NCBI RefSeq assembly: GCF_007744515.1
Contig: NZ_CP036268.1
Span: 1,383,640 to 1,447,639, forward strand
Direction: 5' to 3'
From: Stratiformator vulcanicus
GTDB taxonomy: Bacteria; Planctomycetota; Planctomycetia; Planctomycetales; Planctomycetaceae
DNA: 64,000 nt
Each line of letters begins with the position of its first letter. Position 1 is the stretch's first letter. The notes under the pieces are model-generated. The model saw only the letters and a list, made by a program, of their open reading frames with translations, was not told the DNA's origin and made no database searches. Shown piece after piece: positions 1-64,000 of the stretch. Both the position numbers and the translations under genes were made by a program.

Positions 1-3000
1 GCACTGAAGATGTGGGTGTGATTGCGACGACCGAAGCGACCATCGTCGCCTACAACACGATCTTCGCCGACTCGATCAACGCGGCCAGCGATGCAAGCGG
101 CAGCAATGCCGCCGGCCTCAGTCCAGGAATCGTTGTGCAAAACAGCATTATCGAAACTGGCGGGGGCATTCTATCGACATTCGGGACGGCAGTTGACCCC
201 GGCCTGGAACCGCTGACTGACAACGGCGGCCCGACCAACACCCATGCGATCACCCCCGGCAGCGCCGCGATCGATGCGGGTCTGGATAACCGTGCCACCG
301 AAGAGGGTTCCAATGGAAGTACGCCATTAGCGAGTGACCAACGCGGTGAGGCCCGATTCTTCAGCACGGTTGACATCGGTGCCTTTGAATTCATTGCGCC
401 CGACTTCACGAATCCAATTACCCTCGCCGCCGACGGCAACGCCGATGATCTTCAACTAAAGGTCGATACTAACGCAGGGATCGTGCAGCTTTTCGATGGC
501 ACAATCCTGCTGGCGCAGGAAGCCATCGCGACGCTCGACACGCCGATCATCGTTAATGGCGAAGACGGCATCGACAGCACCCTTACGGTCGACTTCGATG
601 GCGATACGGACGTCTTCAAGAATGGCCTCACCTTTAACGGTGGCACCGGTGGGAACGATGAACTTGTGCTGACCAACGGTAACTTCACCACCACCACTTA
701 CAACGCCACCAATGCCAATGATGGCAACATCGTGCTCGATGACGGCACGACCACTTCGACCATCACTTACACCGGTCTGGAGCCGATCTCCAACACCGGT
801 ACTGCCACCGATATCATCTTCAACCTGACAGGCTCAACGGACACAGCCGTCCTCGAAGACTTCGGCACTGCGAATGACGGCCAGATGCGGCTGCGTGATG
901 CGGGGACAGCACCCGGTACTTTCGAGGATGTGGTCTTTAACGTCACAGGGGGCACGTCACTCACAATTAATCTGGGCGATGGAGACGATTCGCTAACCGT
1001 TGTGTCGGTTGATGATGCGTTCGCGTTGGCATTCGAAGTCAACGGCGACGGCGGCGATGACGACATTATTGTCGACGCCGCGCTCACGACGGGCCTGACC
1101 AGCATCGACCTGACAGCTGAAGGGATCGTCGTCAATCAGGACGTCACCACGACCGGCGATCAGTTCTATCGTGGCGACACACAATTGGTCGGGGATGCGA
1201 CGACCGGCCTGCTCACGCTGACAGGGGCGAACGTCACGTTTACGGAGAACGCCCGAGGCACGTCAGCAAATGTCGGTACCCACCTCGTTATTAACGCCGC
1301 TGGTGGCGTGATTGATTTTCAGGCAGGGGTCGGCAATGGCACCGGCTTTGAAGACTTCGACGTCACGGCGGATCAAATCATCCTCGGCGGCAGCCTTGTC
1401 GTGGACGGTGATGGAGCCACGGGAGTCACGGCTGCGCAAACGATCGAACTCAATGGCGATGTCATCCTCTCGCATCCGACCACGACGAACTTCAACATCG
1501 ATATTAATGACGGATTGCCGGGCAATGATTACTCCCTCTTAATCACCGGGGATGTCAATGCGGATAGTGCCGCGAACAACCGACGGTTCTCCGTCTCCGC
1601 CAGAGGCGGCGAAATCTCGATTCAGGGGGCGATCGGCAATGACGAAGCGCTCGCCGATCTCGGCTTCTTCGATTCCGCATCAGGCAACAATTCCGACCCG
1701 ACAATCCGGCTGGCAGGTGATGTCACCGTCACCGGCGCCAGCGGTAATGGGGTGGTCGAGGTCGAAGGTACGCTCTTACTCGATAGCAATGTCGTCTTTA
1801 ACCTCGGTTCGAGCGATCTGGCTATTTTCGACGGCATCGAGAACGGGAGCGCCGTTTCCGGGCTCACCGTTGACACGACCGGTGACATCGCTGTCGACGG
1901 TGCGATCGGCGCGAATGCCGCGATCGGCGCGGTCACAATTACAAATGCCAACGATGTCGACTTCCAATCAACGATTGAAGCGGCGAGCCTCACGCAATCG
2001 GCTGGTGCGGGAACAACGACCCTGAATGGTGGCACGATCGGCGGCGCGGTTAACGTCACGACCGATGAGATCACGCTGAACTCCGGCACGCTCGCTGCCG
2101 GTGGTGCGGTCGAACTGACGGCACAGAACGGCGATATTAACTTTAGCGGCGGCGTGATCGACGCGACCGGTCAGGCGGTCACACTGAATGCCAACGGGGC
2201 GATCACCGGCGGGCCCGTTGGCGGAGTGCCCGATCTGACGGCCGGCACCATCACAATGAATACCGGCGCGAACGGAATCGGTGTCAGCGGCACCCCGTTA
2301 GAAATCTCTGCCAGCGGCCGTGTCGATGCAGCCACCGTCGCGCCGGGTGCCGATTTCTTTATCACCAGCATCGGCGACTTGCATCTGGGACAACTCAATG
2401 CGGGCACGGGAACAATTCAATTGACCGCTGCGGGCACTTCGTCAATCCAAGACGTCGTGCAGAACAATGACGACGTGAGTCTTGCCATGGGCCTGTTCAA
2501 TCTGATCGGTTCCCACATTGATCTCGTTGCCGGAGGTGGCATCGGTGACGGGGAGGAACTGGAAGTGCGCGATTCGCTGACCCTCAAGGCGGTTGCCCAA
2601 GGTGGCGGAGTCGGGCTGAACGCGAACGCCGGGAACGACCTCACGCTCACCGACGTTCAAAGTAACGGCGGAAAGATCAGTTTCGAGGCGCTCGGCACCG
2701 GCAACATCATTGTGCAAAGCATGGTGGCAACCGGTGGCTCGGTCGAAATGAGTTCGTTCGGCACCGGCAAGATCATTGCGCAAAGCGTGGTGGCAAACGG
2801 TGGCTCGGTCGAAATGAGAGCGACCGGCGCGGTTGAAGTGGGCTCGATCACTTCGGACGGCGTCACAGGCGTGACCATCACGTCCGGCGAGGCGATTACA
2901 GACGGCTCCGCCGATGACAGTGCCGCCAATATCATCGCCGGTCAGGCAATTCTCAACGCCGCGACCGGGATCGGTTCCGCGGCCGCGAATGGCGATCTCA

Positions 3001-6000
3001 ATACAACCGTCAGTCAGCTCGATCTCACGAACACCACTTCCGGCGGCGTCTTCATCACGAATGCTGGGGCGTTGGAGTTGATCGATCTCGACGGGGACGC
3101 CGCAACGAGGCGGGATGGCAACTTTGCCGGCGGCGGCGTCATCACCGCGACGAGTCCACTGACAATCAGCAGCAACATGACCTTCGCCGGGTCGATGAGC
3201 TTCATCGCCGGGGATGATAACACGGCAAACGATGACGACCTGACCGTCAACGCGGCCGTCTCGCTCGACTCCGCGACCGACTCCACGTTCCTCTTCCAAG
3301 CTGGGGATGATGTGATCCTCGGCGCGAATGGCTTAATCACGACGGCGAGCGCCGCGCACACCATTCAAATCATTGCTGATCACGAAGGGGCGACCGGGAC
3401 CGATACTGATCGCGGCGGTGTGACACAAACGAGTTCATCCGCTGTCACGATCAGCCGCACGACCGGTACCGCAACTTTGATCATTGACTCCGCGGAGGGT
3501 GTCGGCACGACAGCCAATGCGCTCCGCACGACGATCGATACACTCGATGTCGACGACACGGACTCCGGCGACATTGTAATTATCGAGACCGACGCCGTCA
3601 CCGTGAACCAACTCGATCAAGACGGCAGCGGCGCGGTCTCATTGACCGCGGGCGGGACGATTACCGTCGCCTCCGGGCAACCGGGGGTCTCCGCCACGAC
3701 GGGACAGATCACACTGAACTCGACGGTCGCTGACATCGTGATGCAGGACGGGTCGACGATCAGTTCGACCGAGGGCGATGCGGTCCTCATCGCGGCGAAC
3801 AATATTTCCCTCTCCCAAGTGAATCTCGACTCCGACGGAATTAATGCCGCCGGCAAATTCATCGCCGCGGCCGATGTATCGCTCTCGGATCCCAGTGTTG
3901 GCGTCGGAGCAATCTTCGACAACAATTCGGGCGTTACCGCCGGTGTTGAAGACGCCAACATCATCGCGGCCGAGGCGTTGTTCTTCTCCGCCGATGGCAT
4001 CGGGGTGACCGACGATATCGACACGGCAACAGCGGCGGATGTGACAGCACTCACCATCGCGGCGCTCACCGATGCGGGCGACATCAATATCTCTAACACT
4101 GACTCTCTTGCGGTTGGCCAAGTGAGCGGGGCCTCGATCGTCGGCGGTGCCACCGGTGTGACGATCGCCAACGGCGCCGCGACGGACGATGTGACGCTGA
4201 TTGCATCCGGCGATCTCAGGATCGCTCAATCCGTCACCAATAACGGTGGCGGGGACGCAAACCTGCTCTCCGAAGCGAACGTCGAACTTAACGCTTCGAT
4301 TCAACTTGACAGCACTGGCGATATTAACGTCGTCGCCGGATGGGATGGCTCGACGGGATTAACGGGGACGACATTCAATATTGCCGCCGTCTTTGCGGAC
4401 GACTCGACCTACGGTATCGGCGGTGGTTCCGTCGCGATCGGTGACGGCAACCAAGCAAATGGCATCGCGGTCGGGAGTAAAACCGGCGCAACAAACGTTG
4501 CCGCGACCGATCTCGAACTCACCGGTAACGATGCGGCTTCGTCCGACGGCTTTGCTCAACTTGGCTTCCACGTTGCCTCGACTGACCCCGTAACAGCGAT
4601 CGCGGGGGCGATCCGCATTGACCTGACCGGCAATTTGAGCTTGGACGCCGGTGCGGGAGCGACATCGAACGCCGACGCGGGAATTGGTCACGGCGGGGCC
4701 GGTTCAGACGGCACGCGACAGGGGAATATCGATCTGACGGTCGCCGGCGAAGCCTCTCTGGTGGACGGGGCAACCGCCGAATGGTTCATTGGGCATCGCA
4801 CGATCGCCGCGAGCGGTATCACCAATTCCGATGTCTCACTCGCGACCGGCACGCTCGATTACAGCGACGCGACGACTTCAATCGACTTCACGATCAACCA
4901 AGACTTCGCCAACCGCCTCGGTTTGGCACTGGCCGGGGGCGAACTGACGATCGTTGCGACAGGTGACCCCTCGAATGCCGCCGGCGACGACGGCAACCTG
5001 ATCAATAACGGCACGTGGACCGCCAACGCGGCGAACCTGTTGCGGTTCGAATCGACGGGTGACATCGCTTTCAACGGTCCGGTCACGAACTCCGGAGCCG
5101 GGGCCTTGGAGGTCGCCGCGGCGGCCAACGGGATCGCCTCGGTTCTCGCGAACCTCAGCTTCGCCACCGGCGGCGTGACCTTCGAGAGCGGCACTGTTCA
5201 CGGGACCGCCGCCGTCACCGGCGACGCGACGATTCAAACCGGAGTCACCCTGACCGCCGGCGCGATGCCGCAGGACAGCATCGGCCAGCTGACATTCAAC
5301 AACGACCTGTCGCTCCAGGCCGGTTCGACGTTCCTCGTCGAAGTCAACGACACGACCAATACCGCACCGACCCCCGGGACCGATTACGATCAGATCGCCG
5401 TCACCGGCACGACGACCATCGAGACGACCGGTGCGGGCGTCACGCTCGACTTTGATATCCCGACAGGCGGCGACGCCGGGATTAATGCCGGAGACGTTTA
5501 CGCGTTTCTTAATTCCACCGGCGGTGTCACCGGCACCTTTACGGGTGTCGCCGATGGCGATGACGTGACCGCCGAGTTCTTTGACGGCGCCCAAGCCAAT
5601 CGGCTGGCCTTCGCGAATTACACGGGCTCGGCCTTCACGGTTTCGATTCAACAAGATTTCTCGACACCTGTCACGATCATTAATAACGGACTTGCCGATG
5701 TCCTCGAATTAAGAGTTGACGACCTCGGCGACGGGGACGCGTCGAATGACGTGCTGCAATTATTCGATACCGGGCAGCTCATCGCGGAAGAACTTGTCGA
5801 CGATGTAATCGCCCGTGGCACTACAATTGTGATTGTCGGCGAATCGAACGTCGATACCTCGCTTGAGGTCGACCTGACCGTTCGGGGCGAGTATCGGCAG
5901 GTCGGCATCGACTACGACGGCGGCGCGGGCGGAGCGGCCCAAGATAGCCTCGCGCTGATCGACGGAACCACCACTTACGCGACCGTCACCCATTCGTTCG

Positions 6001-9000
6001 CGAGTGCCAGTAGCGGCGACATCATCCTCGACGACGGCACGCTCACGTCGACGATCAGTTACACCGGCCTGGAGCCGATCGACGACGACCTTAATGCGAC
6101 CGATCGCGTCTTTGAGTTCACTGCCGCCGCGGAGACGATCACGCTCAGTGACGATGGCGACGCAAACGACAACGAGTCGACGATCGACTCGACCCTCGGC
6201 GAATCAGTCACGTTCATTAATCCGACCGACTCGATCACGATCGACACCACGGCAGGGAGTGGGGCCGACACGGTCAATATTCAGGGCGTTGACGCACAGT
6301 TTGATGCGGACCTCATCATCACTGCCGATCGGGATGCCGGGGAAGCCGATACGGTCAACTTCCAAACGGCCGCCCTCGACACCAACGGCGGCAGCATCAC
6401 CGTCGCGACGGCTGAGACGATTAACGTCAGTACTGCCGTGGTTACCGATGGCGGGACCGTCTCGTTCAGTTCCGGAAGCGCCAACTTCCTCGCGGGATCA
6501 TCGGTCGCCACCACGGACGCCACGATCGACGTGTTCGCCGATGCGATCGACATTAATGGGACCGCTTCGATCAATTCCGGTGTCGCCGTGACGACGCTGG
6601 CCCCGCTGACGGACGGTATCGCGATTAACGCAGGACTCGGGGCCACCGATGCCGCCGGCACGCTCGGTCTTGACGATGCGGAACTTGATCAAATCACGGC
6701 GAGTGAATTGGTCATCGGCCGGGACGCGGCCGGCGCGATCACGACTGTCGGGACGGTCGTTCCGGCGGGAACCAGCGCGTTGACGTTCGTCAGTGGCGCG
6801 ACCGTTGACATCAACAGCTTCGTGGGCGCATTTACGACACGCATTTACGCCGTCGGCGACGTGACCACAACCGGTACCGCCACCCTTCAGGCTGCCGCTT
6901 CTCTTTCTGTTGTTTCAACGGCTGGGTCAATTGACCTGTGCAACACCGGGTCTCCACATGTCGCGGGAACGTTCGCCGCCAGTGCGGCCGGGTTCGTTCA
7001 TGGCCGATTCGGTTCGTTTTTTGTATCGATCGGAACGGTCTTGGCTTCAGCGGGCGATCAAGGGCTCTTCGCTGGGCCGATTGCGGGTGTCACATCAGGC
7101 TCGGACGCAACCGTCGCCAGCACTCAGGGAGACGATATCGCCATCCGGGCAATAACCGGGGGTATTTTCACCTTCGCGAATATCACAGCAAACGGCGACG
7201 GAAATATCTTGCTGCGGTCCGATGCCGGTTTTGTGGGGCTGAACGCGGCTGTCATCGCGGCGGGTGACGACGTCGGAATCGAAGCCGCCGGGAACGTCAC
7301 TCAAAACGCATCCGGCGCGATCACCGCCGACGTTCTCGGTGTTCGCAGCACCAGCGACAATATCAACCTCGCCGCGGTCGCCAATAACGTGTCGACCCTC
7401 GCTGCCGAGGCGCAAAGCGGGTCGTCGATCTCCTTCCGCGCGGCGAACGCGCTCGAAGTTGACACCTTCGCCAATACGACGATCGGGTGCGTCACGATCG
7501 CTGAGATCAACGGAGTGTCAATTCAAGATGCTGGCAATGCGGATGCCGGCGGTGATGTTTTGTTGAACGTGGGTGGCGGGCTGACGGTTAACGAGTCCGT
7601 TCTCAATGATGATGCCGGACAAATCAGAGTCATCACCGATCCGAGCGAAACAATCACCATTGCTGCTGGTGAGGTGATCGAGGGGCAGGACCTCAGCTTT
7701 GAGACCTCCGCGATTACCGGCGATGGCACGGTTATTTTGAATCTGGACGATGATAACCTGGCTGACGAGATGAGGTTGTTCATCGAAGCGGGGACTGGCG
7801 ATTTGGTCCTGACGAATTTCGACGGCACTAATACAAGCGAACTGTTCCGGCTCGATGGCGATCTGCAGGTCGAGTTCGTGATCAATGCCGAGGATGGTGA
7901 AGATTCCACACTGACGATCGACTCGACAAACGGCAATCCCGTTCCCGTCAGCGGGATCACCTTCAACGGGCAAGGCGGTAATAACTCGCTCGTCGGACTC
8001 AGCAACTATCTCGTCACCGGGAGTAATTCCGGCTCAGCGGGCGGAGTCACGTTTAATGATGTCGCCAACCTGGCTGGCACAACGGGCGACGACGCTTTCA
8101 CATTTGAAAACGCGGGGTCAATTTCCGGATCGATCGACGGTCTGGGCGGCAGCGACACGCTGACGGGAGATGACGACGGCAACGTCTTTGTGGTCGACAC
8201 AGCTCAAGGCGGCACGCTGACCGGCAAGATTGGCGGAACGTTCTCCGGCATCGAGAATCTTGTCGGCGGAGCCGCAGACGATACCTTCACCTACGACCGC
8301 ACCAACGGGGCGACTGGCGACATCTCGGTCGATGGTGCGGGCCAGGCGACTGGGACAACGGGCGATGCGCTGATCATTACCGATCCCAATTCCGCCGTCG
8401 CCCCCGATGATGCGCGGCATATTTATACCTTCACGACGACCAATGCCAACGGTCACGCGGGCACCTTCGCTTATGATGACGACGCGACCGATCCCGTTGT
8501 CGCGACAATCACCTTCGCTGGGCTGGAACCAATCACCAACAGCGGCACCGCGACCGATGTGATCTTCAATTTGACGGGTGGAGTCGACAGCGCGGTACTG
8601 CAAAACAATGTTGCTGCCGGCTTCATCGAATTGGTCGATACGGGAGCCGGGCTGGGCACGTTCGTAGACACGGTCTTCGCCGTCGCCGGGGTGTCGTCAA
8701 CTACGATAAACCTTGGCGGCGGGAACGACGGCTTCACGCTGCGGGCACTCGATCCGGCGTTCACCGCGAGCCTCAACATCAACGGTGGCGGCGGAAACAA
8801 CACGGTCACGCTCGATTTCCTGAACGGTGATCCGATCCCGGCGGGAGGGTTCGTGTTCGACGGCGGGACCGAAGACGACACGTTCGTCGTCAACCTGCGG
8901 AACTTCGACGTCTCGGCCCTCGACGGGAAGTCGGTGACTTTTAACGGCGGACTGCCGGACATCACCCCGGCCGACAACAACCCGGGCGACACGCTCGAGA

Positions 9001-12000
9001 TCCTGCAGGACGCCACTTCGAACGTCGAAACGATCCAGTTCGAATACACGAACCTGACCGATGGGTTCGTGCGTGTCGACGGCCTGGACGCCGACACCGC
9101 GTTCGATTTCGAGGTGATCTACACGGGTCTCGACCCGATCCTGTCGACCATCAACGCCCAGAACGTGACCCTGAATTACCTGAGTCTCGACCCGACCGAG
9201 ACGATCACGATTCAGGACAATCTCGACGGCACGATGGAGGCCTCGTCGACGGCCGGTGAATTCACGACCTTCAATACGCCGACGGTCTCACTGACCGTCA
9301 ACAGCGGTGTCGGCGATGACCTGATCACTTATCAGGACGACGGGACCGATGAAGGGGGTGCCGCCAATAACTTCAACGCGGCGCTGACGATCGATGGGCA
9401 AGATGGTGTCGACCGGGTCAACTTGAACGACGACCTGATCCTCGGTTCGGACGCAGTCGGAAACACCGGCAATCTCACCGTGCTCGCCGAGACGATCTTC
9501 GTCGGTCGCAATGCGGGTCTCGATGTGGCGATCGATACGACCGCCGCGACGACGAACGCGGGCACCGGCGGATTGGGGAACGTGCGATTCCTGGCCGACC
9601 GCAGCGGGGCGAATTTCTCGACCGACGCGATCAGACTGAATCTCAACTCGTCGATCACGACGACAGGCGACGGAGTAGGAAACGGGTTCGTCGACTTGGA
9701 CGTGGTCATTGACGCGACCACCACGGGCGACTTCAGCGGGATCTTCCTCAGAAGAAACGCCAATATCACATCCGAGTTCGGGCCGATCACGCTCGACGGC
9801 TTCGGCGGGCCGACGGGCAGCAACAACGTCGGCGTCCAGGTCGACTCCGGATCGATGGTCACATCGACGGGGACCGGGGCGAATGCCGCAACGATCAAGA
9901 TCAACGGGACGGCGACCGGCACGGGGAACGGCAACGACGGCGTTCGTGTTGCCGCTGCAGGCAGCGAAGTCAGCTCGGTCGACGGGGACATCGCGATCAA
10001 CGGTACGGGCAGCAACGGAGGATTGGAAAACGACGGGGTGGAAGTCTCATTCGGAGCCGTCGTCACGGCTTCCGGCGACGGTTCGATCGCGATCACAGGC
10101 GACGCTTCGGGCGTCGACGACAACGTAGGCGTCCGTCTGCTCGAATTCGCCGTCGTCAGTCAGACCAATACCTCTGCGACGACCGCCACCGTGACGATCA
10201 CGGGGACCGCAGCGGGGACCGGCGAAGGCAATGTCGGCGTCGTTTCAGAGAACGCCGAGACCTCTTCTGAGTTCGCCGACATCCTCATTGACGGAACGGG
10301 CAGTGCCAACGGCACTTCCGAAAACGACGGCGTTCAGATCCTTGATGAATCGACGGTCGAGTCGACCGGGGCCGGGGCCGGGGCGGCGCTCATCACGATC
10401 ATCGGCGTCGGCGGCGGGGACGATTTCTCGAATGAGGGCGTCGTGATCGGCGGCGGGAATACGCTCATCGCCTCGGACGACGGCGCCGTTTTGATCACCG
10501 GCACCGGCGGCGGGGGCGCGGTCGCGGGAAGTGACGAAAACGATGGCGTCACGATCACAAACGGTGCGGAGATCAGTTCGACCGGGACTGGAGCGAACGC
10601 AGCGACGATCACCATTGAGGGCACCGCGAGCGCCGGTGGTGGCGACAACAACGGGGTCAACATCATCCGGCTCGAGACGCTGATCACGTCAGTCGACGGA
10701 GCCATTTCGATCACCGGTGAGGGGGGCGGCGGACCGTTCCTCGACACGGGCTTCAACGGAGGTGTCTTCATCGAGGACGCCGAGATCATCTCGACCGGCA
10801 CCGGGACCGAGGCGGCCACGATCACGATTCTGGGGACGGGTGGCGAAGGAGAAAACGATAACAACGGCGTCTTCATCGGAGCCGATACGGCGGCAGTGAT
10901 ATCAACCGACGGAGACATCACGATTACCGGCATTGCCGGCGGCAATGTCGCTGGAGGGGACGTGAACCACGGCGTTGTCGTTGCCGGTGGCGCTTCAGTA
11001 ACCTCGAACGGTGACGCCGCCATCGCCATCGCCGGTACGGGCGGCGGAAGTACCGGAAATTCGGATGACAACAACGGGGTACTGATCTTCGGCGGCAACA
11101 TCGAGAGCACCAGCGCCACTTCGACCGTAGCGACGATCACGATCGACGGTACCGGCACGGCGGCTGACGACCGAAACAATGGCGTTCTCGTCACCGACGG
11201 CGGAACGATCACCTCGAACAATGCCGATATTAAAATCACGGGCACCAGCGGCGGCACCGGCGCCACGAGTGACGACAACGACGGCGTTGAAATTGAACTC
11301 TCGGACGTAATCGCGGCCGGGGATGGTGCCGTCACGATTACCGGGACCGGCACCGGTCGGAATGGCAACGAAGGGGTCCGGATCGACGAATCGCTCGTCG
11401 AGACCGAAGACGGCGACCTCACGATCATCGGTGAGACGACCGGGACCGGGAACCTCAACGACGGGGTCGAGGTGACCTTCGACTCCGAGGTGACCGTTTC
11501 CGGTGACGGCTCGATCCTGATCGACGGGACCGTGACGGCGGGTATGGACGACAACGTCGGCGTGCGGATCATCGACGTGTCCGGCGTCACGCACACGAAC
11601 GGCAACCCGACGGCCGCAACGGTGACGATCCTCGGTGTGAGTAACGCAACCGGTATCGGAAATGACGGCGTCGCGATCGAGGACGCCGACGTCACGTCTG
11701 AGTTCGCCGACGTCACCATCACGGGGACCGCCGGGGCGAACGGCATCGAAGACAATGTCGGCGTGCGGATTCTCTCCGGCGCCTTCGTCGCTTCATTCGC
11801 CGATGGTGCCGACGCGGCCGCGATCTCGATCACCGGCACCGGGGGCATTAACGCCTCCGGTGATTTCAACGACGGTGTCCGCATTGGCGAAAACGGCGGT
11901 GTCGAGATCAGTTCGATCGACGGTGCGATTGCAATCGAAGGCTTCGGGGGAACGGGAGTCGACGAGAATATCGGTGTGCTGATCTTTGATGGGGCACTGG

Positions 12001-15000
12001 TCGAATCGTTCGGAGACGGAACGGATGCCGCCACGATCACGATCACCGGCACCGGCGGCGGCGACGGTGACGATAATGACGGCGTGCGCGTCGACGGGAC
12101 CGACACGCTCGTCGCATCGCTCGACGGGGATATCGCGATCCGCGGAACCGGCGCCGGGGCGGGCGAACTGAATGACGGTGTCGAGATTTCCTTCGAAGCC
12201 GTCGTGACCGCATCGGGGGACGCGTCGATCGCGATCGACGGGGCCGCCCCCGCCGGGACGTCCGTCAACGTCGGCGTGAGCATCATCGGCGGCGCCGCCG
12301 TGAGTCACACGAACGGCGACCCGACCGCCGCGACGGTCACGATCACCGGTCGCAGCAGCGGAACGGAAACCGACAACTACGGCGTCGAGATCGCAGACGC
12401 CGCGGTAACGACGGGCTTCGCGGACCTCCTGATCGGCGGGCGCGGCAGCACCGACGGGACCGACTTCAACGCCGGCGTTCTGATCATCGGCGGCTCACTG
12501 GTCGAGTCTTCGGGAACGGGGACCGAGGCCGCAACGGTCACGATCATTGGGGCCGCTGGCGGGGACGGGTCCGATAACGACGGCGTCGCTGTCGTCGGGT
12601 TCGACACGTTCGTGGCCTCGATCGACGGCGACATCGAGATCACCGGGACCGGAGGCGGGGCCGACGACCGCAATGACGGCGTCGAGATCTCCGTCGAAGC
12701 CGTCGTCGTGGCCGAAGGGGACGCGTCGATCACCATCGACGGCACGGGCGGCGGAACGGCGGCCGGGTCGGAAGACAACAACGGCGTCGCGATCTTGAAC
12801 GGTGCCATCGTCGATCACTTCAATGATCAACCGACGACAGCGACCGTCACGATTACCGGGACCGCGGGCGGGCTCGGCGATGGCAACGACGGGGTCGAAA
12901 TCGACGACGCGGCGGTCTTGTCCGACTTCGCAGACATCTTCATCAAAGGGACCGGCGGCGGATCGGCCGAAACCGGCGTGACGGGCAATGACGGCGTCGA
13001 GATCGAAGACGGGGCCGAGGTCATCTCATTCGGCGACGGCCCGGGTGCGGCGACGATCACGATTATCGGTCAGGGGGGCGAAGGGGAAAGCGAGAACGAC
13101 GGCGTGCAGGTCGTCGGTTTCGGTTCGCTCGTCGAATCGACCGACGGCGACATCCTGATCCTCGGCACGGGCGGCGCGAACACACTGAATTCTTCCAACA
13201 ACAATCGCGGCGTCGTCGTCTCTGCAGGCGGTGTGGTCGAAGGCCTGGACGAGGCTTCGATCGAGATTGACGGCCTCGGCGGTGGGCTAAGCGGAACCGA
13301 CTCGAACGTTGGCGCTTTAGTCACCGTCGCTCGCCTGAGCACGGAAGGCGGCGACCTCACCGTCACCGGCACATCCAGGGCCGAAGGCGAGCTGAATCAC
13401 GGAGTGCTGTTCGATTTCGCAATCGTCGCGACGACAGAAGACGGTGACATCTCAGTCGAGGGAACCGGTGGAGCTGGCGCCAGCGAGAGTAGCAGTGGTG
13501 TTGAGATCATCAACGGCTCGCTCGTGCGTGCGTTCGGTAGCGGCGACGTGGCAATGACCGGCACCGCCCGCGGCACGGGTGAAGACAACGACGGCGTCGA
13601 GATCGATGACTCGACCGTCCGGACCTCCGCCGGTGGTACGATAAATATTGAGGGCACCGGCACCGGGACAAATTTAACCGACGGCGTACAGATCGAAGAC
13701 GCCGCACGAATTTTGTCGGTCAATGGCACGATCACGGTCCAAGGCACGTCGAACGCGACTGGTACTGATAACAACGGAGTTTTGGTCGCCGAAAATTCTG
13801 AGGTTGCTTCGACCGGCGGATCAATCAACGTCACCGGGATATCGAACTTCGGGACCGACGACGTCGCCGGAACTTTGGTTGTCGATTCTTCGATTCGGTC
13901 GGTCGATGGTAATCTAACTGTCGTCGGCCGTTCTTCCGCTACGGGCAATCGCAATGCGGGAGCCTCGTTCGATGGTGCGACGGTCGGCACAACAGGGATA
14001 GGGTCAATACTGATCGACGGCGAGACGACCGCAGGCGACTCGCAAATCGACGGCGTCGAAATTCTGCGTGGTTCGCAGATTTCAGCGCAAGGGTCTGGAG
14101 ATTTGACGGTCAACGGTCGTACTTCCGGGACTGGAACCGACAACAATGGCGTATTCGTCGACACATCGGTCGTGGCGACGCAAGGCGGTAATCTCATCGT
14201 TTCGGGCGGAGCAACGGCTGGAACATCATCAACCGATGGTGTCGCACTCGACGCGGCAACGATCCGCTCCGGTGCAGGAAGCCTCTTCATCGGTGGAGTT
14301 TCCGATGCAACGGGGAACAACAGCCACGGCATCGAAGCCATCGAATCGGTGGTCCGTGTGACGGGTAACGGGGTGATCACGCTCGTTGGAAACGCGGGAT
14401 CTGGCGCCGTCGGAAATGTGGGCGTGGAAATCGACCGCACGGTCGTCTCCGGCGAGGGGTTGGGAGCCGTCACGGTCGTTGGCACCGGTCAGAATTCTGA
14501 CACCAACGACGGCGTATTAATTTCCGGCAGTCCCGCAACACAGGCTGCAATTCGAAGCGTCGCGGGACCGATCTTCGTCACCTCGCTGGCCGGCGACATC
14601 ACAGTCAGCGATCGGACCGCAACGGTCGAATCACTTTCGGGGTCAATCACAGTTAATTCCGCCCGCGATGCACAAATCGGCGGGCTGGTCGGCTCCTTTA
14701 ATAACTCGGTGACCGTCACTGCCCAGCGAGACCTCTTCCTGAACGACCTTGGCACCGCTGTAAGCACGGCATTCTTTAACGGGCCGAACGCCACCGATGC
14801 GGCAATTGCAGCCGGGGTGGACGCGACTCTTATTAGTCGCACCGGGGCGCCGGCCGGTGCCAGTACGACAACGCTCGGCATCTTCGGTCGAGTGCTGGCT
14901 GGAAACACGGCAAGGCTGCTGGCGAATAGCGGCAGTGCGACGATCGGGCACGCCGTCATCGTGACGGGAACAACGCCCCTGATTGATGCCGAAGCAACGA

Positions 15001-16334
15001 CGGGTGCCGTGGAATTTGATCGCGGCTACCTGGAAACCAGAGATACCGACACGAACTTCGTCGAACGTCTTGTCGGCGACCCGCCCAACTTTACCGGAGC
15101 GTTTAACAACGCCGGAGCTCGGATATTTGAGATCGATCTCGGCGACCCGTTCCTTGTGCAGTTCTTCCTGGATGCCGGGCGAACGGTCGATACGGTCGAT
15201 GGGGTGCGGTCCGATGCGGGGCTTCAGGCGGTCGTCGAATTCGATGACGACGCCGACTTGTCACCCGGTGGCGGAACGACGCAAATCGTGACCGACATCA
15301 ACAGCGATCTTGTCACCAGCCGGTTCGGTCCATTCTCGAACACCTATGACGAGTTCTTCCTGAGCGGTCGATCGGCTCTGGCGGGGAACGGCAATCCGGC
15401 TGTCCGAATCGTTGCAACGGTCGGCGTTTCGACGATTCGCATCACAGAAGCGATTTCCGAGACAAGCGCCGTGGGAATCTTCCAACCGAATGAGCCGGTG
15501 GGCATCGTCGAAGAGACGACGACGATTCCGATCTCCGTGCTTCCTCAGGAAGCATTCGCCTTTATTCTGCCTGAGCGAGATGACCCCGCACCGATCTTTG
15601 TTGAGCAGAGCATACCAGTCGGCGATACGACCGCGAGTTCAATTCCGTTTGAGTCGCGGGCCCCAGAGTTCGGCGGGGCCGGCGGTCAATCGGGAGCGGG
15701 TCTCGACACGATCCTCATTCTGCGGGTGTTTGATCCGAACGACCCAGAGGGTTACCGCGACATCGAAATTCCGTCGTTCTTCCTCGCGCCGCAAAATCGC
15801 GAACTCTTGGCCGGGTTCCTCGGCGAAAACACCTACCAGTTTATTGAAAAGAATCCGGACGGCTCGGAACGGGCGATCGGGCTGCCGTTTTACGTTCGCG
15901 GCGGGGAGTATATTGAAATCGATCCTGATTCGACCGACGGTGATTCCGATTCCGGTTCTGACTCCGATGACAGTCCCGAAGTCATTACGACGGAACCGGG
16001 CGGGGTTCAAACTTCTGAGTCGACCGACTCTGCTGAACCCGCAATCGACGATGCCCAATCGCCACCGACCGGATCAGACGGCACGACGGCACGCCCGATC
16101 AGCAATCGTGTCGAATCGTCGCCAAATCAAGGTTCGGAGGATGACGCCGGTGGTGATGACGCGTTACGATCGGACGGGGAAACACCGACTGCCGGGGCGG
16201 CGATTGGCCTCGGATCGCTTTCCGTGCTCAGGATGAGAAGTCGGCTCCGTCGAGCTGACGGCGGCAAACGCGAACTGGGGTCGCCCGTCTCCCGACTTCG
16301 CCGTCGCCTTCAATCAATCGTCGGGGATGAATAA
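1..16334 (+). CDS. Giant secreted/surface repeat protein (5' end missing)
   Basis: The frame is open at base 1 (codons for T-E-D precede the first GTG at 12), so the true start lies upstream; more than 5,440 residues remain. The first 130 residues resemble the end of a right-handed beta-helix of the choice-of-anchor type (PGSAAIDAG, then DQRG). Next come long stretches rich in Gly, Thr, Asn and Asp, like filamentous-haemagglutinin and autotransporter passengers, with a module around YTGLEPI recurring four times. Bases 9720-14570 hold about 48 tandem units. The last 300 residues have an acidic Asp/Ser linker (about 15925-15985), a short Gly/Ala-rich hydrophobic stretch and an Arg-rich tail, possibly a membrane or sorting signal. 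I infer an exported beta-solenoid adhesin or wall component. Cysteine is almost absent. The ligand is unknown. Confidence 0.85.
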   Translation, partial: TEDVGVIATTEATIVAYNTIFADSINAASDASGSNAAGLSPGIVVQNSIIETGGGILSTFGTAVDPGLEPLTDNGGPTNTHAITPGSAAIDAGLDNRATEEGSNGSTPLASDQRGEARFFSTVDIGAFEFIAPDFTNPITLAADGNADDLQLKVDTNAGIVQLFDGTILLAQEAIATLDTPIIVNGEDGIDSTLTVDFDGDTDVFKNGLTFNGGTGGNDELVLTNGNFTTTTYNATNANDGNIVLDDGTTTSTITYTGLEPISNTGTATDIIFNLTGSTDTAVLEDFGTANDGQMRLRDAGTAPGTFEDVVFNVTGGTSLTINLGDGDDSLTVVSVDDAFALAFEVNGDGGDDDIIVDAALTTGLTSIDLTAEGIVVNQDVTTTGDQFYRGDTQLVGDATTGLLTLTGANVTFTENARGTSANVGTHLVINAAGGVIDFQAGVGNGTGFEDFDVTADQIILGGSLVVDGDGATGVTAAQTIELNGDVILSHPTTTNFNIDINDGLPGNDYSLLITGDVNADSAANNRRFSVSARGGEISIQGAIGNDEALADLGFFDSASGNNSDPTIRLAGDVTVTGASGNGVVEVEGTLLLDSNVVFNLGSSDLAIFDGIENGSAVSGLTVDTTGDIAVDGAIGANAAIGAVTITNANDVDFQSTIEAASLTQSAGAGTTTLNGGTIGGAVNVTTDEITLNSGTLAAGGAVELTAQNGDINFSGGVIDATGQAVTLNANGAITGGPVGGVPDLTAGTITMNTGANGIGVSGTPLEISASGRVDAATVAPGADFFITSIGDLHLGQLNAGTGTIQLTAAGTSSIQDVVQNNDDVSLAMGLFNLIGSHIDLVAGGGIGDGEELEVRDSLTLKAVAQGGGVGLNANAGNDLTLTDVQSNGGKISFEALGTGNIIVQSMVATGGSVEMSSFGTGKIIAQSVVANGGSVEMRATGAVEVGSITSDGVTGVTITSGEAITDGSADDSAANIIAGQAILNAATGIGSAAANGDLNTTVSQLDLTNTTSGGVFITNAGALELIDLDGDAATRRDGNFAGGGVITATSPLTISSNMTFAGSMSFIAGDDNTANDDDLTVNAAVSLDSATDSTFLFQAGDDVILGANGLITTASAAHTIQIIADHEGATGTDTDRGGVTQTSSSAVTISRTTGTATLIIDSAEGVGTTANALRTTIDTLDVDDTDSGDIVIIETDAVTVNQLDQDGSGAVSLTAGGTITVASGQPGVSATTGQITLNSTVADIVMQDGSTISSTEGDAVLIAANNISLSQVNLDSDGINAAGKFIAAADVSLSDPSVGVGAIFDNNSGVTAGVEDANIIAAEALFFSADGIGVTDDIDTATAADVTALTIAALTDAGDINISNTDSLAVGQVSGASIVGGATGVTIANGAATDDVTLIASGDLRIAQSVTNNGGGDANLLSEANVELNASIQLDSTGDINVVAGWDGSTGLTGTTFNIAAVFADDSTYGIGGGSVAIGDGNQANGIAVGSKTGATNVAATDLELTGNDAASSDGFAQLGFHVASTDPVTAIAGAIRIDLTGNLSLDAGAGATSNADAGIGHGGAGSDGTRQGNIDLTVAGEASLVDGATAEWFIGHRTIAASGITNSDVSLATGTLDYSDATTSIDFTINQDFANRLGLALAGGELTIVATGDPSNAAGDDGNLINNGTWTANAANLLRFESTGDIAFNGPVTNSGAGALEVAAAANGIASVLANLSFATGGVTFESGTVHGTAAVTGDATIQTGVTLTAGAMPQDSIGQLTFNNDLSLQAGSTFLVEVNDTTNTAPTPGTDYDQIAVTGTTTIETTGAGVTLDFDIPTGGDAGINAGDVYAFLNSTGGVTGTFTGVADGDDVTAEFFDGAQANRLAFANYTGSAFTVSIQQDFSTPVTIINNGLADVLELRVDDLGDGDASNDVLQLFDTGQLIAEELVDDVIARGTTIVIVGESNVDTSLEVDLTVRGEYRQVGIDYDGGAGGAAQDSLALIDGTTTYATVTHSFASASSGDIILDDGTLTSTISYTGLEPIDDDLNATDRVFEFTAAAETITLSDDGDANDNESTIDSTLGESVTFINPTDSITIDTTAGSGADTVNIQGVDAQFDADLIITADRDAGEADTVNFQTAALDTNGGSITVATAETINVSTAVVTDGGTVSFSSGSANFLAGSSVATTDATIDVFADAIDINGTASINSGVAVTTLAPLTDGIAINAGLGATDAAGTLGLDDAELDQITASELVIGRDAAGAITTVGTVVPAGTSALTFVSGATVDINSFVGAFTTRIYAVGDVTTTGTATLQAAASLSVVSTAGSIDLCNTGSPHVAGTFAASAAGFVHGRFGSFFVSIGTVLASAGDQGLFAGPIAGVTSGSDATVASTQGDDIAIRAITGGIFTFANITANGDGNILLRSDAGFVGLNAAVIAAGDDVGIEAAGNVTQNASGAITADVLGVRSTSDNINLAAVANNVSTLAAEAQSGSSISFRAANALEVDTFANTTIGCVTIAEINGVSIQDAGNADAGGDVLLNVGGGLTVNESVLNDDAGQIRVITDPSETITIAAGEVIEGQDLSFETSAITGDGTVILNLDDDNLADEMRLFIEAGTGDLVLTNFDGTNTSELFRLDGDLQVEFVINAEDGEDSTLTIDSTNGNPVPVSGITFNGQGGNNSLVGLSNYLVTGSNSGSAGGVTFNDVANLAGTTGDDAFTFENAGSISGSIDGLGGSDTLTGDDDGNVFVVDTAQGGTLTGKIGGTFSGIENLVGGAADDTFTYDRTNGATGDISVDGAGQATGTTGDALIITDPNSAVAPDDARHIYTFTTTNANGHAGTFAYDDDATDPVVATITFAGLEPITNSGTATDVIFNLTGGVDSAVLQNNVAAGFIELVDTGAGLGTFVDTVFAVAGVSSTTINLGGGNDGFTLRALDPAFTASLNINGGGGNNTVTLDFLNGDPIPAGGFVFDGGTEDDTFVVNLRNFDVSALDGKSVTFNGGLPDITPADNNPGDTLEILQDATSNVETIQFEYTNLTDGFVRVDGLDADTAFDFEVIYTGLDPILSTINAQNVTLNYLSLDPTETITIQDNLDGTMEASSTAGEFTTFNTPTVSLTVNSGVGDDLITYQDDGTDEGGAANNFNAALTIDGQDGVDRVNLNDDLILGSDAVGNTGNLTVLAETIFVGRNAGLDVAIDTTAATTNAGTGGLGNVRFLADRSGANFSTDAIRLNLNSSITTTGDGVGNGFVDLDVVIDATTTGDFSGIFLRRNANITSEFGPITLDGFGGPTGSNNVGVQVDSGSMVTSTGTGANAATIKINGTATGTGNGNDGVRVAAAGSEVSSVDGDIAINGTGSNGGLENDGVEVSFGAVVTASGDGSIAITGDASGVDDNVGVRLLEFAVVSQTNTSATTATVTITGTAAGTGEGNVGVVSENAETSSEFADILIDGTGSANGTSENDGVQILDESTVESTGAGAGAALITIIGVGGGDDFSNEGVVIGGGNTLIASDDGAVLITGTGGGGAVAGSDENDGVTITNGAEISSTGTGANAATITIEGTASAGGGDNNGVNIIRLETLITSVDGAISITGEGGGGPFLDTGFNGGVFIEDAEIISTGTGTEAATITILGTGGEGENDNNGVFIGADTAAVISTDGDITITGIAGGNVAGGDVNHGVVVAGGASVTSNGDAAIAIAGTGGGSTGNSDDNNGVLIFGGNIESTSATSTVATITIDGTGTAADDRNNGVLVTDGGTITSNNADIKITGTSGGTGATSDDNDGVEIELSDVIAAGDGAVTITGTGTGRNGNEGVRIDESLVETEDGDLTIIGETTGTGNLNDGVEVTFDSEVTVSGDGSILIDGTVTAGMDDNVGVRIIDVSGVTHTNGNPTAATVTILGVSNATGIGNDGVAIEDADVTSEFADVTITGTAGANGIEDNVGVRILSGAFVASFADGADAAAISITGTGGINASGDFNDGVRIGENGGVEISSIDGAIAIEGFGGTGVDENIGVLIFDGALVESFGDGTDAATITITGTGGGDGDDNDGVRVDGTDTLVASLDGDIAIRGTGAGAGELNDGVEISFEAVVTASGDASIAIDGAAPAGTSVNVGVSIIGGAAVSHTNGDPTAATVTITGRSSGTETDNYGVEIADAAVTTGFADLLIGGRGSTDGTDFNAGVLIIGGSLVESSGTGTEAATVTIIGAAGGDGSDNDGVAVVGFDTFVASIDGDIEITGTGGGADDRNDGVEISVEAVVVAEGDASITIDGTGGGTAAGSEDNNGVAILNGAIVDHFNDQPTTATVTITGTAGGLGDGNDGVEIDDAAVLSDFADIFIKGTGGGSAETGVTGNDGVEIEDGAEVISFGDGPGAATITIIGQGGEGESENDGVQVVGFGSLVESTDGDILILGTGGANTLNSSNNNRGVVVSAGGVVEGLDEASIEIDGLGGGLSGTDSNVGALVTVARLSTEGGDLTVTGTSRAEGELNHGVLFDFAIVATTEDGDISVEGTGGAGASESSSGVEIINGSLVRAFGSGDVAMTGTARGTGEDNDGVEIDDSTVRTSAGGTINIEGTGTGTNLTDGVQIEDAARILSVNGTITVQGTSNATGTDNNGVLVAENSEVASTGGSINVTGISNFGTDDVAGTLVVDSSIRSVDGNLTVVGRSSATGNRNAGASFDGATVGTTGIGSILIDGETTAGDSQIDGVEILRGSQISAQGSGDLTVNGRTSGTGTDNNGVFVDTSVVATQGGNLIVSGGATAGTSSTDGVALDAATIRSGAGSLFIGGVSDATGNNSHGIEAIESVVRVTGNGVITLVGNAGSGAVGNVGVEIDRTVVSGEGLGAVTVVGTGQNSDTNDGVLISGSPATQAAIRSVAGPIFVTSLAGDITVSDRTATVESLSGSITVNSARDAQIGGLVGSFNNSVTVTAQRDLFLNDLGTAVSTAFFNGPNATDAAIAAGVDATLISRTGAPAGASTTTLGIFGRVLAGNTARLLANSGSATIGHAVIVTGTTPLIDAEATTGAVEFDRGYLETRDTDTNFVERLVGDPPNFTGAFNNAGARIFEIDLGDPFLVQFFLDAGRTVDTVDGVRSDAGLQAVVEFDDDADLSPGGGTTQIVTDINSDLVTSRFGPFSNTYDEFFLSGRSALAGNGNPAVRIVATVGVSTIRITEAISETSAVGIFQPNEPVGIVEETTTIPISVLPQEAFAFILPERDDPAPIFVEQSIPVGDTTASSIPFESRAPEFGGAGGQSGAGLDTILILRVFDPNDPEGYRDIEIPSFFLAPQNRELLAGFLGENTYQFIEKNPDGSERAIGLPFYVRGGEYIEIDPDSTDGDSDSGSDSDDSPEVITTEPGGVQTSESTDSAEPAIDDAQSPPTGSDGTTARPISNRVESSPNQGSEDDAGGDDALRSDGETPTAGAAIGLGSLSVLRMRSRLRRADGGKRELGSPVSRLRRRLQSIVGDE
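9720..14570 (+). repeat. About 48 in-frame tandem 30-36-residue units
   Basis: Each unit starts near N-D-G-V-E-I, continues with a variable stretch such as VESTDGD, then an alternating hydrophobic strand such as ITITGTGG and a Gly/Asp turn. Units are diverged at DNA level. Part of the block shows five unit types in fixed order (SxDGDI; SFEAVVTASGDASI; SHTNGDPTAATVTI; VTSEFADI; VESFGDGTxAATITI), seen near 9955-10440, 11390-11860, 12070-12560 and 12570-13080. The step between the SFEAVV-type units at 12171 and 12672 is about 501 bases. The pattern fits a beta-solenoid grown by unequal exchange of five-unit blocks. Confidence 0.85.
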
Positions 16335-16482
16335 TCCGCCGTGATTGCCGGCAGCGGTGCGGTTGCGATTGATGACCGACGGCTTGGCGTTCGTCGACTG
16401 ATGTCGCTGCGCCATCGTCGGCTGCAAACTCGGACTGTTATTAAGTGAATTCCGGTTAGAATTCGGTTGAGCGGGGGTTAAG

Positions 16483-19400
16483 TTGGGGTCCTGTCCGGAG
16501 TGCGGCCACGAACTGACGTCACTGGAAGTGACGACGAGTCGCTGCGCGCAGTGCGGTGCGGATCTGACGAAGCGTTCGTTCGCAAGCGATCACGATGCCG
16601 GGGAGACGAGCGGAACGGTTCAACTTTCCGACGGATCGGCTGACCCCAAAGAGTCATTCGACTCGACTGTCGCCGTTCAACAGCCGGGTACCGATTCCAG
16701 TTCGCCGGCCAGCTCCACCGACCGAAATGTCGGATCCGATACGGCCGTCGTTGACGGCTCGGACAACGACCGAACGCTTGCCCCGAACGATCTCGATTCC
16801 GGAGGAAGTGATTCGGGAACCGTTCATCCCGGACAAGTTGATCCAGGACAAGTAGATCCCGGACAAACGGTAGCGATCAATCCGCGATCGAATAACTCGG
16901 ACGAGTCGCCCGACCTCGGCGCGACGGTGCAACTGAGCGAGACCGATACGTCCACGCCGGATGATACGGGGGCATCGACCGATCTCGGTAAAACAATCTC
17001 AATCGACGGTTCTGCCCGGCAGCCCGAAGCTGATTTCGGGGCCACGATCGTCGAGGGAGACCTCTTTGATGGTGCCAAGGATTCCGATACGCACGAACCG
17101 ATCGGAGGGTCACACGACCAGACGTTGGTCACAACACCGGGGGCAACACCCTCGGACGGTGATCTCGGCAAGACGTTGAGTCTGCGTGATTTCTCGGAGG
17201 AAGATTTCGAAGTCTGGGGACAGGGAGTCACCGCTTATCTCGGAGGAGAGTCGGCTGAACCGGGTTCGAAGAACGAGAAACGGACCGCTAATGTCTCCGG
17301 TCTGAAAGGCGGCCGGTCCGATACGATCTACTCAGGCAAAACGTCGGTCGCCATTCGCGGGGTGACAGGGCTGTCCGGCCAAGTGGTTGACGAACCGGCA
17401 TCGACGCCCGATTACAGCATCGACGGGCGGCTCGGTGCGGGCAACATGGGTGTTGTCTACCTGGCCAGACAGCGGTCGATGAATCGCGAAGTCGCCCTCA
17501 AGACGATCAAGCCCGAGGGTCGCAAGCAGCGGGACCAATTAGATAATCTTGCCAGCGAAGCGATCGTCACCGGCAACCTGAATCACCCGAATATCGTTCC
17601 CGTTTACGATTTGGGACGGGACGATGACGGAAACCTCTTTTACTCGATGAAGCGAGTGGACGGGGTGACGTGGGACGATGTACTTGCCGAAAAAACGCTC
17701 GATGAGAATCTCGACATTTTCATGCGAGTGTGCGACGGGATCGCATTCGGACATTCCCGCGGCGTCGTGCATCGCGACCTTAAGCCGGAGAACGTGCTGA
17801 TCGCGGCATTCGGCGAAGTGCTGGTCATGGACTGGGGCCTCGCGTACGCGACCGACGAATTTCCGAAGCTCGACAGTATCGTCCGCAATGTCACGATGGG
17901 TGGATCGCCCGCCTACATGTCTCCCGAAGCGGCTCACAATTTTCTCGTGATGGGCGGCTGGAAACAGGGCGATACGAAGCCGATCAATGCATCGATCGAT
18001 ATCTATCTGCTCGGCTCGATCCTGTTCGAAATGATCAGCGGTCATCCGCCGCACGCGGGCAAAGACTTGATGGCCTGCGTTGTCGCCGCGTCCGAGAATA
18101 AGATCCGCGACGCCGGGCCGGATGCCCCGGAAGGGCTCTTGGAGATCGCTCACAAAGCGATGGCGGCGGATGCGGCTGATCGCTATCAGAATGTCGAAGA
18201 ACTGCAAGACGCCGTCCGGCAGTACGAACGCAACGCTGAAAGCATTACGCTGACGCTGCGGGGCAATCAGCAGCTTGAAGCGGGTAACCTCGGCCGCGCC
18301 GTCGCCTCGTTCGAAGATGCCGTTGCACTTTGGGACGAAAACGAAGAAGCCCGCAACAAATACGCGATCGCCCAACGTCGACTCGAGCGTCGTCGCTATA
18401 CGACGGCCGCGTTGACCGCGGCGTTGGTCCTCGTGACGGTTGGCGGATTCGGCGGCGTGACGTACCAGTGGAGCGAGGCGGTCGTCGCCAAGCAGGAAGC
18501 GGATCAACAGCGTGAGATCGCCGAAGTCGAGAGACGAGAGGCCGAAGTAGCCGAGAAAAAGGCGATCGCCGAAGAGCAACTCGCCCGCGCCGCAGAGCGA
18601 GAAGCGAATCTCGCCAGACAACAAGCGCAACGCGCCGCCGAAGAGGAAAAGAAAGCCCGTGTTGCTGCGGTGCGGGCCGAAGGCGAAGCCCGACGTGCTG
18701 CCGCTGAAGAGGCGATCGCGAAACGAAAAGCGGAAGAGGAACGGCAAAAGGCCGAAGTCGCCAAGCGAGAGCAGGAGTTCTTAAATTACGTCGCGCGGAT
18801 CAAGCTCGCGAATCAGCGGATCGAAGAAAACGATCTCCGCGAAGCGCTGCGGCTGCTCAACGAGTTAGCCGCCGGGTCGCCGCAGCACTGCGGCTTCGAG
18901 TGGCAACACCTGATGTATCTTTGCAGTCAGGGCAGCGACCGACTGGAACTCGCATCGCCGGTTCTCGCGGTTGACGTCAGTGGAGACGAATCACTGACCG
19001 TCTTCGGTACCGCTGACGGGGCCGTCGAATTGTGGCAGGGGAAAGAGTTTCGCGTTGCGGATGCCCAGCCGATCGCGGTCCGACGGCCGGAAGGACTGCT
19101 CTCGGTTGATGCCGTTGCCGCTTCGAGCGACGGCCTTCTTTATGCCGCAGCGGGGGCATCGCCTTCGGGCTCGCTGTCCCCGATCTTCATTTATGCTCGC
19201 GGCGAGGAACGTTCGCCGCTCAAGCTTGAGCTGACCGACAGCCGGAAAATTCAAACGCTTCGGTTTCTTGCGAACGATTCGCAATTGCTCTCGGCCGGCG
19301 ATGACGGAATCGCAAGAATTTGGGATGTCGAGACGGGAGAACTTCTCGCCGCGACAAAGCCCCAATCGGCGAAGTGGACCGCGACCGACGCGGTGATGAC

Positions 19401-22245
19401 CAGCGACGAAAATTATCTGTGCGTCGCCGGTCTCGACGGCACGGTCGCGATTTTCGGAAAGTCGGGTGCGGGCTCGTCCCTCGAATTGGAACTTCAAGGA
19501 GCTTTTGAGGGACACCGACGATTAGTCCGGTCGGCCGATAACCGTCAGTATCTCGAAGGCGAAGTGACCTGTCTGTCGAGCCTCTCCGACGGCCGCATCG
19601 CGAGCGGCGACGCCGCCGGGCAAGTTTTCATCTGGGATCCGGCCAAAGTCCGTCGGGCGGATCGACTCGATCAGACGTCGGCCATCGACATCGTGAAGCG
19701 GCTCGCGACCGGGGGAGAAGTGGGCGACGTGGCTGACCCGTCCGTTTATCGGTTCCAGGCCCATGATTCTGAAGTCACCGGCTTGTCGACTACGACCGAT
19801 GATGACGGGCGCACGCTCATCGCTTCGGGCGGTGCCGATACTCTGGTGAGAGTTTATCTGCTTGAAGGCGATCCGAACGCGATCGATGCGACGCAGCGCG
19901 TGCTGCTTTCGAATTATCGCGGGCATACCGATGTCGTCACTTCGTGTCGGTTTGACCCGTCGAATCCGTCGGTACTCGTTTCGTGCGGAGCGGACGGCAG
20001 GGTCGTGCGGTGGAACCTTGCCGCCGGTGGTGAAGTTCGAAATCTCCCGGCGGAGTTGACCGGTCACAGCGGCGCGGTGCTCTCCGCGAAGTTTTCGCAA
20101 TCGGGTGACGAAATTGTGACCACCGGCCGAGACGAAGTCGTCACGGTGGTCGATCTCGCCGACCCCGATAAACGGCGTGAGTTTTCCGAAGGTCACGATC
20201 GCTATGCCGGCCTGACGGCTGTCGTTCCGACACCGGACGGCGAATACCTCGTCACGACCGGTTACGACGGCGTGACTCAGGTGTGGAGTGTCGTAGAGCG
20301 GACGCAACGGGCTCGGCTGGCCGGTTTGCCGCGGGAAGGGCGGGAGGGAAGCGAAGGCTTTGACGCATTTACTCCGCTGCGGCCCGTCGTTTCACCGGAC
20401 AGTCGCTGGCTCGTCACCGACAGCGATGCCGATGCCGGCGATCATCGTCTCGCATTCTGGAGCTTGGCCGATGTCGTCGATCCGAAGACCAGTCCTCGGC
20501 CGATCGCGATCATCAGTTGTGAAAACGAGCCGACCGCGGCGGCGTTTTCCGGCGACGGCGAGCGGCTTTATGTCGGCGATTCGGAGGGGCGATGCTATGT
20601 CTGGTCTCGCAAAACAGAGGACCTGAAGTCCTTCGCGGTTCACAGCGGTCGATCGCCGCGGGTGACGGTCATCCGAGAAGTTCCCGACACCGGAAAAGTT
20701 CTCTCGGCAGCCGAAGATTACACGGTCGTTCGTTGGTCGGGGTCAGATGGTCAACCCGATTCGGGTTGGTCGCTCAAGCACCCCGGATGGGTGGAAGAAC
20801 TTGAGGTCACGCCCGATGGCAAGTTCGCCGTGACGACCTCCGGCCCGCGAAATGCAGCCAACGAACTACGCCTGTGGAACCTCGAAACGAAGCAGGAAGT
20901 TTGGAATATCGGACTCAAACAGCAGCAGATTTCTTCGGTATCGATGCGGCCCGACGGTACGCAATTGCTTGTCACAATCGTTCCCACCACGGCCGGTTCG
21001 GGCGGCGGGGCAGTCCACCTTCTCAACACGGAAGACTTCAAAGAGGTTCGATTCGACCCGGAGACGGGGCAGCCTATAATGGTCGGGGAAAATCGCGAGA
21101 CCGTTCCTTTCCTCAATTCCGATCTGTTGGGTGATCGCGTCTTCGCGGCGGCTTTCGGAGCGGACGGCAGAACCGTCTTTACGGCGGGACTCCGCGGCGT
21201 GGCGGTGTGGGACGTCGCGACACGCAGCCGGGAACACGGGGCCTTTCGCAACCCCGGCGAAGCGATCGCCGCCGCATTTACGCCGGACGGAAAACGCATC
21301 GTGATCGGAACCCTCAATGGTTCCGTACTGCTGCTCGACGCGACGACTCCGATGCTCAACGCGACCTTTTCCGCTCAACCACCCAGGGCAACCGGTCGCA
21401 TCGATGCAATCGCCGTCGCCCCGGCTTCTGCGAACGAAGAAGACGAGTCCTACCGCTTCGCGACGGCGGTCAAAGGGGCGGTCGCGTTGCGAACTGTCAG
21501 TCGAAGTCGCCCCAGCCGGTTGATCAGCCAATCGATGTCGCAGTCCGATCCGCTGAGCGATCGACGGATCACGGCGCTCGCCTTTTCGAATGACGGCACG
21601 TTGTTATTCGGAGGCGACGACTCGGGCAAACTCCTCGCGTGGGAAGTCGCCGATGATCGAATTCAGTCGATCAAGCTGTCGGCTCACCCGGTACTGTTCC
21701 GGCACCAAGGGCCGATTCACGACCTGGCCTTCGATTCGACCAACAGACTCGCCGCGTCAAACGATGCGGCGGCAACAAATCCGGCCGAGGGTGACTATGT
21801 CTTCGCGACGGCATCAGCCGATGACTCGGCAGCCGTATGGGTGGCACGACGCAGTGGCGAGTCGCTCTCCGTCGTGCCGATCTCTGTCGCCCGCGGTCAC
21901 GGTGCGCCGGTCACGTCGATCGCGTTTGCCGAACGCTACGACCGGTTGTTTACCGCCGGTGACGACGGAACGGTCAGGCTGTGGGATTGGGATCGGGACG
22001 GACTGAGCAACTGGGAGGTTCACGGCGCAGACAACGATCAGGCTCGATCGAAACCTCAGGGAGCCACGGAACTGCTCGTGCTGGAACGTCATACCGATGC
22101 CGTCACATCGGTCGACTTCGCGGCCCGGCAGTCGCTGTTGCTCAGTGCGGGGGAAGACGGTCGCACGATTCTGTGGCCGGGCGTTGCTCCGCCAACGGCG
22201 AAGTCTGCGGAGTCGGCTCCGGCTGCGGACGGGATCAATCCCTGA
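16483..22245 (+). CDS. Membrane Ser/Thr protein kinase with zinc ribbon and WD40 propeller
   Basis: Start is TTG, after a G-rich stretch. Residues 1-25 form a zinc ribbon (C4, C7, C21, C24). Residues 40-250 are a disordered Ser/Thr/Asp-rich linker with about ten short motifs of the G-K-T-I-S or G-A-T-V-Q kind, plus a 15-base repeat giving DPGQV three times. The kinase domain spans about 311-580: glycine loop GAGNMG, lysine K340, catalytic HRDLKPEN (H430-D432), metal-binding DWG at 450 instead of DFG, and SPE. All catalytic residues are present, so it should be active. One membrane segment (about 640-661) precedes an Ala/Glu/Arg coiled coil (665-770) and many WD40 repeats (about 800-1900), presumably a sensor or scaffold outside the cytoplasm. 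This architecture is typical of planctomycetes. The input signal is unknown. Confidence 0.93.
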   Translation: MGSCPECGHELTSLEVTTSRCAQCGADLTKRSFASDHDAGETSGTVQLSDGSADPKESFDSTVAVQQPGTDSSSPASSTDRNVGSDTAVVDGSDNDRTLAPNDLDSGGSDSGTVHPGQVDPGQVDPGQTVAINPRSNNSDESPDLGATVQLSETDTSTPDDTGASTDLGKTISIDGSARQPEADFGATIVEGDLFDGAKDSDTHEPIGGSHDQTLVTTPGATPSDGDLGKTLSLRDFSEEDFEVWGQGVTAYLGGESAEPGSKNEKRTANVSGLKGGRSDTIYSGKTSVAIRGVTGLSGQVVDEPASTPDYSIDGRLGAGNMGVVYLARQRSMNREVALKTIKPEGRKQRDQLDNLASEAIVTGNLNHPNIVPVYDLGRDDDGNLFYSMKRVDGVTWDDVLAEKTLDENLDIFMRVCDGIAFGHSRGVVHRDLKPENVLIAAFGEVLVMDWGLAYATDEFPKLDSIVRNVTMGGSPAYMSPEAAHNFLVMGGWKQGDTKPINASIDIYLLGSILFEMISGHPPHAGKDLMACVVAASENKIRDAGPDAPEGLLEIAHKAMAADAADRYQNVEELQDAVRQYERNAESITLTLRGNQQLEAGNLGRAVASFEDAVALWDENEEARNKYAIAQRRLERRRYTTAALTAALVLVTVGGFGGVTYQWSEAVVAKQEADQQREIAEVERREAEVAEKKAIAEEQLARAAEREANLARQQAQRAAEEEKKARVAAVRAEGEARRAAAEEAIAKRKAEEERQKAEVAKREQEFLNYVARIKLANQRIEENDLREALRLLNELAAGSPQHCGFEWQHLMYLCSQGSDRLELASPVLAVDVSGDESLTVFGTADGAVELWQGKEFRVADAQPIAVRRPEGLLSVDAVAASSDGLLYAAAGASPSGSLSPIFIYARGEERSPLKLELTDSRKIQTLRFLANDSQLLSAGDDGIARIWDVETGELLAATKPQSAKWTATDAVMTSDENYLCVAGLDGTVAIFGKSGAGSSLELELQGAFEGHRRLVRSADNRQYLEGEVTCLSSLSDGRIASGDAAGQVFIWDPAKVRRADRLDQTSAIDIVKRLATGGEVGDVADPSVYRFQAHDSEVTGLSTTTDDDGRTLIASGGADTLVRVYLLEGDPNAIDATQRVLLSNYRGHTDVVTSCRFDPSNPSVLVSCGADGRVVRWNLAAGGEVRNLPAELTGHSGAVLSAKFSQSGDEIVTTGRDEVVTVVDLADPDKRREFSEGHDRYAGLTAVVPTPDGEYLVTTGYDGVTQVWSVVERTQRARLAGLPREGREGSEGFDAFTPLRPVVSPDSRWLVTDSDADAGDHRLAFWSLADVVDPKTSPRPIAIISCENEPTAAAFSGDGERLYVGDSEGRCYVWSRKTEDLKSFAVHSGRSPRVTVIREVPDTGKVLSAAEDYTVVRWSGSDGQPDSGWSLKHPGWVEELEVTPDGKFAVTTSGPRNAANELRLWNLETKQEVWNIGLKQQQISSVSMRPDGTQLLVTIVPTTAGSGGGAVHLLNTEDFKEVRFDPETGQPIMVGENRETVPFLNSDLLGDRVFAAAFGADGRTVFTAGLRGVAVWDVATRSREHGAFRNPGEAIAAAFTPDGKRIVIGTLNGSVLLLDATTPMLNATFSAQPPRATGRIDAIAVAPASANEEDESYRFATAVKGAVALRTVSRSRPSRLISQSMSQSDPLSDRRITALAFSNDGTLLFGGDDSGKLLAWEVADDRIQSIKLSAHPVLFRHQGPIHDLAFDSTNRLAASNDAAATNPAEGDYVFATASADDSAAVWVARRSGESLSVVPISVARGHGAPVTSIAFAERYDRLFTAGDDGTVRLWDWDRDGLSNWEVHGADNDQARSKPQGATELLVLERHTDAVTSVDFAARQSLLLSAGEDGRTILWPGVAPPTAKSAESAPAADGINP

Positions 22246-22260
22246 TCGCAGTGATCGATC

Positions 22261-23418
22261 TCAATGGAGTTCGGCAAGTAGCGAACCGAATTTCGGATTG
22301 CGAAGTCTCTTCGAGACGGTCCATCCCTGGGTGGTGGCCGTGCATGCCAATTTGGGGCGGAGCCAGATGCCGACGGCGCCGATTGGTACGATCGGTCGAT
22401 GGGTCTGCAACCTGGGGTCAGTCATCCGCTGAATCAGATGCTCGTATTCTTCCTGTCCGATATCCGAGGACGGAACACGTCCGACGTAGACGAGATCACC
22501 TTTGATGACGGAGGCGAGCAGGAGCCAGGAGAAGCCCTCACGACTCGGGACATAGCCGACGATCAGGCATTCGACCGATTGTCGCTTTGGTTCGGCATTC
22601 GTTTGCTCTTCTTCCTCTTCGGCAGGCATCGCGGTCGCCGCGGCGCCCTCGATCGATTCTTCGAGTGAGGCGTCTGCATTCTGTTGTGCTTCCGCGGCCG
22701 TTTCCCGCAGCCTCACGCTGGCCCGCTGACGGACGCCCCAGTCTTCGAAGAGGCTGTTGAAGTCGAGCGCACCTATCAATGTGAGCGCGGCGATGATAGC
22801 CATTAGCGACCACACCGCGCCCCAGAATCGCCAGACACCGTCCGGCAGACGCGTCAGAGTCTCTTTCCAAATCCCGAAGGGGGACAGCAGCAGGTCCAGC
22901 GCGCCGAAGCGGTCCGATCGCCTGCAGGCATGAATGTACGCGGCGACATGAAACGACAGCAGTAGGACGCTGCCCAAGGCTGTTTGTGCGAGTGACCAAG
23001 TCGCCCGGACGGGTGAGTCGATCGGCCACAGCGCGGCCGCTAGTCCGCTGACGAGAAAAATGAACGCGGCACCGAATAGTGCGAGCCAGGCGTATGAAGG
23101 AATGACCGTCCAGATGCTGAGCGGCGTATCGTCTTCGAGGCCTTCCTGCTCACCGCTGAGATCGACCTGAGAGTCGAGTGCGGGATAGTAGCCGCATCTC
23201 GGGCAGAAAGAACTACTTCCCCAAGACTCATGAGATCGACACCCCGGACAGGCGGGCGCCTTGCTCTCCGAGGAAAACCCCATTGGCGGGGCGGATGAAG
23301 CCGCGGAGGCATGCTTCCCGGGATCACCGTGAGAGGAGTGATTGGCGAGCGCGATTTCTTCGAGCAATCGCTCCGTTTCGGCGATATTCGAAGGATGGGT
23401 CGCCACAATCGGCCTCAC
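22261..23418 (-). CDS. Zinc-ribbon membrane protein with DNA-ligase-C-like C-terminus
   Basis: 385 residues with a GTG start. Residues 56-76 carry C-P-G-C and C-P-R-C, a zinc ribbon. Three hydrophobic spans follow (about 101-130, 138-166, 195-220), then an Ala/Glu-rich linker (about 230-280). The last 100 residues read like the C-terminal OB domain of ATP-dependent DNA ligases: a strand CLIVGY, then LLLASVIKGDLVYVGRV, then IWLRPKLA and finally RLRNPKFGSL, in the same order and spacing as LL-G-LVYVGRVGTG, VWV-PEL and GRLRHP-F in that family. No ligase adenylation domain (KxDG) is present, so it cannot seal DNA. It converges on the kinase gene, 15 bases away. Membrane topology is unambiguous; the OB assignment is my inference from motif order. 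Confidence 0.75.
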   Translation of the reverse strand: MRPIVATHPSNIAETERLLEEIALANHSSHGDPGKHASAASSAPPMGFSSESKAPACPGCRSHESWGSSSFCPRCGYYPALDSQVDLSGEQEGLEDDTPLSIWTVIPSYAWLALFGAAFIFLVSGLAAALWPIDSPVRATWSLAQTALGSVLLLSFHVAAYIHACRRSDRFGALDLLLSPFGIWKETLTRLPDGVWRFWGAVWSLMAIIAALTLIGALDFNSLFEDWGVRQRASVRLRETAAEAQQNADASLEESIEGAAATAMPAEEEEEQTNAEPKRQSVECLIVGYVPSREGFSWLLLASVIKGDLVYVGRVPSSDIGQEEYEHLIQRMTDPRLQTHRPIVPIGAVGIWLRPKLACTATTQGWTVSKRLRNPKFGSLLAELH

Positions 23419-23745
23419 TGATTAGAAATCGGTATTCCCTGAACACTGTTGGTCGCCGTGTGTACGGCGGCGCAATCGATGCCGTTCGAACACTAGGTCG
23501 AGAAGCCGGTCCGGGTCGCCTATTTGTCGATAGAAGTCACCCTGTGCGAAGCCGGCGTACCACGGATCGCTTTGACCGCTACAACCGGACCGCGACACCG
23601 TCGCTTGTCGGAATTGAACGTGGCGACCAATGCCACGACCCGTTAGTAAAGACACTTAGCACGCTGCATTGCTGACTGCGACGCAGTGAAATTTCTGAGA
23701 TTCCGCCGATCGTGACGGCGGGGCGAACAGCAAACGGAATGGAAC
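23419..23745. other. Divergent intergenic region, no gene seen
   Basis: 327 bases between the leftward membrane protein and the rightward GDP-mannose dehydratase gene, so promoters of both should lie here. I found no convincing ORF, hairpin with T-tract, repeat element or RNA gene. Confidence 0.5.
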
Positions 23746-24756
23746 ATGAAGAAGGCACTGATTACCGGGATCACCGGTCAGGACGGTTCGTACCTCGCCG
23801 AGTCGTTACTCAGAGACGGCTATGAGGTCCATGGCCTGGTGCGCCGGGTCGCGCTCGAAGATGGAGGGACAAGAGTCTCCCGGCTGAGCGGATTTCTGGA
23901 CCAACTTCATCTTCACGATGGATCGCTGGAGAGTTTCCCGTCGATTTACCAAATTGTGACGAAAGTCCGTCCTGACGAGGTGTACCACCTCGGAGCCCAG
24001 AGTTTCGTGGCCAAATCGTTCGACGATGCGTTCTCGACGTTAAAGACGAACATCGAAGGAACGCACTTCGTTCTCGAAGCGGTCCGCCAGATCGTGCCTG
24101 AATGCCGCTTTTATTTCGCAGGGTCAAGCGAGATGTTCGGCAAAGTCAGTGAGAGCCCTCAGAACGAATCGACGCCGTTTCATCCCCGCAGCCCGTACGG
24201 AATCTCCAAGGTGACCGGCTTCGATCTGACGCGAAACTACCGGGAGGCCTACGGGATGTTCGCGTGCTCCGGCATTCTCTTTAACCATGAGTCGCCGCGC
24301 CGCGGGTTCGAGTTCGTCACCCGCAAAATCTCCTCGCACGTGGCCGAAATTAAGGCCGGCCGGAAAACCCAACTCCAGCTCGGAAATCTCGAGGCGCGAC
24401 GCGATTGGGGCTACGCCGAAGACTACGTCGAGGCGATGCGTCTGATGCTTAAACACTCCGATCCGGTTGATTTCGTCATCGCCACCGGCGCGACGCACTC
24501 GGTCCGCGACTATTGCGAAGCCGCATTCGCCGAAGCCGGGTTAGACTATCGTGATCACGTCGTGCATAACGAACAGTTTGAACGTCCCGCCGAGGTCGAA
24601 TTGTTATTGGGCGACGCTTCCAAAGCCAAAGCGGAATTGGGATGGGAGCCGAATGTCGACTTCGAAGGTCTCGTGCGATTGATGGTTCGTCACGACCTTG
24701 AGCGGTTGGGGCACTCTGCCGCCTCATCGGAAGATCGGGCCGCAACCACGGTGTGA
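23746..24756 (+). CDS. gmd: GDP-mannose 4,6-dehydratase
   Basis: 336 residues, slightly shorter than most family members. It converts GDP-mannose to GDP-4-keto-6-deoxymannose, the first step to GDP-fucose, GDP-rhamnose and related deoxysugars for surface polysaccharide. Visible features of the extended short-chain dehydrogenase fold: nucleotide-binding TGITGQDGSYL at the N-terminus, the active-site run SSEMFG (S127, S128, E129), catalytic YGISK (Y151, K155), the family-typical NHESPRRG and the late RRDWGYAEDYVEAM. No GDP-fucose synthase, reductase or glycosyltransferase lies next to it, so the final sugar cannot be told from this window. The ATG start follows the G-rich ggaatggaac. Confidence 0.95.
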   Translation: MKKALITGITGQDGSYLAESLLRDGYEVHGLVRRVALEDGGTRVSRLSGFLDQLHLHDGSLESFPSIYQIVTKVRPDEVYHLGAQSFVAKSFDDAFSTLKTNIEGTHFVLEAVRQIVPECRFYFAGSSEMFGKVSESPQNESTPFHPRSPYGISKVTGFDLTRNYREAYGMFACSGILFNHESPRRGFEFVTRKISSHVAEIKAGRKTQLQLGNLEARRDWGYAEDYVEAMRLMLKHSDPVDFVIATGATHSVRDYCEAAFAEAGLDYRDHVVHNEQFERPAEVELLLGDASKAKAELGWEPNVDFEGLVRLMVRHDLERLGHSAASSEDRAATTV

Positions 24757-24833
24757 AAGTTCCCGGCCACCCGTGAAATAGCACATTCGATCGTTCCTAC
24801 TGACCCACTTGAAAATTAAGAACGGATATTAAG

Positions 24834-26102
24834 ATGAAACGCCGCGATTTCCTGAAGGCGGTCACCGCGACGTCGGCCGGGTGTCTGCTCAATACGACGC
24901 TCCCGCAATCACTCTCGGCCGAATCGGTCGATCAGTGGTCGTTGCCAACCCGGGTCATCACCACGGGGCCGAAGCACCATTGGTTCGGCTACTACGATAA
25001 ATGGCAGTTCGACCCGACCGACCGCTTCGTGCTCAGTAACGAAGTCTCGTTCGAGCATCGCAGTCCGCGGGAAAGCGACTCGATCGGCATCGGGATGGTC
25101 GATACGGGCGAAGCCGATCGCTGGATTCCCTTGGGAACGACGAAAGCGTGGTGCTGGCAGCAAGGCTGCATGTTGCAGTGGGTGCCGCAGCGCGAACACA
25201 CCGTGCTATGGAATGACCGGGAAGGAGATCAGTTCGTCTGTCGCATTCTTGATACAAAGTCCGGCGATCAACGCACCGTCGATACTCCGATCTACAGTTT
25301 GGCCCCCGACGGGCAAACGGCGGTGACGACTGATTTCCGACGCATTCAGGACATGCGAAAAGGGTACGGCTACGCCGGGCTGGCAGATCCGCATCGTGAC
25401 GAATTGGCTCCGGATGACAGCGGGCTGTGGCGGGTTGATCTCGAAAGCGGTGACCGAGAGTTGGTGTTTTCGATCGCCGAGGCGGCTTCAACCGGGGCCG
25501 GCAATCCGTCGATGGAGGGGGCGAAGCACTATTTTAACCATCTGCTGGTATCGCCCGACGGCAACCGCACAATCTTTCTGCATCGCTGGCGTCCTGACGG
25601 AGGACGCGGAAAATTCCGAACGAGAATGTTTACGATCGGTCTCGACGGTTCCGACCCTTACGTGCTCGACCCGTCAGGCAGCACGTCGCACTTCATTTGG
25701 CGAGACGACGAATACATTTGCGCCTGGACGCGACCGGAAGGGCAGCCGTGGGGCTTCTATCTATTTAAAGATAAGACCGATGAGGTCGAACCGGTCGGTC
25801 GTGGAGTCATGACCAAGAACGGGCATAATACATATTTACCGATCGGTGACGGGACGGAATGGATTCTTAACGATACCTATCCCGACCGGGATCGCGTTCA
25901 GACGGTCTATCTTTATCACGTGCCGACAGAAAAAGTGGTGAAGGTCGGCGACTTCCCATCCCCGCGGGTCTATACCGGCGAGTGGCGGTGCGACACCCAT
26001 CCGCGATACAGCCGCGATGGGAAGACGATCTGCGTCGACTCACCCGTCGAAAGGAGCGGCCGCCAGTTGCACCTGATCGACATCTCCGAAATCGTGGGCT
26101 GA
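24834..26102 (+). CDS. Tat-exported beta-propeller protein, function unknown
   Basis: 422 residues. The N-terminus (KRRDFLKAVTATSAG, then a hydrophobic stretch and LSA) is a twin-arginine signal, so the protein is probably exported folded. The mature part is rich in Trp, Asp and Gly with repeated strands such as LLVSPDGNRTIFLHRW and PRYSRDGKTICVDSP, the pattern of TolB/oligogalacturonate-lyase-like propellers. Conserved-looking runs include WFGYYDKWQFD near the start and HYFNHL in the middle. I cannot pick out catalytic residues. It lies 77 bases after the dehydratase gene on the same strand and may be co-transcribed, which would hint at a polysaccharide role, but that is only inference. Confidence 0.75.
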   Translation: MKRRDFLKAVTATSAGCLLNTTLPQSLSAESVDQWSLPTRVITTGPKHHWFGYYDKWQFDPTDRFVLSNEVSFEHRSPRESDSIGIGMVDTGEADRWIPLGTTKAWCWQQGCMLQWVPQREHTVLWNDREGDQFVCRILDTKSGDQRTVDTPIYSLAPDGQTAVTTDFRRIQDMRKGYGYAGLADPHRDELAPDDSGLWRVDLESGDRELVFSIAEAASTGAGNPSMEGAKHYFNHLLVSPDGNRTIFLHRWRPDGGRGKFRTRMFTIGLDGSDPYVLDPSGSTSHFIWRDDEYICAWTRPEGQPWGFYLFKDKTDEVEPVGRGVMTKNGHNTYLPIGDGTEWILNDTYPDRDRVQTVYLYHVPTEKVVKVGDFPSPRVYTGEWRCDTHPRYSRDGKTICVDSPVERSGRQLHLIDISEIVG

Positions 26103-26119
26103 CCCTGTCGCGATCGCCA

Positions 26120-26179
26120 CACAAGCCCGCTGCAAAGGCAAGACTCGCCTCACACAAGCCCGCAGCGCAAGCAAGGGAC
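26120..26179 (+). repeat. Two direct copies of the palindrome-family repeat, one degenerate
   Basis: A decayed copy (acaagcccgctgcaaaggca) is followed by an intact one (acaagcccgcagcgcaagca, then aggga). Same family as copies at 40293, 42052, 42086, 42151, 46841, 54208 and 56181. They lie just after the propeller gene and before the convergent FHA gene. Confidence 0.85.
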
Positions 26180-26210
26180 GTAACCGGGCGAACGCCGTTC
26201 GATATCGTGC

Positions 26211-26594
26211 TCAAGCCGGGGTCGCACTTCCGGTCTGTTCCGGGACAGGCGGGAGCGGGATGTCAGCCGTCGTATTTTGCCCGCGACTGCCGCCATCATC
26301 TGGCCCCAGATGCACACGGTATTTCACGCTCGCAAAACCAAGCTCATCGCCCGGCAGCAGTGCGCCGCGTGTGATTCGTTGGCCGTTGACCTTGGTGCCG
26401 TTAGTGCTGCCCAGATCGCGGACGTAAAGCAGTCCATCCGTCTTGACGATGATGCAGTGCATTTTGGAGACGGCCGCTTGCGACAGAACCAGATCGCAAA
26501 CGTCTTCGTTCCGCCCAACGACGGTGACGTCACTCTCGAGTCGTATTGGATCCCCGTGCAGGGGAATCAACTCCGCACGCATTTGCAGTCGCAC
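26211..26594 (-). CDS. Small FHA-domain protein
   Basis: 127 residues from a GTG start; an in-frame ATG at 26582 would give 123 residues and is equally possible. Almost the whole protein is one forkhead-associated domain, which binds phosphothreonine peptides. The signature residues are all present: GRN near residue 27, the core S-x-x-H (S43, H46) in AAVSKMHC, and LGSTNGTKVNG. A Gly/Pro-rich tail of about 30 residues follows. With no other domain it would work as a cytoplasmic adaptor reading threonine kinases such as the one encoded at 16483. It is convergent with the propeller gene. Confidence 0.92.
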   Translation of the reverse strand: MRLQMRAELIPLHGDPIRLESDVTVVGRNEDVCDLVLSQAAVSKMHCIIVKTDGLLYVRDLGSTNGTKVNGQRITRGALLPGDELGFASVKYRVHLGPDDGGSRGQNTTADIPLPPVPEQTGSATPA

Positions 26595-26980
26595 CCCGAA
26601 TAGATTTCCGTTCGATTGTCGAGGCGGCCAACGGTGGGGTCAAGCGCAGTCTTCGCAAACGGGTGATCCCAAGCCGAATTGGCATAAGCGCTTCCGCCCA
26701 ATCGCTTCATCCGTCAGGGTCCAGTCGTCGCTTGATTCTCTGAAATTTCGCTGGTACGTTCAGCCCGCCGCAGGCGAATCGCGATCGGGTTCCGCGCACA
26801 GACTTCAACGCACGGAAGTTCCGAAACGTCAGCATCGTCGGGGCAGAGCGCACCCGTATGGGCCGGCGCACTTTGAACTTTCCACTATTTTTGCAGCCGT
26901 CTGGCCCTCCGACGTGCAATCAAGCACGAGCGGCACAATCGGCGAGGCGGCCCGAAGACCCTGCTAAGGATGCAAATTCG
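26595..26980. other. Intergenic region upstream of ppdK
   Basis: 386 bases between divergent genes (FHA leftward, ppdK rightward). The ppdK frame stays open upstream to 26858 but that part reads as non-coding, and a Shine-Dalgarno-like taagga precedes the ATG at 26981. I see no other gene or repeat here. Confidence 0.5.
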
Positions 26981-29728
26981 ATGAGCGCGACGGCGACCGA
27001 TACGAAGTACGTCTACTCGTTCGGCGGCGGCAAGGCCGACGGCGATACCACGATGAAGAACCTGCTCGGCGGCAAAGGTGCCAACCTGGCCGAGATGAGC
27101 AACATCGGCCTGCCCGTCCCCGCCGGCTTCACTATCACCACCGAACTCTGCACGTATTATTACGACCACGATCGAAGCTACCCGCCCGAATTGAAGGATC
27201 AGGTCGACTCTGCGATGAGGCAGATCGAAGAGGTCATGGGAGCCAAGTTCGGCGATTCCGAGAATCCGCTGTTACTCTCCTGCCGCTCCGGTGCCCGTGA
27301 ATCGATGCCGGGCATGATGGACACGATCCTGAACCTCGGCCTCAATGACGAGACCGTTCAGGCCCTTGCGAAATCCTCCGGCAACGAGGCCTTCGCCTAC
27401 GACAGCTATCGCCGCCTGATTCAGATGTACGGCGAAGTCGTGATGGGCATGAAGCCGCAGGCGAAGGAAGATCCCGATTACTTCGAAGACATTCTGGAAA
27501 AAAAGAAGCACGAGTTCGGTGTCGAGTTCGATTCGCAGCTCACCGCCGAGAACCTCAAAGAGGTCGTCGCGCAGTTCAAGGCGAAGGTCAAAGAAGTCAC
27601 CGGCAAGGACTTTCCGACCGATCCCAACGAGCAGGTCTGGGGCGCGATCAGCGCCGTCTTCGGCAGTTGGATGAACGATCGCGCGATGGTCTATCGCCGC
27701 GAGTACGGTATCCCCCACGAATGGGGCACCGCCACCAACGTGCAGGCGATGGTCTTCGGCAACCTCGGTGACGACTGCGCAACCGGCGTGGGTCTTACGA
27801 GGGACTGTGCGATTGGCGAACCCGGATTCAACGGAGATTACTTGATCAATGCCCAGGGCGAAGACGTCGTCGCCGGCATCCGCGCTCCCAAACGGATCGA
27901 AGAAACCCTCGCCCAAGACATGCCCGAAGCCTACGAGCATCTGGACAAGATTGGGAAGACGTTGGAGCGGCACTACAAAGAAGTGCAAGATATTGAATTT
28001 ACGGTCCAGAAGGGCCAGGTCTGGATGCTTCAAACCCGCAACGCCAAGCGGACCGGCTTTGCCGCGGTGAAGATCGCCGTCGACCTCGTCAACGAAGGAC
28101 TCATCACCCCCGAAGAAGCCCTGCAGCCCAAGCGGGTCCCCGCCGACGGCCTCAACCAACTCCTCCAGCCGTTGTTCGACCCTTCCGCCAAAAAGCAGGC
28201 GAGCGAAGACGGTCACCTGCTCACCAAGGCCATCAACGCCGGACCGGGAGCCGCGACCGGGCAAATCGTCTTTCACGCCTCCGACGCCGAAGAGGAATAC
28301 GAGAAAGACAAAAACGTCCAAATGATCCTCGTCCGCCGCGAAACCAGCCCGGAAGACCTCCGCGGCATGCGACTCGCCAAGGGCATCCTCACCGCCTTCG
28401 GCGGCGCCTCCTCCCACGCCGCCCTCGTCAGCCGACAGATGGGCAAAACCTGCATCGTCGGGGCCAGCGAGCTCGACATCGACTACCACGCCGGCACCGT
28501 CACCGTCGGCGACAAAGTCCTCAAAGCGGGCGATTGGATTTCGATCGACGGCTTCACCGGTGAGGTCTTCGAAGGCAAGGTCGACACCAGCGCCTCGGAG
28601 ATCATCGAGGTCTTGATCAATAAGACCAAAAAGCCCGAAGACGCCCCCATCTATCAACGCTATTCGCAACTGATGGAATGGGTCGACAAGCACCGCACGC
28701 TCAACGTCCGGGCCAACACCGAAGCCGACGAAGCCGAAAAATCGGCCGCGTTCGGAGCCGAAGGCGTCGGCCTGTGCCGGACCGAGCACATGTTCTTCAG
28801 CCGCCTCGACGACATGCGCGAGATGATCCTCGCCACCGATCAGGCGACCCGCGAAGCCGCCGTCATGAAGCTCCTCCCCCACCAGAAGGAAGACTTCACC
28901 AAGCTCTTCGAAGCAATGGCCGGCAAGCCCGTCACCATCCGCCTGCTCGACCCGCCGCTGCACGAGTTCCTCTCGCACCACCACCTTGAGGAAGACCCCG
29001 ACCTCGCCCACAAACTCGCCGACATGACCGGTAAGTCCAAAGAGGACATCCACCGTCGGGTCGAAGAATTGGCCGAGTCGAACCCCATGCTCGGCTTCCG
29101 CGGCTGCCGCCTCGGCATCGTCTACCCGGAGATCACCGCCATGCAGGCGCGGGCGATCTTCGAAGCCGCCTGCGAGCTGAAGAAAAGCGGCACCGAAGTC
29201 CTGCCCGAGGTCATGATCCCCCTCGCGGGCTTCGCCGCCGAATTCAAGAACCAGGCCAAGATCGTCCGCGAGACGGCGGCCAAGGTTTTCGAGGAGCAGG
29301 GCATCGAAATCCCCTACCTCGTCGGCACGATGATCGAGATCCCCCGCGCGGCCCTCACCGCCGACGAGATCGCCCAAGACGCCGAGTTCTTCAGCTTCGG
29401 CACCAACGACCTCACGCAGACGACGCTCGGCATGAGCCGCGACGACTACGGGCCGTTCATCACCAAATACCGCGAAGCCGACATCGTCCCCAACGACCCG
29501 TTCCAAACGGTCGATCAGTCGGGTGTCGGCAAGCTGATGAAAATCGGCATCGAGGGCGGCCGCGGCGTGAAGTCGGACCTCAAGATCGGCATCTGCGGCG
29601 AACACGGCGGCGACCCCAACTCCGTCATGTTCTGCCACCGCGCCGGACTGAACTATGTCAGCTGCAGCCCGTTCCGCATCCCCATCGCGAAACTAGCCGC
29701 CGCCCAAGTCGCCCTCCTCGCCGACTGA
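26981..29728 (+). CDS. ppdK: Pyruvate, phosphate dikinase
   Basis: 915 residues, the normal length. It interconverts pyruvate + ATP + phosphate and phosphoenolpyruvate + AMP + pyrophosphate in the cytoplasm. Domains in order: N-terminal ATP-grasp part (LLGGKGANLAEM near residue 20; LLSCRSGARESMPGMMDT), central swivelling domain with the phospho-histidine motif GGASSHAALVSRQMGKTC, and the PEP-binding TIM barrel (GFRGCRLGI; FFSFGTNDLTQTTLG; the GICGEHGGDP catalytic-cysteine loop). The start is placed at ATG 26981 because MSATATDTKYVYSFGGG matches the usual start of the family and a Shine-Dalgarno sequence sits 10 bases upstream. A strong terminator follows at 29815. Monocistronic. Codon bias is strong, consistent with high expression. 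Confidence 0.97.
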   Translation: MSATATDTKYVYSFGGGKADGDTTMKNLLGGKGANLAEMSNIGLPVPAGFTITTELCTYYYDHDRSYPPELKDQVDSAMRQIEEVMGAKFGDSENPLLLSCRSGARESMPGMMDTILNLGLNDETVQALAKSSGNEAFAYDSYRRLIQMYGEVVMGMKPQAKEDPDYFEDILEKKKHEFGVEFDSQLTAENLKEVVAQFKAKVKEVTGKDFPTDPNEQVWGAISAVFGSWMNDRAMVYRREYGIPHEWGTATNVQAMVFGNLGDDCATGVGLTRDCAIGEPGFNGDYLINAQGEDVVAGIRAPKRIEETLAQDMPEAYEHLDKIGKTLERHYKEVQDIEFTVQKGQVWMLQTRNAKRTGFAAVKIAVDLVNEGLITPEEALQPKRVPADGLNQLLQPLFDPSAKKQASEDGHLLTKAINAGPGAATGQIVFHASDAEEEYEKDKNVQMILVRRETSPEDLRGMRLAKGILTAFGGASSHAALVSRQMGKTCIVGASELDIDYHAGTVTVGDKVLKAGDWISIDGFTGEVFEGKVDTSASEIIEVLINKTKKPEDAPIYQRYSQLMEWVDKHRTLNVRANTEADEAEKSAAFGAEGVGLCRTEHMFFSRLDDMREMILATDQATREAAVMKLLPHQKEDFTKLFEAMAGKPVTIRLLDPPLHEFLSHHHLEEDPDLAHKLADMTGKSKEDIHRRVEELAESNPMLGFRGCRLGIVYPEITAMQARAIFEAACELKKSGTEVLPEVMIPLAGFAAEFKNQAKIVRETAAKVFEEQGIEIPYLVGTMIEIPRAALTADEIAQDAEFFSFGTNDLTQTTLGMSRDDYGPFITKYREADIVPNDPFQTVDQSGVGKLMKIGIEGGRGVKSDLKIGICGEHGGDPNSVMFCHRAGLNYVSCSPFRIPIAKLAAAQVALLAD

Positions 29729-29814
29729 GGCACGGCCAAGACAAGCCGCGCACGCAGTAAGCGGATCGTCCGAGTGCGGGGCGAGAGGCAAGCGGCCAAA
29801 GGCCAGAGAAATGA

Positions 29815-29848
29815 AACAGCCTGCGACCACCGCCGCGGGCTGTTTTTC
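29815..29848 (+). terminator. Rho-independent terminator of ppdK
   Basis: Arms aacagcctgcg (29815-29825) and cgcgggctgtt (29834-29844) pair with one G-T wobble around an 8-base loop, followed by five T. It lies 87 bases after the ppdK stop. Confidence 0.85.
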
Positions 29849-29883
29849 TATTTCGAACGCAGTGGTCTCACCCACCCGCGTGG

Positions 29884-29906
29884 CATGCCCACGGAACGTG
29901 GGCATG
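29884..29906. repeat. Perfect 10-bp palindrome
   Basis: Arms catgcccacg and cgtgggcatg around gaa. A second palindrome with 7-bp arms (catggcc / ggccatg) lies at 29962-29984. Both share the catg-(cc/gg)-cac look and may be decayed copies of one element between the convergent ppdK and restriction genes. Confidence 0.7.
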
Positions 29907-29961
29907 AGTGTGCGGCGTGCTCCCTATCACAACTCCAAGACCACGTAGACGCTCCTTCCCC

Positions 29962-29984
29962 CATGGCCACGTCCCGCGGCCATG
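29962..29984. repeat. Palindrome with 7-bp arms
   Basis: Arms catggcc (29962-29968) and ggccatg (29978-29984). It lies 24 bases after the stop codon side of the restriction gene at 30008, so it could fold in both convergent transcripts; there is no T-tract. Confidence 0.55.
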
Positions 29985-30007
29985 CCACGCAGACGCACCC
30001 TTGATCG

Positions 30008-33000
30008 CTATTCCGGAAACGCCATCTCCGCGTGCTTTTGCAAAATTCGTTCGGCGACGCTGATTCGCATCGTCGGAAACTGAATCGGTGTGTGGATGCC
30101 CTTAAAAGTTGAGAGGATATACTCCGCGTCGTCGCGATCGATGCCATAGAGGTGGAAGTAGGCAGCGTCGAGGTCGGCCATCAGTTCGGCTCGCTCGGCG
30201 TCATCCCACTTATTAAGTCGGCCGCCATATTCCTTCTGAAAACTTCCCGACGTGAACCCGCAAGCATCGGCCAGCGGAAGCATGTCCTCGGCCGTGCAGC
30301 TTAATTTCAGCACCCGCTCACTGATCCACTCTTCAAGCGTAAAGCTGGTGTTCCACGGGCAGGGTTTGTCGTAGGTGTCGGGAGGGAGGATCGGCAATTG
30401 TTCGACGATGAAGAAATTCATATGGATGTGCCCTGCCTTTTGCTTTGCGACAAAATCCAAGGGGATACTGTTGAGATTCGCGAGAAGACAGGTAAGTCGA
30501 ATGCATGAAAAACCATCAATGAACAGTAGCGGCGCAGTGTTAACAACGCCCACTGCGGGGATGAATGATGCGATAAATGTTCGTGTGTCTGTCGAACGTG
30601 TAATATCCCTGAAGGCAAGAAGAGCCGGGATGTCTGCGAGCGACACATTTTTTGAATTGATACACCACCTTGGTCTTACGAGAAACTCTGGATTTTGATG
30701 ATCGGCATAAGATGTTTCGTAAGTTTGGCCTTGGTTGATCCAATTCGATTTCTCCATGAAAATGGTGCCGAAACGATGATCATAGGGCCGAAACATTTTG
30801 GCCTCATACAGCGGGACAAATCTATCCTTTCTTTTAACCCAATCGTGACTTCGTAGCACAAAGCCATTTTTTTTCAGCTCAATTGGTTCCACAAAAAGTT
30901 CTGAGTCGGTTGTTTGATTGAACAATCCTTGTCGGAAGTAAGCCGACCATTGATTTCCGGTGCTTCCCTTTCGCGTCTTGTCTATGAAGACCGGCGTTCT
31001 TCGATAGATATACTTCGTCACTTCTGCATCGCGCCGAGTTCGGAATATGGGGCAAGTCGACGTGTTAGGGTTAAGCATTGAAATATCTTTTCCCGTCAGT
31101 GCGACGTGCCGATTTCGATCGGCGATTTCATCAACCTTTTGAATGAAAAACACAAAATCGGCCTCGCGATTTCGGGTTTTACCTCCTGAAAAGACAAGTA
31201 TGCAGAACTTGAAAGAAGCGTGAACATCTGGGAAGAATACTTTCTTGTTCTCAAAATCATAAAGTCGAATCAGTCGGCTCTCTTTCACAAGTTTAGCAAA
31301 AAAGTCTTTCGTGGTTTTTTCCGTTGCTATACCTGACGGAACTAAGAGTCCGGCCCGACCACGTATTGAGACAATTGACGTAGCCAACTCAGAGAAGACT
31401 GAATAACAGTTTGTCCGGCCTTTTCCGGTTAGCGGGTACTGGTTACTGCTTCGACAATATGTGCGTTGTGCATCGACTAAGCGTTTTGTTTCTAAGTACT
31501 GCCGAAAAAGTGCAGGGTTTTCTTCCTCAAGTGAGCTGACCAATTCTTTTCGTTTCGCGCCGGTCGTCGTGGTGGCGATTTCGGGTGCCGAAAGGGCAAA
31601 AAATTCACGTTCTGATAAATCCATCCGCTCCCACGGGGGATTGCCGATTACGCAGTCGAATCCCGCCTCCTCGCGATCGAAGACTTCGGGGAACCGCTCT
31701 TTCCAATCGAACGCCGCCGGATGGACTTCGGGGTCGTGGACGAGTGAATTGCCGTGGACAATGTTCTTGGAGAGCGTCGCCAACGTCTGCCCCGGCGTGG
31801 CGGAGCGAATCCACAGAGCGAGTTGGGTGATCTCGACCGCCTCGGGCGAGAGGTCGACGCCGTACAAATTGTCCTGCAGGATGTATCGCGGAATTTCGTC
31901 GAACTGCTTCGCGGCTTGCTTATCCCCGGCACGTTCCAGTTGACCAATGACTTCGCTATAGCGCTGCTCCAGTGAGTTGTAGGCCTGAAAGAGGAACGCC
32001 CCGCTGCCGCAGGCCGGGTCGACGACTTTCAGGTCTCGCAGAATTCGGAGACACTGCCGCCAGAAGTCAGCGTCGTCGGGATAGATGCCGCTCTTCGCTT
32101 CGTCCTCGGCGATGCCGAATTCGACGGCGGCGGCGACGAACCGCTCGTCGATCAGTTCGTCGACCGTGTATTTCACAATCCGGCTGGTCAGCTCCGCCGG
32201 AGTATAATAGATGCCCAGCCGTTTCCGCTTGGCCGACTGCGGCATCTGCGCGAACTTCTGAACCTTCTCCAAATCACCGCCGAACAGTCCCGACTCTTTT
32301 AATTTCTCCAACTCGGTGATCGACCGCTCGAACAGGTGCCCCAGCACGTCGAGGTTGACCTCGGCGGCGAAGTCGTACCCGCTGACCGCCTTAAAGAAGG
32401 TGGTCCAAGGATTGTCAGGAAGGTCGAGGCTGTCGACCTGATGCGCGGCGAATAGTCCGCCGTTATAGCGGGGGATATCGTAGGCCTGGCTGCCCTGATC
32501 GATAAAGCGGAACAGGTTTTTGAAGTTCTGCCACTTCGGGTTCGTGACCGCCTGAAACCCGGCCACCTTGAGCGCGTTGGGAATGGTGCCCTGCGGTAAG
32601 AGATGCCGGTCTTCGCAGAACGCGATGAAGATCACGCGATCGAACAGCCGCTGAGCCATCTCGATCGCAAGGTCGAGTTCGTGCCCTTCTTTAACATGCA
32701 GGTGCGAGATCAGGTCGGTGCGGTAACGCGAGTAGGTTTCATAAAGTTCGTCGCTAACCTCACGTTGACGTGTTTGTGATTTTTCGAGCAGATCGACGGT
32801 CCGCGGCCGACCGCCGGTCCACGCATCGACCAATCCCTGCCGGTTGAATGTCGCGTAGAAGCTTTTGAAGTTTCTCAGGTCCCGCAGTGATTGCAGCGTG
32901 TAGTGCTCGTAGACCCGTTTCGTCGAATTCCGCTCGTACAAACGGAAACTGACGATGTTGGAAACGATGCCCCAGCGGCATTCTGGCGGAGTATTGACGA

Positions 33001-33484
33001 GATAATCCCAGCACTGATCGACCGCGGTGCGCCCGTTGGAGCGATCCCGATCGAGGTGGACCGTCGGTCCCTTCAGTTCGACCACGCCGACCGGATTCAC
33101 CGGCATTTCGGGCCGAAAAGAGCCGAAGACGGCATCGGGCGTCTGCCCGGAGATCGTGTGGTGCTGGATGCGCTGCCAGATTTCGGCCCCGTCGGTCGGG
33201 CCGGCATAGCCAAGGACATCGCCGAAGACTTCCGCGAGAAAGTCCCCCTGCATCTGAGTTTCTTTGAGCTTGGCCAGTTTGCCGGAGGCTTCGAGGTCAG
33301 CCCACTTTAGAATCGTTTTATGGGCCAGCTCGATCGTCGTTTCGTCCTTACGAAAATTGGCAAAGTGAACGGCGTCGCTGAGCAACTTCGGCAAGATGAG
33401 CCGATCGGTTTTCGGCTGGCGATCCGCGACCGGATTCTTCTCACTGAAGAGTTTCTTCGGCGGCGACTTCTTCTTTTTCGGCAT
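30008..33484 (-). CDS. Type IIG restriction-modification enzyme (Eco57I-like, single chain)
   Basis: 1,158 residues, ATG start. The Lys-rich N-terminus leads into a probable PD-(D/E)xK nuclease: D117 in TPDAVF and E136-L-K138 in VVELKG. A helical linker follows, then GIYYTPAELT and the adenine N6-methyltransferase core with SAM-binding DPACGSGAF (near 488) and catalytic NPPW (N615-W618). The C-terminal 450 residues should be the target-recognition part. One chain carrying both activities and the specificity region is the type IIG plan; no separate specificity subunit or nuclease gene adjoins it. A PglX-type phage-defence methylase is the main alternative, but no BREX partners are present and the N-terminal nuclease motif favours type IIG. 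Bases about 30430-31640, the recognition part, are clearly AT-richer than the flanks. Confidence 0.85.
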   Translation of the reverse strand: MPKKKKSPPKKLFSEKNPVADRQPKTDRLILPKLLSDAVHFANFRKDETTIELAHKTILKWADLEASGKLAKLKETQMQGDFLAEVFGDVLGYAGPTDGAEIWQRIQHHTISGQTPDAVFGSFRPEMPVNPVGVVELKGPTVHLDRDRSNGRTAVDQCWDYLVNTPPECRWGIVSNIVSFRLYERNSTKRVYEHYTLQSLRDLRNFKSFYATFNRQGLVDAWTGGRPRTVDLLEKSQTRQREVSDELYETYSRYRTDLISHLHVKEGHELDLAIEMAQRLFDRVIFIAFCEDRHLLPQGTIPNALKVAGFQAVTNPKWQNFKNLFRFIDQGSQAYDIPRYNGGLFAAHQVDSLDLPDNPWTTFFKAVSGYDFAAEVNLDVLGHLFERSITELEKLKESGLFGGDLEKVQKFAQMPQSAKRKRLGIYYTPAELTSRIVKYTVDELIDERFVAAAVEFGIAEDEAKSGIYPDDADFWRQCLRILRDLKVVDPACGSGAFLFQAYNSLEQRYSEVIGQLERAGDKQAAKQFDEIPRYILQDNLYGVDLSPEAVEITQLALWIRSATPGQTLATLSKNIVHGNSLVHDPEVHPAAFDWKERFPEVFDREEAGFDCVIGNPPWERMDLSEREFFALSAPEIATTTTGAKRKELVSSLEEENPALFRQYLETKRLVDAQRTYCRSSNQYPLTGKGRTNCYSVFSELATSIVSIRGRAGLLVPSGIATEKTTKDFFAKLVKESRLIRLYDFENKKVFFPDVHASFKFCILVFSGGKTRNREADFVFFIQKVDEIADRNRHVALTGKDISMLNPNTSTCPIFRTRRDAEVTKYIYRRTPVFIDKTRKGSTGNQWSAYFRQGLFNQTTDSELFVEPIELKKNGFVLRSHDWVKRKDRFVPLYEAKMFRPYDHRFGTIFMEKSNWINQGQTYETSYADHQNPEFLVRPRWCINSKNVSLADIPALLAFRDITRSTDTRTFIASFIPAVGVVNTAPLLFIDGFSCIRLTCLLANLNSIPLDFVAKQKAGHIHMNFFIVEQLPILPPDTYDKPCPWNTSFTLEEWISERVLKLSCTAEDMLPLADACGFTSGSFQKEYGGRLNKWDDAERAELMADLDAAYFHLYGIDRDDAEYILSTFKGIHTPIQFPTMRISVAERILQKHAEMAFPE

Positions 33485-33690
33485 GGTGTCGTGCTGCGGC
33501 GTCTGGCGGTGCGGATGCTAAGGAGAAAGTGTACCCACCGTCGCGCGATTTCGTGAGGGCACCACTACGCCACGTATAGTGTCTGCGGTAGCACACAGAA
33601 GGCATGGTCCCACAAGAACCCGAAACCAAGGGCTGAGTACCCACAGTCGGTCCGTTCGGTTCTGATTGTCACTCGTCACTTCTTTTTACT

Positions 33691-33732
<42 letters not shown>

Positions 33733-33890
33733 CGAATCACAAAAAACGGGGGCGCCCCCTGGCGCGCAGTGTCGGTTCGGGCGGCGGGACGGAGAGAGAA
33801 GCCCGCCGTCACCGACCGATCTGTGGGAACCGGATGGAGCCTAGGACGGCCGGTTCCTCAACCGATCCGACTTGGTTGCGCGGGCGCGGC

Positions 33891-33974
33891 GCGAGGTGAG
33901 GGGGGAGAGGTTAGAGGTGAGTGGAGGGAGGAGACGGAAGTCAGAAGTTAGAAGTTAGGAGTCAGGAGCGAGCG
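33891..33974 (-). repeat. Diverged heptamer array (about 12 units), purine-rich on + strand
   Basis: Read in steps of 7: gcgaggt, gaggggg, gagaggt, tagaggt, gagtgga, gggagga, gacggaa, gtcagaa, gttagaa, gttagga, gtcagga, gcgagcg. Later units match the complement of gactcct, so this array is inverted relative to 33691-33732, about 160 bases away. Confidence 0.8.
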
Positions 33975-34002
33975 TCGGGGGCTGGGAGCGTATTACGTCA
34001 AT

Positions 34003-34030
34003 CGCTTCTCGTTTCTCGCTCATCGCTTCT
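34003..34030 (+). repeat. Heptamer array, consensus cgcttct (4 units)
   Basis: Units cgcttct, cgtttct, cgctcat, cgcttct, ending 42 bases before the ATG of the gene at 34073. Confidence 0.8.
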
Positions 34031-34072
34031 CGGCCAGCATCGGCGCAACTCACTCTCATTGAGTGAGGTATC

Positions 34073-34561
34073 ATGATGAATAAGAACGGTCAGAAAAGAT
34101 CGAAGAAGAAGTACAGCCGCAAGTGGTTGATTTCGCGCGTGCGGAAGTGGGCCAAGACCGCCGAGCGCGTGACGATGGATCGGTTTTGCTTCGACCACAA
34201 TATGTCGGTGCGATCCATTTATTACTACTTCCCCGGCGGCTGGCGGGAGTTGAAGCGGGAGGCGGGGCTTGATCCTAACCCGGCGACGCGGCAGCGCGAC
34301 ATCACCGACGAAGACATCATGGAGGCCTATCAGCAGGCAGCACAATTGCTCTGTCGGCACCCCTCGCTGAACGAGATCGAACGGCTGACGGGGATCAGTG
34401 TCTCCACGATTGCCAAACGGTTCGGGCCGCGACGAAAGGTCAAAGCCATCTGGCAGCACTTCGATAAGACCGGCGAAATTAATCGAGACGCGCAGCCGCC
34501 ACCGGTCGTCGAAGACTTGTGGGGGCTGGCCCCGATCGAATCCCCGGGGCCATTTTATTAA
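34073..34561 (+). CDS. Small basic protein with two homing-endonuclease-associated DNA-binding repeats
   Basis: 162 residues; ATG preceded by tgaggt. The N-terminus is Lys-rich. Two helical repeats of the kind found beside HNH homing nucleases are visible: one around VRSIYYYFPGGWRELKREAG (residues 45-65) and one around SVSTIAKRFGPRRKVKAIW (about 110-130), both with a helix-turn-helix look followed by the FG/FP-x-W-x-x-A-type end. No HNH, GIY-YIG or LAGLIDADG nuclease motif is present, so it is either a DNA-binding protein, perhaps a regulator of the neighbouring restriction gene, or the remnant of a mobile nuclease. The family assignment rests on pattern only. Confidence 0.7.
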   Translation: MMNKNGQKRSKKKYSRKWLISRVRKWAKTAERVTMDRFCFDHNMSVRSIYYYFPGGWRELKREAGLDPNPATRQRDITDEDIMEAYQQAAQLLCRHPSLNEIERLTGISVSTIAKRFGPRRKVKAIWQHFDKTGEINRDAQPPPVVEDLWGLAPIESPGPFY

Positions 34562-34586
34562 GAGTGGCGCTGCCGAGCGTCATCTC

Positions 34587-35336
34587 TTAAAAATCTCCCA
34601 CCTCTTCACCATCGTTCCGCAATATTAAACGTCGGGCAATTTCCGGGGAGAGTTTATCGGCGAGGAAACGCACGCTGCCGTCGGTAAGTGCCACCTGCCC
34701 GCCCCCTTCGTGAACGCTGCTTAGTCCGAAGCCTGGCGGACCTGAGTTTAATATCTGCGCCTCGTCGTAATAAAAATCTTGCGGCTCGGCCCAGGCGATG
34801 CCGGAGTCGGATCGCTCAAAGACAAGGAGCGTGTTCGACGTGCCGTCTGTGATGTCGTCTAACGCGATCTCGCGACCCGGCGGGAAGGCGGTGTCATCCC
34901 CGATATTAACCAGATAGTTCGTCTCCGATTCAAAGGTGTGCGGTGCCTGATGGCACTGAAACGCGATTAGGTCCGTATCGGTGATTCTCACATTCGCCGG
35001 GTCATTCCACGCTTTGTCAAAATTAAATTCATCGTAAAGCGCCGCCTGATCGAGATAGGGCAGCAGCATCGTCCTCCAACTGTGGCCCAGCCGACCGGTT
35101 GAGATCGGATACGCATGGGCCGGCAGCATTTTGTAGTTGTCATGATAATTGTGGAACGCCAGCCCGAGTTGCTTCAAGTGGTTCTTGCAATAGTTCCGCG
35201 GACCGCCGTCGCGGGTTTGCTGCGCCGCCGGAAGCAGTAGCGCGATCAACACGACGATGACAGCAGCGACGACCGCCACTTCCAGCTTGGTAAAGCCCGG
35301 CCGAGGATGCCGCTCGCTTCGTTCGCGAATGCTCAT
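34587..35336 (-). CDS. DUF1559 protein with pilin-like N-terminus
   Basis: 249 residues from ATG 35336, chosen because GGAG lies 9 bases upstream; the frame is open further to 35393. Residues 14-37 (GFTKLEVAVVAAVIVVLIAL) are the type IV pilin-like prepilin segment, here with K-L-E-V in place of the usual L-I-E-L. It is followed by the family core (NHLKQLGLAFHNYHD) and the C-terminal H-x9-DG motif (HEGGGQVALTDGSVRF). Planctomycetes carry many such genes, thought to encode secreted pseudopilin-like proteins; function is unknown. The gene converges on 34073 with 25 bases between stops. At about 250 residues it is shorter than the usual 300-350. Confidence 0.92.
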   Translation of the reverse strand: MSIRERSERHPRPGFTKLEVAVVAAVIVVLIALLLPAAQQTRDGGPRNYCKNHLKQLGLAFHNYHDNYKMLPAHAYPISTGRLGHSWRTMLLPYLDQAALYDEFNFDKAWNDPANVRITDTDLIAFQCHQAPHTFESETNYLVNIGDDTAFPPGREIALDDITDGTSNTLLVFERSDSGIAWAEPQDFYYDEAQILNSGPPGFGLSSVHEGGGQVALTDGSVRFLADKLSPEIARRLILRNDGEEVGDF

Positions 35337-35506
35337 GCTTCGCATCTCCGTGTTGCGAATGACTAAGGCCGACGGCCGATCGACCGGTGGCAAATTAAGT
35401 GCATTCGTGCAGAATTACGGTTAAGCAGAGACTCAGGCGAGCAGAATTTCCCGTGGGAGCAATATTGCGTCTTAATATTATTTGAGACGAGCTCCGGTCG
35501 CTGACG

Positions 35507-35555
35507 CTCTCGGCTCGCCCTCAACTCTCGACTCTCAACGCTTAACTCTCAACCA
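35507..35555 (+). repeat. Heptamer array at the 3' end of lutC, consensus tcaactc
   Basis: Units ctctcgg, ctcgccc, tcaactc, tcgactc, tcaacgc, ttaactc, tcaacca. The stop codon of the leftward gene (35542-35544) and its last codons lie inside the array. Confidence 0.8.
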
Positions 35556-36171
35556 AATAGACCGTCATCGATTTCGCGCCGTGGGCGCCGATGACGAGCG
35601 ATTGTTCGATGTCGGCTGTTTTCGACGGGCCGGACATAAACAGGCCGAAGCCCGACTTGCGGAAGTCGGCGGGGGCATCGTCGAGGTCGGGGGCATCGGT
35701 CAGGCGGTCATAAGCCTGATGCATGTTGTGAATGATCTCGGACTTTGGCAGCACGATCGCGACGTGCTGAGCGAGAACGCAGATGACGCGATGCTTGGCC
35801 TTGCGCAGGTCGAGCCACACGGCCGCATTCTCGGCAACGCCGAAGCGGGCCGGAAGCAAGGCGAAGTCGACGTCGTCGAGCTGGTGCGGGTCGGCCACTT
35901 GATGAATGTCGATGGTCGGCGAGCCGGCTCCCTCGACGAGAGAGACTCGATTCTTCGCATCGGTGAACGCGGCATTTTCACCAAGCTTTTCGTCGATGCT
36001 TTCAATTGTCGGCACGGCGAAGAGCTCACCGCCGACCGAGTTTAATACCTCTTCAAACCGGGCGAGCGGGTCCTCGAACGTCAGCCAACGGGACTCGTCA
36101 AAGTCGGGGATATCGACCGCCTCGGTCAGGTGACGGCGAGTGGCGTTGAGGATTGTTTCGCGGCTGGGCAT
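35542..36171 (-). CDS. lutC: LUD-domain protein, LutC/YkgG type
   Basis: 209 residues, ATG start. LutC is the small subunit of the LutABC complex that oxidises L-lactate to pyruvate with iron-sulfur proteins. The LUD signature is clear at the end: SGFGLFMSGPSKTADIEQSL and VIGAHGAKSMTVYLV. lutA and lutB, normally adjacent, are absent from this window, so the protein either works with subunits encoded elsewhere or has another role. The gene lies 48 bases downstream of the sulfatase on the same strand and could be co-transcribed. No Shine-Dalgarno sequence is visible; that spot is taken by a heptamer array, and the last residues (V-E-S) come from another array of opposite orientation. Confidence 0.88.
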   Translation of the reverse strand: MPSRETILNATRRHLTEAVDIPDFDESRWLTFEDPLARFEEVLNSVGGELFAVPTIESIDEKLGENAAFTDAKNRVSLVEGAGSPTIDIHQVADPHQLDDVDFALLPARFGVAENAAVWLDLRKAKHRVICVLAQHVAIVLPKSEIIHNMHQAYDRLTDAPDLDDAPADFRKSGFGLFMSGPSKTADIEQSLVIGAHGAKSMTVYLVES

Positions 36172-36178
36172 TTCGAAA

Positions 36179-36206
36179 GTCTGGCGTCGAGAGTTGAGGG
36201 TCGAGT
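36179..36206 (-). repeat. Heptamer array upstream of lutC, inverted partner
   Basis: Units gtctggc, gtcgaga, gttgagg, gtcgagt. They are complementary, up to rotation, to tcaactc/tcgactc at 35521-35534 and begin 8 bases upstream of the lutC ATG. Confidence 0.75.
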
Positions 36207-36219
36207 GACATTCTTAATT

Positions 36220-37680
36220 TTACTTGCCATCGCCGCTGAGCCAAACGTGCTGGTGGGCTCGTTCGGGATCATAGTCGGGATTCGCTTTCGGAAGTTTCGC
36301 TCCGATGGTCTCCCGCCAGTTCTTCATCTGCCGGTGCAAGCGATCGGCAATTAGCGGGCGCTCGGGGGCGAGGTTCCATTCTTCTTCGATGTCTTGCTTT
36401 AGATTGTAGAGTTCGAGGGAACCGTCTTCGAAATTTTCGATGAGCTTCCAGTCGCCCGATCGCATTGCCGTACCGGGTCCGCCGCCGGGGTGGAAATGCG
36501 GGTAGTGCCAGTAGATCGCTTGGCGGTTGAGCTTCGTCTCATCGGGGCGGCGAAGCAATTCAGAAAGGTCGACGCCATCGATATCATCGGCGGTGTCCTC
36601 GCCCAGCATGGTCGAAATCGTCGGGAACCAATCGTGCGTGACGACCGGGACGCTGCATTCCGTGTTCGATGGCGTCACACCCGGTTGGCGGACGATGAGC
36701 GGGACACGCAGGCCGCCTTCGTAATATGATCCCTTGCCGCGTCTGAGCGGCCAGTTGTTGGTCACGTCGTCCCATCGACCGTAGTTCTTGCCGATGCCGC
36801 CATTGTCGCTGGTGAAGACGACGAGTGTCTCGTCGGCGATCCCGAGGTCGTCGAGGGTGTTGAGCAATCGCCCCACGCTGCGGTCGAGGGCGCCGACCAT
36901 CGCGGCGTATTCGGCGTTGCGATGCCGTCGGGGGTTCGTGCGGCTAATCTTTCGCTCGTAATACTTAACGAGATCGTCCGGTCCTTCGATCGGCTTATGC
37001 ACCACGTAATACCAAAGCGATAGCAGAAACGGTCGGTCTTTTGAGTCCTGCATGAACTCGACGGCGCGATCGGTCAGATAGTTGGTAAGATATTCGCCTC
37101 GCGTGACGTTCGGCAGGTCGATTCGATTCGGCAGGAAGAATCCGCCGGGCGGGAAGCCGGTCTCGATGCCGCCGACGTTAAGGTCAAACCCCTGATGCTG
37201 CGGGAAGTACCGATCATGGCCGAGGTGCCATTTGCCAAGGTGGGCGGTGCGATAGCCGGCATCAGCGACCAGTTCGGCGAGTGTCTCTTCCTCTAACTCA
37301 AGTTGCTCGGCGTTCGAGACCTCTTTCAATTTAGCGTGGGGCCGGACGTAGTCGGCCTTCCACGCGATCCAATCGGTGATGCCGAGCCGGGCGGGGTTCT
37401 TTCCGGTCAGCAGCGCCGCCCGCGTCGGAGAGCAACTGCTGGCGGAGGCATAGGCGTCGGTGAAGCGAATGCCCTGCGTGGCAAGCCGATCAAGATGCGG
37501 CGTCTCGTGCAGGTCACTGCCATAACAGCCGAGATCAGCCCAGCCGAGGTCGTCGGCCAACAGGAAGACGATATTCGGGCGGTCGCCGCGATTTCCGCGT
37601 TCGCCTGCGTTTGCAAGTGAGCCGTCGAAAACACACGCGATGACGACGGCAGCCGGCAAAACGATGGGGAAGCGAAGCAT
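36220..37680 (-). CDS. Exported sulfatase (formylglycine type)
   Basis: 486 residues from ATG 37680; a GTG at 37692 would add four. The start MLRFPIVLPAAVVIACVFDG, ending at L-A-N-A, is a Sec signal peptide. The mature enzyme begins with the metal ligands in RPNIVFLLADDLGWADLG and has C83-S-P-T-R in SSCSPTRAALLTG, the cysteine that is oxidised to formylglycine. Further family features: GKWHLGHD, VFTSDNGG and GDWKLI. It should hydrolyse sulfate esters of carbohydrates in the periplasm or outside; the exact substrate cannot be read. Marine planctomycetes carry many of these. It needs a formylglycine-generating enzyme encoded elsewhere. Confidence 0.95.
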   Translation of the reverse strand: MLRFPIVLPAAVVIACVFDGSLANAGERGNRGDRPNIVFLLADDLGWADLGCYGSDLHETPHLDRLATQGIRFTDAYASASSCSPTRAALLTGKNPARLGITDWIAWKADYVRPHAKLKEVSNAEQLELEEETLAELVADAGYRTAHLGKWHLGHDRYFPQHQGFDLNVGGIETGFPPGGFFLPNRIDLPNVTRGEYLTNYLTDRAVEFMQDSKDRPFLLSLWYYVVHKPIEGPDDLVKYYERKISRTNPRRHRNAEYAAMVGALDRSVGRLLNTLDDLGIADETLVVFTSDNGGIGKNYGRWDDVTNNWPLRRGKGSYYEGGLRVPLIVRQPGVTPSNTECSVPVVTHDWFPTISTMLGEDTADDIDGVDLSELLRRPDETKLNRQAIYWHYPHFHPGGGPGTAMRSGDWKLIENFEDGSLELYNLKQDIEEEWNLAPERPLIADRLHRQMKNWRETIGAKLPKANPDYDPERAHQHVWLSGDGK

Positions 37681-37836
37681 TCGGTTCTGCACGTTCGAAT
37701 GAGCTGGATTCGTCGCGGGCGATCAATTGTGGCCTTGGCCTGCGATCGCAATTTGACGACGCTGATTACCTCCGATCGAATTTAGTCGTTCGCTGCAGGA
37801 ATCAAAACCGCGGTCGGAGCTTCAACGCTCGGCCGC

Positions 37837-39837
37837 TCAGAGATTGGGTAGGCTGACCTTCGTCCCGCCGGAGGGAGGCGCTCCGCCTGCGGCGGGACGT
37901 GGCGGCGGAAGCTTCAATTGGCGGACGGCAATGCCGAGGCCCGTCCCCAGTTCTTTCGCAGCGAGCAATTCCCAGGGAGTGCCGCGATGCTCGGATACGC
38001 AGCGGTTGAGCAAATCGCTGACTTCGGTTGCCCGATCGGCATTCTTAGAAGTGCTCAACAGCGTCCGCGAGGGAAGGAACGACACGTAATTAGCATTCGG
38101 ATCGAGACCGCCCCGGGTGAGCGTCAACGCGGCGACGCGGTACTCTTCGATCCTGAGCAGCGTTGCGAGCAAACGGCCGCGGCTGTAATCGTACCAGGCC
38201 CGCCAGCGTGGCGACTGTTCGGCTTCGTAAAGCTCCTGAGCGTTTTCGATCTGCAGTTCTTCCAAAGCCTGCAAGACGACCTGCTCGGAACGTGCGAGCC
38301 GCGTCAGCTCCGCCTGGAGTTGCAGCGGGAGTTGAATCTTCATCATGGCGGGCGTGACCTGATTACCGCCGAATGCCATCTGCGGCGTTCGCACGGTCGA
38401 TTCGGTCCACGTGACTTCGACCGCGCGGACGATGGCTCGCCGGAGGCGAAGGCTTTCGTCGGAATAGAGTTCGTCGCGGACGAACGAGAAGCGACGATAG
38501 TCGGGCAGGTACTCGCGCAGAGATTCCAGATCGTACGGCGGGCGGTCGCCTGCGCGATCGAAAATGGTGTAGCTGCCGCCGGTCTGCGCTGAGAGGCGAA
38601 CGAGGGCGTACGGTGGGAAGCCCGAGAGCAGCGAATCGAGATTGCTGCCCCCTTGCCAGATCGGCTGCCCCGGCGGGTGATACGGGCCCTGGTAGGCCTC
38701 GTCATAGTCGGGAGGGATCCCCCGGAACCAATAGGGCAGCCGGACACGTTGCGGGAACGAGGTATCGGGACCTCGTGAGACCGGGAGATGAAACAGTTGC
38801 CCGGTTTCCGGCGCGACGTATCCGTGATAGCCGCGCTGCTGCCCGAGGACCGCCGATGGCCCGACGACCGAGACGGTCACGCCGAAGCGAAGACAGTCGG
38901 CAATGGTGTCTTCGAGTAGGAGATAGTCATCGCCCGACTCGTCGGTCCAGACGACGATATGCAGATTCTTCTGAGCGTTCGGACCGCTCGCCTTGAATCT
39001 CTTGATCACACTGCGCACGGCGCTGAAGGTGTTTTCGGCTCCGCTATGATCGATCGGCACCTGCAAGAACGAGTTCATCGCGACCCGACCGCGGGGCGTC
39101 GGCGGCTGAAGGACATTGATACCTCTTCCGAATCCGACGACGGCATGTAAGAGCAATGAGGCCTCGGCTTGGCGATCTTCGACGCTGCCTTTCGACTCTC
39201 TTCGCGCCGCTTCGGCCCGGCGGAAGTTGTTTTCGATGGCCACCATTTCGGGCAGCATGGCCTCGGCCATGTGGGCCAACTCTTCCTGCATGCTGATCGA
39301 TTGGTCGAGCATCCATACGACGAGCGTGTCGCCTTGCTCGAGGGTGCCGCGGAGTCCGGCGGTCACATGCCCGGCCGTGCCAGCCGGGGTTACGGCCTGT
39401 TCGAGCACAACCTTTGCGGGGACGGCTCCATTCGCGCCGGACAGTCTGCCCGCTCCAGGGCGGCCCACTTGCTGATTCAACTCGGAAGGGTCGACGTTCA
39501 AGAATTGCTGCGGAGCCGTCGCTTCACCAAACTCATAGCGAATCGCGGGCGTCGCCGTCGCAACGGCGAGCGATGCCGCGCCGGAGCCGGACGAGCGAAA
39601 CGAGACGGCCTCGTCGGTGTTTGCCGACATCTCCGTCATGATGACCGGTAGGTCGTCTCGGCGATCGGGGTCGGCCCAGGCTGAGACGACTTTGAAATCT
39701 TCAGGGCTCAAAATTGCAGGTAACGCGATGGCCGAAAGCAAAAGCAGCACGACGAAGTGCAGTGCCAGCGACAGACCCCACGCCGAGGCGTTTCGCGTCT
39801 GCTTGATGCCGTGGGTCAAGCCGGCGAAATAGCTCAT
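37837..39837 (-). CDS. VWA-like membrane protein
   Basis: 666 residues, ATG start. One membrane segment near the N-terminus (about 20-43) anchors a large extracytoplasmic part. Residues from about 170 resemble a von Willebrand A fold: a metal-site motif D178-Q-S-I-S after VVWML, and VVWTDESGDD in the position of the later VWA strand. The middle has Tyr/Pro-rich stretches (GYHGYVAPETGQLFHLPVSR) and the C-terminal 200 residues are helical with leucine-rich runs (ELTRLARSEQVVLQALEELQ). The tail is Pro/Gly-rich. Related multi-domain VWA proteins are common in planctomycetes but their function is mostly unknown; mechanosensing or envelope assembly are guesses. It lies 157 bases upstream of the sulfatase start on the same strand. 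Confidence 0.8.
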   Translation of the reverse strand: MSYFAGLTHGIKQTRNASAWGLSLALHFVVLLLLSAIALPAILSPEDFKVVSAWADPDRRDDLPVIMTEMSANTDEAVSFRSSGSGAASLAVATATPAIRYEFGEATAPQQFLNVDPSELNQQVGRPGAGRLSGANGAVPAKVVLEQAVTPAGTAGHVTAGLRGTLEQGDTLVVWMLDQSISMQEELAHMAEAMLPEMVAIENNFRRAEAARRESKGSVEDRQAEASLLLHAVVGFGRGINVLQPPTPRGRVAMNSFLQVPIDHSGAENTFSAVRSVIKRFKASGPNAQKNLHIVVWTDESGDDYLLLEDTIADCLRFGVTVSVVGPSAVLGQQRGYHGYVAPETGQLFHLPVSRGPDTSFPQRVRLPYWFRGIPPDYDEAYQGPYHPPGQPIWQGGSNLDSLLSGFPPYALVRLSAQTGGSYTIFDRAGDRPPYDLESLREYLPDYRRFSFVRDELYSDESLRLRRAIVRAVEVTWTESTVRTPQMAFGGNQVTPAMMKIQLPLQLQAELTRLARSEQVVLQALEELQIENAQELYEAEQSPRWRAWYDYSRGRLLATLLRIEEYRVAALTLTRGGLDPNANYVSFLPSRTLLSTSKNADRATEVSDLLNRCVSEHRGTPWELLAAKELGTGLGIAVRQLKLPPPRPAAGGAPPSGGTKVSLPNL

Positions 39838-40038
39838 TCACATTCCTCGCCGGTGGCTTTGCGTTTGAGCGATCGATCGATGAGTGCGTGTCCGGGCTGC
39901 ATCAAAACCGACAGTCGGAAACTCGGGAGCATTTGTCGCCTACCGGATTGTCTGTATTCGATCGCGAAGGTCAACAACCAATTGAAGCCGGTGGTGGTGT
40001 GTCAGTTTCGAAAGAGTATTTTTGTACTTCTTGGGTGG

Positions 40039-40066
40039 CCGGGGACGGCGTTTTCGCCGCCCCCGG
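40039..40066. repeat. Strong GC hairpin
   Basis: Arms ccggggacggcg and cgccgcccccgg (one mismatch) around tttt. No T-tract follows on either strand, so it is not a standard terminator. Confidence 0.75.
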
Positions 40067-40292
40067 AACGCGCACTCGCAATTTCGGATTGCTTGACGAA
40101 GGCGTTGCCGAACACAAGTTCCCTGTGGGCGTCGTAAAGGTGTCGTCCACAGCCACCCTTCTGGTCTTCTGGTCCGTGCGAACCGATCCACTGCAAAGCT
40201 GACGTGCGATATCCGCTGCAATAGGCAGAGATTCTCCTAGAAGCGATTTCAATACCAGCCGGAGGCGCCAGCCGATGGTCGATCGACGAGTG

Positions 40293-40323
40293 ATTTTCCC
40301 GACGGCTCGCGCCTCGGGCTTGT
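40293..40323 (-). repeat. Decayed copy of the palindrome-family repeat
   Basis: cccgacggctcgcgcctcgg, then gcttgta, matches the reverse complement of the family consensus with several changes. Confidence 0.65.
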
Positions 40324-40752
40324 ATGTTGGGCGATTTGATACCGCTTCTAGTGTTACCGCGCAGCGCGTCTGCGTAACCGGAAACGCGAGCGTCGTTTCG
40401 TTCTCCACACCTATCGTCGCCCAATTTGGCAATTTGTTTCTCTTTGTCGCGGGGCCGTGAGAGGTTGGAGGACCGGTGGCACCACCGACTCTTGGATTTA
40501 CGCCTGCCAGAGCCGCCTCGTTGCGCTACGATGAAGAGATCGACGGAATCGTCGCGAATGCCGGGCGAACCAGACGTTTTTTCATCGCGGGTCTCGCCTT
40601 CAGCCTTGGTTGTGCAACGATCGCGCGACATTGATCGACCTGCCGCGTGCACTGCTGTAGATTGAAGTGTTGCCCAGCGTTCGGCGGATCTGGCTTGAAT
40701 GCAAAAACGACTATCGATTCTAAGTTTATCCAAATTTTGACAGGGCTCTTGA

Positions 40753-42087
40753 ATGGTGCGGCAAAGCATTGATTTCAGCGCAGCGATGGTCGCAGTCGTG
40801 TTGGTCGGCTCGATCGGTTTCGCGCAACCCCCGGCGGCGATCGTTGAAGTGGGCCGGGTCACGTCGCAGGACTTGTCGGAAGGTCGCAGCTACGTGGCGA
40901 CGGTTATGCCGACCAAGTCGGCAGTCATCGGCAGCGCCGTCGATGGCCGAGTCGTCGAATTTCTGATCAATGAAGGAGACCGCGTCGAAAAAATGCAGCC
41001 GCTGGCGCGACTGCTGACGGAGACGATCAAGAAGGAATTGGAGGCCGAGCAGGCTGAGCTCGCACTGCTGAAGCAGGAATTGAATGAGCTTAAGAACGGC
41101 AGCCGACCGCAGGAGATCGAACAGACGCGGGCCGACATGGCCGCTAAGAAATCGACGTGGGATTTCTATCAGGGACGCCTTGATCGATTTGAGCAGCTCT
41201 ATCGCCGTGGCGGCGGTGCCGTGACGGAAGACCAACTGCAGGAGACATCGTCTCAGGCATCGGCCGCAGCTGAAAACTACGCGATGGCTAAGGCGACCCA
41301 TGAGCTAACGATTGAGGGGCCACGAACCGAACGCATCGCACAGGCCGAGGCGCGGGTCGCCAAGCAGCAGGCCGTCGTTGATCGGATCAAAGATCAGATC
41401 ACAAAGCACACGATGATCGCCCGCTTCGCCGGCTATATCGCTGCCGAGCACACCGAGGAGGGCGCGTGGGTCAGCCGGGGTGATCCCGTTGCCGAGGTCG
41501 TGGCGCTCGACGAGGTCGACGTGCTGGCAAATATCGTGGAAAACGATGTCGCAAATTTGCGAGCGGGTGCGGCGGCAAGAGTGGAAGTCCCGGCCCTAAA
41601 GCAAACGCTGTGGACCGGTGAGATCGTGCATATTGTTCCGCGGGCTGATCCGCGGTCTCGGACCTTTCCGGTAAAGATTCGTGTCTCAAATAAAATTGAG
41701 GACGGTTTGCCGGTGCTCAAGGCGGGGATGATCGCCCGCGTGACACTTCCCACCGGCCCCGAAGAGAACACGCTGTTGGTTCCCAAAGACGCATTGGTAT
41801 TGGGTGGGCCGCAGCCGATGGTGTGGGTCGTTGATCCCGAAGGCGGCGATCCGAAATCGGGCAAAGGGTCCGTTCGCGCGGTGCCGGTGAAATTAGGCGT
41901 CTCCGACGAAGGACGCATCGGCGTGACCGGAGAACTCAAGGCGGGCGAGATCGTGGTCTCGCGCGGCAATGAACGGATCATTCCGCCGCGGCCGGGCCAG
42001 CCCTCGCTGGTACGCTGGAACACGAAGTCGGCACGCAACGACGATGAAAATAGCCCGACGCGCAAGCGAGGGGCGAATAATCAATAG
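40753..42087 (+). CDS. RND efflux periplasmic adaptor (HlyD/MFP family)
   Basis: 444 residues, ATG start. A signal-like hydrophobic N-terminus (MVAVVLVGSIGFAQ) precedes the first half of the lipoyl domain (VIGSAVDGRVVEFLINEGDR), a coiled-coil hairpin (about 95-200, Lys/Glu/Gln-rich), the second lipoyl half (IARFAGYIAAEHTEEGAWVSRGDP), a beta-barrel and the membrane-proximal domain. Such adaptors link an RND pump to an outer-membrane channel. The pump gene follows 135 bases later and is surely its partner; no TolC-type gene is in the window. Odd: the last residues, N-S-P-T-R-K-R-G-A-N-N-Q, are encoded by an intergenic repeat element, and the stop codon touches a second copy. Confidence 0.93.
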   Translation: MVRQSIDFSAAMVAVVLVGSIGFAQPPAAIVEVGRVTSQDLSEGRSYVATVMPTKSAVIGSAVDGRVVEFLINEGDRVEKMQPLARLLTETIKKELEAEQAELALLKQELNELKNGSRPQEIEQTRADMAAKKSTWDFYQGRLDRFEQLYRRGGGAVTEDQLQETSSQASAAAENYAMAKATHELTIEGPRTERIAQAEARVAKQQAVVDRIKDQITKHTMIARFAGYIAAEHTEEGAWVSRGDPVAEVVALDEVDVLANIVENDVANLRAGAAARVEVPALKQTLWTGEIVHIVPRADPRSRTFPVKIRVSNKIEDGLPVLKAGMIARVTLPTGPEENTLLVPKDALVLGGPQPMVWVVDPEGGDPKSGKGSVRAVPVKLGVSDEGRIGVTGELKAGEIVVSRGNERIIPPRPGQPSLVRWNTKSARNDDENSPTRKRGANNQ

Positions 42088-42106
42088 CCCGACGCGCAAG
42101 CGAGGG
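42052..42106 (+). repeat. Two direct copies of the palindrome-family repeat, first inside a gene end
   Basis: agcccgacgcgcaagcgagg starts at 42052 and again at 42086 (34-base step). The first copy encodes S-P-T-R-K-R-G of the adaptor protein; the stop codon tag is at 42085-42087. Confidence 0.95.
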
Positions 42107-42150
42107 ACGGTATCGAAGACTTCGTAGCTTTCTGCGGTCGGAAACTTTTC

Positions 42151-42184
42151 GATCAAATCCCGTGCTGGCGCTGCGGGCTTGTTT
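42151..42184 (-). repeat. Inverted copy of the palindrome-family repeat
   Basis: aatcccgtgctggcgctgcg, then ggcttgttt, facing the two direct copies 45 bases upstream. The transcript between adaptor and pump genes could fold into a long stem. Confidence 0.85.
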
Positions 42185-42222
42185 CAGTGGCAACGATTGC
42201 GAATTGAAGATCGAGTGAAGGC

Positions 42223-45200
42223 ATGAACTTAATTCACGCGTTTGTGACGAACCCGATTAAGGTGGCGGTGGGCGTGCTGCTGTTTGCGCTCTTCGGCACG
42301 ATCGCGTTGTTCCAAATGCCGTTGCAGCTCACCCCGGAGGTGCAAACGCCAACGATCACCGTCACGACGCGTTGGCCGGGGGCGAGTCCGCAGGAGATCG
42401 AACGCGAAATCATCATCGAGCAGGAAGAGCAGCTCAAGAGCGTCGAGAACCTGAAGAAGCTCTCTTCCGAGAGCAGCGACTCGCGGGGCACCGTTACGCT
42501 GGAATTCATCGTCGGTACGAATCTGGACCGCGCGATCGTCAACGTAATCAGCCGACTCGAACAGGTGGCGGAGTATCCGGAAGATGCCGACAAGCCGGTG
42601 ATCGAGACGGCGAACGCGAACGATCGCCCGATCGCTTGGTTCATCCTCTCTCCGAACTTCACGACCGATGACGAATTGGCGACGTTTCAGGCGGCGCATC
42701 CGGATGTCGATGAAGAGCTGCAGCAGATTCGCGATGCCTTCAACCCCGGTCTGGCAATGCTGCGGTTGCGGCGTCTCGCTGACAAATATCCCGCCGCCAA
42801 GGAGCTGCTTCCGCCCCCCGAACTGGAAGTGACGAAGCTGCGCCGATTCGCCGAGGATGAAATTGAAGCTCGATTCGAGCGGGTCGAGGGCGTCTCTCAG
42901 GCAAACGTGCTGGGCGGGTTGGAAGACGAATTGCAGGTGATCGTCGACGGCGAACGCCTGGCCGCGCGAGAGCTGACGATCCCGCAGGTGCGGAACGTGT
43001 TGCGCGGGCAAAATGACGACGTCTCCGGCGGCGATTACTGGGAAGGCAAGAGGCGATACGTCGTGCGAACGCTCGGGCAGTTCCGATCCCCCGAACAGGT
43101 CGCGAATCAATTGCTCGCGGTGCGCGATGGCCAACCCGTCTATGTCAGTGACGTCGCCGAAGTCGAACTCGGCTACAAGAAGCCGGACGGTTTCGTGCGG
43201 CGCTATGGGGAGTCGAGTATCGCGCTGAATGCGCTGCGCGAGACCGGCGCGAACGTGATCGATGTGATGGCGGGGCTGCAGGGCGTGCGGGACGAGTTAA
43301 ATGAAGGGCTGCTCGCCGAGCGCGGGCTGACGCTGACTCAGGTTTATGACGAGACCGAATACATCGAATCATCGGTCCGGCTGGTGCAGCAGAATATTTT
43401 CATCGGCGGGGCGCTCACGATGATCGTCCTGATGCTCTTCTTGCACCTCGGGGTCCGGTCGCTGATCGTGATCCCGATTATCGCGGTCACGGCCGTGCTC
43501 TCTGCCACCGTGTCGCCCTACTTCTTCATTATTTCGATCGCATTGGTCATTGCCGCCGGCTTCTGGTTTGCTCGCGGTGCGCTGGTCGTCGGCTTGGCGA
43601 TTCCGACGAGTATCATCGGGACGTTCTTAATTCTGGAAACCTTGGGGCGCTCGCTGAACGTGATCAGTCTCGCGGGGATGGCGTTCGCGGTGGGGATGCT
43701 CGTCGACAACGCGGTCGTCGTGCTGGAGAACATCTTCAGGCGGCATGCGGAACTCGGGGAGAAGCCGTTTCAAGCCGCCGTGCGCGGGACCGCTGAAGTC
43801 TGGGGTGCGGTCTTCTCATCAACGCTCACGACGGTAGCGGTCTTCCTGCCGATCGTCTTCGTCGAACAGGAAGCGGGGCAACTGTTTCGCGATATCGCGC
43901 TGGCGATCAGCGGAGCGGTCGGACTGTCGCTGCTGGTCTCGATCACGCTCATTCCGACGCTCTCGGCCCGACTGATTACCGAGGGGGAGCGCCCCGCGAA
44001 AGCAGATGGTACCGCAGCCCGAATCGGCAATGCGATTGTCTTCCCGATTACGAAATTAGGATCGGGATTTGTTGCCGTGATCGTCGGCATCAACGCGTGG
44101 ATGCAGCGCGGCTCGATCGCCCGCATCGCGATGATCGCATTGCTTGTCGGTAGTTCGCTCGTGGGGACGGCGCTGTTGCTTCCGAAGGCGGAATACCTGC
44201 CGACGGGAAATCGCAATCTGGTGTTCGGAATTTTGTTGCCGCCGCCCGGCTACAACATTCAGGAACTCAGCAACATGGGTGAGACGGTCGAAAATGCCCT
44301 CAAACCCTACTGGGACGTCGATCCCGAAAGTGCCGAAGCGCAGCAGCTCGACTATCCGGTCGTCGGTGATTTCTTTTATGTCGCCCGCAATCGCAGCGTC
44401 TTTCTCGGACTGCGGGCCTATGAACCGATGCGAGTCGGAGAGCTCGTGCCGCTGGTGCAGAAGGTCGGTTCGCAATTGCCGGGCACATTTGCGGTAGCCA
44501 AGCAGTCGAGTTTGTTCGAGCAGGGGCTCACGGCCGGGCGCACGATCGATGTCGAGATTACGGGGCCCGATCTGACCAAACTCGTGCAGCTCGGCGGGCA
44601 GGCGTTCGGAAAGGTGCGGCAGGTCATGCCGACGGCGCAGGCCCGGCCGGTGCCGAGTCTCGATCTCTCAAGCCCCGAACTGCACGTGAAGCCCAAGCTG
44701 CTGCAAGCGGCGCAGATGGGCTTTAACGCCGTCGATCTCGGATACACCGTCGATGCACTCGTCGACGGCGCCTACGCGGGCGACTACTACCTCGACGGCG
44801 ACAAGATCGATCTGCGGATCGTCGGCGAGACCGAACTGGCGAGTCGATCTCAGGATGTCAGGTCACTCTCCATCTCGACCCCGCAGGGCTTTCTGGTGCC
44901 GCTCGAAGCGCTCGCGACCGTGGAACTCGCCAGTGGTCCGGAGCAGATCAATCACCGCGAGCGCGTCCGGGCGATCACGATTGAAGTCTCGCCTCCGCCG
45001 GAGATGGCGCTCGAAGACGCCATGGAACTGATCAATCAGGAGATCGTTGCTCCCCTGCGGGAATCGGGGCAGCTCAAAGGCGGCTATCGCATCACGTTAG
45101 CCGGCACGGCGGACAAGTTGACCGAGGCCTGGAACTCGATTTGGATTAATCTGCTGATCGCGCTGGTCATCACATATCTGCTGATGGCGGCGTTGTTCGA

Positions 45201-45780
45201 GTCGTGGCTTTATCCCGTCGTGATCATCTTGAGCGTCCCGCTCGGCGCGGTCGGAGGATTTGTTGGCTTGCGGGTGTTGAATTTGTTTGTCCTGCAACCT
45301 CTCGACGTGCTGACGATGTTGGGCTTCGTGATTCTGATCGGCACGGTGGTCAATAACCCGATTCTGATCGTCCACCAATCGCTGAACCTGATTCGGGAAG
45401 GCAGCCTCGCGCCGCATCAGGCGATCCTCGAAAGCGTGCGAACCCGCATTCGACCGATCTTCATGACGACATTGACGACGGTATTGGGGCTGCTGCCACT
45501 GGTCTGCTTCCCCGGGGCGGGCAGCGAATTATATCGCGGTCTTGGTTCGGTCGTGTTGGGCGGATTGATCTTCTCGACCATCTTCACGTTGCTGTTGGTC
45601 CCGGCAATGTTTCGGGTCGTGCTCGATCTGAAGGAATGGGTCGGTGCGAAGGTCGGCGTGTCAGGTGACATTGCGACCGAAGCCGAGCGGAACCAAGCGA
45701 CGAATGCCGAATTGGTCGATCGCTACGATGCGGAGCAGCTTGACCGGGAAGGCCGCGCCGATGAGGTGCGTGTGAAGTGA
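42223..45780 (+). CDS. RND efflux pump, inner-membrane transporter (AcrB/MMPL type)
   Basis: 1,185 residues, ATG start. A proton-driven efflux transporter. The first membrane helix (KVAVGVLLFALFGTIALFQM) is followed by a large periplasmic loop (PGASPQEIEREI), a membrane block with the family motif GMAFAVGMLVDNAVVVLENI (proton-relay Asp), a second periplasmic loop and the last block with GFVILIGTVVNNPILIVHQ. The length exceeds the usual 1,020-1,070. Part of the excess is an additional hydrophobic stretch between the second and third helices of the first block (about 43450-43640), where an R-S-L-I-V-I-P-I-I-A type segment seems to be repeated as R-G-A-L-V-V-G-L-A-I-P. The stop overlaps the start of the next gene by 4 bases. 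The substrate is unknown. Confidence 0.96.
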   Translation: MNLIHAFVTNPIKVAVGVLLFALFGTIALFQMPLQLTPEVQTPTITVTTRWPGASPQEIEREIIIEQEEQLKSVENLKKLSSESSDSRGTVTLEFIVGTNLDRAIVNVISRLEQVAEYPEDADKPVIETANANDRPIAWFILSPNFTTDDELATFQAAHPDVDEELQQIRDAFNPGLAMLRLRRLADKYPAAKELLPPPELEVTKLRRFAEDEIEARFERVEGVSQANVLGGLEDELQVIVDGERLAARELTIPQVRNVLRGQNDDVSGGDYWEGKRRYVVRTLGQFRSPEQVANQLLAVRDGQPVYVSDVAEVELGYKKPDGFVRRYGESSIALNALRETGANVIDVMAGLQGVRDELNEGLLAERGLTLTQVYDETEYIESSVRLVQQNIFIGGALTMIVLMLFLHLGVRSLIVIPIIAVTAVLSATVSPYFFIISIALVIAAGFWFARGALVVGLAIPTSIIGTFLILETLGRSLNVISLAGMAFAVGMLVDNAVVVLENIFRRHAELGEKPFQAAVRGTAEVWGAVFSSTLTTVAVFLPIVFVEQEAGQLFRDIALAISGAVGLSLLVSITLIPTLSARLITEGERPAKADGTAARIGNAIVFPITKLGSGFVAVIVGINAWMQRGSIARIAMIALLVGSSLVGTALLLPKAEYLPTGNRNLVFGILLPPPGYNIQELSNMGETVENALKPYWDVDPESAEAQQLDYPVVGDFFYVARNRSVFLGLRAYEPMRVGELVPLVQKVGSQLPGTFAVAKQSSLFEQGLTAGRTIDVEITGPDLTKLVQLGGQAFGKVRQVMPTAQARPVPSLDLSSPELHVKPKLLQAAQMGFNAVDLGYTVDALVDGAYAGDYYLDGDKIDLRIVGETELASRSQDVRSLSISTPQGFLVPLEALATVELASGPEQINHRERVRAITIEVSPPPEMALEDAMELINQEIVAPLRESGQLKGGYRITLAGTADKLTEAWNSIWINLLIALVITYLLMAALFESWLYPVVIILSVPLGAVGGFVGLRVLNLFVLQPLDVLTMLGFVILIGTVVNNPILIVHQSLNLIREGSLAPHQAILESVRTRIRPIFMTTLTTVLGLLPLVCFPGAGSELYRGLGSVVLGGLIFSTIFTLLLVPAMFRVVLDLKEWVGAKVGVSGDIATEAERNQATNAELVDRYDAEQLDREGRADEVRVK

Positions 45781-46787
45781 GCGACGCGCCTTGGATTGTT
45801 GCGCCGCAGGTCGAGCTTGATCTCCGCAGACGTCTCGTCGATCAGGTGGAGGCATTTCCGCCGGAGTTGATCGAGCGCGGACGCCAATTGCTTCAGAGCA
45901 TCTGGAGCGAACTACCGAAAAAAGCGTTGAAGCTTGCGCCGCTGATTCACCTGCGGACCGGTTTTCTATTCCGTCGAGAGGCAGCCGCGTACGCGAAAGC
46001 GGTGGGCGTCGATCCGCGGGAAATCATCGTTGCGAATATCATTTACGATCTGGCGTTGTCGCAAATGGGTTGCTCGAGCGCAGCGATCGCGACGCCCGAC
46101 GGACCGGTCCTCGCCCGCAATATGGATTGGTTGCCGGAAGGCCCGCTTGCCCGCGCGACGGCGACGATCAGGTTGACGTTGAAGAACGGTGCTAAGATCA
46201 CGCACGCTGGCTTTCCGGGGTCTATCGGTGTCGTCACTGGGATGTCGAGCCGGGGGTTTGCCATCGCTCTGAACGCGGTCCCGGCCCCGGGTGGAACCGA
46301 TCGGCTCGGCTATCCCGTGCTGCTGCTCATTAGAAAAGTTTTGGAAGGCGCCTCAACGTTCGCAGCCGCGGTGCAGCGTCTATCAAAGACGCGGCTGACC
46401 TCGGGGGCGGTCTTCACGGTCGTCGGTCGACAGAACTCGGAGCGCGTGGTGATCGAACGCGGACCGCGGGTGTTTGCGCTGCGACGGCCAGAAGGGGATG
46501 AACCGCTGGTGGCGACGAATCACTTTCGCGTTCTGTTCCCCGACATGCTGCCGGCAGCGAACAACGATCTGCAGATCGCTGGCGCGAATGCCGGCCGGTA
46601 TCACTGTCTGCTTCAGAGCTTGCCGGACGATTCGCAACGTCACAGTGATGAGGCCTTGCTGTATCGCCTGAGCGATCCGGGTGTGATTCAGGACTACACG
46701 GCTCAGCATGTGATCGCACGGCCTTACGCGGACGAGTTTCGGACGTGGGTTCCGCAGAGATTGCAGAGCGCCTCAAGCGAGTCATGA
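45777..46787 (+). CDS. Ntn-type linear amide hydrolase (C45 / acid-ceramidase-like)
   Basis: 336 residues from GTG in a GTGA overlap with the pump gene, so translation is coupled. The core run QMG-C99-SSAAIATPDGPVL, then ARNMDW, matches the autocatalytic site of N-acylethanolamine amidase, acid ceramidase and acyl-CoA:6-aminopenicillanate acyltransferase, with Cys99 becoming the N-terminal nucleophile after cleavage; R117 and D120 in RNMDW follow as in the family. Later GFAIALNAVP and VVATNHF also fit. The first 98 residues would be the smaller subunit. No signal peptide is apparent. Position in an efflux operon suggests it cleaves or makes an N-acyl compound that the pump exports, or defends against one; that is inference. 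Confidence 0.8.
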   Translation: MSDAPWIVAPQVELDLRRRLVDQVEAFPPELIERGRQLLQSIWSELPKKALKLAPLIHLRTGFLFRREAAAYAKAVGVDPREIIVANIIYDLALSQMGCSSAAIATPDGPVLARNMDWLPEGPLARATATIRLTLKNGAKITHAGFPGSIGVVTGMSSRGFAIALNAVPAPGGTDRLGYPVLLLIRKVLEGASTFAAAVQRLSKTRLTSGAVFTVVGRQNSERVVIERGPRVFALRRPEGDEPLVATNHFRVLFPDMLPAANNDLQIAGANAGRYHCLLQSLPDDSQRHSDEALLYRLSDPGVIQDYTAQHVIARPYADEFRTWVPQRLQSASSES

Positions 46788-46840
46788 ATACTTCGTCGCG
46801 ACACGCGTTCGGTTTTTGAGAAGTCGAATCCGGTTGATGG

Positions 46841-46867
46841 TGTCCCTTGCTTGCGCTGCGGGCTTGT
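46841..46867 (-). repeat. Inverted-orientation copy of the palindrome-family repeat
   Basis: tgtcccttgcttgcgctgcg, then ggcttgt, next to the heptamer array that begins at 46880. Confidence 0.85.
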
Positions 46868-46879
46868 TGATGTAAAATC

Positions 46880-46963
46880 CTCTCGCCTCTCGCCTCTCGC
46901 CTCTCGCCTCTCGCCTCTCGCCTCTCGCCTCTCGCCTCTCGCCTCTCGCCTCTCGCCTCTCGC
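46880..46963 (+). repeat. Perfect tandem heptamer ctctcgc, 12 copies
   Basis: 84 bases of exact 7-base repetition between the convergent hydrolase and Cys-rich genes. It opens all frames on both strands and produces spurious ORFs with R-R-E-A-R-G-E runs. Perfect copies imply recent expansion, so copy number should differ between strains. Confidence 0.97.
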
Positions 46964-46977
46964 TTCAACAACGCAAC

Positions 46978-47006
46978 AAGGGCGGCTCCGTCGTGGAACC
47001 GCCCTT
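46978..47006. terminator. Hairpin between convergent genes
   Basis: Arms aagggcggctcc and ggaaccgccctt (one mismatch) with a 5-base loop. It lies 55 bases beyond the stop of the leftward Cys-rich gene and about 190 bases beyond the hydrolase stop; the T-tract is poor on both strands, so termination is likely but not certain. Confidence 0.6.
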
Positions 47007-47060
47007 GTGCTGATTGTCGCCGGTCCCGGAGTGCGGGCCGGGTCGGCGTTGCCGATAGAG

Positions 47061-48443
47061 TTACAGGCTGCACTTATCGTCGCAGGGCATGCTGCAGGTT
47101 GGCGTGGGAGCACAGCAGCTCGGCACGCAAACCGGAACCTTGCGGCAGACCGTCCGCGGCACGCAGACGACCTTCGTGTACTCGACCTTACGCGGCACGC
47201 ACTTGGTCTTCGTCACGTACTTCACGGTGCAGACTTGCCGCGGCACGCAGTAAGGGACTCTCCGTGTGCGGGTCTCTTTGACCGTGTGGCAGGTCGTGAC
47301 GGGGACCTTCTTCGTGATGCACTGGGTCGTCATCTTGCAGGTCGTGTAGGGAATCCGCTTCGTGATGCACTGATTCACGTAGTGGCAGGTCGTGACCGGC
47401 ACCTTCTTCTTGACGACGCACTTCACCGTGTGGCAGGTCGTGTAAGGGACCTTGCGGGTGCGTGTCTTCGTCACATAGCGGCAGGTCGTGACAGGAACCT
47501 TCTTGCGGATCGTGACCGGAACTTTGCGACAGACGGTGTAAGGCACCTTCTTGTGGCAAACTTCGGAGACGTACCGCGTGCAGCAGACGGCTCTCTTTTC
47601 GACCTTCGGGCACCAGACCTTTTTGCAGATGATGCGGTCCGGGCACTGCACCTTGACGGTGTGACATGCCGGGGGAGCGGCACAACTGCAGGCGTCCGCA
47701 CCACAGGCACAGCTCGGGGCAGCCGGGGCACAGCAGGTGGGCCGATCAACGACGCACTTTTCGATGACCTGGCCGGGAATCCGCTGTTGAACCGTCTTCC
47801 AATAGCCGGTGCACACGTCGACGTACTTCGTCTCGGTGATCGGCTTCTTGACCGTGTAGCAGACGTCTTTGTAGCAGGTGTCGGTGACGGTCTTGAAGGA
47901 CTGGCAGCAGACCTCCTTGTAGCAGGTGCTGTAGACCGGCTCGCAGTAAGACTGGCAGACGGTCTTGTAGCAGGTCTTGTAAACCGGCTTGCAGATCGTC
48001 TGGCAGACTTCTTTGTAACAGGTCTTGTAGACCGGCTTTTTGACGTTGCAGGTGACGGTCTTGTAACAGGTCTTGTAGACCGGTTTGCAGACCTTCTGCG
48101 TCACGGTTTTGTAGCAGGTCTTGTAGACCGGCTTACAAACCGTGTAGCACTCATTGCGATAGCAGGTGTCGTAAACCGTTTTCTTGCAGGGAACCGGGAC
48201 CTGCTCGCAAACGGTCTCCATGACGGTCTTGCAGCAGCGGATGGTCTTCGGTTCGTAGACAGTCTCTTGGACCGTCTTGTACGTCACGCAATCAGATTTC
48301 GCAGTACAGAAGTCGCCGGTTGGCGCGCAGCAGCTGGGGGGGCAGCAGTCGTAGCTGGACGCCCCGCACAGTCCTGCCGCCGCGACCTGGAGATTAACCA
48401 GGCACGCGGTCGCGAAGACGGCGATCCAGGTGTGACTTTTCAT
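47061..48443 (-). CDS. Cys-rich repetitive envelope protein (YTV type)
   Basis: 460 residues, ATG start, Sec signal peptide (HTWIAVFATACLVNLQVAAA). The mature protein is built from short repeats ending or starting in Cys pairs: K-P-V-Y-K-T-C-Y-K-T-V in the first half (about 7 copies, residues 95-190) and K-V-P-V-T-T-C-x-Y/T-V in the second (about 8 copies, 320-440), separated by a Cys/Ala-rich segment. Such Val/Tyr/Thr/Cys repeats are those named YTV in planctomycete cell-wall proteins. Very high Cys and Lys content suggests a cross-linked, secreted structural layer; exact placement in the wall is inferred from the family. The frame on the opposite strand is open throughout but is a shadow. 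The upstream region holds the promoter. Confidence 0.85.
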   Translation of the reverse strand: MKSHTWIAVFATACLVNLQVAAAGLCGASSYDCCPPSCCAPTGDFCTAKSDCVTYKTVQETVYEPKTIRCCKTVMETVCEQVPVPCKKTVYDTCYRNECYTVCKPVYKTCYKTVTQKVCKPVYKTCYKTVTCNVKKPVYKTCYKEVCQTICKPVYKTCYKTVCQSYCEPVYSTCYKEVCCQSFKTVTDTCYKDVCYTVKKPITETKYVDVCTGYWKTVQQRIPGQVIEKCVVDRPTCCAPAAPSCACGADACSCAAPPACHTVKVQCPDRIICKKVWCPKVEKRAVCCTRYVSEVCHKKVPYTVCRKVPVTIRKKVPVTTCRYVTKTRTRKVPYTTCHTVKCVVKKKVPVTTCHYVNQCITKRIPYTTCKMTTQCITKKVPVTTCHTVKETRTRRVPYCVPRQVCTVKYVTKTKCVPRKVEYTKVVCVPRTVCRKVPVCVPSCCAPTPTCSMPCDDKCSL

Positions 48444-48736
48444 GGGAATGTGTTTCCGTTCGTAAGGGGATGCAACTCGCGGTCAAGGTCGGACCGACCG
48501 GTCGGGTGTAATCCTCTCGACCGGTATCCTTTCGTTCGTCATCGGAGACTGCGTCGCTCGACCGGTTCGCCCCGATTGCCGCGTCTTCCACAACTGCCGA
48601 GCTTCGGTGCCTTGCGCCTGCGGCACGATCGGCATATTCGGAGGACGCGGAGGATCGCGAGGGCCTGCATTGCCGGTTAAGGTCGGACGTCGTTTTTCAG
48701 AAATCAGGCCGTCGCAAAAATTTGATTGGAGTTCCG

Positions 48737-49558
48737 ATGAAGTTCGCCATGTGTCAGGAGCTGTTCGCGGACCTCTCGTGGGAAGAGCAGTGTCGCAAGA
48801 TCGCCGGCTTCGGTTACGAAGGAATCGAAGTCGCGCCATTCACGTTGGCGCCGAACATCAACGACGTGACCGCCGCCCAGCGCGGCGATCTCCGACGAAC
48901 CGCCGAAGCAACCGGGCTCGAGATCATCGGCCTTCATTGGCTCTTGGCGAAGACTGAGGGCTTTCACCTCACGACCGATGACGAATCGGTTCGCGAGCGG
49001 ACGGCTGAGTATCTGATCGCGCTGGCCGATTGCTGCGCCGACCTGGGCGGCGAACTGATGGTGTTCGGCTCCCCGCAGCAGCGCGGTTTGCAAAACGGCA
49101 TGTCGCGCGAGGATGCAATGGCGAACGCCGTCGGCGTGATTCAAGCCGCGATGCCGACTTGTGAGGTCCGCGGCGTCAAAATTTGTATTGAACCACTCGC
49201 ACCGAATGAAACCGATTTTATCAACACCTGCGCGGAGGGCGTGGAACTGATTGAACGCGTCGGATCGCCGAACGTCTGCCTGCATCAGGACGTCAAAGCG
49301 ATGCTCGGTGGTGAGAACGTGCCGGTCCCGCAGGTCATCAAAGACTTCGCTCGTTGGACCGGTCACTTCCATGCGAACGACGTCAATCTGCAAGGCCCAG
49401 GTATGGGCGACGTGTCTTTCGAGCCGATCTTCGAAGCGCTCAAGCAGAGCGCTTACGACGGTTGGGTCTCGGTCGAAGTGTTCGACTATTCGCCCGGCGG
49501 CGACGTGATCGCCGAGCGCAGCATCGACTACATGCGCGACGTTTGGTCGCGCGTGTGA
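48737..49558 (+). CDS. Sugar phosphate isomerase/epimerase (xylose-isomerase-like TIM barrel)
   Basis: 273 residues. Start placed at ATG 48737 because GGAG lies 5 bases upstream; the frame is open to TTG 48722. The protein has the AP-endonuclease-2/xylose-isomerase TIM barrel: GYEGIEVAPF near the N-terminus, IIGLHWLL, ICIEPLAPNETDF with the metal-ligand Glu, VCLHQDVKAML, GHFHANDVN with a His ligand, and GWVSVEVFDYSPG with the last Glu. The four metal ligands typical of hydroxypyruvate isomerases, tagatose 3-epimerases and inositol catabolism enzymes seem present. Without neighbours in a sugar pathway the substrate cannot be told. It is monocistronic. Confidence 0.88.
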   Translation: MKFAMCQELFADLSWEEQCRKIAGFGYEGIEVAPFTLAPNINDVTAAQRGDLRRTAEATGLEIIGLHWLLAKTEGFHLTTDDESVRERTAEYLIALADCCADLGGELMVFGSPQQRGLQNGMSREDAMANAVGVIQAAMPTCEVRGVKICIEPLAPNETDFINTCAEGVELIERVGSPNVCLHQDVKAMLGGENVPVPQVIKDFARWTGHFHANDVNLQGPGMGDVSFEPIFEALKQSAYDGWVSVEVFDYSPGGDVIAERSIDYMRDVWSRV

Positions 49559-49863
49559 TGGCATCAATCGGTTGCATGATCGAGCCGAACGCGCGATTCG
49601 ATGCGCGATCACTTCGAAGAAAGTATGCGCCGACAACGTGTTAAGACGTTGATAGGGCTTGCAGAAAAGTAGTGAATGCGTAGCATGTGCGGCGGTTGGG
49701 GGAGTCGCTTATCGCTTGATGCTTTTGGGGAAGCAGCAAGCAGCTTGATGAGAAATTTCTCTCTTCCACGAACACGGTTGTTCTGAACGGCAACCAAGCC
49801 GCCTTAAGAGCCCGGAGCCAGCGGTTAGGTTGCCACCGATTGTCCGTTACAGGAGGACGAGTG
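49559..49863. other. Intergenic region before the histone-like gene
   Basis: 305 bases with no credible ORF. The last 13 bases hold aggagg, a nearly ideal ribosome binding site, 7 bases before the GTG at 49864. I recognise nothing else. Confidence 0.5.
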
Positions 49864-50115
49864 GTGGCTAAGAAAGCTGCAACGAAGAAAGCTGCAACCA
49901 AGAAGGCCGCAACCAAAAAGGCGGCACCGAAGAAGAAGGCGGCCAAGAAGAAAGCGGTCAAGAAAACTGTCAAGAAGAAGGCAGCCAAGAAGACCGTCAA
50001 AAAGAAGGCAGCCAAAAAGTCTGTCAAGAAGAAGGCTGCCAAGAAGCCCACGGTGAAGAAGAAGACGGTCAAGAAGAAAGCGACCAAGAAGAAGGCGGCC
50101 AAAAAGAAGAAGTAG
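49864..50115 (+). CDS. Lys/Ala-rich histone H1-like DNA-binding protein
   Basis: 83 residues. Start GTG 49864 was chosen because AGGAGG ends 7 bases before it; GTG 49861 also fits. The whole protein consists of K-K-A-A-T-K, K-K-A-A-K-K and K-K-T-V-K-K repeats and Pro-containing variants, as in the C-terminal tails of eukaryotic H1 and bacterial Hc1/Hc2-like proteins. It should bind and condense DNA, without a folded domain. The repeats are also visible at the DNA level (aagaaggc, aagaaagc), so length may vary between strains. A clear terminator follows at 50169. Confidence 0.85.
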   Translation: MAKKAATKKAATKKAATKKAAPKKKAAKKKAVKKTVKKKAAKKTVKKKAAKKSVKKKAAKKPTVKKKTVKKKATKKKAAKKKK

Positions 50116-50168
50116 GCCTGACGGCCTGGCATGTCGCGACTTCCAATCGCGCGATGTTCTTATTGGCA

Positions 50169-50201
50169 GACGGCCGGTCCCCACCGGTCGTCTTTCTTTT
50201 T
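50169..50201 (+). terminator. Rho-independent terminator of the histone-like gene
   Basis: Arms gacggccggt and accggtcgtc (one G-T wobble) around cccc, then tttcttttt. It lies 53 bases after the stop. Confidence 0.9.
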
Positions 50202-50263
50202 GCGCGATCAAAAACGGTGCGAGACTCGTTCACGCACTAAGTCGCAGGCAATCACGCCAGTGC

Positions 50264-50983
50264 TTACGCGCAAGATTCGTGCGCATCTTCGGGGTCCAAT
50301 TGCCCGAGCGCATTTCGGGCGGCGGCCTGTTCGGCCTCTTTTTTGTTGCCGCCCCATGCCGGTTCGAACGTCTCCTCGCCCACGACCGCGACGACTTGAA
50401 ATCGTTTCGAATGGTCCGGCCCCGATTCTCCCAAGAGTCGATAAGACGGCGTCAGACCGAGCCGCGCCTGCGTGTAGTGCTGAAGGCGGCTCTTGTAGTT
50501 CTCCGAAACTTCGAGCGAGAGCAGTCGCGCCATCTCATCGCGAATCACCGGCTCCAAAAAACGACGCGCGGCGTCAAAGCCCCCGTCGAGATACAAACCG
50601 GCGATCAGCGCCTCGAACGCCGCACCGAGGACCGAGTCGGGAATCGCATCAGCTCCGCTGAGTCCCTTGCCGAGCAGCACGAATCGATCGAGACCTAACT
50701 GCGACGTCATTCGAGCGCAGGTCACGCGACTGACCAACGTCGACTTCAACCGCGTGAGGTCTCCTTCAGTCGCATCGGGCTGTTCGCGAAACAGCAATTC
50801 GCACACGATCAGTCCGAGGACCGAGTCGCCAAGGAATTCGAGCCGTTCGTTCGAGTCGCTTCGCGTTGCCGCAATCGAGGAATGCGTCAGGCAGTGCATC
50901 AGCAATTTGCGGTCGCCGAACGTGTGCTTCAGAATTCGTTCGCATTCGGTGAGCGACACATCGAAACCGGAAGCTTGAGACAT
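50264..50983 (-). CDS. rnc: Ribonuclease III
   Basis: 239 residues, ATG start. Cleaves double-stranded RNA in rRNA and mRNA maturation. N-terminal endonuclease domain with the signature NERLEFLGDSVLGL (catalytic Glu and Asp) and the later Asp/Glu pair in DSVLGAAFEALIAGLYLDGG. The C-terminal dsRNA-binding domain starts near residue 165 (NYKSRLQHYTQARLG) and ends with KKEAEQAAARNALGQL. Length and layout are normal. It is convergent to the histone-like gene, with the terminator between. Confidence 0.96.
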   Translation of the reverse strand: MSQASGFDVSLTECERILKHTFGDRKLLMHCLTHSSIAATRSDSNERLEFLGDSVLGLIVCELLFREQPDATEGDLTRLKSTLVSRVTCARMTSQLGLDRFVLLGKGLSGADAIPDSVLGAAFEALIAGLYLDGGFDAARRFLEPVIRDEMARLLSLEVSENYKSRLQHYTQARLGLTPSYRLLGESGPDHSKRFQVVAVVGEETFEPAWGGNKKEAEQAAARNALGQLDPEDAHESCA

Positions 50984-51369
50984 GGATTTAGCCGCAGAGA
51001 AATCGTTACCGGCGGATGGGGAAGGCCTCGAATCAAATCTGAACCCTGCTGAGCATAATAGAGGGGCTTCGAGCGACGAAAGCGTTCGGCCTAAGTGTCG
51101 GGCCGGCGTGTCGGGTCAGTCTGGCCCGAACCGTTCGGTGCCGGGGAGATCGTAGTCGCTGATTTCACCGAGAGCACAACGACAAATTCAGATTCTCCAA
51201 CGGTCAAACCACGATTTACGTAGACAATGGCACGGGTCCAGGTTTCTTGAATCCGGCAAACGCTTTCTGAACACTCATGATGCCCTCCGAACGGAATCGG
51301 ATGGGGCCACTTCGGAAAACGGCGTCGCGCCGGCCATTCGTTTTTCCAAATTGAAGGAGTTACAGGCTT
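50984..51369. other. Divergent intergenic region
   Basis: 386 bases between rnc (leftward) and the protease gene (rightward). A ribosome binding site (gaaggagttacaggctt) precedes the protease ATG. No ORF or repeat of note; the promoters of both genes should be here but I do not call boxes. Confidence 0.5.
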
Positions 51370-52938
51370 ATGAAAATGTTTCGCACCAGTGCGAGTTGGG
51401 TCGGCGGGATCGTCGTCGGGGCCGTCATCGCCGGAACCGTCGGCGTGTGGGCTCAGACCACGCCCGGCCCTGATCTCTACAAAAGCAAAGAAGCCAAGCA
51501 GGGGGCGATTGACGCCCGCAATCTCTCGAGCGCTTTTCGGGACGTCAGCGATGCCGTTCTCCCGGCGATCGTTTCGATCGAGGCAACCTCGAAACGGCGG
51601 GAAGTCGTTGTTGGCGACAGCCCCTTACCGTTGCAGCAGTTCGAAGGCACGCCCTTCGAACGCTTCTTTGAGAACGATCCGCAATTGAGGCAATTCTTAC
51701 GACGCGGGCCACAGGCTCCGCAGGGGCAGCAGCGACGGCAGTTTATGCCGTCGCGACAGTCGAAAGGCTCCGGCTTCATCATTGATGCGGCCAACGGAAT
51801 CGTGATGACCAACAGCCATGTCGTCCGAGGCGCCGAAACCGTGCTCGTCAAACTCAGTGATGGTCGCGAATTCGAATCGACTGATTTCGAGACCGATCCT
51901 CGAACCGACGTCGCGATCGTGCGCATCGAAGCCGACAACCTGAGCGAAGTCGCCTTGGGCGACAGTGACGCCGCCAAAGTGGGTGACTGGGTGCTCGCCT
52001 TCGGCAGCCCGTTCGGCCTTGATATGTCGGTCACCGCCGGAATCGTCAGTGCCAAGGGCCGCGGACCGGGCATCAACGAACGCGAGGATTACATCCAAAC
52101 CGATGCGGCTATCAATCCCGGCAACAGCGGCGGACCGCTCGTCGATCTTTCCGGACAGGTCGTCGGCATCAACACGGCGATCTCGTCTCGGAGCGGCGGA
52201 TACGACGGCATCGGCTTCGCCATTCCGGTCTCGATGGCCCGTTGGGTCGCCCAGCAACTCATCGACAACGGCGAGGTGCAACGGGCTTATCTCGGCGTCG
52301 GCATTCAGCCGCTCAGCAACGACTTGGCCGCGCAGTTCGGTACCGACCGTGCCCGCGGGGCGATCATCACGCAGGTCTTCGAAGGCAGTCCGGCCGATCG
52401 AGCGGGGCTGCAGGTCGGCGACCTCGTTCTGACTCTCGACGGCCGCGAAGTGACCGGCCCTCGAAAGCTGCAGGCGATCGTCGAATTGCTCAAGATTGAC
52501 GACAGCTACCCGGTCACGCTGCTCCGCGATGGCAAGAAAATGACGTTGAACATCACGTTCAACGAAATGCCGGAGGACTTCGGCCGCGTCGTCAACACGA
52601 GCGACTCCGACGGCGAGTCAGAAGAACAGTCGGAGGAAGCCTCGGTCGAGTTCGATGACCTCGGCCTGGAGCTTCAGGACCTGACCTCAGACGTTGCCGA
52701 ACAACTCGGATACGGCGAAGGTGTCCGCGGTGTGGTGGTCACGGGAGTGACTCCGGGTTCGCCGGCCCAATTCGCGGGCCTTCGCCCGGGGTTGGTGATT
52801 TCACGAGCCGGCAACTCGGGTCTGTCGTCGGTCGATGACTTCAAAACCGCCTACGAGGCGGCGAATGTCGAAAACGGACTGCTGTTGCTGATTCGGAGTC
52901 CGCAGGGGGCCCGATTCGTGACGCTGAACGTCGAATAG
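51370..52938 (+). CDS. HtrA/DegP-type serine protease with two PDZ domains
   Basis: 522 residues, ATG after gaaggag. An N-terminal hydrophobic segment (ASWVGGIVVGAVIAGTVGVW) acts as signal or anchor. The trypsin-like domain has the full triad: H150 in TNSHVV, D180 in RTDVAIV, S253 in INPGNSGGPL. PDZ1 spans about 305-400 (AYLGVGIQPL; SPADRAGLQVGDLVLTLDG). An acidic linker of about 20 residues (DGESEEQSEEASVEFDD) leads to PDZ2 (about 435-520; GSPAQFAGLRPGLVISRAG). It should degrade or refold misfolded envelope proteins. Gln/Arg-rich residues before the catalytic domain (about 100-130) replace the usual L-A loop. Name uncertain among degP, degQ and degS types. Confidence 0.95.
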   Translation: MKMFRTSASWVGGIVVGAVIAGTVGVWAQTTPGPDLYKSKEAKQGAIDARNLSSAFRDVSDAVLPAIVSIEATSKRREVVVGDSPLPLQQFEGTPFERFFENDPQLRQFLRRGPQAPQGQQRRQFMPSRQSKGSGFIIDAANGIVMTNSHVVRGAETVLVKLSDGREFESTDFETDPRTDVAIVRIEADNLSEVALGDSDAAKVGDWVLAFGSPFGLDMSVTAGIVSAKGRGPGINEREDYIQTDAAINPGNSGGPLVDLSGQVVGINTAISSRSGGYDGIGFAIPVSMARWVAQQLIDNGEVQRAYLGVGIQPLSNDLAAQFGTDRARGAIITQVFEGSPADRAGLQVGDLVLTLDGREVTGPRKLQAIVELLKIDDSYPVTLLRDGKKMTLNITFNEMPEDFGRVVNTSDSDGESEEQSEEASVEFDDLGLELQDLTSDVAEQLGYGEGVRGVVVTGVTPGSPAQFAGLRPGLVISRAGNSGLSSVDDFKTAYEAANVENGLLLLIRSPQGARFVTLNVE

Positions 52939-53087
52939 AGAAAGTTCGGAGAACTTTCAAAAGTTCTTCAAACTTCGTCCAACGGTTTTCTCAATCGATC
53001 CGTAACAAAATTGGGAACCGCTGAGAGAATGAGATGAGACCCGGTCGCAAGGCCGACTACGCATCTGAGGGCGCCTGCCCTATTCAA

Positions 53088-53117
53088 AGCCCCCGGCACT
53101 ATGCCGGGGGCTTTTTT
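53088..53117 (+). terminator. Rho-independent terminator after the protease gene
   Basis: Perfect arms agcccccggca and tgccgggggct around cta, then six T. It lies 149 bases past the stop codon. Confidence 0.93.
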
Positions 53118-53210
53118 CGTGGCCGCAACGAGCTTGCTTTCCCCCCGCCGAATCTGGTGACATGATGGGACGTATCGACAAACGCTGTTCACTGAAATGA
53201 TCCCTCCGAC

Positions 53211-54185
53211 ATGATTCTCCGAACGGTAATTCTGAGTCTGACCGTCTGCGCCTCGATCTTCGCCGCGGCTCCGGCGACGGCCGAGAAGTCCGAGGCCGTT
53301 GCGCGCATTCCGGTCCTGACGGGGGAGTCGTATCGCGTTTGCACCTCCCCCGACCTGGGCGAACTGAGCGGACCGATCGAACGCAAAGAGCACATCGTCG
53401 ATCACGGCTTCTTACAGGCCGAAGACGGCACGTGGACGCTCTGGGCGTGCATGCGAGGAACCAAAGTGAGTCGGTTGCTCTACGGCTGGCGCGGGGAGTC
53501 GCTGACCGCCGAAAATTGGCAACCGCTCGGCGTCGTCGCGCGAGCCGAAATAGAATGGGGGGAGAAGAAAGTCGAAGAGAACGGCCGCATCACAGAGCAA
53601 ATGCAGGCACCGTTTTTCATGCAGGAGGAGTTCCGGGGCTGGCCCTATCTGTGCTTCTACAATTCGGGCGGGATTCGCCTGATGGTCTCACGTGATGGGA
53701 AGGACTTCGAGCGGCTCGACCTGGGCGGCGATCGCGGTAATCTGCTCTATCCCGATGGCGGTCGCGACGTCATGCTGCTCAAATCGAATGGAACCTATTA
53801 CGCCTATTCGACCGTCTCGACCCTCGATCGACGCGGCTATGTGAATCTGCGGACGTCAAAAGATCTGCTCGATTGGACGCCGTCGAAAATGGTCTCATTC
53901 GGCGGGAAAGCGGGTTCCGGCCCGGTCAGTGCCGAGAGCCCCTACGTCGTCGAACTCGACGGTTACTTCTATCTTTTTCGAGCGTCGTCGATCACCTTCA
54001 AGACGTACGTGTATCGTTCCGACGATCCGACCGATTTCGGAATCGATGACGACTCGAAATTGATCGCGGAGTTTCCAATCAAAGCTCCCGAAGTGTTCGC
54101 CCACGAGGGTGAGTGGTACATCAGCGACCTCGCCGACTTCAAAGGCATCAAACTACACGGGCTGAAATGGCCCGTAGCGGAATAG
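53211..54185 (+). CDS. Exported GH43-like five-bladed propeller protein
   Basis: 324 residues with a Sec signal (RTVILSLTVCASIFAAAPATA). The mature protein reads as a glycosyl-hydrolase-43-type propeller: repeated strands such as GTWTLWACMRG, GWPYLCFYNSGGIRLMVSRD, GTYYAYSTVSTLDRRGYVNL, SAESPYVVELDGYFYLFRAS and APEVFAHEGEWYISDL, with an acidic residue at the strand positions expected for the family (E in AESP, E in APE). It likely acts on polysaccharides outside the cytoplasm; substrate unknown. The upstream terminator at 53088 isolates it from the protease gene. A stem-loop element (54208) separates it from the next gene. Confidence 0.75.
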   Translation: MILRTVILSLTVCASIFAAAPATAEKSEAVARIPVLTGESYRVCTSPDLGELSGPIERKEHIVDHGFLQAEDGTWTLWACMRGTKVSRLLYGWRGESLTAENWQPLGVVARAEIEWGEKKVEENGRITEQMQAPFFMQEEFRGWPYLCFYNSGGIRLMVSRDGKDFERLDLGGDRGNLLYPDGGRDVMLLKSNGTYYAYSTVSTLDRRGYVNLRTSKDLLDWTPSKMVSFGGKAGSGPVSAESPYVVELDGYFYLFRASSITFKTYVYRSDDPTDFGIDDDSKLIAEFPIKAPEVFAHEGEWYISDLADFKGIKLHGLKWPVAE

Positions 54186-54207
54186 ACTTCACGATACCCC
54201 AACGCAC

Positions 54208-54269
54208 ACAAGCCCGACGCGCAAGCGAGGGCGATTTCTTAAAGTCCCTCGCTGGCGCGTCGGGCTTGT
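54208..54269. repeat. Palindromic pair of the repeat family (24-bp stem)
   Basis: acaagcccgacgcgcaagcg, then aggg (54208-54231), pairs almost perfectly with ccctcgctggcgcgtcgggc, then ttgt (54246-54269), around a 14-base loop. It sits in the 120 bases between the propeller and phosphatase genes. Confidence 0.95.
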
Positions 54270-54305
54270 TTACTAAAAATATCTTCGATTTACTCAATCT
54301 CGCTC

Positions 54306-56171
54306 ATGACTCGACTCATACTGCTTGCCACCTTCGTTTTCTCCGTCGCGACATCCGCCGGTGCGGGGCCGTTCGAAGGATTCCCGAAACTTGATGACGC
54401 CGGTAGCGGTGAGTGGTGGAAGGTCGCCCAACGGCGGCCCGAAGGCGACTTCCGTAATCTGATGGTTCCGCGTGACGAGGTCATCGGCTTCGGGCTCTAC
54501 ACCGTCAGCGATGGCGTGCTGAAACTCTCCGCCCAGCTCTATCCGTTATTGCCCGAAGAGTCCCGCGAAGTCACGCTCGAAGTGAATCGTGATGGGGCAT
54601 GGGAAAACGTCGGTACCGAAAAGGTCCACGAACTCGGTTGGTCGGCGTTGTTTCGCATCGAAGATTGGGACGACGCGCAAGGCGTCAAGTACCGGCTCAG
54701 TCACGACGGCGGATCGACGTACGAAGGCTTCATCCGGAAGGATCCGGTTCACCAGGATGAGATCGTCGTCGGACTGTTCTCGTGCAATTCTAATAAAGAC
54801 CGCGGCGACCGGCAGTCGGTGATCGACAACGTGAAACGAATCGATCCCGATTTGCTCTTCTTCGCCGGTGATCAAAGCTACGACCACACGCAGCACTCTG
54901 CGGCTTGGCTGATGTGGGGCCGACAGTTCGCCGACATCATTAAGGATCGCCCGGTGATCGCGATTCCTGATGATCACGATATCGGGCAGGCAAATATCTG
55001 GGGCGAGGGTGGCAAGCGGGCCGAGAGCTCCGCCGGGCCGGCCGGCGGTTATTACTACCCGGTCAATTACGTCAACATGGTTCAGCGCTGTCAGACGTCC
55101 CACCTGCCCGACGGATTTGACCCGACGCCGATTCAACGCGACATCAGCGTCTATTACACGTCACTGAACGTCGGCGGGGTCGACTTCGCCATCATTGAAG
55201 ATCGCAAGTGGAAGACGGGACCGAAGGGTAAAATCCCGCAGCAGGGTCCCCGTCCCGACCATATTATCAATCCCGATTACGATCCCGCATCGATCGACGT
55301 GCCCGGTCTGGAACTGTTGGGCAAGCGCCAGCTCGACTTTCTCAACAAGTGGGGTCAGGACTGGACCGACACGCAGATGAAATGCGTGCTCTCGCAAACG
55401 ATCTGGAGCGGGGCGGCCCACCTGCACGGCCGCGATTCCTCGCGATTGCACGCCGACCTCGACAATAACGGCTGGCCGCAAGCCGGTCGGCAAAGAGCGG
55501 TCCGAGAGCTGCAGCGCTGCCTCGCGGTGCACCTGTGCGGGGACCAGCATCTCGGCACGGTGACCAAATACGGCATCGACGAATTTCGTGACGGCCCGTG
55601 GGCGTTCTGTGGCCCGGCCGTCGTCAATTCCATTTACAGCCGGTATTGGAGCCCGATCCCCGGATCAGGATCAAACTCATTCGACGATGTTCCGCTGCAA
55701 TGGACCGGGGATTATCTCGACGGTTTCGAGAACAAACTCACGATGCGGGCGTACTCGAATCCGGATGAGAGCCCCGATTACGGTTCCGGCTACGGCATCA
55801 TTCGCTTTAAGAAATCGACACGTGACATCATCTTCGAATCGTGGCCGCGATCGGCGAGCGAAGGTTCAAAGCAATTCGTCGGTTGGCCGGTCAAGGTCAA
55901 TCAAATGGCCAATGACGGCCGCGAGCCGATCGGCTATCTGCCCACGTTGGAGTTCGAAGGAGACGAACCGCCGGTCGTGCAGGTCGTCGCCGAGTCAACG
56001 GGCGAGATTATCTATACGCTCCGCCCCAACGGCTCGTTCTTCGATCCGCCCGTCTACGGGGATGATCGCTACACGATCAAGATCGGTCCCGATCGCCCCG
56101 ATCAGGTTTACCTTCCGGGGCAACGCGTGATGAAGAAGGGCGAGAGCTCGATCGACGTCTCGTTTGATTGA
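54306..56171 (+). CDS. PhoD-like metallophosphatase, exported
   Basis: 621 residues with a Sec signal (TRLILLATFVFSVATSAGAG). An N-terminal beta domain (about 40-150) is followed by the metallophosphoesterase core: FSCNSNKD, FFAGDQSYDH (metal-binding Asp), AIPDDHDIG (Asp-Asp-His), FAIIEDRKWK and HLCGDQHLGTV near the C-terminus, in the order seen in PhoD-type alkaline phosphatases. A C-terminal beta part (from about 500) ends the protein. It should hydrolyse phosphate mono- or diesters outside the cytoplasm. Some PhoD relatives in planctomycetes may act on other substrates, so activity is tentative. No Pho-box was identified. Confidence 0.88.
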   Translation: MTRLILLATFVFSVATSAGAGPFEGFPKLDDAGSGEWWKVAQRRPEGDFRNLMVPRDEVIGFGLYTVSDGVLKLSAQLYPLLPEESREVTLEVNRDGAWENVGTEKVHELGWSALFRIEDWDDAQGVKYRLSHDGGSTYEGFIRKDPVHQDEIVVGLFSCNSNKDRGDRQSVIDNVKRIDPDLLFFAGDQSYDHTQHSAAWLMWGRQFADIIKDRPVIAIPDDHDIGQANIWGEGGKRAESSAGPAGGYYYPVNYVNMVQRCQTSHLPDGFDPTPIQRDISVYYTSLNVGGVDFAIIEDRKWKTGPKGKIPQQGPRPDHIINPDYDPASIDVPGLELLGKRQLDFLNKWGQDWTDTQMKCVLSQTIWSGAAHLHGRDSSRLHADLDNNGWPQAGRQRAVRELQRCLAVHLCGDQHLGTVTKYGIDEFRDGPWAFCGPAVVNSIYSRYWSPIPGSGSNSFDDVPLQWTGDYLDGFENKLTMRAYSNPDESPDYGSGYGIIRFKKSTRDIIFESWPRSASEGSKQFVGWPVKVNQMANDGREPIGYLPTLEFEGDEPPVVQVVAESTGEIIYTLRPNGSFFDPPVYGDDRYTIKIGPDRPDQVYLPGQRVMKKGESSIDVSFD

Positions 56172-56180
56172 GGCATCGCT

Positions 56181-56400
56181 ACACAAGCCCGCAGCGCAAG
56201 CAGGGGGAATTAAAGAGCAAATCTCTCGCGCTCAATAAGCCCGCAGCGCAAGCAAGGGAGATTAAGAGCAAATCCCTATCGCTTAACTAGCCCGCAGCGC
56301 AAGCAAGGGAGTTTAAGAGCAAATCCCTATCGCTTAACTAGCCCGCAGCGCAAGCAAGGGAGTTTAAGAGCAAATCCCTCGCTTGCGCGTCGGGCTTGTG
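56181..56400 (+). repeat. Array of four direct copies and one inverted copy of the palindrome-family repeat
   Basis: Units starting at 56186, 56238, 56289 and 56340 (steps of 52, 51 and 51) share agcccgcagcgcaagcaagg and gagcaaatcc; the linker tatcgcttaact is also repeated. The end (ccctcgcttgcgcgtcgggc at 56376-56395, then ttgtg) is the reverse complement, so the array closes with a palindrome. It fills the gap between the convergent phosphatase and DUF58 genes. Confidence 0.95.
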
Positions 56401-56402
56401 TA

Positions 56403-57709
56403 TTACAATAAATGCCTCGCTTTGATTTCGAGGTATTGATTGATGATCCGGCCCGCGAGGTCTTCCGGAGACGCCTGCACGGCGAGGATGCCCGATTGTT
56501 CGAGTTTGCGGACGCCGAGCTGCTGTGAGCGAAATAGCGCGGATGCCGAGGCGACTTGAAAAGCGTCGAGGTCGGTCGTCGGAATCGCGTGGGCGCGGGC
56601 TTCCAACGGCTCGTTCTTCACGAACGCCGCTAAAGCAAGATGTGGTGACTTGAGTCGACGGATCGGGCCGGTCATTGATGACAGATGCACGTCGTCGAGG
56701 GCGTGGGTGATCAGCACGGCGAGTGATCGCTTCGGCTGGCGACGGCGAACCTCTTTGGCGAGCAGGTCGTAATCGGTCGCGACATAGGCCGCTTCAAGGT
56801 CGTAAGCCCGTTGCACCAACCGCTCGACCGCCGTCGTGCCTCGTAGCGAGGGCACCCACCGTTCAACTTTGTTCGAGCAAGCCAGCATCGCGACGGTATC
56901 CCCCTGCCGGGCGGCGACGTATGCCAACAGCACCGCGGCATTGAGCGCCCGGTCGAAATGCCGGACGCCACCGGAGACGTTGCACATCCCGCGTCCGGCA
57001 TCGAGCAGGATGATCACGTTCTGATTCTTCTCGACCTGATATTCGCGGCTGACCAATTCCTGCTTGCGGGCCGTCGCTTTCCAGTCGATGTCGCGATATT
57101 CATCTTCACGGCGATACTCCCGCAAGCGATCGAACTCGCTGCCGCGACCCCGGAGCTTCGACATGCGGACCCCCGCCTCGGCGAGTCGATTCTGCCGCGC
57201 GAGTAGTTCCGCCTTCTGCACCGAGCGAATGTCGGGATAGATCCGCACCTGCCGCGGCTCGATCCGCGTCGCAGTTAAAGTCCAAAGACCGAGGCGGCTG
57301 ACCGATCGCAAAAACATCCGGCCGAATTCGCCCCGCCCGCGGTATTCCGGGACGATGTGATACAGGATCGTCCGGGTTTGCCCCGCATCGAGTTCGAGCC
57401 GGGCCGGCAGGTCGTCGATCGTCGAACCGGCAGGCGGCTCTTCGTGAATCTCGATGAGGATCGCCTGCTCATTGCGATTGCGCAATCGGATGCGGATCGG
57501 GTTTCGCACGCCGACGCTGAGCACGTCACGAAGTTGGCGACGGGGAACGACGTGACGCGGATGGGGGGATGACCAGAGGTCGTAGATTGCGACCAGGGCG
57601 ATCACGCCGTTCGCCACCGTCGCAGCGGCGGCGAACGCGGGATACCAGATCGCCGGGACGGCGAGCAGTGCTGCTGCCGCGACAAGGCCGATCAACCGCA
57701 GCCGGGGCA

Positions 57710-57713
<4 letters not shown>
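56403..57713 (-). CDS. DUF58 domain protein
   Basis: 436 residues, ATG start overlapping the MoxR stop by 4 bases. Two hydrophobic helices near the N-terminus (about 5-50) anchor a beta domain (about 60-160), then the DUF58 core: GRGSEFDRLREYRREDEYRD, IDWKATARKQELVSREYQ and NVIILLDAGRGM, the last being a degenerate VWA metal-site strand. A later part (AVLITHALDDVHLSSMTG) completes the fold. DUF58 proteins nearly always pair with MoxR ATPases, as here; the pair is thought to help assemble or activate envelope or metal-containing complexes. The gene ends next to the repeat array at 56400. Confidence 0.93.
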
Positions 57714-58669
<956 letters not shown>

Positions 58670-58854
58670 GCCGTCTGATTCGCCTCAGTTGTCCCCGCGC
58701 GGGCGGGGAGTGGTGCCTACGAAGATCATCCGCCGATCGTGCGACAAAGTCCGTCGCGATCCGGCTGCGACGATCGGCGGGCGGCGATTCTAAAAGCCGG
58801 CAGGCGGCAATGCGAGTCTGTTCAGATCGACCCGATGAACCGCATTGGCCGCGG

Positions 58855-61800
58855 CTACTCTTCGATCCGCACTTCTTTCGCGGGCTCGGCCGTCGAAACG
58901 TCTGCCGTCGGGATGTCTGCCGTCGGGACGTCTGCCGTCGGAACGTCGGCGGTCGCCGGGGGCTTGGCTTGATCTGACCGCTTGGAACCGGACGACCCGC
59001 CGGCCTCCTCACGCAACTCGCGATAATTGCGATACAGGTCGTAACCGACCAGCGCGCATCCGATGATCGCGGCCAGGCCGTGCAGCACGAACGATTCGCG
59101 GAACCACAGGGGCGTGGTCACGAGGGCGATGCCGATAAACAGTCCGATGCCCACAATCACGCCCTTGAGGACCATGGCCGCTTTCTTGCGGCGCAGTTCG
59201 CTGCGGGCGATGGCCGAGCGCGCCGACCGGTTGGCGACTTCGCGGAAACTGGCCGTCTTCGCACGCAGGTCATCTTTGTCGACCTGCGAACGCGGTTTCC
59301 TGCGGACCGGCTCGACGACTTCCGGTTCGGTCGGTGCTTCAGTAGCCTCGGGCGTTGACTCATCGGGCATCCCAGCCGACTCGATTGTTTCGACCGGTTT
59401 GGGCTTCGCCTTCTTTTCCGGAGCACGCCGCGGGGGATCGGACGGCGGAGCTTCGCCGGTGTTGTTCCGCATTCGTGCGAGCAGGCCCTCCATGTAGCTG
59501 GCCACGGAGTCCGGCTCGCCTTCATCGGCCGATGCGTCAATATCGGCGTCATTGACGGCAAACTCGGCGACGGCGGCTTCGATCGGGCTTGGGGCTCCGG
59601 GGCAGGCCGGGGCGGCTTCGTCGATATCCGCAGTATCGGCTGCGTCGTAATGCATCGCGGCCGATGGGTTCTCGGCGGAGGGACTTTCATCGGCCGCTTC
59701 CTGATCGCCCGGCAATTCGAACATCTCAGCTAACGTCGAGCGGAGACTGGATAGATCGGGATCATCTTCTGAGTCGCTTTCGGAATCCGAGCTTTCAGTT
59801 TCGGCAATGTCGGCCACGGCGTCGGATTCTTCGGTCGCCGTCGACTGTCCTGACTCGGTATTGGAATCGGCGAACTCTGAAAGCGCATCGAAATCAATGC
59901 CGAGGTCGTCTGCGTCAGACTCTTCCTCAGCTCCATCGCCTTGAGTTGCCCGATCGGAACTCCACCCGGCATCGGCCGCGGCGAGCTGGTCGAGTTCGTT
60001 CGAGCGGTTTTCCAACTCGTTGCGCAGCCCGTCGAGTTCGTCTTCGCGGGTGGAAAGCCGGTCGGCCCGAGAAGCCAGTTCCCGTTCCGTTTCGGCGGCT
60101 TGCTGCTCGCGGTCTGCGATCACACTTTCGCGGTCGGTCAGATTGGCTTCTCGCTCATTCAATTCTTCTTCGCGGGCCTCAAGCTCAGACTGCTGCCACT
60201 GAATTTCGGAATTTCGCTTCTCGAATTCCGCTTCGCGTTCTGCCGCTTCCTGCTCGAGTTCTTCCGATGACTTCGCGGCGGTCTCTTCTTCAGCGGGTGC
60301 CTCACGCAGTGCGTCGAGTTCCTGCCGTTGCGATTCGAGCTCTGACTTTTGCTGCTCGATTTCCTTCCGGTCGTTGCGGAGTTGGTCGAGATCGTTGTCG
60401 AAGCGAGACAGGTCCTCCTCAAGAGATTTCCGCTCGTTCTGCAACGTTTCGACTTGCGCCTCGATGCTTTGGCGCTCTTCCGAGAGGTCCGTGCGTTGCT
60501 GTTCGAGCTCGGCTTGCCCGCTTTCGATTTCGTCACGAAGGCGGTCGAGTTCCTCCCGTTCGGCGCGTTGCGTGTCGGCGGTCGAATCCAACTGGGCGGC
60601 ACGGGCGTCGATCTCTTCGGCCCGCTGATCGATGTCCGCCGAGCGGCGCTCGATCTCGGCCCGCAGGTCCTCAATGGCCGATCGTTCGGACTCTAATTCC
60701 TCCGCGAGAAGTGCAGAAAGCTCCGCACCCTCGACGTCAGATTCGGCCTCATCGGTGATGGGTTGATCGACTTCGGCCAGCATTAATTCGAGTTGGCTCA
60801 GCCGATCCAGGAGTTCCGCCTCACGCCGGCGAGCCTGTTCATCTCGTTCGGCAAGACCGACCTGCTGTTCGCGGACGGCGACCTCGGTGCCGGCGATCTC
60901 GGCCTGCAGTCGGGTGGCGTCGTTCTCGCGCCATGCGACATCCGCCTCGCGTTCGGCGAGCAACGTTTCTCGTTGTTCGAACTCGTCCGAGGATCGCTGG
61001 AGTTCCGCCTCGCGTTCGTCGAGTTCTCGGCGGGCCTGTTCGAATTGCGATTGGGCCTCATCGAACTCGCGGGTCCGGGTATGAAGCTGCTCTTCGCGCT
61101 CGTCGAGCTCGCTTCGACGGTGGTCAAGTTCGTCGCTCTTTGCCTTCTGATCGCCCTCGGCTGCTCCGAGTTCTTCGGCGCGTTGATCAAGCTCCGCCTC
61201 GCGTTGCTGCAACTCGGTGCGGGCGTCGTCCAGCTCTTGCTCGCGTTCCGTCAGGTCATGCTGACGTTGCTCCAGTTCGGCGACGGACGCGGAATTCCGT
61301 CCCGAAACTTCCTCGGTGAGCGCGGCTCTATCGGCCGCGATGCGGTTCGCTTCTTCGTCCAGTTCGGCTCGTTTTGTCTCGAACTCTGTTCGCTCGGCAT
61401 CGAGACGCTGCCGTTGTTGGTCGAGTTCGGCCTCCGATGCGGCGAATTTGTGACGAGCCTCGTCGACCTCGGCGCCGGCTCTATCGAGTTCGTTGCGGGT
61501 TTGTTCGAGCTGAACCTGCTCCGCCTCAAGGCGATGGCATTCGTCGTTGAAATGCGTTTCGCGATCGCGAAGCCGCGTGAGTTCTTCGTTGAGATCGGAC
61601 TGCGCCTGCTGCAGTTTGCGTTGCTCCGCCTCGATCAATCGCAACTCATCACGGGATTCGGTTTCCGCTATCGAGAGCCGCTCCGCTCGCGTTTCGAGCT
61701 GACGTTCCAAGGCCGCCAGCTCGTCGCGTTGCCGGTCGATCTCCGTGCGATCGGAGAGAAGTTCCTCCGTGATGTCCGCGAGCAATGCCGCTTTGCGATC

Positions 61801-62640
61801 GCGTTCCCCGTTATCGCTTGTGATTTGCGGGACGACAGACTGACCGACCTCCGGCTGAAGGGGCGGGAGTGCTCGGTTGAGCTGATGCCGCACAGCGGCG
61901 ACTTCGAGCAGTCGATCGTTGTCGCGACGGGCCGCTTCCTCGCGGGCATCGCGAGCGGCTTGCTCGGCGGTGCGGACCCGCTGCAAGAGTCCACGCCGTT
62001 TGTCCTTAAAATCGCGCTGACGTTTCCGCACGGAATCCTGTAGCTTCCGCAGACGGGTTTCCCGCTCATGGAGGCGTTGCTCGGCCTCCCGTCCTTCGTC
62101 AAAGGTCTCCCGCAGCGATGCCAATTGGAGGTCGAGCAGCACGCGCTTTCGCTCGGCGTCGGCGGCACGATCGGCGAAGCCCGCGAAGACATTCTGCAAA
62201 TCCTGCTGCCCGATTGCCCCGAGCAAGCCGGCTGACTGCGAAGCGGCGGGCGTTGCTCTGGGCGGCGCTGCTTCGACGGCCATTTCGATCGGGCCGATCG
62301 CCAGATGGTCGCCCGCTCGCAGAAGCATCGCGTCGCGGACCGGTCCGTCGTTGAGCCAGACGCGTGGATCGAGCGGCTTGAGCCGGACTTCATGACCCTC
62401 CGACTCAATAACGGCATGCCGCGCGGCGATGCCGCCGGCGCGAAAGTGCAAATCGCAATCGGGCGCGCTGCCGAGCGTGAGCCGACCCGGGCCGAGCAAC
62501 CGGGTGCGGGCCAGCGACGCGGGCCGCACCACTCGAATTTGAAGTGTGGCGGGGTGGCTTCCGCGCAAAGCAGCCTCGGCCGAAGCGTCCGTCAAGTCGG
62601 CCCGGCTCGTAGTGTCGGACTTTGGGGATGCGACGGACAA
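58855..62640 (-). CDS. FHA-domain protein with giant coiled coil and C-terminal membrane helices
   Basis: 1,261 residues from TTG 62640, supported by GAGG 7 bases upstream. Residues 45-120 form an FHA domain (LTLGSAPDCDLHFRAGGIAARH, then WLNDGPV), though the classical S-x-x-H is I-A-A-R-H, so phosphothreonine binding is plausible but not certain. Residues about 160-900 are a nearly unbroken Glu/Gln/Arg/Leu coiled coil, rich in A-E-L-D-Q-R repeats. An acidic, Asp/Ser/Glu-rich stretch (about 900-1080) follows, then two membrane helices (about 1155-1205) and a tail where T-A-D-V-P repeats four times (58905-58960). It looks like a membrane-anchored scaffold reaching up to 100 nm, reading kinase signals. 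It precedes MoxR-DUF58 in the same direction. Confidence 0.85.
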   Translation of the reverse strand: MSVASPKSDTTSRADLTDASAEAALRGSHPATLQIRVVRPASLARTRLLGPGRLTLGSAPDCDLHFRAGGIAARHAVIESEGHEVRLKPLDPRVWLNDGPVRDAMLLRAGDHLAIGPIEMAVEAAPPRATPAASQSAGLLGAIGQQDLQNVFAGFADRAADAERKRVLLDLQLASLRETFDEGREAEQRLHERETRLRKLQDSVRKRQRDFKDKRRGLLQRVRTAEQAARDAREEAARRDNDRLLEVAAVRHQLNRALPPLQPEVGQSVVPQITSDNGERDRKAALLADITEELLSDRTEIDRQRDELAALERQLETRAERLSIAETESRDELRLIEAEQRKLQQAQSDLNEELTRLRDRETHFNDECHRLEAEQVQLEQTRNELDRAGAEVDEARHKFAASEAELDQQRQRLDAERTEFETKRAELDEEANRIAADRAALTEEVSGRNSASVAELEQRQHDLTEREQELDDARTELQQREAELDQRAEELGAAEGDQKAKSDELDHRRSELDEREEQLHTRTREFDEAQSQFEQARRELDEREAELQRSSDEFEQRETLLAEREADVAWRENDATRLQAEIAGTEVAVREQQVGLAERDEQARRREAELLDRLSQLELMLAEVDQPITDEAESDVEGAELSALLAEELESERSAIEDLRAEIERRSADIDQRAEEIDARAAQLDSTADTQRAEREELDRLRDEIESGQAELEQQRTDLSEERQSIEAQVETLQNERKSLEEDLSRFDNDLDQLRNDRKEIEQQKSELESQRQELDALREAPAEEETAAKSSEELEQEAAEREAEFEKRNSEIQWQQSELEAREEELNEREANLTDRESVIADREQQAAETERELASRADRLSTREDELDGLRNELENRSNELDQLAAADAGWSSDRATQGDGAEEESDADDLGIDFDALSEFADSNTESGQSTATEESDAVADIAETESSDSESDSEDDPDLSSLRSTLAEMFELPGDQEAADESPSAENPSAAMHYDAADTADIDEAAPACPGAPSPIEAAVAEFAVNDADIDASADEGEPDSVASYMEGLLARMRNNTGEAPPSDPPRRAPEKKAKPKPVETIESAGMPDESTPEATEAPTEPEVVEPVRRKPRSQVDKDDLRAKTASFREVANRSARSAIARSELRRKKAAMVLKGVIVGIGLFIGIALVTTPLWFRESFVLHGLAAIIGCALVGYDLYRNYRELREEAGGSSGSKRSDQAKPPATADVPTADVPTADIPTADVSTAEPAKEVRIEE

Positions 62641-63022
62641 CAGCAGCCTCGTGGGTCAGAGGTGACAGGCGAACGCGAAACCGACGCACAATCGTACTTC
62701 GAACGTGCATACGGACCGTGCGGCGCCTGTCGGTCGGTCTTATGGGAGTCAAACCGTTCAGTCAGTGCGGCAGTGAGCGCAAAGTGACGCTCCATGTCGG
62801 TGCATCGGCCGCGCGCGAGGTGTCTCTGAATGCGGAGGGGACGGAAGCGGGGAAGACAGGCGAAGCCGAGAGCAGTTTGACCCTTATGGGGACAGTGGTG
62901 ATAATTCCGCCGGGAGCCAGTTGTTCCGAATCTTCCGGCGGTCCGGCATCTCTGAAGCAAGTGGTGGTTTGCGGCCATCAATCGGCCATCTACACTATGG
63001 CGAAGACGGCGTAGGGCGTGAC
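62641..63022. other. Divergent intergenic region
   Basis: 382 bases between the leftward FHA gene and the rightward gene at 63023. A small minus-strand frame (62592-62981) has a composition typical of a chance ORF. I recognise no repeat or hairpin; promoters are expected here. Confidence 0.5.
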
Positions 63023-64000
63023 ATGATCGACATGACCGGCTGGTCGCTCAACGTCACACGCCGCAAGCCTGCGAACGCCGAACCAGTCCCCTTCGAGCGA
63101 CGCTGTCTGTGCGGGACGCCGCTGACCGGAGAGCGGACCGAAGCGGCCGCTGCGGTCGAGTGTTCCGAGTGCAGGCGGCAATGGTTCGTCCTGCCGATCG
63201 ACGTCTACCCGCGCCGCGGTAACGCGCGCCGCAAGACGTATCGACCGGCTGATGCGAAGAAGCTGCTCAAGTCGTCGAGCGTCGCCGTGCAAAAGAAGGC
63301 CGTGTCCGCGTCGGGCACGGCGGGTCGCAAGATTGCCGAGTCGTCGCGGAATGTAGCGAGAAATCTGGTCCCGAAGATCAACACGGCGTTGATTCGGTTC
63401 CAACTAATCCTCGGGGCGATCGCTCTTCTCATTGCGATGACGATCGGCTGGCTCTGGCATCAATCGGCCGTCGAAGAAGCGCGTCGAGGTCTACAAAGCG
63501 CGATCGTCACTGCCGAAGAAGCGGTCGGCCTGAAAGACTTCGAGCGGGCAAAAACCGTACTGGAACCAATCGTCCGTCAGCTCGATACGTTGGGGATGAG
63601 CGGCCCCTCGGTTCAACTGGCCCGGCAGCGATATGCGGAGAGCGTTGCGGCGAGCGATCTCAGTTCGCAGCCGCTATTCGAGTTGATCGCCGAAGCGTCT
63701 GACACGATTGCTCAAAGTCCGCCCGATGTCTGGCGGCGGCGATTCGACTTTCTCTATCAGCAGAAGTGGCTGCTGTTCGATACCGAATTGATCCGAACCG
63801 AAGAACTCATATTCCCCGAGCCTGAGATTGATGATTCGGAACCGACAGACGATTCGGGTGACGATGCCGAGCCGGCGGAGCCGGTCCCGCTGATCGTGAA
63901 TCGACTCACAGTTCCCATTGCGGGAGGGCAGGGAAGGCCGGTCGAATTCATTGCTGACCTCGACATCTTCGCGGACCTGCCGGTCGACGCCCGGCCGCGA
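63023..64000 (+). CDS. Zinc-ribbon membrane protein (3' end beyond window)
   Basis: 326 codons are open to the right edge without a stop, from ATG 63023 (AGGG 6 bases upstream; ATG 63032 is an alternative). The first 60 residues hold a zinc ribbon: C28-L-C30-G and C47-S-E-C50 separated by 16 residues, the second arm reading VECSECRRQWFVLP. A basic Lys/Arg/Ser linker (60-120) leads to one membrane helix (about 127-147; LILGAIALLIAMTIGWLW) and a helical, then acidic, extracytoplasmic part (VEEARRGLQSAIVTAEEAV; DDSEPTDDSGDD). I do not recognise the family. Its layout resembles other zinc-ribbon membrane proteins in this window (16483 and 22261). Function unknown. Confidence 0.8.
   Translation, partial: MIDMTGWSLNVTRRKPANAEPVPFERRCLCGTPLTGERTEAAAAVECSECRRQWFVLPIDVYPRRGNARRKTYRPADAKKLLKSSSVAVQKKAVSASGTAGRKIAESSRNVARNLVPKINTALIRFQLILGAIALLIAMTIGWLWHQSAVEEARRGLQSAIVTAEEAVGLKDFERAKTVLEPIVRQLDTLGMSGPSVQLARQRYAESVAASDLSSQPLFELIAEASDTIAQSPPDVWRRRFDFLYQQKWLLFDTELIRTEELIFPEPEIDDSEPTDDSGDDAEPAEPVPLIVNRLTVPIAGGQGRPVEFIADLDIFADLPVDARPR

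Follow-up and report, generated by a model that had tools for sequence, protein, structure and literature searches.

The question raised by this locus is what a domain strongly resembling the C-terminal part of an ATP-dependent DNA ligase could be doing at the end of a membrane protein. The window, by which we mean the whole 64,000-nucleotide stretch of the Stratiformator vulcanicus genome that was analysed, holds the gene whose parts are collected in Table 1. A preliminary description had proposed that an OB domain of ligase type is fused here to a zinc ribbon and three membrane helices, giving a protein that tethers or senses DNA or RNA beside the membrane. We read it instead, tentatively and a little short of an even chance, as a planctomycete trans-membrane adaptor or scaffold that would reuse a ligase OB of the LigD/LigC type as a non-catalytic binding module.

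Table 1. Features of the gene in window coordinates; residue numbers are those of the encoded protein.
Feature	Window position	Strand	Basis
Whole gene, 385 aa + stop	22261..23418	(-)	GTG start directly behind in-frame TAA-TCA
N-terminal helix, residues 12-26, in weakly conserved tail	23341..23385	(-)	model pLDDT about 70
Cys4 zinc ribbon, residues 55-82	23173..23256	(-)	invariant columns, pairwise identity
Predicted membrane helix 1, residues 108-130	23029..23097	(-)	hydrophobicity and AlphaFold model
Predicted membrane helix 2, residues 136-167	22918..23013	(-)	hydrophobicity and AlphaFold model
Short helices, residues 175-178 and 180-188, in positively charged loop 2-3, with near-invariant W184	22855..22896	(-)	
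Predicted membrane helix 3, residues 195-215	22774..22836	(-)	hydrophobicity and AlphaFold model
Linker, residues 219-278, acidic, part low-confidence, length varying among relatives	22585..22764	(-)	
Linker motif LEESIEGA (family form LEDALxxF), residues 252-259	22642..22665	(-)	
Predicted ligase-type OB domain, residues 279-385	22264..22584	(-)	Pfam, NCBIfam, PDB-sequence profile, AlphaFold, Foldseek, VIA-align
Site of ligase motif VI, residues 371-384 (RLRNPKFGSLLAEL), lacking R-x-[DE]-K	22267..22308	(-)	

The ligase-like motifs that had drawn attention to the C-terminus are all present, at residues 299-315 (LLLASVIKGDLVYVGRV), 352-358 (WLRPKLA), 365-366 (GW) and 371-380 (RLRNPKFGSL). Pfam family PF04679 (DNA_ligase_A_C, the C-terminal region of ATP-dependent DNA ligases) matched the whole protein at E 1.2e-7 with 32.4 bits and the C-terminal part alone at E 1e-8 with 35.9 bits, against a curated cut-off of 27.5 bits, and was the sole Pfam family above cut-off in the protein; the proposed kinship with the ligase C-terminal family is thus significant by profile search. 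The NCBIfam model NHEJ_ligase_lig matched residues 278-382 at E 1.9e-9, yet scored far under its own full-ligase cut-off, as expected because the protein is half a ligase. When a profile of 26 OB domains of the protein family was compared with PDB sequences, three matches fell under E 0.001 (best 1.6e-4), all of them ATP-dependent or LigD ligases. The visibility of the OB domain to Pfam differs among relatives: PF04679 scored above cut-off in five of ten and below it in three, and the other two had no match at E<=1.

Structure prediction led to the same assignment. The full-length AlphaFold model has a mean pLDDT of 81.2 and a pTM of 0.52, with disordered stretches in the N-terminal tail and the linker, and its C-terminal domain lies at pLDDT 92-97 in most ten-residue blocks and at 80 in the last. 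Modelled alone, this domain (about 107 residues) reached a mean pLDDT of 95.4 and a pTM of 0.87, and the top Foldseek match of the isolated domain was M. tuberculosis LigD (1vs0, E 9.1e-6, TM 0.79 by query), with rows 1 to 21 all DNA ligases. VIA-align superposed the full-length model on 1vs0 over 106 residues with Z 13.8, an rmsd of 2.3 A and 24% identity, and the best 50 entries listed were all DNA ligases or ligase complexes. The predicted fold is therefore an OB fold of the ligase type, as had been proposed, and since the ligase-C match is also significant, neither a missing match nor a different fold, the two outcomes named beforehand as speaking against the proposal, was found. A chance motif match was ruled out by Pfam, NCBIfam, the PDB-sequence profile, VIA-align and Foldseek. 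Sequence and model together indicate that the C-terminus is a complete OB domain of an ATP-dependent ligase.

What precedes this domain is not what precedes it in a ligase. Both the sequence and the model have the OB fused to a Cys4 ribbon and three long hydrophobic helices rather than to an adenylation domain, in agreement with the preliminary description. The protein contains no KxDG adenylation motif, and no adenylation-domain model is among its Pfam matches up to E 10. That the protein is a broken ligase whose leading adenylation domain has decayed was rejected, given the missing KxDG and the ribbon and membrane helices that the model has at that place.

Residue losses within the OB itself were counted across 63 aligned OB domains, comprising 47 rows of the present protein family, eight LigD and eight small planctomycete ligases; the family counts are not independent, because close relatives are included and 13 of the rows are one Gimesia-type group. 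The complete motif VI (R-x-[DE]-K) is found in 0/47 family rows and 7/8 LigD, but its absence alone is not decisive because it is also found in 0/8 small ligases. The GxG loop after strand 3, with both G316 and G319, is kept in none of the 47 family rows and in all of the LigD (8/8) and small ligase (8/8) rows. R373 is kept in 4/47 family rows against 8/8 in each ligase group, an R or K stands at position 314 in 19/47 against 8/8 and 8/8, and R294 is kept in 3/47 family rows, 8/8 LigD and 0/8 small ligases. The core residues W352 and P355 are jointly kept in 45/47, 8/8 and 7/8 rows, respectively. In ligases, residues of motif VI change how the ATP beta and gamma phosphates are oriented, according to the available part of PMC6698739, and the OB touches the DNA backbone upon ligase opening, according to that of PMC8656161. 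With these residues gone, the enzyme-specific traits have therefore been lost while the structural core has been held, and the sequence indicates that the protein is not a ligase. On average, the OB segment carries a net charge of +2.8 for the family, as compared with +3.8 for LigD and -2.5 for the small ligases, and in view of this closeness to LigD the domain may still bind nucleic acid. For annotation, the case carries a warning, as a ligase Pfam cut-off is passed by a protein that cannot be a ligase.

The architecture recurs in many planctomycetes, as the survey suggested by the preliminary description revealed. Proteins with this order of parts are present in relatives of the same bacterial family; 19/59 relatives matched, one of them (G053, from another family) having the ribbon and helices without the OB. 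A profile search of 170 genomes of the family matched in 70, and 62 of these were read as carrying the protein; of the eight dropped, six matched only in a long ligase-like frame and two weakly in the ribbon, and seven of the 62 carriers were found in pieces. Across the phylum, 64/392 genomes matched, 20 of them from the same family, and the ten other phylum loci that were read (L043, L044, L047-L054) all had a ligase-like frame matched in the OB only. L043, L044 and L047-L052 are small ATP-dependent ligases of about 300-350 aa with the adenylation motif present but no R-x-[DE]-K of motif VI in any of the eight (L044 in a longer open frame). A scan of public genomes with one ribbon pattern returned 27 loci, all titled Planctomycetota and including Gimesia, Fuerstiella, Thalassoglobus and Planctomicrobium, a result that does not imply absence elsewhere. 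Among more distant ribbon matches, seven regions besides L119 were fetched, and the four with a ribbon protein look like unrelated ribbons. By eye, L116 and L117 have a similar N-terminal ribbon and one hydrophobic segment followed by a cyclase-like repeat region, so that layouts of ribbon, membrane segment and further domain seem common in planctomycetes.

Alignment A1 was made of 18 of 20 picked ORFs (L018, without OB, and L024, a LigD, were excluded), and alignments A3 and A4 of the window protein and 25 of the 27 ribbon-pattern loci (L080 and L081, incomplete, were excluded). At a mean pairwise identity of 0.59, the zinc ribbon is better conserved than any other part of the protein (membrane part 0.33, OB 0.29, linker 0.26, N-terminal tail 0.19). 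Its cysteines are C57, C60, C72 and C75, and its consensus is CPxCGSxExWGxSSWCPxCGYYPxLG. A loose pattern for the linker motif was found in 47/51 distinct ribbon ORFs, with one of the 47 (L012) looking like a chance match. One relative (L015/L077) has about four copies of the motif, as LEDALxxFAGAAGVNxL, and may thus offer several docking points at once. In the OB, positions C284 and C359 are both Cys in 13/26 rows and a lone Cys is found in 11/26.

Where these parts lie relative to the membrane bears directly on function. A simple hydrophobicity scan of the 51 distinct ribbon ORFs gave three segments in 46, one in two, two in two and four in one, and because the number of helices is odd, the ribbon and the OB would be on opposite faces in most members. 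The one-helix form (L045, L046, L079) belongs to Thalassoglobus neptunius and a close relative, and the genus also has three-segment forms. Lysine and arginine are more numerous in loop 2-3 than in loop 1-2 in 46/46 proteins (per residue in 39/46), and the N flank plus loop 2 exceed loop 1 plus the C flank in 43/46, with three ties. By the positive-inside rule, the richer loop 2-3 would put the ribbon and this loop inside and the OB outside. The first-helix charge difference, however, points the opposite way, the N flank being less positive than loop 1 in 24/46 and more positive in 6/46, and the flanks of the one-helix form also point to the reverse orientation. Since the cytoplasm, being reducing, is where one would expect a Cys4 ribbon, we hold it more likely that the OB is on the outer face, probably in the periplasm. 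The free cysteines of the OB are mildly odd for a periplasmic domain.

The surroundings of the gene vary between lineages. In the window it is flanked on one side, at a distance of 16 bases, by a convergent gene for a 1920-aa protein kinase with WD40 repeats (window 16483-22245), and on the other side by a divergent GDP-mannose 4,6-dehydratase gene. The start of the kinase (MGSCPECGHEL...CAQCG) has a stretch of Cys pairs resembling another zinc ribbon, and a small 127-aa FHA-domain protein (PF00498, E 3.5e-18) is encoded at window 26211-26594. In 3/26 anchored stretches (L072-L074) a kinase gene is codirectional with it, 82-83 bases upstream, as opposed to the convergent arrangement of the window; two of the 27 fetched loci (L059, L067) had no anchor, as the simple gene caller chose an overlapping frame. 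No cluster of neighbours occurs in more than seven of the 28 compared stretches, and reading a function from gene neighbours was rejected, there being no conserved operon. In 8/59 genomes (G011, G014, G015, G016, G017, G022, G034, G039) this protein is the sole PF04679 match. Promoter and terminator scans of the locus gave nothing of note above shuffles.

Regarding the origin of the domain, a tree of 63 OB domains, LigB-type ligases not being among them, has LigD as one group and the small ligases as one group. The rows of the present family need two changes, and a single origin appears in 12% of bootstrap trees. A LigD/LigC-type ligase most likely supplied the OB, the tree singling out no one donor, and the family may have a single origin.

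How the protein might work can be proposed from these parts. The ribbon, in the cytoplasm, would dock a cytoplasmic partner and serve as the main docking head because it is the most conserved part; the helices would anchor it in the inner membrane; and the OB, reaching out on the flexible acidic linker with its short conserved helix motif, would bind a partner on the opposite face. Such an adaptor would hold one partner per face and join no DNA. The parts, the fold and the loss of catalysis come from sequence and model, while the sides and the partners are what we infer. Against this reading count the gene context, which names no partner, the charges flanking the first helix and the single helix of the one-helix form, the cysteines of the OB, and its net charge, which is near that of LigD and fits nucleic-acid binding. 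In another picture, which we consider doubtful, the freed OB would be the part of a membrane receptor that holds nucleic acid, tying the compact planctomycete nucleoid to the membrane or catching DNA outside it, and the ribbon would relay its state across the membrane. In the inner version, which takes up the tethering idea of the preliminary description, the OB would lie in the cytoplasm, still grip DNA or RNA and anchor the nucleoid or transcripts to the membrane. Ligase OBs do contact the DNA backbone, as far as the available parts of PMC8656161 and PMC6698739 go, and the near-LigD charge, the conserved free cysteines and a first-helix charge difference favouring an inside C-terminus are all consistent with it. 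On the other hand, the conserved basic and loop residues of the OB are mostly gone (R294 in 3/47, R373 in 4/47, GxG in 0/47) and the Cys4 ribbon would be placed outside, making this version unlikely in our view. So, while the OB, ribbon and helices of the preliminary description hold, its tethering or sensing of DNA or RNA is as yet unsupported, the ligase-specific OB positions being lost or relaxed. The outer version, with the OB holding extracellular or incoming DNA and the ribbon as its inner contact, agrees with the predicted topology and can be set beside Lig E, a complete ATP-dependent ligase whose predicted location is periplasmic or extracellular and which is tied to biofilm in the available part of PMC10799422. 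The same OB residue losses weigh on it, no competence gene was recognised among the listed neighbours as judged from sequence starts only, and the literature search gave no link, so we rate it lower again. Taken jointly, nucleic-acid binding inside or outside has a probability of about one third.

Two further explanations were weighed and appear very improbable. An accessory of bacterial end joining (Ku/LigD), with the OB as a decoy or ligase partner, would suit an OB that is most like NHEJ-ligase models. Ku is present in 28/170 genomes of the family and in 8/62 carriers, where about 10 would be expected by chance, and it had no match in the window's genome, which keeps a different, real ATP-dependent ligase (551 aa, KWDG motif present). 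The presence of the protein is not linked to Ku, and a partner in end joining is disfavoured by these counts. A decaying, functionless ligase relic, which would account for the missing catalytic parts, is equally hard to credit, as the frames are open, the ribbon cysteines invariant and the OB folded across very diverged relatives.

This leaves the two-faced adaptor as our preferred proposal for an architecture that is unusual and new and built from known domains. We found no paper on a planctomycete protein joining a ligase OB, a zinc ribbon and transmembrane helices, which is weak evidence of novelty, as reports may well exist elsewhere, and papers joining DNA_ligase_A_C and transmembrane had unrelated titles. 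The protein offers a clear case of a membrane protein that has taken over half of a repair enzyme as one of its domains; it is retained across a large share of one bacterial family and stands alone in the genome. Planctomycetes are known for condensed nucleoids and folded membranes, and nucleic-acid binding by the OB, if it persists, would give these bacteria a physical connection from DNA to membrane. Should the OB bind a protein, it would illustrate how a fold that gripped DNA comes to take another target.

Among known systems, the C-terminal OB of LigD (PF04679; 1vs0, 6nhx, 6nhz) shares the complete OB fold and the order of the core motifs, while the present protein differs in being a membrane protein with a ribbon and in lacking the adenylation domain, the R-x-[DE]-K of motif VI and the GxG loop. 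The small planctomycete ATP ligases (about 300 aa; LigC-like is our own label) have both Cys positions conserved in most and give the top family-profile scores of any ligase OB among the scored loci (63 to 89 bits versus 56 to 58 for two LigD), and motif VI is degenerate in them too (0/8). Unlike the present protein, they have an adenylation domain and the GxG loop (8/8), and no ribbon was seen in the sequences read. Lig E is alike in having a ligase-derived OB predicted outside the cytoplasm, where its ligase domains would act according to the available part of PMC10799422, but it is a complete ligase with a leader peptide and is not anchored in the membrane. NfeD is likewise a membrane protein ending in an OB, though of a different OB family; no NfeD model was among the Pfam matches at E<=10, where HMMER filters drop weak matches, and no flotillin neighbour was recognised in the window. 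The membrane-anchored OB of NfeD binds a protein partner, holding flotillin (NfeD-FloA), in the available part of PMC11222466, and by analogy NfeD may serve as a precedent for a membrane-anchored OB acting as a protein-binding module.
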